64,000 nucleotides of DNA from Branchiostoma floridae (taxonomy: Eukaryota > Chordata > Leptocardii > Amphioxiformes > Branchiostomatidae), in the NCBI RefSeq assembly GCF_000003815.2, contig NC_049983.1:21061341-21125340 (forward strand), in the 5' to 3' direction. Shown here piece by piece: positions 1 to 64,000 of this stretch. The stretch's first letter is position 1. The number at the start of each line of letters is the position of its first letter. The position numbers were made by a program, and so were the translations under genes. The notes under the pieces are model-generated. The model worked only from the letters and a program-made list of their open reading frames with translations, had not been told where the DNA came from and did no database searches.

Positions 1-1282
1 TCATTTGCTCATTAACATGCTTAAAATACCTGACTTCTCCCCAGAAGTCGTTACCTGCTGAATTTATCCTTCTCCAAAAGCTTTGATTGAATTGATCATA
101 GAGCGCATAGTCCACATGGCTCCATTCCCTGTGATTCTGATGGAGTTTGGGAGGGATTTGTTTCTCTTTACTTACATAGCTACGAGTGTTGGTCTTGTAA
201 TAGAGAATGTCTTTCAAAGACCAACACATCAGCCGCTTGAGCAGAACTAGCGACTCATCGAAGTACTCCGTCATCATGACCAAATCAAAATCGTCTTTGA
301 TGATTTTCAGGAATTTCTGTGTAATTATCTCTCTCTCGTCCGTGTCACATCCGGGACCTACTCGCTTGTTTGTAGATGCCGGGAATCCAAGGTCAGTGGA
401 AATGGCATTCTGGGTAAGACAGTAGGGAACATGGCGGCCATGGCCACACTTTTTGTCATATTCCCCTGGGTTTGCCAAAAATGTTAGAATCGGGTCTTCT
501 CCGTTCTCTTCGATATGGAACTTTTTCTGTAGTTTGTAGTAGTTCCAGGTGGACTTGAGATGACTTAGGGGTTCACGAATAATAGTCAGGTATACTGTAT
601 CCTTTGGGAGGATTTCTCTGTACCGTGCCCTTTCGTACACGGTGTGGTACACCAGCATGTCAAAGCTGTGGTTCTGAGGCGGAGGCAGATAGGACTTAGG
701 GTGCAGCTGGTACGGATACATCTTGCTGACCACCAGGGAGCGCGGCAGGACGAAGTTGAGTTTCCTGACATACCCGAAGCGATCGAAGATTCTCTTTACG
801 GTGTCACCTCCTACTTTGTGGTTCTTAGCAAAAGCAAGACGTCTTCTCTCCGTACACGTCGGCCGCGGTCTTGATGACGAAGATGGCCGCGATGACGTAG
901 GCGGTTGTGATGACGCAATTACCTGTGATGACGTTGGGGACCGTGATTGGTTGAAGGGTGAAGATGGGTTTTCTCTGACCATGCCCATTAGCCGTCTTGC
1001 CAGTGAATGATTTCGGTCGTGATGTCTATAAAATAAAAGTCATTGAAACAAGTAGCGTCATTGCAAAGTTAGCAAAACTTATCATTGAAGCATTTCCTTA
1101 TCGTGATTTGATGCCATCTTGTGATATCTTAATGTACAAGTTTCAAGCGAGCGGTTGAAGAATAGCAATCGGCGACAATAAGCAGTTTCTTACCTTGTAA
1201 ACAGGGTTCGCGAGTAAAGCAGTGTGCTGACAGCAGTTACAATCAGAAGGACAGCAAAGGTTCTGCGACTGTGACCCAACAT
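1..1282 (-). CDS. Galactose 3-O-sulfotransferase-like gene, copy 1 (3' end beyond the window)
   Basis: A Golgi type II enzyme expected to move sulfate from PAPS to a galactose 3-OH on glycolipid or glycan. Exon 1 is 1194-1282 (89 nt) and encodes a signal anchor starting MLGHSRRTFAVLLIVTAVS. It ends at a GTAAGA donor in phase 2. Exon 2 starts at 1025 after TTTTATAG and runs off the left edge. The stem is Ser/Pro/Thr-rich. The 5' PAPS-binding loop reads KNHKVGGDTVKRIF and the 3' loop reads TIIREPLSHLKSTWNYY. The catalytic part matches the neighbouring copy (3260-5032) closely and collinearly by eye, with the same intron position, phase and first-exon length, so this is a tandem duplicate. The start was chosen because only this frame joins exon 2 in phase. 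A longer ORF through the same exon in another frame fails that test. The acceptor specificity (cerebroside or other glycan) cannot be read. Confidence 0.85.
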
Positions 1283-1309
1283 GTCTGCTGAACGAAGCTA
1301 TCGTAAACA

Positions 1310-1640
1310 ATATTAGTATCATATAGTACAAAGCTAATACTGAAACTTTCTTCCAACACAAAGGTATACACGAATCAAATTTTCAACGACCAATGTCGCC
1401 TTCTTCAGGATCAACACTGATGACCAATCACTCGCAAGAGTAATACAGACGTGGTCTTACTAACACGAGGTGTCATGGATACGTGACGTCAGCAATTGCT
1501 CAATCGTGCCAGGAAGTTAATAACGCCCCGACATTGTGATGGCTAGAGTACCCTGATGTCAGACAGTGGTCGTTGAACATTTGATCCCTGTACACCTTAT
1601 TGTTGGAAGAAAGTTTAGCATTGCTTTGATAACCACCAAC
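1310..1640. repeat. Inverted pair of a dispersed repeat next to sulfotransferase exon 1
   Basis: The reverse strand from about 1440 to 1310 carries GGTCGTTGAAAATTTG, then a GTGTATACC-like word, then TTGGAAGAAAGTTTCAGT. The plus strand from about 1567 to 1640 carries the same order: GGTCGTTGAACATTTGAT, GTGTACACC, TTGGAAGAAAGTTTAGCA. A third plus-strand copy lies at about 6990-7110. The CTGAAGA...TCGTTGAAA arrangement resembles termini of Penelope-like retroelements, which can carry hammerhead-type cores. That link is from memory and is weak. The left arm reaches the 5' flank of the sulfotransferase start exon. Confidence 0.5.
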
Positions 1641-3101
1641 ACAGATGAGCTTTCATGATGATATTGGGATTTCATTTACCAAAATACAAATAGTGGGTAG
1701 GTTTTCTGAAGTTGTCAGAAGTGCATTTCCTTCACGATTGACGCTACCATGTATATCCCCTAACCTTAAGGGTTCCCCAGATAACACACTATAAAATACA
1801 ATGCAGGTAGACATTGGGTCAAAAACGGGGGTGTGAATGGTTGTACACATAAATCAGGTCAGCAAGAGGGTGTTCGTTTTGCTGTACATGTATACGTTGA
1901 TAACGAATATGTGATTGTATTTTAGGTAGTATATCATAAAATGATAACGTTGTACCAATCATCGAAGAATACAGTGATTTACAGGTGGTCAAACAGCACG
2001 TTGTTTTTCTATGTAATGTCTGTATAGTCTACTGTGTATATCATAACAAACACGCATGGATTAACTATGTGTTTGGGTTTATCATATTTGGAGTAAAGCT
2101 GTGGTTTGTGTAAGCAAAGTCCTGACACCGATAACATGTCACAATTGATGAAAGTCACCAATATCTACCAAACATAACCTGATCACATGTGTTCAGCACA
2201 AACAAACAAAATGGACGACACAAAAGGCAACTGACCTAGAATTTTCTAGATTGGGTTCTTAGAAGACCGCTCTTATGCCCCAATTAAAACAAAACAAAAC
2301 AACAGTTTTGCTAACGTAGAAGAGAATCAGATACTTACCAGTTTACGTCAAGACACTGGTGCAGTCCACAAACTCTCAACATGTACTGGACGAGGCCAAA
2401 GTCAACAAACCCTTCATGAGCGTGAGGGTCGTGTGTGTGACTGGGTGTCTCCTATCACCGGTACCGCCTGGGGGTCCACAGCTTTAGTCGTGCAGAGGCT
2501 CCGGTGTGCACACGCTCAATACGTACATGTATTCACAAATCAATTCAACTCTGTCTCTTGCTGTGTTCAAGTGTGAAAGTTTGTACAATGCACTTCTGTC
2601 ATGAAGACTGGATTCACAACGAACGAAGATATCAGGTTGTGGAGTTCAGAACATAGATTAAATCTAACCACAATTTGTGAGCACAGTTTTTTTTTTGTAA
2701 TTTTCTTAAACCCATAACCTAACGTTACATATGTTCACGGTTTAGTGTGATTCTAGACTACTACTCACCCATGGTGCTACTCACCCGACCGGTATACCCG
2801 TCTCCATGGCGACAGGTGAGGTGGAAAAACTGCCTCCGGCACATTATATCTGTACCCTATTCTGTTATCAACACTTTTGTCTGTTACGTATCTGAGACCC
2901 AGGAGGACCGAAGATCACATTTACCGAAGATTGCAGTTACACTGCGGTCGATTTCATGCCGATCTGATAGTGATAGTAGGTGTTGCTGCTGATATGGCGG
3001 CTCCGGGAGGGTAATTACCTGTAGCTTCTTAAAAACGCCCGAAGCTGCAACATTTCCCCTATAATATGTGTTGGTTTGACAGCTGAATAAAAGCTCGTTA
3101 A

Positions 3102-3107
3102 TTTATT
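3102..3107 (-). terminator. Candidate poly(A) signal for sulfotransferase copy 2
   Basis: AATAAA on the minus strand about 150 bp downstream of the stop codon of the complete sulfotransferase gene. Confidence 0.45.
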
Positions 3108-3259
3108 ACAAATCCACCACAATAAGTAATAATTGACAATAAATAAAGGTTCAAACAAACCGTGAACAAACAGTGCAACGAACTCTGTTGATACTATATC
3201 ACTTGACACTGGACAAATCACAAATCCCATCTAGTGGAGGGCAACTGCAAGACCGACAT

Positions 3260-5032
3260 TTACGGAAGTGTTAGGTTCTTCATGTTACATCGTTCGGCAA
3301 TTTTTTGGTTGATTCTTCTCATGACGGTCCGATAGCTGTCGTTGCTGATATGCCCATCCTTGTAGAAATGGGTCAGGTAGTCGAACGGTCTACAGTTAGC
3401 CAGGTTACAGTACAGACAGTGCCGTCCCACCACGTCTTTTCCACTCAGTTTGTGTACCTTTACATCATACATTGCATCTTTTCTGCTTTCCGTTTCGGTC
3501 CACCTTTTCAATTGTGATATAACTGCAGGCCTAGGTCCCCCACCCCCATACAAGTGGATGTTGCTATGGTTTAGTTTCAGCGCTTTTGCTGCTCGCTCAG
3601 CTTGGAGGGAATAATAACAATCAAGGTCTCTTTTCGCCAGTAAACAGAAATCACGGTCTATTGTAAATCCCGGACTCCATCTTGTATCATTCACGACCAC
3701 AGTTGTTGGTGAGACTGGGCACGGGTTCGGACGTGACAGGCTGTCGCACAGTTCTCTCATTTGATGATTGACGCGTCTGAAATATCTCACCTCTCCTAAA
3801 AAGTCATTGCCGGCTGCATGTACCCTCCTCCAGAAGGTTTGGTTGAAGTGGTGATAGAGAGCATAGTCCACATAGCTCCATTCATTATGGATCTGTCTGA
3901 CGTCTGGTGGGATGCGCGTCCTCTTGGTAGCATAATGGCGCACATTGGCCTTGTAGTAGAGTATGTCCTGTAAGGTCCAACACATCAGCCGCTTCAGCAG
4001 CACCAGCGACTCATCGAAGTACTCCGTGATCATCACCAGGTGAAAGTCGTCGTGGATCTTCCGCAAAAACGTCTGAGAAATCACTTCTCTTTCTTCCCTG
4101 TCACAGCCCAGAGTAACGCGCTTGTTGTTTTGTGCAGGAAATCCAAGGTCGACCGACATGGAATTCTGGGTGAGACAGTAGGGAACATGGCGGCCGTGCC
4201 CACAACTTTTGTCATATTTTTCTGGATTATTGAGAAACGTCAAGATCGCATGTTCGCCATTTGATCTGATAAGAAATCTATTCTGGAGCCCGTAGTAATT
4301 CCATATGGACTTGAGGTGACTTAAGGGTTCGCGGATGATGGTAAGGTAGACAGTGTCCTTGGGGAGGACTTGTCGGAAACGTGTTCTGTTGTACACGGTG
4401 TGGTACACCAGCATGTCGAAGGTCTGGTTCGGAGGTACTGGTAAGTAGAATTCTGGGTAAAGACTGTATGGATACGTCATACTAGCCACGAAGGGGTGAG
4501 GGAGTAAAAAGTTGAGTTTCCTGGTGTAGCCATAACGGTTGAGAATGTTCTTCACAGTGTCTCCTCCTACTTTGTGGTTCTTAACGAAAGCAACACGCCT
4601 TCTCTCTTTGCATTTTGGCCACCTAATGGATGACGTGGCACCAGATGATTGGCTGTTGTCCACAGCTCCCATCAGACGGCGCGGATAGCTTTGACCAGTG
4701 CTATTGTAGAAATGGATTTATCAGAATGAATGTTTGATACTGAAAGTCATACGAACCTACTTCAAATGTAGTCAGTAGATAGAAATGTCTTACACCATTG
4801 TTCAGAGTCCTTGATCAATTGAAGATATATAATGGTTGCTCTCTAATGATTGATAAATTGAGAGTTACGGTTACTATTCATTTGCGACGTTTCACATAAA
4901 AAAGTCAGAGAATAAATTCTTACACACTGAAAGTTTTTCTTACCCTTTAAATAGGCCGTGGGAACAGATGATCGTACCAACTGTGGTGATTACAGCGCAT
5001 GCGGCGAAGGCCTGGTGGCAGTATCTCAACAT
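3260..5032 (-). CDS. Galactose 3-O-sulfotransferase-like gene, copy 2 (complete, two exons)
   Basis: A complete gene of 509 residues, in the usual size range or slightly longer than vertebrate GAL3ST proteins. Exon 1 is 4944-5032 (89 nt; start MLRYCHQAFAACAVITTVGT, a short signal anchor) and exon 2 is 3260-4700. The intron is phase 2 with a GTAAGA donor and CAATAG acceptor. The PAPS 5'-phosphosulfate loop lies near residues 70-87 (KNHKVGGDTVKNIL). The 3'-phosphate loop lies near 152-163 (IREPLSHLKSIW). Several N-X-S/T sequons suit a lumenal glycoprotein. A minus-strand AATAAA lies at 3102-3107, about 150 bp after the stop. Family membership (Gal-3-O sulfotransferase) is recognised from these loops. 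The substrate is not determinable. It is arranged head to tail with copy 1. Confidence 0.9.
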
Positions 5033-6348
5033 CACTGGAAGCGAGGCTACAGGAAATGACGTCAAAAGCTACATTCCTCTTTTCATCCAAATGGTGCCTG
5101 ACGGATAAGCTGTTATGAGATTGCACAGGTAGATTTGTACTGAAACACAGAGCAAATGCACAATATTGTAGGCTAATGTCTACATAGACATTTTCGCTCA
5201 TGTAATCGAACATTTGTAATTGTCGTATTTCCAACACCGAGATTTGCCAGTTTCGGAGAAACGGATTTCAATCGCCCTTTCATGGATTCATAATAAGAGA
5301 GAAAACGCTTTGTTGGAAAAATATGTTAATACGTCCTTTATTGTGCTCATATCAACACGAAAGTATCTACATTTGCATTTGTATTGGTACTTAATATGGT
5401 AGAGAGCCATAACTTCCCACACAATAAGAAAGTGCGTCAAATCCTCCACTGGTATATTGCAGTCTCCATGTGTCCTCTTCGTCAGGTTAAGTTAGATTCT
5501 ATATGTAAGATGTTGCGGAGGAAAGCATTACAAGAGTACGTAAATGACTAATGGACAATGACAACCTAAGCATTAGACTCACCTGCTGTGTACTTTTCAT
5601 AAGCTCCCGCGTTCAGTGTCGCACTATGCACAACAAAACATTGAGCACAGGAAAACGTTCCGGTAGAATCTTACGAGGAATACGTGTCAGACTGCAGGAA
5701 AACCAAACGTCATTCCCCGATAACATGCTGGTTTTTACTTAATTATTAATCGAACTCTTGCTGTCACAGTGAGAGCAACAAAGAGACATGTCACCACCGA
5801 TTTGGGGTCAAGAATATTTCGTTCATATCGAACAGCCGTTCGTCGTTACAGCAGCAATGACTCATTCTTATGCCACATCACGCAACCGTGCTTGTGTCCG
5901 CTTATTCGGCGCTGCGTTCCTTTATAAATAAATAGCATTGACATCGAATTTATCATTTTACATTTATATGTGAGCTTCTTCACCATTAGGTCATACATCA
6001 GAAAATTGTGATTGATTTCTTGTGTCTGCATGCTGTTGACGATCATGTGATCATGGACACCTGTGAAGTTGGCCATCATACAGCATAGCAACGTAGAGAA
6101 TTGAAAAAGGGAGGGGGAGTATTGACACTACATCCACTTGTTACCACGATGGCACGTACAAGGGCCACTAAGGGGTCATTGAAATATCGCACATTTTCCT
6201 GTACATTTTATGTGTCTACATGTTCTCAATGAAACCATCATTGAGGCAAAATATGCACTATAAACGTCCTGCTGTAATCTTGCACTGTAAATTGTACTTG
6301 TTCGCGACCAAGAGTCATAACGAATTTACTGCATGCTGAAAGACACAC
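5033..6348. other. Intergenic DNA upstream of sulfotransferase copy 2
   Basis: No coding exon is supported. The short ORFs here lack domain signal and splice context. The region separates the sulfotransferase pair from the 3' end of the MARCH-type gene. Confidence 0.5.
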
Positions 6349-6354
6349 TTTATT
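6349..6354 (-). terminator. Candidate poly(A) signal of the MARCH-type gene
   Basis: Minus-strand AATAAA about 120 bp downstream of the stop codon at 6472. Confidence 0.55.
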
Positions 6355-6471
6355 CAATGATATAGAGCAGTCACAAAGAGAATACATACATCATGGTTCT
6401 GTCACAAGATTTGTTCTAAAACGTATTGCACAATATGGCATTTATAGAAAGGCGACGTCACAGTTTTTGCC

Positions 6472-8376
6472 TTACAACTGCACGACTTCGGTGAGCTCGT
6501 GTCCCAACTCCGATTCTCTTGTCTTGGCCGTTAGGCGTCTTCCGATTTCAGCTGCAGTTGCCTTTAAGCAGAAAAACGCCACCACAAGCATAGACATCGA
6601 CAGCACAATGCACAGCACCACCGATAACATTGACAGCCAGTCAATGTTTTTCGGAAAATAGCAGATGAGAATGAACAAAGTGTATCCTAGCAACGACAGG
6701 GAGAAGAACGAACAGAAGAGCAGGATGGGTATGCCTACTCCACCGAGAGAAGCATCTTGAGTCTGGTTGATTCCGGTTTCTGAGGAAGACTCGCTTGTTT
6801 CCGCCAAGGACTGGCATCGCTGTTGGAAAGGTACAACAAGTAGACAATTATTAAATGGCGTACAGTTCATGCTAGCTTTGTAGCTATTGTGTATCATTTT
6901 TTTGGCGGATGATCGATGAAGGGGGGGAATAGGTCCAAGTTCAACTACATCCGAAAGAAAGAGCTTTAATCAGATGAACACGTGATCTTACGGATACGTG
7001 ACGTCATGAAGGTGGTCAAACGTGGCAGGAATAACGCCCCGTGAAAACGGTCGTTGAAAAGTTGATCCGTGTACATCTTAGAGTTGGAAAAAAGTTTAGC
7101 ATTGTACATTGTACATGTAGATTGGTAAAGATACGAATCGAATCATGCAATAAGAAATATTGCAGATCTTTTATTCCCTACGCTACTTATCATTGGAATA
7201 AACTGACTCTGGCCGATCGCTCCTTGAGCCTTCCTCTGTTCAGAAAAAAATTGACCAAATCTGTGCGCCCCGTCCTTGTTTCGTACTTTGCGTCAGGTCC
7301 CCGTTACCCCTGCGCTTTAATCACACGTTTTCGTCTTGGAACCCATAGTTTAAATCAAAGTCTATTTACCCGTAAACTTGTTGTTAGTCCAGCTTGTTCT
7401 TGCGGTTATCCATGTGAAAGTATCAGCCTTTTCATGTTACACTGCCCTAACTACAATCATCAGAGATCTTCCCTCTTCGGCAATTTGAGAAGACTGGTAG
7501 GTTTTGATATGGACAATCTATCCGACGACAATTTAGTACAAATGCTTTTAAATGGATCTTCTTTTCTGTCCTCTGCAGACAACTCCAAAATATTAATGTT
7601 TGTGCAGACTTTTTTAATAGATACCAATCGCTTCAATAATGACTAAACATCATCCTACCAGTCTTAAAGGACTTAGTTAATCATCATATTCTCAGTTTAT
7701 ATCTTTGAATCTTCATTTGTTGTTTTTGCTTCAGTGCTTTGCCTACTTGTTATTTTGTTATCTTGTTTTGTTATCTTGTATTTATCTATCCATGTATTTG
7801 TATTCTTTTGCGGTGGCGGCATGAATATAAGTCACGACTTGAGTGTGCCATCACCATGTCTTGTAAATATATGTTGCAACAATAAAAAAATAAAAAAATA
7901 AGAAATATTAGAAGCCGACCTCACCTGTATCACGTCATCATCAAATTTCGTCTTGCAGACTTCACATCGATCGCTAGGTGCATCCTTGTTTCTGAGCCAC
8001 TGAGACAGGCAGCCCAAGTGCGTAAACTGTATGGATCCTGAGCATGCGCATGGGGATACTAGCGGCCTACCGGAAGAAGAAAAGTTTCATTGAAAAACTC
8101 ATAGTTAACAATTAAAAGCGATAGATTTTGCAAGATACTGTACTGACGCATAGAAGACAAGAAAACAAGTTGTACAGTGAAGAAGAACTCAGAGAACGTT
8201 GTATTTGTAAGATGTTTGAGATGTTTTGCTGCTGTTTTACGCAAACACCAACTTGTGACACTAGTTGTTACCTACTTGAAGTTTGTGAGGTCCTCCTTGC
8301 TGTGGCAGATACGGCAGATTTCTTCGTCAATAGTGGTGCTAGAAGGCGTAGTCTCTATCCCTGGTTCCTGTGCCAT
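6472..8376 (-). CDS. MARCH-type RING-CH E3 ubiquitin ligase (three exons, 196 aa)
   Basis: Predicted membrane-bound E3 ubiquitin ligase of endomembranes. Exons are 8276-8376, 7925-8066 and 6472-6819; the introns are phase 2 and phase 0 and the model closes in frame. The RING-CH finger is complete in C4HC3 order: C21, C24, C40, C42, H50, C53, C68, C71, with CRICHSKEDL, PCACSGSIQFTH and CLSQWL as landmarks. Two hydrophobic segments follow, near residues 111-136 and 142-167, separated by a very short loop. The C-terminal tail is short and hydrophilic. This is the layout of small two-pass MARCH proteins such as MARCHF2/3, but I cannot assign an orthologue. The start ATG at 8376 is the first in-frame Met before the finger. 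Intron 2 is enlarged by a LINE insertion in the opposite orientation. Confidence 0.88.
6960..7130 (+). repeat. Third copy of the GGTCGTTGAAAA-type dispersed repeat
   Basis: It shares GGATACGTGACGTCA, CGGTCGTTGAAAA, GATCCGTGTACAT and TTGGAAAAAAGTTTAGCATTG, in that order, with the copy at about 1490-1625. It lies in intron 2 of the MARCH-type gene directly 5' of the LINE insertion. An apparent 201-codon plus-strand ORF starts inside it and reads into the LINE, so that ORF is chimeric rather than a host gene. Confidence 0.55.
7162..7896 (+). mobile_element. 5'-truncated LINE (non-LTR retrotransposon) with target-site duplication
   Basis: The C-terminal end of a reverse-transcriptase ORF reads through to 7646. 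Recognisable blocks are ATYHWNKL, LITRFRLGTHSLNQ and a terminal Cys/His motif, CSCGYPCESISLFMLHCPNY, typical of the tail of LINE polyproteins. A short 3' UTR ends in an A-rich tail of AATAAAAAAA and TAAAAAAATA. A perfect 13-bp direct repeat, AATAAGAAATATT, flanks it at 7149-7161 and 7897-7909, as expected of target-primed insertion. The insert is about 735 bp, so only the 3' end was copied. The clade (Jockey/CR1/RTE type) cannot be fixed from this fragment. Confidence 0.85.
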
Positions 8377-8554
8377 TGTCACCGAAGCGCAGACCGACGG
8401 CTAAACGGTTTAAACAACATCAAACAACATTGATATCGTTATAATTTATAATAAGCATGATCGCGGACCGACTAACTTCGCTTGGAGGCGGGGCCATTAG
8501 ACTACTAACAACCACGGAGAGTGTGTGTTACACAGGCTAAATACTGCTCAGAAA

Positions 8555-8830
8555 CTACAGCCGCGTGGCGCGTTGGTGCACCCGATCCCTCGATCTCGGA
8601 AGTTAAGCAACGCGCGGTCCGGACAGTACTTGGATGGGAGTCCCCCAACCAAGGACGTCCGGATTGCTGTAGCCTCACCAAGCTTTCCACGAAATCGTCT
8701 TCCGGGAGGGACGAAAAACGGGGGTCCCGTGCTCGAGGAGGTGCCTCGACCACGTTAAACAGCCTCATTACCCACACTTTGGTTACCTACTGGCTGTAAA
8801 ATACGCCCGATATTATATTATATTATATCA
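8555..8830 (+). mobile_element. 5S rRNA-derived SINE (SINE3-like)
   Basis: Bases about 8555-8673 align with 5S rRNA: CCGATC, GATCTCGGAAGTTAAGCA (A box), CGGTCC-like intermediate element, AGTACTTGGATGGGAG (C box) and a GCTGTAGCC end. The body continues with GGGACGAAAAACGGGGGTCC, GCTCGAGGAGGTGCC and CAGCCTCATTAC, and ends in a TATTATATTATATT tail. The same body occurs without the 5S head at about 60911-61075, so the 5S part is the head of a retroposon rather than an isolated rRNA gene. It lies just upstream of the MARCH-type gene on the opposite strand. Confidence 0.8.
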
Positions 8831-8935
8831 GAGAAAAAAGGTTGGAATACAATTGCCAAACAAAATGTGAACCTGCATAGTGAAATATTACGAAGCTACA
8901 CACAGTGAAGATGAGATGCTGCTAGTCACGCATAC

Positions 8936-10069
8936 TACCATGAGGGTCTGCATGCTCTTTTCCGTAAGGCGTAGGCAGGCCTTTTCATTTCGCGTAATTC
9001 GTAGGGAAGCTATTTTATTTCACGTAATTCGTAGTGACGATGGAAAATTTACCGTAAAGCGTAGCCAGTGTATTTCACGTAAAGCGTAATGGAGCCTAAA
9101 AATTTCACGTAAAGCGTAATCTAGCCTAAAAATCACCCGTAAATCGTAGCCTGGTCTCCCAAATTTCGTAAGTCGAAGGGTAGTCTACCAGTAAATTTAG
9201 CCCCTCAAAACACGGAAAATTGCGTTTCAGAGGATCAAGATTTCAAAATTTCGCCGGACCTCCCTTGCTAAACTTTTCACATTCGGTCATCGGCATGGCA
9301 AAAATATGTATCGGGGGCCTCGCCCTCACCTTTTTTGTCGTTAATACGAATGGTATTGTAGTTAGCTAGCTTAGTCTGGCAGCAAAATTTGCCTATGAAA
9401 ATGCAGGAAATGTCATTTTAGAGGTTCAAGATGTCAAAATTTCCATGGTCCTCCCGTTGCGCCGCCTCGCTCCTTTGGCGCTCGAAATGCTGAAAAACTT
9501 ATGATGTTGGGGGATGTGACGTGTCAACCTCAAACACCATTTTTTGCTGATAGACATGTCAATAAATTTAGCTTTATATGATATCCATCAAATCAAAATT
9601 TTGTCTTAGAAAAACTCAGGACGTGGCGTTTTAGGGGGTCAGCCCGGTCAGGATTTCAACAATTTTCCGGACTTATTGCGACGCCTCACCCTTTCGGCGC
9701 TCGACATGGCAAAAAAAAGTTGTGTGGCATCACCCTCAAAAGCTTACGCTGAACCCCTGGGAATCTTTAATCAGATATGCCATTTAACTCAGCTTTGTCT
9801 GCCAGCGAAAATTTACCCTCAAAATTCAGGAAATAGTGTTTCAGAGAGTCAAAAAAGACTCAAATTTTAAACCTTCCCAGCGGAGCATGCTCCCGCCTCT
9901 GTCGAGTCACGGTTGCTAGCCTTCTAGAATTTAGCGTAACTCGTTGCCGGCCTTTCTGAATTCAGCGTAAAACGTTGCCGGCCTTCGTGAATTTAACGTA
10001 AATCGTTGTCGACCGTCCCGAATTTAGCGTAAAGCGTTGTCAGGACCCCCAATGCAGACCCTCTACCAT
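8936..10069. mobile_element. Non-autonomous DNA transposon of unassigned class, copy A
   Basis: The element is 8942-10063. A perfect 12-bp inverted repeat, GAGGGTCTGCAT and ATGCAGACCCTC, forms the ends, and TACCAT is duplicated outside (8936-8941, 10064-10069). Inside each end lies a cluster of about 30-40 bp direct repeats built on AATTTCACGTAAAGCGTA. The core is about four tandem units of roughly 180-200 bp, each containing a CAAAATTT...CAGGAAAT...TTTCAGAGG-type block. No coding potential is seen. A second copy lies inverted at 20912-22149. Confidence 0.75.
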
Positions 10070-10569
10070 ACGTTACATTTTCACAAAATGTATTTGACAG
10101 AAATTGTATTTCTGGAGTTATGACATACTTTGTTGATAACGCTGTCCAGTCCATTGGTCGTCCATACTGCTGTCTCCATGTGTGCGCGAGATGGTTTCTC
10201 CTTGAAGACTTATAACGTTAGAACTCGTGTCTTGCAACGATCCGGAACTGCCGTGAAGAATCCCTGGGCCCCCCAGGGCCGTTGGGGCAAGACGTGCGAC
10301 TCAGTAAATTAAACCCGTGGGAGAGGGCCCACTGTGATTTGATTTATTGTGACGTAAGAAACCTTTCAGTGATTATGTCATATTTGTTACTGCGGTAATG
10401 ACAGTAATACCTTACAACAGCGTCACAGTCAACCAACTACAAAGCCCTCGTGACGTAGCACGCCATCATGACGCAACAGTACAGTCGAACCGCAGAGCTC
10501 TATGCGCATCCGTTCTGCGCAGCCCTCTCTACGACAGGTCATACTCCGGAACACAGTTTGTCCTGGCAT
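10070..10569. other. Intergenic DNA between two repeats
   Basis: No gene or regulatory element is supported. The sequence is moderately GC-rich, without a recognised repeat. Confidence 0.4.
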
Positions 10570-11801
10570 GACCCCGCTGCATGGGTGTAAGCAAGTGCCC
10601 GTTGTGCAGCAAAAAGACCTCAGACCTACATAATGTTTGTTCTTTCTTACATCTACAGGCTTTGCCCAGTACAGCCATATAGATATTTCATGCATTGCAA
10701 AATGACAGCGAACACTGTAGCTTTCGAAACATTGGCAATTTTTGCCAGTTTATTTGTGGTTGTCTTTTTTGCAGTTCACCATCATCCCATAAGCTAACCC
10801 CACCACGTGATAGCCCACTTCCTCACCTGAACATTGATACCAAACTTTCTTGTTTAATTTGAGGAGCAACGGGTTTGCCCCGAAATTATCTTCTAACATG
10901 CGCAAATCACGGTGGTGAAGTTTCGGTCTAGTTGTAGCAGGCCATGCACACTACCCTGCGTTTTGATCGTATTTTCATACATTTCGCATGGTGTCACAGG
11001 CCTCATTTCTTGGTACGAGAAGCTGAATGGGTCCGACTGTCAGATGCAATATAATAAGTGACATGATGATAGACAAGTACACATAGACACAGGGTTTCAG
11101 TACAAAGTCAGACTTTTTAAAAAACATCAGATTTTGAGTCAATCTGTTTCGAACTCCTGGTCCGAATCTGGGTTCGAACGATGGAACCCAGCCGGTACGT
11201 TCCATTTTCCGTGTCGTGGGGGTCAGGCGAGTTCAAGCCTAATGTTGCAGCGTTTGGAAAAGTTGATAAAACTTACGGCTCAGGATTTGCCGTCGCAAAT
11301 AGACTTCTTAAAACCCACCGAAATGAAACTGACATTAACCAGAAGCCAGAATAAGTGGGATTCATGTGCAAGCATACTGATATCAATACTTCATGTCTGA
11401 GATTTGTAAGGATAGTGAAAGATCAGTGTGTGCGGTTTCACGTTCGAAAAAAGATGCCGGGAAATTCGACATGTTGTCACATAATTTCGGGGCAAACCCG
11501 TTGCTCTTCAAATTTCCCCGGGAACTTAGGTATCAATGAAAAGGTGAGGAATTGGACTTTCGCGCTGTGGATTTATCTCGAGGGATGAAGTTGAAATGTA
11601 AAAAAGACCAGCAAACATAATCTTACCAAAAATTGCTTATGTTTCAAAGCCAACAGCGTTCGCTGCCGTTGGGCAATGCACGAAATATCTACATGGTTGT
11701 ACTGGGCAAAACCTGTAGATATGCAAAAGTATAAACATCATGTAGGTCTGAGGTCTTTTTGCTGTACAACAGGCAGTTATAAACACCCATGCAGCTGGGT
11801 C
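10570..11801. repeat. Long inverted repeat, about 330-bp arms around a 570-bp centre
   Basis: The left arm (10570-10900) and right arm (11470-11801) are reverse complements, roughly 80% identical by eye. Shared anchors include GCTGCATGGGTGT, CAGCAAAAAGACCTCAGACC, TTTTGCCCAGTACA, GATATTTC and GCAACGGGTTTGCCCCGAAA. The centre (10901-11469) has no supported gene. The form suits a fold-back or long-TIR non-autonomous transposon. No target duplication was identified, so the exact ends are uncertain. Confidence 0.7.
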
Positions 11802-12090
11802 AAATCGGGTCGCGTCAAAAGCCGTATCTTAGAGAATAACGCGTTCTAGGGTGACCTGCGGTTCGACTGAGTATTCCAAGCGATTTTCGGCTCGTTATTG
11901 TTCGGAAATAGGCTCTTTCGCTTTCGGTCCGGTGTTCTATAGAACGCCATTCTTGTTGTTCTAACAACATGCCGCAGAGGCACAGTTGCCCTTGTAACTA
12001 ACTATGCAGTCAACAATTTAGCCTTCAAATGATGACTTCTGACAACAACTGCTGGTACACCAGTGAAGATGTAGACCGCTGTCCTGAGAA

Positions 12091-15000
12091 ATGGAAAAAG
12101 CCTGTATCTTAGGTAATGTTGATGAGTAATAGGGACAGTGCAATTTAGTTCCTGAATGGTTCCTTGGCGTCAGGTCGTCAAATGTACTTTTCCCCGGACT
12201 CTCAACCGGATCTGTGTGTCAAGGTTATTTGTAGTTATTGATCACAATATTATAGCCTGAGATCACAATTTGTGGCACCTCAAACTTATGTATGATTACA
12301 GTGTAGTGTTCATGTCTCTACTGTACTGTTGGTGTGTTGGGTAACCTGCAGGAGTGCTGCTAGTGCTGTCCTGGTACCAGTGTGTCCCCGTGATCGGTCA
12401 GACCTGTGGGCAAACCAGCTTCTCCTCAGGCCAGGGGACAGTCACTTCTCCCAACTACCCCAGCAACTATCCCAACAATTTTCTCTGTAACTATGACTTC
12501 ACGGCGTCTGGTGGTGAGTGCGATGTTCCTTACCACTCGTATGTACACCCTCGTAAAGACGACGTTTTCTCTATTAACGTTATATCAATACAACGTTATC
12601 AATGAACGCCACGACCAGTACAATCACAATCACCGTCCTAAGGTGGCCCAGAAAGACATATATTTGCTTTCGCCTCGCTCTTTTTCTGGAAAAATTGAAC
12701 ACAGAAAAAAATCATAATGCTGAACACTTCCTTGTCCTTGGTGCTGATTTGCCTTCACATCCACACAACACATTCTTACTGCTTCAGGGTGCTTAATACT
12801 CATTGAAATGATTCCGTCACTGTACAGAACTTTGATTCTTAAGTTGTATTGTCCACCACAGATGACCGTGTATGGATCAGATTCACGGACTTCCACCTGG
12901 AAGACGCCCCGTCGTGTGTGTGGGACGACGTTCAAATCTTCGACACCTCGGTCACTCCTCGCGCGCGAATTGGAGAGAAGTACTGCGGCACGGACACACC
13001 TCCGTATGTAGTGTCTCCCGGACAGACTCTGCGCGTCAGCTTCCATACTGACTACAGTGTAACAGCCAAGGGGTTCTCTTTCGACTACTCGTTTGAAAGC
13101 ATAGGTAGGTGAAATATATCCCTTTTGTCTAATCAGGGATCAACGATAGAGTCGAGAGGGAGCGCTCTTTTATCAGGATGTCTTTAAAAAGATTTGTTCA
13201 TGCGTTTCGTTATCTCTTACTACACTGAAATTGTGATGAAAACTATGCCTATGTTATTTTCCCAGCCGGCCTGGGAGACTGTGGGATGACTGCTACCATA
13301 AGTAGCGGTTCTGGTGCCATTACCTCCCCCAGCTACCCGAGTGCGTATTCCGACAATGAGAACTGTGTGTATGAACTAACAGCCGCCAATGCGAACGATG
13401 TCATACAGGTCAGTTCTGTCATACACGTTGTGATACGAGGTCGTATTTCCTATCAAGAAACCAGAAGTCCTGCTAGCTTGCTTACAATCGTGGCCAATGA
13501 CAATAAGGTTAAAAGGGATGAGGTAACACTATCCCTCTTTGTTAGTCATACTTTACTTTTACAACTTACTAGTAAACAACATCCCTCTGCTTCTGGTCCT
13601 AGCTCTTCTTCGTGCAGTTCTCTCTGGACTCGGCAGGAGGAGACTCCCTGAGGATCGTCACCACAGGAGCCCACCACGCCGGGGATACCGTGCACACACG
13701 GGACGATGCAAACTTCCTCCATGTGGCGGGCACCAGTCTGACCTTGACCTTCACCTCCTCATCTGGATCCCCCAATGGAGATGGGTTCCTGGCCACTTAT
13801 TCGGTCCTCACAGACGGTCAGTCAGGCAAATGATTCAGCGATTTTTACTGCATTGAAGTTAGTCGTGTTTTCTTCACTCAATTACATTGAATGCTGGTTT
13901 AAAGCGTAAACACATTCTACAAGACGGACTCTGTCATGCTACAGTTGAAGTGAAGTTAGCCCTTCATCATTTTTGTCAATATGTAACCTATGGTAGCATA
14001 CGTAATAAACAGGGTCTTCACTGTGTGTAGATTATCTTCTCTGATACAATTCCGTTTCCGTAGGTGCTATTCTGGGTATGTGTGGAGGGACATACACGTC
14101 AGACACCGGCACGATCACCTCCCCAGGGTACCCTGGGAACTATGACAACAGTGCCGACTGCGACTACTCCATCACAGTCAGCGCCGGGAACGTTGTTCAG
14201 GTAGGTCCCAGGGCCTCCCTGAAAAGCAGTGCTTGTCACTGATGGGAGCTTACCCTGGTAAAACAATACGGAAATAAATGAATAGGTTAGCCTAATGCGT
14301 CATTCTGCTGCTTTGCAGCTCCAGGATTATGATGATCATAGTACGGGCTGGAAAGTAATCTTTGCCACTTTGTTTAGTCTGGAGTCCAGCTTTGTATGCT
14401 TTCGTCCGCTCCCGATGGTCGCTACCCTGCCAACAAGGAGCGAACCAAAGCGAACAAGGATGGACTCCAGGCTAGGTTGTGTTTGCAGTTTTTCTTTGTC
14501 ATAATTAAGACGCGATTTGACACTTCTGTCTTTTCCAGCTTGAGTTCAGCACGTTTCACGTCGCAGGCTACTGTAACGGGGACTCCCTCTCCATCTATAA
14601 CGGGGACAGCGCGTCTGCACCGATGATAGCGCACTACTGCGCGGAGGGATTCCGGGCTGACTACACCGCTATATCCAGCGGTGCGGTCCAGCCAACAACT
14701 GTGTCGCCAGCGGGTAGGTGTTTCAAGATCTGACCAATGCCACTCAAAGGTCCGTTGTCTGAGTTGTTATGTTTCCTCTTGCTTCCCCCTTTTCCTCTCA
14801 ACAAATCCCAAAAGGCCTTCGAAGGAAAAATTAGGGTCCATTTTTCGTCCCCCCAATAGGTCCACGGAGGAGACCCCTTCAGACGGTATACCCAGTAAGT
14901 ATGGCGCCTTCTTCTTACAATTTACACATGGGCTGATTTACAGCAGAGTTAATCATATTGGGAATCACGTATTTGAACAAACTTGTAAAAATGTTACCAG

Positions 15001-15959
15001 CATTTCCAAATTTGATAGTACCACATGATTTTCAGTCTGTGACACCCGCTTCCTGAGTGACCCCACCGTTCCTGTAGTATCACACAGCGGCTACTCCTCC
15101 GGCACCAGCTACAGCGCCGATACCTCCTGTACGGTCGTCCTGACCACCGACCACGATCTCAGGATCGACATGTGGATATTAAACATGAACATACAGGAAT
15201 GTGAAGGGCAATGTAGGTTCCTTTAGTTTCTTTGTGTCATAAAAACTGCTGCAGAACGTTTTATGCCATCGTAACCTGGAAGCCAACTACCGCATTCATG
15301 GGATTGTAACCGTTAAGACTTTTTGCAAAAATGATTGAACACCTGTCTCGGCTCTCTTTATTTTTTTAACTGCATTTACATTTTCCCACAGCATGCACTT
15401 GCGACTACTTGGAATTTCAAGGTGTTGAAGGGGACGACTCTCTTCGCTTCTGTGGAGACTTGGACCATCCTAGCTTTCTGTCCTCGTCCGGACACATGCT
15501 GGTAGTGACCTTCCACACGGACAGCAGTGTCCAGAACTCCGGCTTCAAGATAGCTTGGAACACTTATGATCCTGGATCAGGTGAAGACTGGCCAATTTTC
15601 TACCCAAGAGAGCAGATTTTTTTTCAAAAGATCCTACATTATCTCCACACAGTTACCACTGGATCGTAACGATGTACCAAGTGGGGTGTATATACGGTAA
15701 TTACTGAGACGACCAATGTTGAACCAATGGTACTTGGAGAGTTACCATTGGAACATATTATGTACTAAGTATGGTCTATATAAGGTAAAAACTGAGACAA
15801 GCGAGGTCGACCATACACATTGTATTGATGGTAAACACGACCGATAACCCTAGTGTAAGGAACGACGCGCAGCCCATTGTTGACCAACGTTCCGTCTCTT
15901 GTCTTGTTATAACAGCAAAGGCGGCGTCACAACAGTAAGCAACGACAAGGTAAATACAG

Positions 15960-16034
<75 letters not shown>

Positions 16035-18873
16035 ATTAGGCAAATCCAAATGTAATAGCAATGACTATTTCTACTTTTCTCTACCCTGTTCTCTACTGGT
16101 TTCTCCGTCAGACGAGGGCGGCTGCACAGGGTTCTGGTGTTCTGCAGACTCCATGTGTATTCCCCACAACTGGGTGTGCGACGGTGTGGTCCACTGTTCG
16201 GACATGGCAGACGAATTCTGTAAGCAGACTAACCGCATCTAGTGATATGTTTTCCAGTTCAAAAACTTTTCCCCTTAGAATGATTGCAATATCATCAAAC
16301 CCTACGTCTTTGTTTTCCACTATTAACTTGAGTATTTCGTATCACCAGGATTTACCACGAAATGTTTTACGGACAATTTTATTCCTAAAAGATACATGCA
16401 AGTTTAACTTCCATTTTGACTTTTGAACTTTTAATGAAACCGTATTAACGTTTCAGGTGACGGGGATGATCTACTGACCACTGACCAGATCATGATGATC
16501 GTCTTCGTGTCAGCTGGAGCCATTGTTGTGATCGCTGTTCTTGTGCCCATCATGCGCTACTGCTGCCGCCATCCTCAGCAGGTTCACGTCATTGTGCCAC
16601 AAGGAGTGGACCCCGCCTACTACAGGTCAGTGATAGGCCGGATACAAGGTTAGAAATAAGGGTAAGAGGAAAAGAGTATCGGTGGTGTTCAAGCGCCACC
16701 AACTGACCAGCCTAACTGGTCCGGACTAGGGCTGGGTACCGGTGTGACAGAGATCTCGCCCCCCCGTGATCTCGCCCCCCCGGGGGCGAAATCACTAGCG
16801 ATCTCGCCCCCCCGGGGCGAAATCACTAGCGATCTCGCCCTCCCCGGCTAGTGATCTCGCCCCCCTACCTCGCCCCCCTTTAGCGATTTCGCCCCCCCCC
16901 CCCATAAAAAACGGGTTTACATGACATTTTAGAAGTTGATTGGTATAAATCACAAAATGTAGTTTCAGAATGATATAAGTACACGAGTTTGATACATAAC
17001 TCCATTCATAGTATCAATATTAACGTAATTACATGGTAATAAGATAGTTGAACTTGTTTCAGACAAGGAGGGTTTGGTCCCTTGTATTCCCATTATTGCA
17101 TATACCTGAGTCTTGACATAAGATGTATTTCATTGTATTTACCTGTCCTCAAGCAACCTACATATCTCCAATAAGAAGTCTCTACCATGAAGTGACCACA
17201 AAAGAACTATATAATGTCTTTATTAATTATGCAAATATTAGGTATTAATTAGAATAGCGCACATTTTGGCATATGCACCTGGCCAAGGGATATCTTCACC
17301 TCCAACAGGACTGTTTTTTCTAGTATTTAGGAACTGATGCATTTACCCGTGTTTCTTAAGACTGGTACTTTACCAGTGTTTGTATAGCATTTAGCAACAG
17401 CTAGATCAACTTGCGCGTAGATAGTGTTTATAATGAGAAACTATTATTCACGTGTGTTTTTGTTAGCGCTTTGGAAATGTTTCCAGCACAAGAAATAAAA
17501 CAATGTAACAAATTGAAAACATATAGCTGACGTATTCCGTACCATAGACGGTGTTGATTTATACGTTCGCAGTAGCACTGTTTTTATGCCACCTCAGCTG
17601 CAAAAATTGTCTTTTTCATTTCAATGTCATGTTTGCACCGAACAATATAGTATCGACTTTCGAGGTATTACATCTTACGGTACGGTAATAAGGTGCCATA
17701 TAGGTACCAGGTAACACACCATATACGTTACTCCCCAGGTGCAGTATAGTACCAGGTAGCGCACCTGTAATATGTAGTAGCCAGATGCTCTGGGGGGGGG
17801 GGGGCGAAAGCGCTAAAGGGGGGCGAAAACGCTAGTGATCTCGCCCCCCGGGGGGGCGAGATCGCCGGGGGGGCGAGATCGCTGTCACACCGGTACAGAA
17901 AATTCAGGTCCAGGTCCGGTTCAGGTCCAAAGGATCAGGTCCAGGTCCGGACCTGAACCTGGACCTGATTCAGTATGACTCATACCAATTGTCCATTTCA
18001 CTACAAAGAAATCTGTTTGGCGGAGTATTAGACTTACACTGACGTTTTAAAATCCTACAACGCTAACTGCACCTGTACGATTGACTGTAAACCTTGGTAG
18101 AAATTACTATAAACTCTACTCTACTTCACTCTTGTCATTTTCTTCCAACTGCAAGCGCCAAAACGTGTGAATGCCTGATAAAATAATATGTTAATTTTCT
18201 AATCGGTCCAACATCCGGTCCACCTAATTTTTTCAGGTCCGGTTTTTCTGGACCGGTCCAATAAGAAAAACCGGTTTTGTACCGGTACGCTGTACCGATA
18301 CCCAGCCCTAGTCCGGACCTTTTCAATGGCCTAGAGGTTAAAGCGTTGGGTTCGTGAGTCTGGAAGACAGACAACTTAAAAGTAAAACAAAACACACAAA
18401 CAAAACCCACTGTAGGTTAAACTTTGTTTTCATTCCAATCCATGGAGCAAGGCATCAGATAGATAGATAGACTAATGATATCTTGTCTGTATCTCTCCAG
18501 CCATGGCCCTCATGGTGTACCTTCTCAACATGGACCACTATCTCCTCAACATGGACCACCTCCTCAACATGGACCATACCCCACAGGGACTGGACAAATG
18601 GCAGGTCCAATGGGAGGGGTCCCTCCCCACTATGGACCACCTCTATCACACCCTCCAAATGCTGGGCAAATGTTAGATCCCAGTGGTCAGATCTCAGCCT
18701 ACCAGAGACCCCCCTCCCCATACCCTCAAGATGTCATGGCTGCGGACATGTATACCAGACCTGAGGAGCTACCTCCGCTCAATGTCGCTACAGCTGAGGA
18801 TGTGGCCACGAGGAACCAACATGGGCCTGGTATCCCACCTCCAGCTATTTACATTCCTCCAACACTCCGCTGA
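12091..18873 (+). CDS. Type I membrane protein with four CUB domains, one LDLa and a Pro/His/Gly-rich tail (12 exons, 703 aa)
   Basis: Exons: 12091-12112, 12352-12513, 12862-13104, 13266-13408, 13603-13816, 14064-14200, 14539-14713, 15036-15212, 15392-15580, 16112-16219, 16457-16625, 18501-18873. All phases agree. The signal peptide MEKACILGVLLVLSWYQC is split by intron 1. CUB1 is near residues 27-141, CUB2 147-258, CUB3 267-352, CUB4 366-482. The LDLa module at about 492-524 shows CIPHNWVCDG and HCSDMADEFC, a calcium-binding acidic pattern. The membrane helix is at about 534-556, followed by Cys-Cys. The 145-residue tail repeats QHGP/PPQHGP. CUB2 lacks the usual second Cys pair and CUB3 is internally shortened. 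The CUB-LDLa-TM order recalls NETO and LRP3/10/12 proteins, which have different CUB numbers. A co-receptor or adhesion role is inference only. Confidence 0.87.
15964..16033. repeat. (CA)n microsatellite
   Basis: About 35 uninterrupted CA dinucleotides in the intron between the CUB4 and LDLa exons. Confidence 0.98.
16719..18318. mobile_element. hAT-like MITE, copy 1, interrupted by a nested element
   Basis: The ends at 16727 and 18310 are TAGGGCTGGGTACCGGT and its near-complement ACCGATACCCAGCCCTA. The host octamer GTCCGGAC is duplicated outside (16719-16726, 18311-18318). An 8-bp duplication with TAGGGCTGGG-type ends fits hAT non-autonomous elements. The body contains reiterated CAGGTCCAGGTCCGG blocks. 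It matches the copy at 63179-63600 almost base for base apart from the 1.15 kb nested insert and a roughly 10-bp indel. It lies in the last intron of the CUB gene. Confidence 0.88.
16738..17894. mobile_element. DNA transposon nested inside the hAT-like MITE
   Basis: The element is 16744-17888 (1145 bp). Its 22-bp ends, starting GTGACAGAGATCTCGCCC and, on the other strand, GTGACAGCGATCTCGCCC, differ at one base. They continue as clusters of GATCTCGCCCCCC and CGAAATCACTAG repeats, about 160 bp on the left and 100 bp on the right. The centre is AT-rich and non-coding. ACCGGT is present once in the uninterrupted MITE at 63.2 kb and twice here (16738-16743, 17889-17894). This proves a 6-bp target duplication by filled versus empty site. 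Confidence 0.88.
18320..18410 (+). repeat. Possible tRNA-SINE fragment
   Basis: TGGCCTAGAGGTTAAAGCG resembles the A-box head of the tRNA-derived SINE at 50.6 kb (TGGCCTAGTGGTTAGAGTG). The B box is degenerate. It abuts the hAT-like MITE target site. Confidence 0.35.
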
Positions 18874-19159
18874 CATGGCTCTATACCCAGCCAATAGTGT
18901 TGCCAGAGAACTTCTATATGTACCTGTACTAGCAACTACACTCGAAGGCACCATTTGTGCAACAGATGATTAATGAAGAATAAGATTTCAGCCAGTATGA
19001 TCTATGTATTTTTTAAAGAATTGATGGATTTTGTTGCTTGCAACATTTTCATGATATCAAATTCATTTTACTTTAGACTTCAAATGGTCATACTATTTTA
19101 TTGATAAATCTATCTAACATTAAAAAGGAGTCACAAAATACATGTAAAGGATTGTAGAA

Positions 19160-19174
19160 AATAAATGCAATAAA
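19160..19174 (+). terminator. Tandem poly(A) signals of the CUB gene
   Basis: AATAAA at 19160-19165 and again at 19169-19174, about 290 bp after the stop codon. The interval 18874-19160 is AT-rich 3' UTR. Confidence 0.6.
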
Positions 19175-19179
19175 CATTT

Positions 19180-19940
19180 ATTCAGCAACTCACTGCACAG
19201 AATATCATACACATCTTTTATGTACAGATATACATAGTTTGGGATGATTATACTTTCTTTCCTTTCTTACATATGTTACTATTAATATCTGATATGTATA
19301 TGTACAATGTTCTTTCATATACTTTGCTATTTTGACATAAGCCTGATCTGATAAGAAAGGCCAAATACAATTTTGTTGGCCACAATTTTCTTTGACTTGA
19401 TCTGATATGTTAGTAAGTTAGGACGGATTATCTGAAACAATACAGCTTGTTACATTGATATCTATGTATTCATAAAGCAGCAATCTGCAAAATACACTTC
19501 ACAACCTGTCTCCAGATTACGACAGACATCATTTTCTGAGACAAGAGCTTTCTTCTCTCTGTACTGAAAACTTTGATGTGCCATACTTCTTCACACGCCA
19601 CGTGTGGGCCATGTGACTTAAACTGTGATATCACTAGCAATAAAGAATACATACAGAGATTAACACCCACAGTATAGCATTCAAGAGAACAGTCAATAGG
19701 GTTTTAAACCAAGCTCAAATTAACATCATTTTCATAATGGAAAATTGTCCTGATTGATACTGTTGTACAGAATCATTCCTATGACAGAGGAGGAGAAATC
19801 TCCGCTTTGAAAAAAGTCTCCACCTCCTTTCATGAAAGCACCAATTTCCACCAAAACTTCATCCAGAATAAAAAATTTTCAAACTTCTTAATTGTATTAT
19901 TAACAAGTAGGTATTGTCCCTCTGTCTAACTGAAAATGAT
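19180..19940. other. Convergent intergenic / 3' UTR DNA
   Basis: AT-rich DNA between the 3' ends of the CUB gene (plus) and the CFAP92-like gene (minus). No further gene is seen. Confidence 0.5.
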
Positions 19941-19958
19941 AGGTTACCATGGTAACCT
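19941..19958. promoter_or_regulatory. Perfect palindromic X-box (RFX-type site)
   Basis: AGGTTACCATGGTAACCT is an exact 18-bp palindrome that contains the RFX consensus GTTRCCATGGYAAC on both strands. It starts one base downstream of the stop codon of the CFAP92-like gene, inside its 3' UTR. RFX factors drive ciliary genes, so the site is suggestive, but 3' placement is unusual and function is inferred. Confidence 0.55.
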
Positions 19959-22900
19959 TTACTCCATGACCATCTCACTCCTCAGGTTCTTCAGGGCAGC
20001 AGGACCAGGGAAGATCTTGTAGAAGTTCCTCCCCGTCTTGTCATCAGGCGTGAAGTGTCGGTCCTTGGTGGGTGGGGAGGGCACCCTAGCCTTGGGAGGT
20101 GTCTTGAACAGGTTGTTGTCTCTCTCTACAGGGTGGAGGGGAGGGATGGAGCGGCTGTGCAGGACACTTCTGTCCTTGTGGTACACACTGGGGGAGAAGA
20201 AGAAATAGTCATGTGGCGAATATGATATGATGTATGATAGCTTTATTATTGTCATGGACAACAGCAACCAACAAGAGTCAGTCACCTTTATTACCTTAAT
20301 CATGACCTCATTTTCTTGAATGCCATTTGTTTTTGTCAGCCGATCCACCAACCTCTACTCCTCAGTTGTCATGTGACCCAACAGCAACGTTGGTGGGGTT
20401 GGCTGACAGAAACAAATGGCTTATAAGAAAAGGGTCACAAGCTTTCCCATAAACACCTGCTTGCAGAGTAGAAATCATTACAGTCATGATACAGTATGTT
20501 AGAAAACTTGGACAATATGAATGACTTTCACAGACACCTGTTGATCTCAGTAATTGGAATTTACTGAGACTTCAAGGTTGAGGTTGACTTGACAAAAAAT
20601 ATTATAAGGACCCTAGGGACATCCCATATCATGAAAAGTTTACTGATAGTGTGGTAGGTAGAGAAAGTATCCAGATCCCAAACAGCGACAATCACCAGAG
20701 GGACACATTTTGAATTTACTTACAGTGATCCTCCACCTTGTGTGAGCAGCAGCAGAAAGACATGCATATGGTGCATCAATAGTGTTTCAAACAGTAACTT
20801 TTGACCAAGCAGCTATATGCATGTTAGGTGGCCACAGAGGCATTAAAAGCTCTTGCTTATTATTAACACTGGTCAGGAATGATGTTACATGTCACCACTT
20901 TGTCAATGGATGAGGGCCCCCAAGGGGGGGTACCGACAACGCTCTACGCTAAATTCGGGAGGGCCGGCTACGTAATACGCTAAATTATGGACACTTTATT
21001 ACGCTCTACGCTAAATTACGAAATTTCATAATGCATTCTGGAAATATTTATTGTCTTTTGGCTGAACTCCGCCGACGGCAGAACATGTGAAGATGAGGTC
21101 TAAACAAAACTGATAATTCCATCAATAAGATTAAAACTTAACTTCTAAAGACGTCTTGCTGGCCAAAGGCGGCGACAGCAAATTTCTCATGTGACGTAAT
21201 TTTCAGCACTTGTAGCACCGAAAGCGGAGGCGCGACAATCCTAGGGCGTCCGGGGGCATGCTCCCCCGAGAATATTGTGAAATCTTGACCCTCTGAAACG
21301 CCATTTTATGCATTTTGAAGGGCAAATTTTGCTCACAGACTAAGCTAAGTTAAATAGCATCCAATTAGAAATTCCCATTGTTTTAGCTTTAAGCTGGGCA
21401 ACGCCCCCAAACATCATTTTCAGATTTCGAGTGCCGAAAGCACGAACAGTCGAACTGTCGCAAGGTAGGTACGGGAAAATGTGGAAATTTTTACCCTCTG
21501 AAACACCATTTCCTGCATTTTGAGGGACAGATTTTGCTGGCAGACCATATGCTCAATGTAATGACATTTCTGTCAGAGAAACGTCTTTGAGGGCGACGAG
21601 CGCCGGAGAGTCGTGAGCGCCGGAGGCCCAAGCCGTCGCAAGCCTTAGCAAGGGCCGCCCGGCGCCCGGAGAAAAATTGAAATCTCGACCCTCTGAAATG
21701 CCATTTCCTGCATTTAAGGGGCACATCTTGCTTGTTAATTAAGCTAAGGTCGGTAAAAAGATTTCTACTAGTTGGGGGACGACGCTCCCGCAACATATTT
21801 TCACCATGTCCAGTGCCGAAGTGTTGAGCCATAGCAAGGAATGTCCGGCGAAATTTTGAAATCTGGACCCTTTGAAACGCAATTTCCAGCATTTTTGCGG
21901 GTAAAATTTGCCCGTAGACTAGTTAAGTTTTATGAAACTTTGATTACGCTTGACGAAAAATTAATATGAATTACATTTTACGGTAAAATCCGGTTAGCTT
22001 CTACGTAATACGTTAAATTAAAGGGGCCAATATCGCTCGACGCAAAATGCACCGATTACGCTCTACGTTGAATTCGAGCGGTCCCGCTACGGAGTACGTA
22101 GAATTAAAACCGCCGATTACGCTCTACGGAAAAGGGCTTTGGGGCCCCCATGGAGAAATCTTATTGTATGTTGCTCTAGCAACCTTGATGCAGAGTGATG
22201 CAGTGACCACTACACATCTAGATATATCATTGTCTTGTACACAGGAGTGACTATCTTGAAGTTCTTGTCTTTGTCTATATATGCGCATATAAGGACCCTA
22301 CTTACTTGAAGTCACCCCCTCTAGTTGAGATGAAGCGATCATGCTCCATGTCCCGTACTGGGATCTTGTTCTTCTCCAGGAGCCAGCTGTGCTCGGTGTG
22401 CGGTCCCGGCGTGAAGCCCGGCCCCCGCTCCTCTCCCTCGTTCTCCACGGCGGGGAGGAGAGTCTTACCGGCTTCCCTACTGTCCCTGTCCACGCTGGGG
22501 TAGTTCACCACGGACAGAGGGGGGATCTCCTTCAGAGAGAATCCTGGAATAGCAAAGTACAAAAAAATCACCACAGATCTTCTCAGCACAGGAAGAAGAC
22601 CAAAATATGTGCAGAATGTCAAATGCTGTCAAGGACTAACCACAGTTAATCCAACCGTAATGCTCTGATATGTGCAAAGATAAGGGTTTCACTGTTGGCC
22701 AAAGAAACCCATGAACAAGGCCAATGCCCCTAACTTCTGGATTTTGCGTGCAATAGGTGTGAAATGCTGTTACTTTGGGGATTACCCTATCCCAGATATA
22801 TCCAGGCATAGCACATAGGGCATATATCTGCATGCTTGATATATCTGGGCTTGGCAATCTGATAAAAGTAAGACAATTACCATTTCATCTGTATGCAAGA

Positions 22901-25900
22901 CCGACAATGTGCCATAGTTCAATCAGTACCACTGATTATTCATTCTGATGCCTACCTGACTTGGATAAGGCCAGTTTCCTGGGGTCGTCCTTCAGCAGTC
23001 CCCGCAGCCTGTCCAGCTGGTTGCCTGACCGCTTGCCTCTCTGCTTCAGCTCTGTTTGTTTGTTGATGCGGTGGAAGTGCATCTGTGTGTCGTTTGGAAC
23101 GATCTTGGACCGCCAGTCTTCGTAGTCTTTCATGGCAGCCTCCATAATCTCCTCCTCACGAAGTTTCCCTAAGGTTATACAATGTATAACAGACCACTTA
23201 AACATCTTAACTCACGTAAGTAAGTGAAGCTTTTCAATGGCTAAGAAGTAAAGATGTGCAATGACTTGCTTTCTGTTACTGTAAAAGTGAGAGGTTAATT
23301 GACTTTATATCTCCTAATATATAGTCTGTGAATTAGATATAGACAAAACGCTACTGTATGGAATTTAAAATGTCTTTTTTATGTCCGAAAAGGTGTGGGT
23401 AAATGATAAAATTCTCATCCATAAAGTTCACAAGGAAGTGTAAGTTGGAGTATTTACCAGGCAAGTGGATGGTGATGGGTGCAGAAGAACCAAAGTGTAG
23501 AGGCGGTCTCTTCCAGAGGTCCACGTCACTGTTCCGCTCATCCCAGCTGTACCGCTCCCGGCGGGGGAGAGTAGGCTTCAGCTGAGCAGCATGCAACAGG
23601 CCTTCCCTCCATGGCTGTGGGGAAGACATTTTGAATGCAAATTCCTTTCTATTGTTGTCAAACAGAGCTTATAAGGAAGGAAGGCAATGAGGAAGGCAAG
23701 TATCATCGTAGCATAAAAAAATAGTTATTTGGAAATTATCACACAATGCAAGATTAGTGCCAATGGCCATTAACTCTCTCTCTCTGTCTTCTCTTTCTCC
23801 CTCTCTCTCTCTATCCGATTTAGCTTCCGTTGTTCCCCGTCTTGCGAGGCTTAGACGTTGCGGGATATATCAATATATAAATATGTTCTAAGTATGTACC
23901 TTTCTAAGGTCGTCGACCCTGGCCTCCCCAGGCTTGTGGGGATGGACATTACACTCCAGTGTTGTCTTCATCCCAGGGTAGATGAAGCCCTCCTTAGTCC
24001 TCCACTGGTCCCGAGACTCTACTGCCTGCTGCTTCTTCACAGCCTCCAGGTCTACTGGGTCTACTGTCATGGAGTGGTGGTAGTCCTGGCACAGGGTGAA
24101 CCTGGCATCAGGCTCCTGAGGAGGGGAAGACGATCATCACAAAGTTAAAGCTCTGCATTTAGGTATGAGAATCAATCTTAAGCTGTCAAACACAACTTTC
24201 AAAGTGTATCTTTGAAACATTGAAGCACTCATAAGACTTCCAACAGTTAAAATGTCTTGTCTGGTCTTGTTCTTCATGATTACGATGCCTAACATTTCTT
24301 TTCACCAACACAACTTCTAAGGCACTGAAAAAGCAACAGCTACAAAATACAAGCAGACAGTACACACCTTGGCAAGCTCCTGCCGTAACAGTTCCTTGGC
24401 GAGTTCTGTGGAGTTGAGAGCCTGTGTGCTGTAGTTGTGCACCCTTCCATGTACAGGCATGGCAGCAATGGTTTTTCCCTTCTTGTGCTTTGGTATTCTT
24501 GCCAATTGGTCCACCAAATCCTGCAAAAAAATGGCATGTTAAAGTTGAAGAACAATTGATATTACATGAATTGTCTTTTATGAAACTTCTGATGGTTGAC
24601 AATGATAAAAATATTAATTGGTATTACTGCTTTGGGAGTGCAAAAGAAATATAGCCTAAAGATGATATCCAAAAAGTATTATGCATAGCTTTAAAAAGAA
24701 AAGTATCTGCCACAGTAATATAGAAATTTGCTAGGCTGTAACTCACAATGTTTTCCCTGACATAGTCCCGTAGTGGCCCCAGCATTTCTCTCTGCTTGAC
24801 GAACTCCTCATACTCATAGTTGTACATGTCCAGTGGGGTCCACGGGCGGCGCATGTCCATGGGAGAGGAAGTGAAGTCATCTGATGTCTGCACCTCACTG
24901 TCTGGTTTCTTCAAGTCTGGAGTAAAATTTCACTTTGTCAATGCAAGATATCAAGGTATACCATGTACTTGCAATTGTTACATGATTACACTTTTAATCT
25001 ATAATTATATTTTCTGTTTTAACATCTGAGTGAGTGGGCCTATCCCCTCTTAAATCCCTTTATCTTACAAAAGACCCTTGGATATGTACTATACAATTCT
25101 TCAACACTTACTACCATCCATTGATACTGTTACATGATCGTCATTATCAGGTACAAGTAAAGTCTTCAATAAGTCTATAGGCACCTTCAAAGTCCTCCAT
25201 AGTGAGTGGGATTCCAAATTCCTTGCTCATGGACACAACCATCTCTGCCGTGGGGAAGAGGTCATTGCGGGTCACATCCCTTAGCTTGGTGGAGTGCAGC
25301 ATCTGCGTAATGGTAGGGTGGATAGACATTACAAGATGAGAAGTAGAATTAAGGAAAGACCAAAATACAGATTTTTGACAGATACGTTACAACAACGCTT
25401 GTACTGAGACAACTGAGTAGTGGTAGTGTATTTGGTACCTTGTCTACCCTCGCCAGTGAGTCGAAGCAGGGCTTGGGGACCATGTCCCTGACGTAGAGGA
25501 GTGGCTGCTGCACGATGACTGAGATTGGCTCGTGGAGACGCACACGGCACAGGTCAACATCCAGCTCCGCATACAGCCGACGGCGGAAAGTCATCTCCGA
25601 GTTATACAAGACTTTGAAGAAGACATCACCTGTAGGGTAAAAAAAGCACAAAAGTCAAGCTGGAGGAAAGATTGATCGAAGTGAGATACGAAGTTAATAC
25701 ATTCAAGTAGATGATATTACACCTTACATTCTTTTGAATACGAAATGTGAATATCTTCCCATACTTCTTTGCCTTGAATTTTACTGCTTTAATACAGACT
25801 CATTAGTCCCTTTTAGACAGCTTCATGGCTTAAATTCAGTGCACAAATACGTTTTACAGTTTACAGAAAGACCCACACACTATACAATACACCAATGCTA

Positions 25901-28900
25901 TAATTCTTGCACAAGTCAGAGTTTATACTGTTGAATCTATCGATACTTAGCTCCCTGATTGCTACACCAGTACAGTGGTGACTCCAAAATCTGCAGATAC
26001 ACAGTGCAGGCAGTCCTTACCTGTGACCTCAGGCCTAGGTAGTGCAGTCCAGATCCTGTGGATAGCCTTGTCCCTCAGCCCCTCCAACACAAACACATGC
26101 ACCTCTCCATCCAGTACCTGGAAACCTGTCACGATGTCCAGCGACTTACTCTTCTGTTGTTCACTGTGGGAGGACAAGACTCACATATCAGGATGAGGTA
26201 TCAATAACTGCTTCAACAATACATACTAAACAAACCTTCCAAGCTGATGTCATCTAGAGACTATTCTACAGACTTGAAGAAAGATGGTGATGCCTTTTGA
26301 AAGCTTGTCACAACAGCTTTATTCATTTATGCACAACAACCAAGGACCAATGAAGTGACAACCAGGTGAATCAAATGGAAATAATGGGGGACAGCATTTA
26401 TTGTACCCAGTCAGATTGTTTTGTAAGGCCTCTAGAAACTACCATCAGTTTGTGTATCATTGCACTTACACTGATAGCTTGTAGGTTGACAGTGCTGCCT
26501 CGATGACATGCTGTGGCATCTGGTCCAGCTGCAGGGCAGCAGCGTTGATGGCCGTGACTTCTGCCTGCAGACGGTGCAGGAACTCCTTGTCGTGGTATGG
26601 GAACATGAAGATGATACGCGCAAACGGGCACTGAGGAGGCTGGAACAAAAATGGGACCGTCACAAGATTGAAATTGGCAAATATTCCATGATGATACAAT
26701 GCAGATGAAGTGATGACACCAGAGACAATTACAGAAATATGAGATGATCCAATACCTTGACATCAACAGGCTCCTCAGGCTTCCCCCCATCACTGGCCGT
26801 GTCTGCAGAGTCCACCTTCTCTGGTGGTGTCTGGACCTTGTGCTTGAGCCTGGCTGCTGCAAGGTGCCGGAGCGGGTAGGCTACCTCCAGTCTAATCTTC
26901 AGCTGGGCATTGGTCTCCAGGTAGTGGCCTGTAGGCAATGGTGCAGCCTCTGTGGTGGAGGAATGACAGTCAAAATTACATGCAATACACTTAAACTATG
27001 CACCTGTCAGTCAAATGTTGTGATAATGGTTTTGAAGCTACAGTAAGTCTGTAGAAAAAGCAGCACCCACCTGGTCCATCCACTGCACCGATGATGCCCA
27101 CCAGTTTCCCGTTCTCTGTCCTGATGCCGGCCATGTCTGGTAGGGAGCAACAGTGGATGGGTGCCGTCAAGTTCATGGACTTCTGACCTAGCAGCAGGTC
27201 GGACATGTCAAACTTGGCCACGCCGTAAGGATCCCACACCTTTTCACGTTCCTTCAGGGGGTTGTGGGTCGTTCTTCTTGCTGGAAGACAGGATTTGGAG
27301 TTGGTTAGGTGATGTTGCAAAATGTCTTAAGAACATGTGAATTTAGATGCTTTTGCTGGTAACCAATTGCATTTATGATTTAACAAAACTTTCCTGTCAT
27401 CTCTTAGGAACATTCCAATGTAAATGCTTCTGCTGAACTGGTAACCCAGTGCATTGCCCTTATGTAATTGTTAACTAATGGTCACAGCTTGTTCATTATG
27501 TTATATATATCATGAAGGTCAGTCATACTAAAGAGGATATCAAAGCCTCACCTGTGATCATCCCCACATTGTGGATCTTGTCATCCTCCATATCATCCCC
27601 AAATATGGTCGGAGGCTTCTTCAATGTGGAATCCAGCCGGTCTCGGTCGTGAACTTCAACTTCAAGGGGTGGACCAATTAGAAACTCACGTAGCTCTCCT
27701 GGGTCAAGGGTTCCTTTAAGAGACAATAAGGCAAATATAGACTATATTTTAGGATGCAGATGATTTACAAACATCATTACAATATTGGCATTTGTGCTTT
27801 AGATGTCTTAATCTGATCCATATTGAGATGTTGCCAATGTACATAATAAGCACTGTTGCATCCAGTATACAGAAACTTGTCATAACCTTGCCACAATTAA
27901 ATCAGACATTAAGATTGTGTGTTGTTCCTCATAGTCATGTCATCTACAAGTTAATCAAGTATTCTAACCTGTCAGAATGACGTTGAGATCATCCCAGTAG
28001 ACATTACTGTCCTGTTCCCTGCCAATACTTCTGTGCACGTCCTGGTCCAGGAACTTGTAACAGATGTAGGTTGGTTCACATCTAGAAGTATATATATATA
28101 AAGATACCACTGATGAATGTTTCAAATATACCTTCATTTTTAATTGTTCGTTACTATGTTTCTGAGTAGGATGAGATAACACTTATAATGGTAGATGATA
28201 CATTTATGCTGTTAGATTTCAGTTAGAAAGGAAACCTAATAAAAACATTTGACATCACACTTTTGCTGAATAATTCCAATGATTTTCTTCTTCTTTTGAT
28301 TATCTTACAAATTGCTGAGACAACTAGATGTGGAACTTACTTGTCTTTGAGCAGCTGGTAGTTGAGGGGAGTGGCAGGCATGTTGGAGGCATGGGCCACC
28401 TTGATGATGAGAGGGTTCAGCTCCTGCAGGTGTTTCTCTGACATCAGGGCACCATCCAGCGCCACAGACACGTAAACATCCTGTATGAATGGGCTAGGCT
28501 TGTCCAGCCGATTGGTTATGGACTGCTTTCCTGGAGAACACAGCAAGATTATGGACTGCTGTTACCTTTACAGTATTATGAAGGACTAACACAAGGAGCT
28601 CCGATCTACGCAAACAAAGTCCACAGGGTTTTGCCAATGTATGATATTACTATATTTTTACCTGCAAACAATATCTTCATTGACAGTGGGATGACAGCAG
28701 CTCCAAACTTCTTTATGTTTTCCATCGCAGCTGCTGCAGAAGAGTCCTTTTTTCTTTTCTTCTTGCCTCCCTCTTCTTCTGTTGGCAGCGGGTGTCGCAA
28801 CTTTCCAAACTCGCTAAGCTGACGGGACGGCTCTCTAGTGCTTGTTGCTAAGGTGATAGATAAAGAAGATCAATGATTACAAAAGACAATCATTTGTTTC

Positions 28901-31900
28901 ACAAGTTGTGTCACAGTGCAAATTACAATTCCCTGATCTATTAAAGACCCAGCAATTTTCTGATTTCTAAAGAATTTCTTTAGCAACTCTACCAACCTGC
29001 AACAGGGCTTGGGCCTCCTTTCTTGATTTCCTTCTCCATCCTCTGGTTGGATCTGTGATCTCCCCCATGATCAGCAATCTCCTGCTCCGACACACGCCGT
29101 GCCATGGGGACATGGTAGGAGGAAGGTGAGGCTTCCTTGCTGCCTTTCTTGCCCCTGCTTTCCACTTCCCCAGTTGGGGACACACCAGCCAGTTGGCTGA
29201 GTCTGTCATATGTTCTGGCAGACATAGAAAAACAGCATTGAGGTTTAGAATATTAAAGGCGACACTAGCAATGCTTCCAGAGGACAAATAAGAAGGAATA
29301 GTCACTATGTTCCATCTAAGGCTTAGACAAGAGACTGGAGCTCACCTGATTCCTTCTTGTGATGCTCCCTCTTCCTCAATAGGAGATGGAGGACCCTTCC
29401 CCTGGGGGCTAGAGGCCTTCCCTCTGGGGCTGGGGGATTTCCCCTGGGCTGGGGACAGGGCCTGGGGTTCCTTGGATGGGCTTTTGCCCTTTTCTGGAGA
29501 GGCCTCATCTGGGACTTGTTTGTCTGGAGACTTCTGTTGTCCTGACTTCCCTGATTGACCTGCCTCTCCTGGAATGAAAACATAAATTTAGTAACTTTAA
29601 CTCTATTGGAGACAACTTATACAGTTACCAGTAGTATATGTTTTGAAAAAAGTAGTTTTTAGAGTCAAGTAGTCATATTAGCTAAGCATGAAAGCTCATC
29701 TATATTGCCCAGCAATTATAATTCATTACTGGAGTCACATGTCCCTAATGTAACTTACTCAGAGTAATCACCACACCTGAAGAATATTTGAGGTAAGCAA
29801 TTTGCTTGTGTTGAAACTTCATTCAGTAGTCATGCTAATATTCCCTAAAAGGTCTACATTTGAGTTTCAGACTGAACACACAACTTACCCTGGTTCCTAC
29901 TGTACTGGTCCCTCTGCTTGCTGACCTCTGACCTGATGCCCTGCCGTGTTTTCAGCGGCTGCATGTCCATGAAGCTTTGCGACTGTTTCAGCACCAAGGA
30001 CTTCACCCCTGCCAGCTCATCACCTCCCTGCAGAATACATGACATTGCATTTCTTTGAATGAGGCAAGTAAAGCTAGTCATGCACTTCAATTTCTTAAAA
30101 TTACACAACACACTGATACCCATAGTCACGACACTGTAAATGCATTCAGGTTTGCAGTGATTTGATTTAATGGTAAGAAATGTTTGCAGTGGTTTTACAG
30201 TCATACACTGTACAGTGATAGGAAAACCAGTGGTTTGGCATTTGCATTGAGGTGGTCACTGAGAAAATAGCACTCATAAAACAACAAGTAAAATTTTAAA
30301 GATTACAGTAGATTGTCATTTGCTTCTGCTACTTCATCATGCCTGACAAAAGATTCCTGTGCCTTTATATCACCATCAAGGGATGAGTTACAATTGGCAG
30401 CAATTACTAGTACTATCAATATATAGATCAAATTCCTTAATGAATCTTTGTACCAACTTGTTTGTATTTGTATGCCTGCTTACCCCTGGTAGCCTGAAGG
30501 CCTTTGGTCGGTCAAACCTGGCCCTTGGTGACACCTTGTCCTTGCTGTCCCATATCCTCAGCTTTAGCTCATGTCTATACAACTTCAGCAATGTCTCTTT
30601 GGTAACTATGATCTTGTGGCTGCAACACACACAAAAATATTACATAAAAAATTCTGTAGCCAACAATAAAATCTCACGGTAATGGTTGGTTTAGGCGATA
30701 AAATATTACTCATTAATAATGAGATTGTAAAAGTTTGTTTTTCAATTAATTAAGGTCTGATGCATCATATGTCATGATGTGGCAAGTAAATGAAATTGAG
30801 CCACAAAACAATGCACAGGTAGACGAATCTCAGGTGCGTCCAAGGTCAACAGATGAACAGGTGGAAATGTCTCACTTGTGAGTCCAGGCTACCCAGGTGA
30901 GCTCCCCCTCCATCCAGGTCTTCACCACCTTGGAGTCGTGTTCTGTGTAGATCTTGGCGGCCATTCCGAAGGTCACCAGGTCGACCTTCTGAGGCTCGGG
31001 GTCATCGGGGAGGAGATAATACTCCAGATGGAAGTAGTACTGGGCCTTGGGAGCCTCCAGGAGACGCTTCTTCTTCTGTAGCATTTCCTCTAACGTGGGG
31101 CCTTCATCTTCAACTGCAATAGTGGTTCAAAGGTGTCATTTTAACATTATATAAGACATAGCAACACACTGCTCTAGGTCGACTGCTATGTGCATTGTGA
31201 TTCTATATTGCTTAAGGTGCTTTACACCACTAATGTCTTCATGTTATGTGTCATGTTGTCAAAACTAACCCCCAAAAATGGCATGACATTTTTGACAAGC
31301 TTGTATTGACTTCATACAAATACAGATACAGAAATGCCTGTAAACAAAAAAACATATACAAACACACATGGATCGAAAAAAGGGAAGACACCACCTTGAA
31401 TGACAATTGTGCACCAGTGCGAGACATCTTTTAACAAGTGGTTCTAGACTTTATACCTCTCAACGTTAACCTTGAGCGTGTGCCCAACCTGCTACCAGCG
31501 CGTGACATGCGTCGTGACATGTAGGACACGTTTGAGGCACGTGATAGGCGTGACATGCGCGAGCGGTTGGTTGTGCGTGATGCGTTTTCCCATACTATGC
31601 CAGCATGTAATGTAGAGTGGTTACACATATCATTAGCAATGTCAAAGAACAAAACCATTCTGACCACTTCAATAATCAGTTCATCAATCAATCACATATC
31701 ATAATTACGGCATCATAAGTCATAAAACCATGAAAATGTTTGACATGTCAGTTAAAAAAATGGTAATTCAATGTATCCCTTGACTGAACTTATTTCAGAC
31801 TACTACTTTTACCAATGTGAACTCCGAATACCAGTGCAAAAGTCAGGATTTGATTTAAATCCGTCCAGAGCTTACAACATTGATAGCAGTATAATGACAT

Positions 31901-33485
31901 TACATGTAGGTCGATAAACTTAATTTCTGTGGATCATCTCCCCCATTGTGATAAATAATTCAGCACAATAACCGCCTGAACAAATAGCCGCCCACCGCTA
32001 CAATACTCCCACAATAGGACAGCCCCCGGTGAGAATACCTCCTGGCAGAGATATGTTATGGGCTGGTGCGTCCATTGTAACAATGACCTTTGCTGTGAAT
32101 GGTACAATCCTGACTGAGAACAAGGCTCTCTGGGGGAGCCACTGATAGAAAGGGGGCCTGACTCAAAACATATTGCTGTAATTGTTCCCTGAATACAAGC
32201 CCTGTAATTAGGCATCTTAAGTGAAAAAGGCTACATCCTATGTAATCTTAAAAACTGTTTAAGTGTTTGATGTTTTCAAAAAATTCATTATGTCTTTTTT
32301 CAAGATGACAAAGCTTCATGTTACATGTATTATTCATGATTTCACATGTTGTCATGACTCTGTATTTCATGTTTTCACATTGTGTAATATCCCATCATTG
32401 CCAAGTGTAAATCCTGAATGGATAAACGGAATTTATGTCAGAAAAGTTCTAAAAATTGCACTCGTTCTTTGATTTTTTTTACATGAGCATCCACATAAAT
32501 GTTTCTTTAGGATCTTACATCTTTACCTAGCCACAGGTGACTGTTGAATTGTAGAGGATTAGTTGTATGAGCTCTACAATACAACAGTTGCCGTGCCTAA
32601 TCTTTATCCACTGAATCTGTGCTACATGGTGAAAATTCTGAGCAAAGAAAACGTACCTGTTGGGATCGCCATGGCAATTGTAATCGTCATAGTAACTTTG
32701 TGAGACTCCTCTCCAGCCTCCTTTGTCCCATCATCCCCTTCTCCGGCAGTTTCTGACTCTCCTGGTCCTTTTTCTGTACCATTCTCGTCTTGTTTCTCTT
32801 TGTCCTGTTCTGTTGCATTGTCTGCTTTGGTTACATTTTCACCATTGTCTGAATCTGCTTTTTCCACAGAAAGGGTTGTTTCTGCTGTTGCTGAGAGCAC
32901 CTCTGCCTCCTCAGGAACTCCTTGGCTTGTGTCGTCTGACACTGGCTCTATAATCGTCGGGATCTCAGCTGGCTGCTCATCTGCCATTTTGATCCCTGCC
33001 TGGAACAGAGATATGATGACATGTCATGTATTTTATCAATATGCAATGTTTTTGATTAAGTTGTTCAACTTCACATAATGAAATATAACGTTAACGTCAA
33101 CGTTACATGCGCGATGAAAGGTCCAAATAACAATATCTCAAAATGGACACCAAGATATTCAACGTAAGGTTTAAGTGTATGTCAGGTGGGCTCGTTATTG
33201 CTATATTTATCAATATTGATCAGTAACAGTTTACATATCATTCTGGAGCTGTAGATTAGGTGAATCCTGGTCGATATGAAACTCATTGAATACTTTTTTC
33301 AACTTTTTACTTCTTAGCTAACGTACTCCGCCCCTCCCCATCCCGACACTAAAATCTTATATCTTAACGAATGATGGATCACAAATCTTACTATATGTAC
33401 GGCACTCGTTAAAGTAAATCTGCGGGTCACTGCACAACGAAACGTTCAGAAATCGGCACAAGTTATCAAAGATTTAGGACGTACC
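19959..33485 (-). CDS. CFAP92: CFAP92-like protein, DUF4550 family (24 coding exons, 1491 aa)
   Basis: Coding exons from the start: 32657-32987, 31457-31594, 30876-31113, 30484-30619, 29889-30027, 29346-29568, 28997-29214, 28662-28847, 28341-28530, 27969-28081, 27552-27713, 27071-27280, 26756-26949, 26470-26639, 26021-26163, 25439-25629, 25185-25302, 24747-24916, 24368-24520, 23900-24115, 23458-23614, 22956-23168, 22306-22543, 19959-20187. All phases match. The N-terminus is acidic. Residues about 157-250 read YYFHLEYYLLPDDPEPQKVD, VTFGMAAKIYTEH and TWVAWTHN, which I recognise as the DUF4550 block of KIAA1257/CFAP92. Then come Ser/Pro/Lys-rich linkers (328-480), beta-rich C2-like stretches (from about 540) and a charged C-terminus. 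CFAP92 is linked to cilia/flagella; the role here is inferred. A 5' UTR exon ends at 33485 with a GTACGT donor. The family name rests on memory; the gene structure is firm. Confidence 0.78.
20906..22155. mobile_element. Non-autonomous DNA transposon of unassigned class, copy B (inverted relative to copy A)
   Basis: The element is 20912-22149. The ends GAGGGCCCCCAAG and CTTTGGGGCCCCC are inverted repeats, flanked by ATGGAT and ATGGAG (5 of 6 bases identical). End clusters of CGCTCTACGCTAAATT repeats surround four core units marked by ACCCTCTGAAACGCCATTT at about 21289, 21494, 21689 and 21868. It corresponds to copy A (8942-10063) read backwards. It lies in the last intron of the CFAP92-like gene. 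Confidence 0.75.
31457..31594 (-). other. Arg/Ser-rich symmetric exon of the CFAP92-like gene
   Basis: 138 nt, phase 1 at both ends, so it can be skipped without a frameshift. It encodes Arg/Ser-rich sequence (NRSRMSRLSRASNV, MSRRMSRAGSRLGTRSR) inserted just before the DUF4550-like block. It may be a cassette exon. Confidence 0.6.
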
Positions 33486-36440
33486 TATCGAATCTCTGCA
33501 GGAGTTATTGCACCGAGGACTTCTAGTTCTATGTTTCCATCATTGACTGTATCCGGGAAGACCGCACTACACCCCACACGAAAAGGCATTCCCCAGGGTA
33601 TCTCCGCCGTCAGAAAAGTAGTACGTCAGATTTCGTCGCTACCCCTAAACTATGTGAACAATGCAGACAGAATCTGACACTGTAACTGTTTCTATATTAG
33701 TTATACATCCGTTATTAGTAGACATTGTCTGTTTCACGAATGGATGTTTGAGGATAACCGACGCGGATGAATAGTATTTTGTGGTTGCTTAGTGAAGCGG
33801 TCCTCGTTGCTACAACACATCCGCCATATTTGTTTACATTGTAACAAAATCACGTGGGTGGCTCTGTCTACCACCGGTCTGCCTGGCTACCGGCTACTCG
33901 TGTCCGCCGCTTGAAATTCCATTCGCCAGAAACTATATATAGTATTATGTGAATACTAGACAATTGGGCAGAAGTTTTTTCACGCGGCTGCAATAAATTT
34001 TTCGGGTATTTTTTTAACACTTTTCAAGAGATTTCCGAGGGTGTAAATTGTAATGCTTTATCCTGACGCCGAACAAGCCTGTTCGAGGTAACGTTACTAG
34101 TAGTTTATTCGCCTCATTATGATAGGCCAACCAGCCGCTGTGCTAATAGATTTAGAAAATAATGCTAAAACCTTTTACTTTACCATTAGTCCACATCACT
34201 CATGAAATTGGGTAAGAATTACTAGATTGGATACATCTTACAGGGTCAACTCCAGGAGATATCGGTTCCTTTCTATGCACACATGTGCGTAATTTTCAAA
34301 GCCCTACTTTTATTATTGGAGGCTAGCCAAGGTCAAGCATCAACTGAGAGCATCTGCTGCAACTGACACACAGTTCCGTCAGGACAGCTGAACTCCGGGT
34401 ATCTGTGTCAGACATCGGTCTGAAATCCGTTCGCACTACCGCGTGGCAATGTCACCTGATAGTTTGTGGGACTGTCGAAGTTTCACTTCTAGTTCATCAG
34501 AGGAGCAGGATCCTAGTCCTAGTCACATATGGGCATATGAAGACGCTGTCGGAGGGACATTTTTCTTTTCTAAAACCATTCTACCTTAAAAAAAAGTACA
34601 ACTAACTTTATAACCGTTGTATTGTCGTCTCCAAGCAGATGCCGTCAGCTGGATAAAAAAAAATAGAAGAAGAATTCGGTCAAATATGGACAAATAAGGA
34701 TTTTACAGTGATTTTAGTCAGTCTTTTGCAGTCTATTCAGCTATCTCCGCCGGCCGGTCAGTTCACTCCTAGGCCTTAACTTCTACTGGGCTTTTATTCC
34801 TCACTTGGCCAAAGTCCCCTATTACTATTCGGCCAGGCCGGAGTCTGGTAGAGGCTAGCGTATTACATGCGTATTCGAGGACACTGTAAGAAATCGTTGC
34901 TGTGAAACAAGTCGGGGCCTAGAACTTGTCCTCAGGAGTGATCTCTGTGACTGACTGTGGGAGAGATGCCAGTAACTTTTCTCGCTACTCATCATCATCA
35001 TCGTGAGGGGAAAGAATCATGTTCTTAATGTCTATGTTGGCTTCTGTCCTAACTTCCACAACGTCGCCAGCGTTCGTCAGTCTGAACCCTATGGTCTCTG
35101 GCAGCTAATCATCCACAGCAAGGTTTCGTGTTTGACTATGTGCCTTGTTGACAGAAGCCAATTTGCCTGATTCTTTTGGCTCAGCTGTTGTTGACAAACA
35201 CATTGCTCAGTTTGTGCCCGACACGCGTTTGCCATACGGTTTGGCAGGCCTCTCTCTGTGAGTCAAGTTGCTACCCAGTTTTGGCTGACCCCCTTTCTTT
35301 TTCGTTTGGCTACGCTTTAGGTGTTCCAGCCGCCCAGCCATGTAGTATATCGAACGTCGATGGAACGGTTTTTATTTTTTTAAGTATCCATCCGCCGTGC
35401 ATAGTAACGCCGTTGCTAAGGGCGCAGTTTTCCCGCGCGCCAACGAGATGAAATTTCATCCGAGTTGACAGCTGATTGCATCACGATGTGTGACCTTTCA
35501 GCGAAATGACGGTAAGTGTCGGATGTGTTTGCTATCTGCTCTCCATTTAATCCATTTCTGTGGGGTTTTACAACGATTTTAATTTGTTTTATGATCAAAC
35601 TTGGAACACAGTTAAATTAGCAAAATGGCAGCGTCGTAAAAAGTTGAAAATTCGGCGATTTTCAGATTGGGGGCGTTTGCTTTTCGCACTTAGATCCTTA
35701 TTCATTTGATGGTGCGTCAGAACCGTTTAACCCTTGTCTATATCCCGTGTGAAAATCCCGTTGGTTTGAAATCTGGGTAGATACGTAATTCAAAGTCTGC
35801 CTAGGTCACGTTTTAGCGATTTTTCGTCAACATGCTGGTGTTCGTAGTGTAAGTCCTATGAGGTTTTTTTACTGGGCGGGCCCTGTTACATGTGACAAAT
35901 TTGCTTTATCGTCGGTATTTCTTGTAAACACAATAACCACCGAGGTGCAAACCTGCATGGCTTGGTGTAAAATGTTGATATACGTGACAAATTTTCTGAC
36001 TCAGAATTTGTTAGTGAGGATATATTTGGCGCTCAGAGAAATTTTAATCGAAAACAGCGGAGAATTTGGCCGTGAAAAATCTATCCTTCAATGCGTTACA
36101 TAGCCTGACATCCTCTGAAAACCCGAAAACTAATACAGGAGGTCGAAAAAAATCCAGCAAAAAACAGATAATAGTTGCTAAGCCACAGGACAACAAAGCT
36201 GGTTTAAAATGTATTACGAATTGAACCACAGAACGTGTATCAAAACAGCAATTGTGTATCAAAAGAAACAACAAGTCTTTACCATTACTTCTAGGAGGTA
36301 CATTTAGGTTGTCTTGTTCATCTTAGCAGACTCAGCTGAGGTAATCAATGTTTTGCCAAGAATGATCAAAGAAGTACACTTTTATAAGGTAACGGTTATA
36401 AATTGACTCCAAGGATGGATGGTACATAGATAGCTGGATA
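33486..36440. other. 5' flank of the CFAP92-like gene and unassigned DNA
   Basis: The CFAP92-like promoter should lie at about 33.5-33.9 kb; no clear TATA box was assigned to it. A GC-rich patch at 35390-35520 ends in ATGACG|GTAAGT (35512), a good splice donor on the plus strand. It could be the first exon of a divergent transcript. No protein-coding exon could be supported. Confidence 0.4.
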
Positions 36441-36451
36441 GACTACAAAAT

Positions 36452-36479
36452 TATAATAATAATAATAATAATAATAATA
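36452..36479. repeat. (AAT)n microsatellite
   Basis: About nine ATA/AAT units. Confidence 0.9.
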
Positions 36480-36614
36480 TCTGTTGTATTTGCATCCAGT
36501 AAAAAAAGATTGCAATCCCATGGCACTTAGTTGTCCCTATTTGGCCAAATTCTTCTATTTTTTCTTCCAGCTGAGTAGCTGACACATAGTACATACTGTT
36601 AACTGAGTTTTATT

Positions 36615-37680
36615 CAACTTGTGAGGAGTAAGGGATAAGTTTAATATTGTAACCTGTTAGTAAGAGTACTTAGTTGTGAGGAGGGAAATAGATGAGTGTT
36701 ATATTGCAACCTGTAAGAGTAGTGAGGCGGATAGAGATAAGTGTGATAATATCAGTGTAACCTGTAAGAGAAGTGTGGAAGGGGATAGAGATGAGTGTTA
36801 TACTGTAAACTGTAAGAGTAATGGGGGGGATAGAGATTAGTGTTATACGGTCAACACTAAGAGTACAGAGGGGGATAGGGATTTATTGTAATACCGTAAA
36901 CTGTAAGAGTAGTGATGGGGATAGAGATTTATTGTTATGCCGTAAACTGTAAGAGTAGTGAGGGGGATAGAGATTTATTGTTACCCCTAAGACTCTCAGA
37001 GTAGAGAGGGGGAAAGGTATTAATGTTAGTCTGTAATCTGAAAGAGTAGCGAGGGGGAATGAGATATATGTTATTCCGTAAACTGTAAGAGTAGAGAGGG
37101 GGGAAGAGATTTATTGTTATACCGTAAACTGTAAGAGTAGTGAGGGGGATAGAGATTTATTGTTATACCGTAAACTGTAAGAGTAGTGAGGGGGATAGAG
37201 ATTTATGGTAAAACCGAAAACTTTAAGGGTATTGGGGGGAATAGGTTTCAGTGTTATCCCGTAAACTTTAAGAGTAGTGAGGGGAATAGAGATTTATTGT
37301 TATCCCGTAAACTGTAAGAGTAGTGAGGGGGATAGAGATTTATTGTTATCCCGTAACCTGTAAGAGTAGTGAGGGGGATAGAGATGAGTGTTATACCGTA
37401 AACTGTAAGAGTAGTGAGGGGGATAGAGATGAGTGTTATACTGTAAACTGTAAGAGTAGTGAGGGGGATAGAGATTAGTGTTATACTGTAAACTGTAAGA
37501 GTAGTGAGGGGGATAGAGATCAGTGTTATACTGTAAACTGTAAGAGTAGTGAGGGGGATAGAGATTAGTGTTATACTGTAAACTGTAAGAGTAGTGAGGG
37601 GGATAGAGATTTATTGTTATACCGTAAACTGTAAGAGTAGTGAGGGGGATAGAGATGAGTGTTATACTGTAAACTGTGAT
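36615..37680. repeat. 45-bp minisatellite, about 23 copies
   Basis: The unit consensus is GTAAGAGTAGTGAGGGGGAT followed by AGAGATTTATTGTTATACCG and TAAACT. The last ten copies are the most uniform. The unit is a multiple of three, so the minus strand shows an artificial 15-residue repeat (NLYPPHYSYSLQYNT). There is no start-site or splice context for a gene. Confidence 0.92.
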
Positions 37681-37689
37681 CATTATGAT

Positions 37690-40600
37690 GATATAACCTA
37701 TAAAAAGTATAAGTAGAGTAGTGGGGAGGGGGAGATGTGAGTGATATTATCCAATGTTTGTATAATAGTTATGTGTTATCAATGAACAGTAACTACCAGT
37801 ATCATGGCAGTATGACAGATGGAAATTACAGTAACATGTTTTCTGTTTATGGACATGAATTGCTATAAATGTTGTTAATAATGCCCTAATTTGCATGATA
37901 ATAGCAACAATATTATGATATTTAGCAAGATGATATCTGAAGTAGGAATGAGGGTAGTTTTGAATATTCAGCTCAAAAGGACTTTTGACTGAGGTTATGC
38001 CAATGACATATTTCAATATTATACTACTTGTGCTACTAAACACCTTGATTGCATAATTAATGTCCGAATATTACTAGTATGTTCCCTTTGACAAACTTGG
38101 TACGTGGTATAAAATTTATACCCATAGTATAGGGAGGTTAGCTAAACATGTCAATATAATGAATTATATCCAAGTATATCCTGGATACTAATAAGGACCG
38201 AATGAGCATAATCATGATAATTTGGACTATTTCTCTCATAATTAATGCTATGGATGTCATATTGGAGGTGAAGGGAAGGTGCATACAGCAAAATGTGAAT
38301 TATGTTAGTGAGTACTTCATGTGCATATTTGATGCAGAAACTGCTAATTTCTTCTGGTCAATGGTAGGGATTTCCTATAAGACATGTAGGTTAAGCTCTA
38401 GGATAGGGGCATGTGGGTAATGCTCATGATGACCTTATTTCCATTTTAATGCAGAAATTCATTAATGATTCCTTTTGTGGTAAATGGGAGGGACTTAATG
38501 GTGGAGACATAAGATTAAGAAGCTTGACAAATGGCCAATTCCAAGAAGTATGTGTTGTGCTACTTAGCATCTAATCTGCATAATAGATAATGACATTTTA
38601 TAATTTCTTTATTACTGAAATATCATGCACTTTGTTCAAAATGTTACATTTCTATGTAGTTGACAGTATAGTCATTAGGATGTAACAATGAGTAGTCATT
38701 GTGAATGAAGATTCTTGATATTTATATTTCATAACATACTATGAAATATCATGTTTTATACAGGTGATGTTGTGCTGTGGATCTGAGGAGGGGGACAGCT
38801 GTTTTAGCCAGTGACATCATTTGGCTTGATGGGAATTAGACAAACTTGGCCAAGCAACCACCTGTCAGCACATCAAAACAGTCCCATCCATTCTTACAGA
38901 GTTTAGAACCCTTCCCAAGCTACCTACTGTCTTACCCATTACCAGCAACATTTTTGTAGTTTTCAGGGGTCTTTCACACCTCTCTAAACAACCAAAATTG
39001 ACATAAAGCCCAGCAGCAGCCATGTCTGATGAAAGCTCCTTGGTCAAAATGGGAATGTCTGCATGTTCTAGCACTAGCAACCATTCATTTTATTCTAACA
39101 TCATAATCAGAAACAATCCACAAATTAATCTTCACAACAATACCACCATGGATATAGATAGATGCAGTTTAACAGCAGTAAAAATTTGTTAATGACAATA
39201 GACTATTATGTACCTTTTTGGGACATGTCATTGAATTCAGTAAAGCACATTAAAACCTTGCACTGTGCTATTTGCACCAGTGGGCATTTTGACACACTGA
39301 GAAACTTATGAAAGCACTTGTTTGGTCTGTTTAGGAACAGATAACTACAAAACAAACCATGTTTGATTCATTGTTAGACAAACTCAGCACTGACTGTTAA
39401 ACAATGGTTTCTTGAAATTTGTTTAACTAACATGGAGGTTAAAAACTGTGTAAATACCTTTCATGCGAACTAAGATATCCTGCAAATGGGATCATTTATT
39501 ATGTTTTTGGCCCAACCAACCAACTAGATCCAACTAGTTTTGATCAACTAACTGACCTCAGCATGCATTTTTGCTCAGTCCCATGATATATATATATGAG
39601 TGGTTCCCCACGACAAGTTTGTACATCATTTCACTCAACTGTAATTATATAACTCTGGCTATAAATTGTTGTTGTTTGATTACAAATCTTGTTTCTAATT
39701 TGGCATTGATATTTATACATGACATGTTTGTTCAATAAAATTTGGCTAGTATTTAACAAATATGACGTTGTTTATTTCATATTGTTCAATAGCACTTAGG
39801 GCTAGTTATCATAAACTTCAGATGAAGGTAGGAAAGAATAGAAAGTTGACCCTTCTGGATTAATACAAGGTGCATTTAATATTGACTATGCATCATCACA
39901 TGCCCCTTATATGCAACATCACAGATCAAAACACAATATCTTACTTATCTAATCTAGTGTGATCTAGTGTGAGTATGAAATGTAACTAGCAAACTGTAGG
40001 GTAAACCCTGGAGACGTGATTAAAAATGACAATGGTAGGACAAACTCTGAGCTATCTCATAGTTTTGATTATTTCAAGGAAGGTGATTTCAAGCTGGAAA
40101 AAAACCCTCTTGCTAGTGTCACAAACACATTGAAAACGATACAGTGTGCGTAGATAAGAACTAAATGTAATTTTAAGTTGGAACGCTTGGTAAGATTTTA
40201 AAGGATTGACAACTTGGCTTGATAAATGGGAACTTTCTCTTTGACTGATTGATGAGACTTGCAGATGAAACAATTACTCTAAGTACAATATGAACGAACG
40301 GTCGGTATAGCATATTATAAACTAAAAGAGAAAGTGAGGGACGCGTCTATAGATTCTCCAAGCAGAGATTTCGGTCGGGAGGCGTCGACCGAAACCTCCG
40401 CCTGGAGAAAAATACGCGCTCCGCCGCACGCGTGCTGTTTGTATAACGTTTAATATAACGTTATAGTGGTGCGTTCTTTTTCTGGAATCAAAATAACCGC
40501 TCCGAATGACATCGCCTCGCGCGGATTGGGGGCATCTGCTTTTCGCACTCGAAATGTATGATAAACCATATATCGACAGAAAGTACAATTTTCGCTCTTT

Positions 40601-42145
40601 CATACACGCTAAATTTCCTGTTGGTTTGAAACCTACACCATGGTAAAAACAACAAAGGAATTTACACGAAAATTACGTGTTTTCGAGCCGTAATATTGGC
40701 GGGAAGGCGATAAAATAGCAGTTAAAAAAACTATAAGAGTAAAAAATGAAGCTGAAATATTGTAAATAACTGGAAAATAAGAAGATACAGGGTTAAATAC
40801 TCCAGCGGCAAGGTTTCTTGCAAGGGGTGTTTACGCCCGGAGTCATGGAACGGACTACTTTCTCTCGCGGAAGGAAAATAAAACTGCCTCGAACTCTCGA
40901 CGTGGCTGGGCGGCTGGTGTTCTACCCTTGTCCTTAGTGACCCTTTAATAGTGAGTTTCTGGGCACAGACGGTGAAACCTGGCGACCAAACTGATTGGTC
41001 CGGTCCGACCGTCGGGCCATCGCCATCAAGTCATATCGATTGCCCCAGCGGCCAAGCTATTCTAACTACTGTAATCCTAATCATAACTATAACTACTAGT
41101 TTAAAAAAAACTTAACTCAAAGTCAGACTCAAAGTATTGTCTCCACACGCACACGCACTAACCCATTGAGCAAAACTCTACCGCCGTGACGGGCGGGTTT
41201 GGAGTCACTGCTCAGAACCTGGCGTCCGATTGTGGAAGAATTGAAGGGAACATTTATGTTTGTTTTGCAACCCAATGCATAAAAAGTTACTTTCCCCTAG
41301 CCTGGTATCCAGCCGTAATTATAGCTCCCGAGTCTCTTCTCTCCTGGATACCAGGCTAACTTCCCCCCCCCCCCCCCCTCCCCAAAAAACTTCCCAGACC
41401 ACATGATCATCTCTGAAGGAATGTCATGCCTCTGGTTGCGACCCACAGCGGACAACAAGTACAGTTTAATACTGTAATACTTCCGAAATATACCAACGGT
41501 GCCAAAGATCCGGGAGCTGGGCGGCTTCCAATCCTGTCCTCACAAAATCCATCCAATGAACAGAAGTTAGATTCCGCATCAATGCAGGACATCGTACGCT
41601 TTTTCAATACGACGACGTCATCGAACAGTACCGTCCCGCCACATTGTCCCGTTGTGAAGCTGTAATTCCTGAGATGGAGGTCGTGACTGGAACCAATAAC
41701 CGTGGGTAATGATCCACATGTGTCTGTAAGGATCGGGTGTGCTTTCCGCGGCTACAGACCAGGATACCGATCTGTCTCGTCCAGTGCCAGACCTTGGGAA
41801 CGGGCCAGAGGTGACGCGCTGACGACCGCAGCCTTGAAGGGGGAGGATTTCCACCTTACGGGGGCTACTTCATAGGAGCATCACCAAATTCTACTTCGGG
41901 ATTTTCGGCACAGAGGTGTCGAAACAACTTTCCAGTTGCATTTGGCGATTTTGCGCGCACGCTGAGCCGTCCTCTAGAGGCGTATCGAGCGATTTGTGTG
42001 TAAACAGCTCTTCCTGCGCTTCCTAGTTAAACCCCAGAAGTAACGGGGAACTTAATTGTTTCCAAAAAGAGCCACCTATCTTGCCGTCTTATTCCCCAGG
42101 TTACCAGTTCATCGGGCACCGGGCAGCCAGACCAGGCGAGCTAGT
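37690..42145. other. No protein gene; possible end of a non-coding transcript
   Basis: AT-rich DNA. At 38762 a TACAG acceptor-like site is followed by about 1 kb without ORFs, ending at an AATAAA (39734-39739). Together with the donor at 35512 this could be a spliced plus-strand non-coding RNA. About 140 bp at 40500-40640 resemble 35640-35780 (shared GATTGGGGGC and CTTTTCGCACT). A 61-bp fold-back lies at 41298-41358. The segment before 42145 should hold the promoter of the SOD-like gene. Confidence 0.35.
41298..41358. repeat. Short fold-back element
   Basis: The 15-bp arms TAGCCTGGTATCCAG and CTGGATACCAGGCTA are exact reverse complements. The interior, CAGCCGTAATTATAGCTC, resembles the arm of the hairpin at 57.8 kb. 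Confidence 0.7.
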
Positions 42146-45100
42146 ATGGCGCCCGTCGGATTTTTAGTCTTCCTGTCCACTTGCTGGACTTTGCTGCACA
42201 GAGGAGAGGGTCAACAGTACTACAGTCAGTACACTAACTACGGCGGCGGCGGCGGTAAGGTCATCGAAATTACTGAGTCGTACGAGATATGTGAGTGCCA
42301 TGTTTCTTTTCAGATTTAAACTCTTCCTGCACGCCGACACCACCAAACCCCTCAGTGCACTTGTGTTGTTCGTTAGGGCCGTACTTTTAGCGGGGAAAGC
42401 TTGTGACGTGGCAGCTCAAGATGGGAGAAAATGTCTTTAGCTTTACTTTGCGGGGTAACTATCATCCTTCCAGGGGGGATTCGCCCTCTCTGTTGATCAG
42501 TGTGGTCGGGTCTATTAAGCAAGTCGTTTTAGTAGGTTACAACACCGGGGTGCTTAGACCTAGATTATTTACTGGAAGTAGATCAGATGAAGACTTTGGG
42601 CGGATGGCCAAACGGCGGCGCTCAAGTTCGCACAGTTGGCGCGCTTTCTTCTTCCTTGACCTTTCTGTACTAAAGGTAGTTGGAAAGGTTGTATCGGCCG
42701 CCGTTTGGCCGTACTTTTGTGTTTTGATTATAGTATTGTCAGCTTTCATCTCCCTGTTGTTGTGATGGGTAGGAAATATGGCGGAGAGCCGCTTGAAGTG
42801 ATTTACGCCTTCCTGCATTTTTCTTGGGAAACCAGCCGTAAGATTTGTTTTTGCAGCCAGCGAAAATATACCATTTTATGAAGATGTAAGAAAGGAGTAA
42901 AACTGTGGCTGTGTGTTAAGTGTTTGTAAACCTCTAGGCTAGATTTGCGCACTGTATAGTGCGCTCATGACTCTACGTAAATTTAACTTTCGTTCGTCCG
43001 ATCTATTCCCCTGGTGAAAGCGAACCATTAATTAAAAATCTCCGCAACCCAACCTCTGCTTGGAGAATACGTCCTATCGCTTTTGTGAAGTTTCTGATCG
43101 TGGATGCGCTTCAATGATTTGACAGCGACTTATCAGTATCAGTGTCAGTATCATCATTTATCAAAGAACTATAGGCGCCATGTTGTTTTGTTCTGCCTCG
43201 CCGCTTTGAGTTTAGTGACAGCGGGCTGGTAGTGGTTAGAGCAGGGGCGCTCAGACTGGATTAAAACTTTGAAGTCCATAAAATTTGATCACGGTCCCAC
43301 CAGGCGAAGACTGCAATTGTGGCCCTATAGTTTGGATAGTTAAGTTGGCTAATAGGCTTGTAAAGAATGTCGTAGTTTTGTGGCAGGGTATCCAAAATGT
43401 ATCTAAACCAAAAAATAACAAGCTACCAAAGCGCACCAAGCGTGGATTTTCCGTGTTGTGAAAACTTACCAGGAGGAATATTCGTTTTTAAAGTTACAAA
43501 GGTATATTGAAAGATAGATCATTGACTCATTTATGTAAATGTTGCCATTTAAGCGCCAAAGAGTGAGACTGTATCGCCCATCGAATGCTTTCTACTCCAT
43601 CTTGCCTCCCCTTCCCCCCACCTTGGCGTGTTTGAAAAGACTTTGTAGATTAGTCCACAACTGTTATGACGTGTCAATCTTCCTCTGTAGTACCCCGGGT
43701 TTGAGGCGGTCCTGTAGATAAGACGACATGTGCTGCTGATTATCCTCCCTATATGCACTGGAGGCAGAGGCCGAGGTTTTGTCAGCATACTGCCGGGAGA
43801 TGCAAGTACCCTGCCGTTACTCTTGCCTTCCAGTCAGTTAATGACAGAAGTGGGGTTCTAGGTCGAACAGACAAAGTCGACAAGACACCCGAAGACGAGG
43901 GAATAGGTCATTCCTGCATCTCTTCTTCAGACAGAGTCTGCCCCGACCGGAGTACGCTTTATGAAAATCACCTGTGCATTCCAGTGTTTACGTCCCCGAT
44001 GTGTGCGCACGGGACCGACTGCCTATTAACTCCAATCCGGCACTGCAAAGACCAAACCTGTTTTTGTTTTAAAACCTGTTGTGACGAAAGTTCTTGGATT
44101 CAAGATCTTGATCTTGGGCCGTGACAGGCTTGGAAGACGACAACCTGTTACCTGGGGGGCGGGCGTGCCTAAACGGACCTGAGTAGATTTCGGCGTTCCT
44201 CCGAGACTGTTACTATTTTAATAGCCAATGCAAAAATCTAAATATGGCTGTATATTGAGGTTTTCCCCTGTTTGTCATTAACTGCGATGGGTGATTCTTA
44301 AACGTGTTTATTGACAATCTGTTCCTGCTGCCACACGGCTCTGCTGTTCCTCGCAAATCCAATCTGAAAGGACCTACTAGCGCGGCACTTCCTCTGTAAG
44401 TATGCCAAAAGAGGATATTGTATCACAGAATAGGAAACAACACAAGGTTACTGGCAGTGTTACTGGTAGCCTGCAGTAGGTCATTGCCAGCTAAACTAGC
44501 AATACGTAGGATGGTAATGGCATCCATGATACTTTATTACATGCGTTTCGATATGATTACGCAATGTTTGCCTACTTAAAAACTCACATTCAGCGAGAAA
44601 TTCTTTTTGTCAATTCACGACCTGTGCAAATACCGTTAGTGACAGAAAAGCTACCTTTCTCTATTACTGCGCTGGTTGAAGCAGGGAGTCATACTGGCCA
44701 AGCGATTCTCATCGCCTGACAGTAAATGTTCACCTCTTGACGTTGACCTTGAAATAGACCCGGCTGGGATGATGCCCCCTCCCACATTCCACCTCCGGTA
44801 TGCATAGTCCTGCCACATTTGAAGTGAAAGGTTAGCCATCCTTTAAAGATAACCACAGAAGTGAAGACTCCTTTCTACTTTCTAGCAGATAAAAGTCGGG
44901 AATTTGTCAGTTCGGAATTTGAAATGCTTCAATCGTCCAAGACAGCACTTAACAAAACGGACCACCTGCTGCTACTTGTAGAGTTGTAGTCTATGGCATC
45001 AGTTGTGGTCTATGGTATGTCAACTTTTAAGTTGGAATTAAAATCCCCTCCGACTTGAGATTCCTTTTGAAGAAAAAGTGTTGTGCCCCAGGGTGCCATC

Positions 45101-48100
45101 CGTTTCTGTCTCCGAAACACGCTTACATTATGAGACAATCTTCCGTTGAAGTTCTAGGGAACAGAAGCTCAGATGTTTGTAATTAAATGTTTCTTAAAAT
45201 AGGACTGTCATTGCCATTCATCTGGCAGGTTTCAAAGGTTTTGCCCTTAATTCAGTTGCTCAAGATAAGCGATTAAATCCCTACTTCAGCATTTCAGGCA
45301 CATGCGTTATATTTGTGCATTTGATAAAGTGCCTCTTGCGATTAAAGATTTGTATGTCGCCCAAAGCTAAGGGTAGAATTCCTCACAACATGTCGTATGT
45401 CTTCGTAATCTACGTTTACTCCAGACCTGGTTTCAGTCAATGGTTAGTTAAGTGTCAAGGCTGGATGAGAAGTTTCTTGAGGCTGACTAAAACCTAGGCC
45501 TGATAGACCTTTCTCTCTTAGCAACGAACTATTTCTTCTTTTGGATACTTTGAGTGTACTATTGTGATGCTTGGAGGAAACACTGACGGACGAACTGACA
45601 ACGAAGATTAGGCAACTTGCGACCTTGATCAAATGTGTCAAATGTCAATAATGATCCTGTAGCAGCAGCAGACATGTCCTGCATCGGGCAACTTTCTAGA
45701 TATTCGCTATCAGTGACGATGCACATTGGTCAGGCGGTGCTTATATGTAGATATGGTCATTTGTACAGGTTTGACTGTACCAGCTATACTTTGGCAAGGG
45801 CTTCGCGGAGGGTTCGCCATTTTGTCACAAAATTGCCAGTTCATGCTGGTCGTGAATTTGATCCGCTGATCTGCCTATCCGGTGATCCCTGAACAAACTC
45901 TTCATCTGCAACTTACTCGGCCCTCAGTAGCAGAGGGGGTCCTCTCATTTAATACCGTACTTATTTATTCGACCCACATTGACTTGCAAGACAATCTTAT
46001 TGTCACCCTGATATTGTAATTTGAAATAGGTGGTGAGGTGGTGTTCGTTTCCCGTAAACAAAAATGTGTTTGCATCCTCCAGCAATGGCAAGTTTGGAAA
46101 TTGACCCGAAGAAACAGAAATTGTTGATCTCATACTCCCACCAACACCAAACAATATGTTAGACTGTTTTGTCCTCAGCAAACGGCTAATTTTGATGGCC
46201 TGACCAGCCGCCAATTGCGTGAGCTTGCTTTCCGAAGTTGTAATTTGCCGCCTGCCTGAAGATGTTGGAGATGTTTGTAGAATCCAAATCATTCTCGGAT
46301 TTTGCTTGCTACTCGAACTTCGTTCTGGTATAATAAAAGACACTCACATCCGAATGCTAAAGCTGTAGCTAAAGACTCTCTCTCGAAGAACTCTAGGATA
46401 TCTAGAGATCTGCTGCCTAGCTCTCGGGCCTGTGGTCTATAGCAGGGGGATAACTGGCCTGGATAAGATGGGACTTAATACCACCCTTTCCAGACTCCAT
46501 GTGGTGTACTGAAGCATGTTCACCCCTTCTCACAACACATGTTGGACCAGATATGTATAACGTTAATGCTTGAATTGCGTGTTAATGTTGGCTTGCTATT
46601 CGTATTCACTACAGGAAGTAATGTAACCACGTGTTCGTTCTACCCAGTATCACCCAACTCTCAGTGCATGGTTCTGATCCTATTTTGATTTGTTTGCTTC
46701 TGTGTTTCTTGTATTGTGCTTGACATATCTGACTGTTAAGAGCATCCCAGAGCGCTATCTTGCTATACTGAGAGGAGGAAGAAATGAACCTTCTCAGCTC
46801 GTAACGACGCCACCTTGTAGATTTGCTGACAGTGCCACGCTGGACACCCTGCACGTCCCAGACAGAACACGCACGAACCCGACCCTGCCTGCTGCATGGA
46901 TGTGTGATAATGACAGTTGATAACCCACTAACACTCTTTGTTCCAGTTGATTCCTCGGCCCCATCACCAAGTTATCCGTCCGCCAGTTATCCGTCCGCCA
47001 GTTATCCATCCGCCAGTTATCCATCATCCAGTTATCCCACCTCCTATGGCTATGACAAAACGTCCTACAACTACCAACAGCAACCATCACCATCTGTTGC
47101 AGCTTGCGGAGACCAACACAACCTGTGCAGTGAGTGGGCCAAGAACAACCAGTGCGTGGAGAATTCGGGCTACATGCTGGAAATGTGCCCACAGAGTTGC
47201 CGAGCGCCCTGCCCTCAGCGCCCGGCCCCATCCTACCCGTCGTACCCCTATCCCTACCCCTCCTCATACCCATATCCCTACCCCTCCTCATACCCATCTT
47301 ATCCTTCTGGGTATCCTTCGTACCCATCCTCTGGTAAGTCGTAGTATAAAGTATTATACCAGAGTATTATACCGCATATGTAGTTTGATGGTTTGTACAT
47401 ATGTTTGCATGGGTCTCGGTTGGTGCACAGCACATTAGAAGTCGCTGCCTAAGTCTTGAATCAGTTAGGAACTGTAGTGTTTATGAACGACCAAATTCGC
47501 ACGAATTGTTTTCATAATAATTCTCAATAGCGTAAATTGGCCTTTTCTTATTATATGGCATGTTTGCGATTACACTTGGGCAATGCGTATTGTCGTTTGT
47601 TAAGCTAAGAAACGGAACTATTTTCATAATTATCATCGTAGTCTTTCGTTCCAAATAGAAGTACAGGTGCACAAAGTTATGTTCATATGATACAAATTGT
47701 TTGCGACCACCCAAGGGCAGATCGAGGTGTCGAGAGCAATAAGGACTTCATTCTACAAGAACCCATTTGCTTCCCCTCAAACTTGAAACCAAATTTAACT
47801 CGATCTTTTATAAAATTTGAATTACAAACGGCATGCGTGTCCAACCCCTCGGGTGCTTTTACCAGAGCGTTGCTATAACACAAAGGATGCCCTCCGTATC
47901 TGCTAGCTGGGTACTACGTCTCGGCAGCGGAGTTTTACCAGCTGCAGGTGAACGTGAGCGCCATCTGGGAGATCCTGAACATCACCAACCCCGACCTCGT
48001 CCTCAACATCACCGCCGAGATGAAGAAGAGGCTGGAGAGTAGCACACAGACGACAACAACAACGACGACGTCGACGACAACAACAACAAGTGGATCTGGA

Positions 48101-51100
48101 GTAAGTAGTTAATGATCTATGTTTGTTGTGTTATAGTGCACCATGGGACACTTTTCTTATTAAACACTACCACTGAGACGTTTATATACTAACATTACAT
48201 GTAGTAGTTCTTCGGTCTACTACTCACATGCTGATCAAGAGATCCGTACAGTGTCGGTGATGAGTGTCTGTTTGCCTAGTCAAAATTTTCCACAAGTTTG
48301 ATTTACCAGATTCAGCCTGCTGTGCATACCATAGGCCCGTTTCTCTTAGCCACTCTTTTAAGCCGGAATTTCCCGTTATCACTGCCCAGGGAAACTAACA
48401 CCGTACAAAGTCCCTGGCGCGCGCTATTGGTATAGATAGGCGTAGCACCATAGAAATAGTGGGCTCACTATAATATGGTTACCAGGCTTTGTGTCTGTGG
48501 TAAAACTGTAGCAACTGTGTAGATCGGGCTATCGCAAAACTGTTCAGATGTGGCCGTGACTTCTTGGAATATAAAACGTCAGATAGAAATGTCTCTAATA
48601 TTGCGATATTTGTTCATTTCACAAAAAATTGCAATAAACAGTAAATGTAAACTTGCACGACGCTTTGTGTCATGAAGGTGGGGGGGGGGGTGCGTTGAAT
48701 ATTCCTCATTGACATATACGTGTTTTATCAGTAGGGGGCAGAAACAACGTTGTACACAACACATTGCAGAAGTCAGAACCACCTGCACACATATGCTGCC
48801 CTGTTGGTGACGATAACCTCTCCTTTTGGCAGAATCTCAATTGTTCATTAACTGCATCTCTGCAGATCTGTCGGAGAGCTCCGTTTGGCAATGCTTCTTG
48901 CAATGTGTAGTAAAACTATTCCAACTATTCCTTATCTGTGAGAACTGTGCAGCGTGTTAGAAACCATAACATTTCTTTTCTGTCTCTAGAGTTGTTTGAT
49001 GATTGGTCACAGCGCACTGAAACTACGACAAATTTAGGCACACTTTGGCTGGAAGGACAAGGGCAAAAGTCATTCGGTTCATGCCCAGGTGATTAGTTGG
49101 TCACTAGGCTAGTATGGGCTCACACTGTCACCTGGCGTAGTGCCATGCACCTTTTGTGTCTGACCCTCGAGACCTCTGTCTGGCTTCGCCATTGGTGAAA
49201 TCATGCATCCGCGAGTTTGTTAGCACAAGAAAGGTGGTATCAAATGGTGAGGTAAGGTTGGCCCCATACGACCTACAACATTTCGTTGGATTCAAGTCTT
49301 ACGTGCTCTTTAGTAGATTGCCTGCTGGTGATTGCAGTTGTTGCAAACATCCGCCAACTGTCATTTTTCTCATATTCAATCTCCCATGGACTGAAATAGA
49401 CAATGCCAACCCCCAACCCTTCTTGCATCGAAGGGAAAAGAATCAAATCATACAAAAACGTAACGTGAAAAGTAGAAGAAAAAACTTCGTGATGACACCG
49501 TGACAAACATGTCTGTTCTAAGAAAAACCACAGCATCAGAACGTGATATAACGCAAGAGGTCACATCACCACGGCGCTGTATCTACAAACATGCTGACTT
49601 CATTACAAGTCAACGATGTCGTGTCTGTTTTGAGTTCTGGAGGATTTTAAACCAGAGGTGAAGGCTTAGGGGTATACCGTAGGTACCCCCGAGTAGTAAT
49701 TTTGGATATCCTCCAGACAGTTTTACACATTTTTGTTCGCGCTGAGTTCTAACAGTGTTTCCTCGTCAGTTTGGCACTGGTGCGGCAGGGTCTGCAGCCT
49801 GCTGCTCGGGAGTGAAGTGTGTTCCGCGGGACAAGCTGTCCTGTTCTCTCAACGAACAAGTCCTGCCGTACGGGGAATGTTGCTACCAATGTCTAGGTGA
49901 GACTTTCTCTGTATTCTCTGGAGTACATTTCAATTCAATCCAAGTTATGTCAATTTTATCAACATTGCAGAGAGAGAATGCAGACGCACAAAAAGGGTAG
50001 CTTAACTGGCGTCGATGGAATTGATGGACTATTCACGATAACACATATGCACCTATATTCATACACTGAGAGCTGACCTTTATAGTGTATTTACACTGCT
50101 GATGTGTTATACTTACTCCCTACGTATAGACCAATCAGAAGCTATGTAACAGACTTGCCCATGAAAATCTAACAGGTGTCAGTTTCCGGGCGCAAAGGAT
50201 GCTGGGTAGCTGGGCATCACGGCCTCATCAAGTGGACGATATCTCAGCTTCTTCACCTATCCTTTCCGCATAAAGGACAGGGAACAGGACAAATATCTTT
50301 GAAAACCATACTAACGTGTCTAGTTCTTGTGTCTGTGTCGTCTGCAGGAGAGACCGGGTACAGGTATGGACACTGTGACATGCTGCCCAACACGGCCATA
50401 CCGTTGGACCAGCAGACGCCTATCGCTGGTTATGTTGACGTTAGGCAAAAGGTACAGAATGCATTTCCCTTATCATGGTACCACTCTGGGTGTAGATGGA
50501 GAGTTTATAGGTCCCCCATAGTGTAGAATATAATCAAGATACATGCGCAGCACCTACTAGTACTTTCTGAACAGACTGCACAGGCAGTTTAAGGCCTGTG
50601 ACACCTGACTACCGGTGCAATGGCCTAGTGGTTAGAGTGTTCGCCTTGCATTCGGTAGGTCGTGAGTTCGATCCCGGCCGAGTCATACCAAAGACTTTAA
50701 AAATGGTACATGCTGCTTTCTCTGCTTAGCACTCAGCACTAATGAGGAAGAGTATGGAAGTTAAACACACATCACTACCAGCGGACCAGCCCCCTGCTGT
50801 AGTGGCTTGCACATGTGTGGCCCAAGGGCTACAGAAATGGAGATGGGCGCCACCCGCATCTGTTACTGATGTACGGGCAACTTTAACTTTAACTTAACAC
50901 CTGTAGATTCTCAGTCGAGCAGTTATATGGCCATAACTTTTGATGTAACCATCTGTTTTCAACAATTTTTGGCCAGTTAACGTAATTCACCCATATTCAA
51001 AATATGATGACAAGAAAATTGTGGATCCTCAATATTTTGGGGTTAAAAAACCATTTTTTGGTAAAAAATAGGGATGCTATTAAAATGGGTCTGTGCCCAC

Positions 51101-54100
51101 TATGAGATGATTGTCTAACTGAGTCATATTTTCTGGAGTAATAGATTATATCTCTGTGATATCTAATATGCCTGGGGATCTTGCCGCTTTACATCGGTAA
51201 GGCTCCGTTTTGGGGCAAAAACAGAATTTTTTGACAATTTTTTGGTATTTTTCGTACAAATATCAATACAGCCACGGAAATCAAAGATATTGCAAGAAGG
51301 CCCGCTTGATTTCTGAAGGTCTAAGGCTTAATGAACCTAAATCTGCACAAAACTCGTAATAAAACTGGTGCCCTGATGTGGGCAGGGGCCGACGAAACAC
51401 TACTTACCCTACATGAACTGCGCCCAAGTAAGACATGTTTGACTGTACGTAACATTAACCGATGGTAAAATATGAATGTTTTATGTCTGTATCTGCTAAA
51501 TTGTTGTTGTATCAATGCGAAATTTCGCAAGCAGTTAGCCTTATAAGACATCAGTCAACTGCCATACAATCATTTTGGGCTAGAAATACCGATTTATAGC
51601 ATTATTTTGCTGTTTCCTTGAAGTATGAGCGCCTCGCTGTTTTCCCGCCACTCCACACCCCGGGAGGTCGGAACACATGTTCGGACTGTACCACTTGCAG
51701 ATCTCGCGGGGGTGCCCTTTTGTTAACCGCTTCTAGTTATGCCGATATTTGATAAATACTAGATCAATATCTTTAACATTCAACATTAATAAGTCTCAAG
51801 ATAAGTAGTCAGTGTAGCCCGTGCATCGTAAGTTCCTGTTTTCGCAATGTAACATTAGGTACTGACATTGGACCGTTCTAAAAACGCTCCGGCCCGGCGG
51901 GGTTACCTGAGGTCACGCAGTGGTTCAAATTTCATGTTCGACCAAAATTGTCACAGGCCTTAAAGTGCCCGTGTGAGTCGTGCAGTTCCAATCAGCGAAG
52001 AGGAATGGCTTTATAACCACAGTGAAAGTTTGTTGACCAGTTGAATACAGAACGAGAAAAGATTTTGGCAAAGCGAAAGTTAGACGATCCTGTCTTTATG
52101 TAAAGTGTATGTGTCATTGTAGCAATTCCACTACTAGTACATGACAATTATCACCTTCCTCGGAGTAAACCAACTTTGATGCTTGTTGGTTCTGAGATGC
52201 TAGGAGGAACTAGAATGCCAGAAGCATTGATCTTATCTACAGTTGACCATAAACAAGTAAATGACGTTTAACATTGCTTACCTGTCCAACATATGCGCAA
52301 AATCAGCTCAGTAAAGCAGGTAAAACACTGCTTTTGCTCTAGCCTAACCCTTCGTGTGCTATACTTTAAATTATGGTCTTTAAAATAGTCATTTTAGAGG
52401 TCTTAATTTTCCAGGGTTGAAGTTCTAGTTATAGGTGTCGATATAAAACTCTTTCCTTATCGCCCAATGCCTTCCTGATCCCATATATGGCTCCCCATAT
52501 CGCCCCATAACAATGCAAACCTGGTCTCGCACCTCCGTTCACAGCTTAGCGGCGGTAAGATTGAAGTACGCATGCAGGTGCTGGGCTTCGATTCCAAGAC
52601 ACGGTCATATGGCATCACGGTTCTGCAGTACGGTGACCTGAGCCGAGGGTGCTTGTCTGCCGGCGACCATTACAATCCCTTTAACAACACTCATGGCGGT
52701 GCCAAGGACCAGATTAGGTACGTCTGCCCCTGGTCTAACGTCTTGTACACTCACCCTTGTTCCAGCTAACGGGAGGTAAGGTGGAAGTGTTCTTACGGCT
52801 AAAGGGCTTTGGCAGGAATCTGCGCTCTTATGGCGTGACGGTCCACGAGCTAGGCGACCAGAGTAAGGGCTGCACGTCCACCCGGGACCACTTTAACCCA
52901 TTCAACCTCGGTCATGGTGGACCCAAGGACGAGGATAGGTACGTTAAAAACCATGAGCCCTCCCCTTCTGCCGCTTGCACGCCTCCAGCCTAACTCCAAA
53001 AGAGCTGGTAACGTTTACTTCTATGGCAAAACAACAACAACAACAACTGACTAACGTTTGCCCTGATGACGATCAGAAACAGACCCATGGACAAGGACTG
53101 CCCCCGGCAGCACAAAAGCAACCTACCCATATTACGTCTTTACTGACTGATCTTCTTGAAATTATCCCATCTTCGCTATTTTTGGATTTTCGTAGCTTTT
53201 TGTGCTGACAAAGGAAACTACAGACCACATCAAAGGAATATATATTTGCAAGTGTTGTGCAAGCCTTGCGGTGTCCCCACCATGTGTCTGTTACGTGTTT
53301 TCATCTTCTTGGTCTGGATGGAATTGGAATGATACTATTTATGAGAAGCATTGAGGACTTATGCGCGCTAAAAACCTTACATCAACCCAACCCAACCCAA
53401 CTCAATCCAACCGTCCTGCCTTACTTTAAACCTATTGCTGGTAATGTCGGCCATATGTCATAACCAAGAGTTTGTCTCAGGTAATAACTGTTGCTTACCG
53501 GGTAACAACAACGCATTGACCCTTGCCCACTGACTTCCGTCGCCCAACCCCCTACCGTCCTTCAGACCATCGAGTTAGCTCACAGGCCACACTTCCTTCG
53601 GTTCTCCTTTCAGCAATTCACTCTCCTCCCCTGCCCTATCCCAATGACCTCCTTCCCTATTCCCTAGTCCTTCCATTTCATGATGAGAGCTGAGGGTATA
53701 AAAACATGCGATTTTCGTTATAATAATCATAATCCCTCTACTCCGCCTAGGTGGCAGCCCCAGGAATGGATCTGCGCTCCCTCAATAACCCTGATCCTAC
53801 TAGTACTAATCCCGATCTTCCACAGAATCTCCCCCACCAGCGCGCATATTCTTCAAACTGGTTGTTTCTTCCAAAAATCATTCTATGCTTGTTTTACAAA
53901 AAAAAAGACTCGAAAATCCACGGAGGTAGAACCTAATAGTCCATACTTTTTCGTACCATACTTTTCACTCAAGCCGTAAATTAACCATGGGTGAGCTGGG
54001 ATATTTTCTGTAGGCATCTCGGTGACTGGGGTAACGTGGAGGCGGACTCCACTGGGGAAGTCAACGCCATCATCAAGGACGAGGTGGCATCCCTGGTCGG

Positions 54101-54755
54101 ACCCTACTCCATCATTGGCCGCACTATTGTGGTAAGTCTCTTTGTGAAACGTAGACCAGGGGCTAGCCTCCATAGCAGGCTCTTCGGGCCTTTTTCTTTT
54201 TTTACAAAGGAACGTTATTTTCCAACATGCGCTATTTCAGTATTCCTGACATCAAATGATAATTTGAATACTCTACGCATCAGCTGTCATCGTCCTATCA
54301 TAAAGATTTGCTGATGACTCATCCTTGATCTTGAAATAGAAGAATTGTAGAAAGAACGAAATGAATGCTTACTTCATATGACATATGCTAATGAGTTCTA
54401 TTAGAATATTATAGAATTTCTTGTTTTAACCTGTACGTCGCCAGATACTGCATCAAATTTATGTGGTGCTAGAAGAATGCGAATATTACTTTAAAACTAT
54501 TTCTTAGCCCAGAATCAATATTCAAATACTGTACCTCAATAGATCCATGCCAACGAGGACGACTTAGGAAGAGGAGAGACCGCTGAGAGCAAGAAGACCG
54601 GTAACGTGGGGAAGCGACTGGCGTGCTGCGTGCTGGGCCACTCGGACGGCACGCACTGGAAGGACCTGGAGAAGCTCAGGAGGAGGAAACGGGGGGCGGT
54701 GCGCGTGGAAGGCCCCTCCGCCCAAAGAGTTGTCCGGTCCCCGCGCAAGAACTGA
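42146..54755 (+). CDS. Secreted ShKT / VWC-like / Cu-Zn SOD-like protein with mutually exclusive SOD exons (479 aa)
   Basis: Exons: 42146-42290, 46947-47333, 47928-48100, 49770-49896, 50348-50451, then either 52545-52717 or 52766-52938, then 54014-54131 and 54543-54755. Signal peptide [25 protein letters not shown] repeats (residues 57-80); a six-Cys ShKT domain at 102-137 (Cys 102, 109, 118, 129, 133, 137); Tyr/Pro-rich repeats; a Thr-rich linker; a Cys cluster ending GECCYQC like a VWC domain; then an SOD-like domain (about 290-435). The SOD part keeps Zn-site and disulfide landmarks ([33 protein letters not shown]). The GFHVH copper motif is replaced by YGITVL or YGVTVH. The tail has [10 protein letters not shown], basic like the matrix-binding tail of EC-SOD and possibly furin-cleavable. 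Dismutase activity is doubtful; metal binding or a matrix role is inference. Confidence 0.82.
42291..46946. other. Intron 1 of the SOD-like gene
   Basis: Apart from the Cys-rich candidate exon at 43931, no coding or recognised repeat sequence is supported. A short tRNA A-box-like word lies at about 43226-43250. Confidence 0.45.
43931..44124 (+). CDS. Candidate Cys-rich alternative exon of the SOD-like gene
   Basis: A strong acceptor (CTGCATCTCTTCTTCAG) precedes a frame that joins exon 1 (42146-42290, phase 1) correctly. It encodes [40 protein letters not shown] and then a stop at 44122-44124. The Cys spacing loosely resembles EB-type modules. Used as a terminal exon it would give a short secreted Cys-rich protein. 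The only in-frame donor onward to 46947 (GAAA|GTTCTT) is weak. No poly(A) signal is seen close by. It may be a chance ORF. Confidence 0.3.
50589..51963. mobile_element. TTAA-flanked non-autonomous element in the SOD-like gene
   Basis: TTTAAGGCCTGTGACA (50588-50603) and its exact reverse complement TGTCACAGGCCTTAAA (51949-51964) bound 1.37 kb. Each end has TTAA next to an 11-bp or longer inverted repeat GGCCTGTGACA, as in TTAA-targeting superfamilies (piggyBac, Kolobok). It contains a tRNA-derived SINE near its left end and no transposase. It sits in the intron just upstream of the alternative SOD exons. Confidence 0.6.
50613..50896 (+). mobile_element. tRNA-derived SINE
   Basis: Pol III promoter boxes are intact: A box TGGCCTAGTGGT (50621-50632) and B box AGTTCGATCCC (50665-50675), with tRNA-like spacing. 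The body has no coding potential and ends in ACTTTAACTTTAACTT. It is inserted in the left part of the TTAA-flanked element. Confidence 0.85.
52545..52717 (+). other. Alternative SOD exon A
   Basis: 173 nt, phase 0 in and phase 2 out. It encodes 57 codons plus two bases, including [24 protein letters not shown] and THGGAKD. Compared with SOD1, positions of copper ligands H46 and H48 are Thr and Leu. H63, H71 and the disulfide Cys57 are kept. Confidence 0.85.
52766..52938 (+). other. Alternative SOD exon B
   Basis: 173 nt with the same phases as exon A, 48 bp downstream of it. It encodes [24 protein letters not shown] and GHGGPKD. H46 is Thr but H48 is His; H63, H71 and Cys57 are kept. Joining A to B gives AGC then TAA, an immediate stop. 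Confidence 0.85.
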
Positions 54756-56136
54756 TGATGTGAAGGGGACGGCACTGTACTGTACAGACAAGTGTCGCTG
54801 ATGGTGTCACTGTAGTGGGGGGAACAGGGGGGAGGGGACAAGAGAGGAAAAGACATTACTAGAATACATTTTTACATTGTTCCTAGTTTTGGATATAAAG
54901 TTAGTACCACTCATTAATGGTTTCAGTGTCAACAGTAAAGATGTTAGCTTCGACAACTTTGTCTTTATCTGACTGGCCGTTTTGAATTACAGAATGTCAG
55001 ACAAGTAAAAATATACATGTACATGTAATGGGATATTTTGCCGGAGGTGTTTGCTTTATATTTTTTATACAATTTTTGAACCATATTCAATCACCGTCGC
55101 GAGGTATTTGAATAGTAAGGTTATAGCTGTTAACGTCAGTGTTGTCAATGTGATATACACATGTAGCATACAGAGCGTCATGAAGGTGTTGATCGGAGAG
55201 AATTAACTGTCTGTAAGAGTAAACGGCACACACTGTGGAATTTGATGGTGAAAGTAGCGAAGTAACTGGGCCTCTGTAGTCAGACAGCGCCCTGGTACTG
55301 TGGCTGTGTAGAGATGGGTGTAGGAGAAGCGTTAATCGGCAGATTTTATCCGCTGGTAAGGCAACGTTTTGTGGTCTCTCCAGAAGTAGGTGTACGAAAG
55401 AGATATACGAAACTAGCCTGAACTAATATCTGCTCGAAAAATAGATAGGAGGCAGTAACTATGTATTTAGTTTGTCCAGAATTGGTCTATTGAAGGAGTG
55501 CTTGTAGTAGCGAGAGTGTTGAGTTACGTCGTTGTAGATTATCCTGCAATGTTCTGGTCATGATGTCGTCGTTTTAATATGCTGTACCAAACTGGGATCG
55601 ATACAAGAGATGAACCCAAATAACCTTACCCGAGTCATGACCGGAACAAAAGGTCCCAGCTTTAGATAAGTCCTGTCTGTGTTATACTAACTTCTATCAG
55701 TAGTGGCGCAGTATTTGCTAGAAGAAGCACACTACGGTTTCCTAATCTAAGTGTCACTTATTTCCACAGGTATTTTGTGTCTGTCAAATGTAATATTGAA
55801 GACTTCGATTGAAATGCACCTTTGTAAAAGTAAGTCACATGTAACGTCGCTTTGTGACTTAAGATAATTTGTTTAAATCCATGACAGGTGTCTAAGACTT
55901 TAACCCTTGCGAATATCTTAGGTAATGGGTAGAGGCGTTTGTGATTGACAGGTCGGGTCGAGTTCAGATGATGACCTCATCACCATGGCAACCAACGGTG
56001 TCGGGTCAAAGATCATGCCGCAGAAATGCCTGTTGACTGTCAGGGGCAGTAACAAACAAAATACTGTCACTCGTTACTAAACGTTTTTAAAAACGTTGAG
56101 TGACATGTGTCAGTATTTTTAGGCACTATCATCTGA

Positions 56137-56142
56137 AATAAA
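56137..56142 (+). terminator. Possible poly(A) signal of the SOD-like gene
   Basis: AATAAA about 1.4 kb after the stop at 54755. The interval has no ORF with domain signal and may be a long 3' UTR. Confidence 0.3.
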
Positions 56143-59100
56143 GTCATAACTGTGACGATTTTTAAACCCAATTTGGATATAAAGGTTTGGTTACTTTTTA
56201 ATCATGGTAAGAATGGTTGAAATATAGTATTGTGAAATTGTCATTACAACGGAGAGGATGAATTCGTTCAAATCTAATTAGCATTAGCGATTCCGTTACC
56301 ATGGACACATGATGGGTTTGATTGAAAGGACAGAAAACGACCGACCCGTCAGTGGTGAATCCCTGATAGGACAAATAGTTAGTTAGATATTCGATAGTTA
56401 GTAATTTGATACTTTCTTTTCTGTGCTAAGTAAGTTTTTGTGCTTATTGATTGATCACTAATTTGACGTTTCCTTTGAACTGTCATTAGTTATTTGGCAA
56501 TACTCATAAAGGAAAGCTTTAGCGCAAATGTGCGTTGTTATGTACTTTTTTACTTGCTTGATTTTGTTCATATCGAATAGAAATGATATATGCTTATCAT
56601 GTTTCAGAATCAAGCTTGACGACAATTTCGATGCGTCATCTGTGAATTCCGTCATTCGGGTATAGGGTACGTGCGTCCATGGAAACTTGAACTTGCAACG
56701 ATTTTGGGTGGATAGCCAATCGACAGTGACGCTGAGTCAAGGCCCCGAAAATAGCGCCATCTTCCGGAAATGGCTATGTTTGCATATCAAAGGAGAGGAT
56801 AACGTAGCTTCAATGAAATGTCCAGGTAGCCTTTTTCATGATTTCTTACAAGGTGAACACACACGACGCCATGCGATCAAACAGTAGGTCAATTATATAG
56901 CAAAGCATATATATCCTGCATGGGAGGTTGCATATCAGATATTAATGTGATATATAGAGAGATTATAGACTCATTAAGTAGGCCTTGTTTGCATCCAGCG
57001 AAATCTATTCGGTTCAGATTCAATTTCAGGATCGAATGACTAGTAGTCCTTCCCGGTGTGAGTACAGTCCTATGGCCGCACTTGACTGCTGCTGTATTGA
57101 GGTCACCTGAGTTGGCGCCGAATGGCAGCCGCTCCAAACCCTTGCCTTAGTCTTGCGAAAAATGGCCAAACATAGCCAGATAACATGCCAAACGATTTAG
57201 CTGGGTCGCCAACCTAATGTGTCTATATTTCTCCAATTTCTACTGTTTTTCCTGCTTGCAGTGGAGCCTGTTAGAGGCTAACAATTCCATACGGACCTGA
57301 TACGGACTTGAATATATACGCACGTATGAACCCGGCGAAATTCAGCCCTTGGCTCCAAAGAGAGAGTAGTCGGCCCACCCATTAATGAATTTCTTAAGAG
57401 TGGGATTGAAATCAATGAAGATTTAGCAACGTGACGGTTCAACCTCCTTGGTGAAACACACGAATGTCGCGACGGTGGAAGAAGTTCGAACGAATAAAAG
57501 AACAGGTTGTGCCTCACCCTTACCTGACTCAGTCGCTAGTCAGGAGGAGTAACGCGCCAGAAATAGATCAACCGCGGCCGCAGGTCGTCACTGGAGTCTT
57601 TTCTGTGCCTGATTCACATCCTCTGTCATACTTCTCCCATCCGTCGCCAGCTGACCTCTGTCCACAGAAACCTCAGACTGTAGCAAGCGCCACCTGACGA
57701 CACCCGCTACTCTTCAAGCAGAGGTTAGACATTTTTGACCGCCAGCAAAAGAAAAGGAAACAAAATTAAATAATAAGCCTTAAGATCGACAAAAATGACT
57801 AAAAAGACTCAAAATCAAGTCCTCTAGCCGTATCATAGCTTCTGAGTTTCTTCCGTGCTCTCCGTAAATACGGAGAGGACAGAAGAGACTTGAAAGCTAT
57901 AGTACGGCTGGATACCAAACTTGCGCAGAATGACAAGACGGTAAAACTGGTATAAGTAAAACTAAAAGTAAAGAAGGAAAGAAAGATGGCGAGAGTTTGG
58001 AAAGAAAATCATCTATTCTAAACTTGGTAATTTCGAACGGAACTCCTTTAAAGATCTCTGAACAACTGGAACCCAAGGTGTTGCATGAAATTTGCCGAAG
58101 ATTTGTACTTTGTCGTTCGGCACCCTACCCTACAAGGTGTACCATACCGACAGGAAGAACTCGCCCACGTGCAGATGGATGAAGGGCACAGAACAGTGGG
58201 CGGCTGAAATAAGCACCGTCCTATTTATACGTGGAATTTTGCCCGGAACATGGTCACTCCCCCGTCTTTAATGACTACAGTGTGTGACTGAGCAGGCGAG
58301 CATCTACATACAGTCCCACCACTTCAGTGGTACACGCCCAATTTCCTTTTGCTCTCATGCAATACGACTTTTGACACAACAGACCTTTCTTAAGACACTG
58401 CGTCATCAAAATAGTTTTTAGAATAGACGGCAAAATGTGATAGGGAGCTCTACCTATCTTGGTAAGACGAGGGATGTTGATGAAATGATATGAGGTGTGA
58501 ACCTATCCAAACACCTGTTTGAGCCGCCCTTCCCTTCAGGTGAAACGCCCTTATCACTGTTTACCTGTTACGCGTTACCGGTTACTGTTACTTGACGTCA
58601 GAGTGTAGGTAACCTTAACTTGCGGTGAGAGATTCCCCTTTGTCACTACAGATGTGGTGTAAAAAAATCAATAACCTTTTTTTCACTTGTAGCTCTGTAA
58701 AGACACAGACCCGTGCTCAATACTCCCAGGCGCCTACTTAAATTTTGTAATCTTTTAACTCAAGAACACGTCCCTCCAAAATGCCGGTACGTTAAAAGGC
58801 GACATCACGGGAAAGCCTCATAGAACATGAAAAGCATACTTAGAAGCTGTAAAACACACGTTTTACATTTGGAGTCGTGTGTTTAAGGTTTAAGATACTA
58901 ATCTCATAAACAAACGGAAACACCCACTCACTGATTCCCTAAGTCAAGTGTTATCCCTTCAATAACTTGTCCATGAATGGTACCGGTGTTTAAAGGTCCC
59001 TACTGTGCGTTGTGAACGTTGTGTCATCGTCTGCTAATGTTTCCGGTTTGTTTAATAAAAACGAAACAATGGTTGCTTATATATAGGTCCTTTGTTGTAC

Positions 59101-59800
59101 ATCTGCGCCAGATTAACGTCAGCACTACGGAGACCCGGAACGTCTGAAGCACTTCCTTTGTTATAGTGTACAGTGTACTATGGTTAGATGATGATCAATG
59201 ATAATCCGTCTAAATATCGCAAATAGTTATTCAACACGCTTCACCATGAAAAACCTTTGACGAAGATGATGAAGTCACTACATGAACTATTTGAACACTA
59301 CAGGATTTACTGTTGCAATTTCTGAAATTGTAAATTAAATGCTTTAGAGGCTTAATCCAAACTTTAAAAACGTATTGTTAACTCGAAACTTATCTCTAGT
59401 AATGTACGAATCCCAATCATTTCATTTGAAAAACAGAGCAACTTGTATCCACGAATAGAAGCGAAGATGCGAGAATTTCATCACCATCTTGGCTGCCTTC
59501 ACCCAGACTTCACCTAAGACCTCCCCAGTGTTTCGCGCCCATGAAGCGCCCTCCTTATTTGGGCATTCTCGCCATTACTCGCCATTCCGGAAAATACCGA
59601 GAACATTATATCAGACCTGTCGTATCCGCCAGATCTCGGAAGAATGTCGTAATTCTCTCCATATAAGGAAGGTGAAATTGTTGCCAAAACATACGCAACA
59701 GATTAGTATTATATGTTTGTGGTTTAATCCCCGCAGCTGTTATGTCTCCCGCACCCGCACCCAACCGTGAACTTGAACCCCCATTCAGGAAGCTCATACT
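56143..59800. other. Intergenic DNA
   Basis: No supported gene. ORFs at 57464 and 57997 lack domain signal or splice context. A hairpin at 57826 is listed separately. Confidence 0.45.
57826..57909. repeat. 84-bp hairpin (palindromic MITE or RNA-hairpin candidate)
   Basis: Two 41-base arms around an AA centre. The left begins AGCCGTATCATAGCTT and the right ends AAGCTATAGTACGGCT. About 33 of 41 positions pair, with further G:U possibilities in RNA. The inner stem CTCTCCGTA/TACGGAGAG is perfect. The arm resembles the interior of the 41.3 kb fold-back, so it is probably repeat-derived. Confidence 0.65.
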
Positions 59801-59801
59801 G

Positions 59802-59809
59802 TATAAATA
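59802..59809 (+). promoter_or_regulatory. TATA box of the small secreted-protein gene
   Basis: TATAAATA lies 126 bp upstream of the ATG at 59928, with room for a start site near 59832 and a short 5' UTR. Confidence 0.65.
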
Positions 59810-59927
59810 CAGCGTCAGCTCGACTAGCGGATCAGAGAAGCATTAGGCAGCGTTCCCAGCCGTCAGCCTGCTACAGTTACAGGTCCGCTTGCAGTTTCAC
59901 ACCGTCCACAGTCACTGAAGAGACAGC

Positions 59928-61950
59928 ATGGATGCAAAAGCTACGATTTTAGCTTTCTTGGTGGCGTTCGCCGGAGTGCTGGACCCTGCTCGGGGTCTGT
60001 ACATCCCAAGGGGTCGGGAAAAGGCCGAGGCACAACCGCCAATGTCCTATTCTGTGGACGAGAGAGGCGTGGCGTTTGGAGATGACATGTTGAGACCAGA
60101 TCTAGAGGTATGGAATGTTTCCATCTCATGTATGACCAAATCATGAATGCCGTACAGGTGGTCTGTAGGGGGCAAAAATTCTTACTGTTATTGGCACTTG
60201 TCGTGTTGAACTTAAAGGTGCGTACAAAGATCGTGTCATTCAGAACGGCCTTTGTTAAATATGTCACAAGGCCGACTTGTTTCCAGGGGCTCGGATTTTA
60301 GTACATTGTATCGCTTTCAGGGTCTGTCATGACCTAATGGTGTCCGCATAGTTTTCTTTCTGTGTGGGAATCAATGCTGTACCATGTTTTGAAAAGATAG
60401 TCTATTTGCGTTGTTCAGTTGCAACACGTGGTACAAAAATCGTGGGTATGTTTTTGTCGACGGTAATTGAAAAATCTAAAAGGTAGGATGGTTATCTTTA
60501 GATAAAAACAAGACCAAAGAGTTAGACAGTCCAAATGTCCTACTCATACTTTTTTGTTCTCCAAAAAACACTGTAAAACTACAGTTGTGTTTCAAGTGCG
60601 GATACATTTGTAGAAGGATTTTAAACACACGTTTACATGTGTTTGTTTTTCGTTTTCTCAAATCATTTTCGCCACTTCTGTCACAGGTTGAGGACAAGTT
60701 CGGCCGCCCCTGCCCCTCCTGTCCTTCAGAAGTAGACGTCGAGGCTCTCGCCAAGTTCAAGAGTGTGGTTGCTGCACAGCTGTCTGATATCTCCGTCCGC
60801 ATGTATGACTTGTTGGCACAGGTACGCACAAACTTTACTAGGACGTTTTCATTGAATTTTGCATTGTATGTACATGTATACATTTCGTTACGATTTTACA
60901 AGGAAGACTGAATGCTGTAGCCCGATCAAGGATTCGTCTTTCGGAAGGGACATAAAACGGGGGTCCCGTGTTCGAGGAGGTGCCCCGAGCACGTAATTCA
61001 GCCTCATTACTAAAAATATTGGGTACCTGCTGGCTGCAAATACACCAGCTGCAGATTTACACCAGATGTATTATGTAACAAGAATCCTCGTTATGGGAGA
61101 TAACATTGGAAACAAAAGACACTTATGGTGCTGGGGTCACGGGCTCTGAGAAAATAAGGATTCCAGCGCACCCCTGAAATAACTTCCAGCCCCTTTCAAA
61201 GGGACGAAACACTCGTGTTACATCAACAGTTGGAAATAAAATGCCACCATAAGAGTTGTCAACAATAACTACTATCGTAGATATCACGTGGGTTTATTTT
61301 TGGCCCGTGGGAACAGTAGATACGAAGTTGGAAACCTGCCAAAACAAAGTATACTTCCAAGCTATACTGCCCTTCTTTAATGTTATCTCCATCGTTATTA
61401 CGTACACGGTACCTTTATCCACGTTCCTATCTGAGCTTCATCAAATCTCGGCACATACTGTTGAACGTTCAAGTGGTGTGAGAGTGGAGACTTTGTCCCA
61501 TTCAAACATACAGACAAACATTTCTAACGCTTTGAAGTGTAGAGTGCGCGGGAGTATTTGTTTAATTACCGTTATTCTGTGACCCAGAATTAACCTTAAG
61601 CTACAGAAAGACATGGCGTCTTTTGGAAGATGACAAAACACACCAAACGCTGAAAATGTTGTAAATAACAATTTTCAGTGTTCTAAGTAAGGTTTTGTGA
61701 GGCAATTATGATGCACAGATTTTACATCTTAGATTTTCAGTAATATTTTTGTGCTTATTGTTCACAGGTTGACAATTTTGAGATGGCCATGGAGGCTCGT
61801 CAGCTGGAAATGGAAGCAAGACTGGACGTTCAGCAGCGCCAGCTTGAGGAACTGCAGCAAACTGCACGCACCGACGAGTTGAACAGAACAGGGAAGAAAC
61901 ATCACAAGCACAGAAAAGGACCTAGAATAATTTTCCCTCGCACGCCTTAA
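59928..61950 (+). CDS. Secreted coiled-coil protein of unknown family (three exons, 165 aa)
   Basis: Exons 59928-60107, 60687-60821 and 61768-61950. All introns are phase 0 with good GTATGG/CACAG, GTACGC and CACAG sites. Signal peptide MDAKATILAFLVAFAGVLDP, with cleavage likely near ARG|LYIPRG. The first exon also gives a Pro/Glu-rich stretch. The second exon contains the only two cysteines outside the signal region (CPSCPS) and begins a helix (EVDVEALAKFKSVVAAQL). The third continues a Glu/Gln/Met-rich coiled coil (MEARQLEMEARLDVQQRQLE) and ends in a basic tail, GKKHHKHRKGPR. I do not recognise the family. A secreted oligomer or polyanion-binding protein is possible, and a peptide precursor is an alternative (basic tail, no clear dibasic-Gly amidation site). 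Confidence 0.78.
60911..61075 (+). mobile_element. SINE body, second copy, lacking the 5S head
   Basis: GCTGTAGCC is followed by TTCGGAAGGGACATAAAACG, GTGTTCGAGGAGGTGCC, CAGCCTCATTAC and ACCTGCTGGCTGCAAA, in the same order as 8665-8800. It lies in intron 2 of the small secreted-protein gene. Confidence 0.7.
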
Positions 61951-63178
61951 GCAGGCAATATTTTGATAGGTCTATAGTCAAAAATATCGATTTCGATTTT
62001 GTGGATATATTTGCGTTATTATTGCATTTCGGTGCGATGCAGGGAATATGTTGACTGTTGTCATTGGTAACTATGAAAACCGATGCGTAAGTTATAAAGA
62101 ATATTAAGTTATCTGTGATTTCAAAATTGAAAAAGTCTATTTATTTGTAGGTCAATACGTACTGGCGTGCTTAGTAAATCTGATTACTGTTAGGCGTGTA
62201 CATGAGCCTCCTAATCTAGACATAGCTGCTTACCTGCATTGAAACAGTTCGTTTTGTAACATATTGATTCGTAAGCGAGAAAGACAAAACCGTTGTTCTG
62301 TGAATACGTATACGTTTTGCTGGGGCAAATAAGCGTTTTAAATGTACAGTATAGTAAGCTGGCCTTCTGCAATGACAGCTATATTATGGATGTAAGAAAT
62401 GTTAGAATTTCTTGGTGAACACAAAGACAAATGAAATACCAACATAATCCCTCTCCAGACTCATGCTTTTTTTTCACTCAACTTTGTTGATAACGAAAAG
62501 TATTCCAAGATATGGTAGTCTTATTTCAAGCATGATGGATCGCATCAAATGAATAGAAAATCTTCTGAAATGAAAAGATGCATGGATTGCCCTCAAACTG
62601 GTTTGCATATGACACACAAAGGACTGGATGATTAGCGCATTGATTAAATCAAGGAGCTTTTATCAACTCCTTGATTAAATCCATGGTTTACCCTTCTATA
62701 CTTTTTACTTTTTCAAACTCACTCACTCTCGCTCAGTAATCCCATAGCAAGAAGCCGTAGGAGCGGGTTTTCAGCAAAGGTTCTCCGCCGTTGTCGGTCA
62801 TCAGCCAGCGATGGATTACGGACTTGAGATTAATATATTAGATTTCCCTCCCATATGTATCCTAAAAGAGTGGTTTCACTGAAAGATAAGCACTGGCACA
62901 CAGAATATGCACGTGGAATACGCGAGGTACGCCAGAGAAACACCCCTTAGTGAGATGACGTGATAACGTATACTGTACAAAAGTCGATAGTTGCTCTCAC
63001 ACAGTGCACGCGTGTCACGATCCCTATGACAACATGCGCACGACTTGGCCTCGGGTATCGATTGTCATTGACGTCATCAGTGCCGATACACAATCAGGGT
63101 CCGCCTCCGGCGGGTAACATGATATGCTCGGTTCCCATGTGTAAACAGATAGTTAGCGGGAAGTGTTGTGCACATATT
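61951..63178. other. 3' flank, no gene seen
   Basis: AT-rich DNA downstream of the small secreted-protein gene. No exon or recognised repeat is supported. Confidence 0.5.
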
Positions 63179-63600
63179 AGGGCTGGGTACCGGTACAGGA
63201 AATTCAGGTCCAGGTCCGGTTCAGGTCCAAAGGATCAGGTCCAGGTCCGGACCTGAACCTGGACCTGATTCAGTATGACTCATACCAATTGTCCATTTCA
63301 CTACAAAGAAATCTGTTTGGCGGAGTATTAGACGTTTTAAAATCCTACAACGCTAACTGCACCTGTACGATTGACTGTAAACCTTGGTAGAAATTACTAT
63401 AAACTCTACTCTACTTCACTCTTGTCATTTTCTTCCAACTGCAAGCGCCAAAACGTGTGAATGCCTGATAAAATAATATGTTAATTTTCTAATCGGTCCA
63501 ACATCCGGTCCACCTAATTTTTTCAGGTCCGGTTTTTCTGGACCGGTCCAATAAGAAAAACCGGTTTTGTACCGGAACGCTGTACCGATACCCAGCCCTA
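63179..63600. mobile_element. hAT-like MITE, copy 2 (uninterrupted)
   Basis: The ends are TAGGGCTGGGTACCGGTAC and its near-complement ending ACCCAGCCCTA. The body is almost identical to the copy at 16727-18310 minus the nested insert. No clear 8-bp flanking duplication is seen here. Confidence 0.85.
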
Positions 63601-63925
63601 GTAGACACCGTTGCGACACAAGTCGCCCTACCGTGACATCATGTAGACACTGGTACGACATAGCGCGCCAATACGCCATTAGATAGACACTAGTACGACA
63701 CAGTACGCCCATACGACTTTAGATAGACACAGGTACGATATAATGCGTCCGCACGACATTAGGTAGACACTGGTACGATAAAATTCGTCCGTAAGACATT
63801 AGGCAGACATTGGTACGACATAGTGAACCTATACAACAAAAAGACAATGGTGCGATATTAGGTACTAGGTAGACACTGGTAAGACATTAGGTAGACACTG
63901 TAACGACATAATGCGCCCGTATATT
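63601..63925. repeat. Degenerate minisatellite, about 45-bp unit
   Basis: Some seven diverged copies of TAGACACTGGTACGACATA followed by TGCGCCCATACGACATTAG. It starts directly at the right end of the MITE. Confidence 0.7.
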
Positions 63926-64000
63926 AGTCTCTACCAGACTCCGAATCGCTGGAAAATCGTAGAAATGGAACAAATAGAGAGGAATATAACCGGCCAGGGA

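Follow-up and report, generated by a model that had tools for sequence, protein, structure and literature searches.

The window analysed here, a stretch of 64,000 nucleotides from Branchiostoma floridae, corresponds to positions 21061341-21125340 of contig C5 in the 513-Mb genome and contains, on its forward strand, a gene with a SOD-like domain in which two homologous exons lie side by side. The parts of this gene, in window coordinates, are as follows.

42146..42254, + strand: likely first coding exon, with a hydrophobic signal-like N-terminus (open reading frame and sequence; 3′ end placed by eye at GTAAGG)
46947..47333, + strand: exon with a Pfam ShK domain (PF01549, E = 8.5e-05) between Ser/Pro/Tyr-rich stretches; counterpart in a paralogue on contig C3; splice ends placed by eye
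49770..49896, + strand: Cys-rich, VWC-like exon without a Pfam hit; counterpart in the C3 paralogue; splice ends placed by eye
50348..50451, + strand: upstream common exon, start of the SOD-like domain, ending in phase 0 (sequence and frames)
52545..52717, + strand: alternative exon A, with Thr46, Leu48, Cys57, His63 and His71 (SOD1 numbering)
52718..52765, + strand: spacer of 48 nt separating exon A from exon B, carrying CTAAC (A at 52738) and a weaker CTCAC (A at 52753)
52766..52938, + strand: alternative exon B, with Thr46, His48, Cys57, His63 and His71 (SOD1 numbering)
54014..54131, + strand: downstream common exon, entered in phase 2, with His80 and Asp83 (sequence and frames)
54152..54163, + strand: exact match of 12 nt, antisense to the spacer; a possible RNA-pairing element and a lead only
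54543..54755, + strand: last coding exon, with His120 (IHANEDD), RLACCVLG as the end of the SOD domain, a basic tail and the stop

The SOD-like protein is probably secreted, as suggested by the signal-like N-terminus and the upstream ShK domain. The succession of ShK, Cys-rich (VWC-like, no Pfam hit) and single SOD domain is an unusual combination, present both in the C5 gene and in its C3 paralogue. The intron before exon A also holds a tRNA-like stretch (window positions ~50610-50720) with a GTTCGATCCC box, which by eye resembles a tRNA-derived SINE.

Homology and reading frame of the tandem exons

A sequence-only reading of this locus had proposed that the two exons are mutually exclusive versions of one SOD segment, and the exon coordinates, lengths, phases and gap on which it relied were all reproduced: exons A and B are 173 nt long each, enter in phase 0, leave in phase 2 and lie 48 nt apart. 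Their splice sites are alike, with CAG/C acceptors and AG/GTACGT donors in both. The translations are identical at 31 of 57 residues and differ at the remaining 26, and searches of the 513-Mb genome recovered exon A with exon B as query (E = 2.9e-15) and exon B with exon A as query (E = 2.2e-15), values that speak against chance and uphold the proposed homology. Identity between the exons at codon positions 1, 2 and 3 (38, 41 and 26 of 57, respectively) follows the pattern of protein-level constraint. In PMC3228551, mutually exclusive exons are adjacent, similar in length, in the same reading frame, homologous and flanked by conserved splice sites, and the A/B pair shows adjacency and likeness of length, frame, sequence and splice sites.

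Inclusion of exon A alone or of exon B alone allows the SOD-like domain to be read through. Joining both exons in silico reproduced the immediate stop (AGC TAA) that the earlier reading had claimed, retention of the spacer places a stop 17 codons past the last full codon of exon A, and skipping of both exons leads to a stop after three codons. Early stops are hence found in all three non-exclusive products tested, the physical block to joint inclusion being itself a prediction. Exon lengths not divisible by three are characteristic of such systems and are reported for 377 human mutually exclusive clusters (60%; PMC5740500).

Predicted exclusivity of the two exons

The spacer had been judged probably too short to be spliced as an intron, an assessment to which both its putative branch points and the intron lengths surveyed lend support. 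A scan for yTnAy motifs located the best candidate for exon B in the spacer CTAAC, the A of which lies 21 nt past donor A and precedes exon B by 28 nt; that of the weaker CTCAC lies 36 nt past donor A and precedes exon B by 13 nt. The steric threshold given in PMC7969005 is ~50 nt from donor to branch point, and in that study the exclusion of the two OGDH exons is ascribed to branch points at 25-41 nt from the donor of the first exon. Both spacer motifs, at 21 and 36 nt, fall below this published threshold, which is a vertebrate one.

The same scan, applied to the 60 nt upstream of exon A, returned no usable yTnAy motif, its sole match being unsuitable at a distance of just 4 nt; a near-match, ATAAC, was spotted by eye only, with its A at 52510, 35 nt before the exon. 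The earlier claim of good splice sites in both exons therefore stands for acceptors and donors, which are intact in both, but holds less well for exon A in view of the region upstream of it. Since it has no usable upstream motif, exon A may be a weaker or weakly used exon, or the user of a non-consensus site.

Against this vertebrate threshold stands the splicing, in some invertebrates, of introns close to 50 nt in length. Intron lengths in the B. floridae genome were surveyed from hand-picked adjacent exon matches of three families (p450, myosin and TCP1), the three match tables contributing 29 of 118, 88 of 142 and 37 of 60 rows. The survey set aside rows with internal stops and some stop-free myosin rows, its p450 rows were picked by eye for having neighbours, and it is by construction blind to introns short enough for read-through. 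Fifty-five intron-like gaps (39 + 16) passed the survey rule and, once profile overlap was corrected for, none measured 80 nt or less. The smallest, of 87 nt (on contig C6), is contained in a single open frame of 551 codons and could represent an insertion rather than an intron; the next measures 102 nt. Raw gaps of 54 and 57 nt (myosin) and 75 nt (p450) were dropped, with overlap-corrected lengths of ~117, 150 and 246 nt, because in each pair one match has stops and overlaps its neighbour (by 21, 31 and 57 profile positions), indicating that it runs into the intron.

These distances also bear on a reading in which the spacer is spliced and transcripts joining A to B, with their early TAA, constitute a regulated unproductive output that tunes protein level in the manner of a poison exon. 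Joint inclusion does yield a stop with junctions downstream, the usual signal for nonsense-mediated decay, but the donor-to-branch-point distance would be 21 nt, an intron as short as the spacer is absent among the 55 surveyed gaps, and such a device has no need of two coding-constrained copies, so that we consider it extremely improbable.

A second proposal, compatible with mutually exclusive use of the exons, is that the spacer pairs with the antisense 12-mer located past the downstream common exon, in the intron that follows it, hiding the branch point of exon B and favouring exon A. The exact 12-nt match overlaps the branch-point motif of exon B and is reached by 1 of 1000 spacer shuffles when the search is limited to the flanking introns, but by 21 of 1000 over the gene region 42001-54800. 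In duplex energy the spacer is unremarkable, with 13 of 40 shuffles doing as well as its best value; the antisense match was found post hoc at a site beyond a constitutive exon, and the 60 nt upstream of exon A contain no antisense match of at least 9 nt. We regard this pairing as a tentative and rather unlikely refinement.

Mutually exclusive splicing through steric block and frame is what we predict at this locus, because of the branch-point spacing, the outcome of the short-gap survey and the early stops of the non-exclusive products. Both exclusive use and the steric block are predictions from genomic sequence.

Origin of the exon pair and constraint on its copies

In the paralogue on contig C3 (L010, 1827-5967), ShK-like, Cys-rich and SOD exons succeed one another as in the C5 gene, the SOD exons with matching phases, and the place of exons A and B is taken by one exon of 173 nt. 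When the last codon, split with the following exon, is included, exons A and B are identical at 32 of 58 residues, versus 26 (A) and 23 (B) of 58 in comparison with the C3 exon. The single exon in C3 and the mutual closeness of A and B indicate, barring conversion, that the exon was duplicated within the C5 gene. Among the matches listed in genome searches with the exons, there were both C5 exons, the single C3 exon and otherwise only partial matches in SOD-domain genes. Two SOD-domain genes on C9, one at C5:17.95M and one on C1 split the segment into two exons.

A tblastn search of the introns flanking the C3 exon detected no second copy; the nearest candidate, a 12-residue match at L010 5149-5184, was rejected as being at chance level (E 6.6-6.9). 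Comparison of the intron flanks upstream of exons A and B yielded only a shared 8-nt CCTGGTCT, a score reached by 107 of 1000 shuffles, and comparison of the downstream flanks nothing convincing (424 of 1000 shuffles). The lack of significant similarity between intron flanks and the saturation of synonymous change suggest that the duplication is old, with no sign of a recent event. As judged from these genomic comparisons, the pair is the outcome of a tandem exon duplication that took place within the C5 gene long ago.

Two further SOD-domain regions were noted in passing. A 725-codon open frame at C4:20942442-20943761 (L001, L002, L005) contains three Sod_Cu matches and fits the multi-domain Rsod type. 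An exon at C1:10443601-10443735 (L007, L012) reads HGLAVHELGD, with Ala at the His46 position and His at 48, resembling the pattern of exon B; we take it to be possibly part of a copper chaperone gene.

Selection was assessed with a three-branch codon model on three sequences (A, B and C3) of 58 codons, with estimated branch omegas of 0.038 (A), 0.086 (B) and 0.109 (C3). An omega of 1 was rejected on the A branch (2dlnL 7.23, p = 0.007; bootstrap 1/120) and, less firmly and at the borderline, on the B branch (2dlnL 4.47, p = 0.035; bootstrap 5/160). Synonymous sites are saturated and branch lengths lie at or near the optimiser bound (those of A and C3 at the bound), so that the tests draw on few informative sites. 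They show signs of purifying constraint on both exon copies, as support and not as proof.

The same results weigh on the possibility that one copy, either A or the less constrained B, is a fading relic rarely or never spliced in. Exon A has lost His48 and is preceded by no usable yTnAy motif, and the selection test on the B branch is borderline (5/160). Both frames have nonetheless stayed open, with no indel and with splice dinucleotides intact in the face of saturated synonymous change, both exons retain Cys57, His63 and His71, and it is on A that constraint is the stronger of the two (1/120). On balance, we consider decay of either copy unlikely.

Consequences for the metal site

Either isoform gives a near full-length match to Pfam Sod_Cu, above the cut-off in both cases (A, 8.5e-36, 123.7 bits; B, 4.8e-36, 124.6 bits), and both match single-domain SOD structures (best E 1.6e-38 for isoform A and 3.6e-42 for isoform B). 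For position names we rely on SOD1, in which we take the copper ligands to be H46, H48, H63 and H120, the zinc ligands H63, H71, H80 and D83, and the disulfide Cys57-Cys146. Four of the seven Cu/Zn ligand positions (46, 48, 63 and 71) fall within the swapped exon. Alignments to SOD1 entries agree with the earlier reading in placing Thr/Leu (A) and Thr/His (B) opposite H46/H48. As Thr46 is common to both, the exons differ at one ligand only, position 48 (Leu/His). The zinc ligands H63 and H71 (swapped exon) and H80 and D83 (shared exon), as well as Cys57-Cys146, align in both isoforms, which also receive His120 from a shared exon. A catalytic Cu/Zn SOD has all four copper ligands; isoform B keeps three (48, 63, 120) and isoform A two (63, 120).

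The suggestion that the isoforms differ exactly at the metal site consequently needs to be narrowed: ligand 48 does differ, but it is the only ligand among the 26 of 57 residues that do, and the zinc set is the same. A switch between active and inactive enzyme is unlikely because both versions are without His46 yet keep the zinc ligands. With three of the four copper ligands in B and two in A, the likely differences between the isoforms concern how much copper binding is left and what surface the exchanged strands and zinc loop present. We read the domain as a SOD fold that would come in two versions, both with the zinc site preserved and the copper site impaired, its metal occupancy and function being predicted from these alignments.

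The C3 protein keeps H46 and H48 and is missing H63 and H80. Since the paralogue keeps both residues, the most parsimonious sequence of events puts the loss of His46 ahead of the exon duplication and that of His48 later, in A. Both genes have incomplete copper/zinc sites in which different ligands have been lost, and because of these losses the pair looks released from copper catalysis.

A more elaborate scenario would make the locus a splicing switch for copper retention by a secreted SOD-fold protein, in which isoform B would bind copper through His48, His63 and His120 and isoform A would not, the choice resting on competition at a branch point, itself open to masking when the 12-mer at 54152-54163 pairs with it. 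We deem this scenario quite improbable.

Discussion

The reading that we favour, and hold to be likely, is that exons A and B are old in-gene tandem duplicates of a ShK/Cys-rich/SOD-like gene that are now used as mutually exclusive exons. The mutually exclusive arrangement put forward by the sequence-only reading is well supported by homology, frame, spacing, branch point, constraint and the single-exon paralogue. Two layers would enforce the choice. Sterically, the branch point of exon B would lie ~21 nt from donor A in the 48-nt spacer, too close for assembly of an A-to-B splice; at the level of frame, transcripts containing both exons, neither, or the unspliced spacer would be frameshifted into an early stop. 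The products would be two versions of one SOD-fold domain, probably differing in residual copper binding and in surface rather than in dismutation being on or off.

Mutually exclusive tandem exons are a known kind of system, of which a case in the SOD family is a well-supported prediction. OGDH exons 4a and 4b (PMC7969005) are likewise ancient tandem duplicates with branch points close to the donor of the first exon, and one OGDH isoform carries a metal-sensing motif. OGDH differs in its metal, calcium, and in an intron of 118-131 nt in birds and mammals; the present pair belongs to a SOD fold, is separated by 48 nt and has its branch-point motif at the usual spacing from the acceptor. The human exon clusters described in PMC5740500 and PMC9741552 resemble the present pair in being homologous, adjacent exons with lengths that are not a multiple of three, and a donor-to-branch-point distance below 50 is given there for 57 human cases (9%). 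According to PMC9741552, the regions swapped by tandem exon duplicates in humans tend to spare ligand residues (14% of residues against 10.7% of those predicted to be functional), although the two overlapped in 26 events. Unlike them, the SOD-like exon pair covers four of seven metal-ligand positions, and this is the most unusual trait of the exchanged segment.

Within the SOD family, Drosophila Sod3 is likewise an extracellular Cu/Zn SOD gene with alternative splice forms, but the longer of these gains a hydrophobic tail (PMC4274663), whereas the exchange predicted for the C5 gene affects the central part of its SOD domain. Rsod and the additional animal CuZnSODs are also atypical SOD-domain proteins, mostly extracellular or membrane-bound; PMC9524095 lists 10 further CuZnSOD sequences with extra domains and includes B. 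floridae among the 19 species surveyed. Rsod proteins have 2-6 SOD domains in that source, and the C5 gene differs from them in having one, behind ShK and Cys-rich parts, each isoform presenting one Sod_Cu stretch. Among the titles and abstract openings of the literature matches listed, drawn from a collection with most subscription journals outside its coverage, we found no report of this gene or of mutually exclusive exons in the SOD family.

The single-exon C3 paralogue provides, within one genome, a stand-in for the state that preceded the duplication, and isoforms A and B can be expressed and their metal content directly compared. Together, the exon pair and its paralogue would form a clean system in which to study how a SOD fold freed from copper catalysis diversifies.
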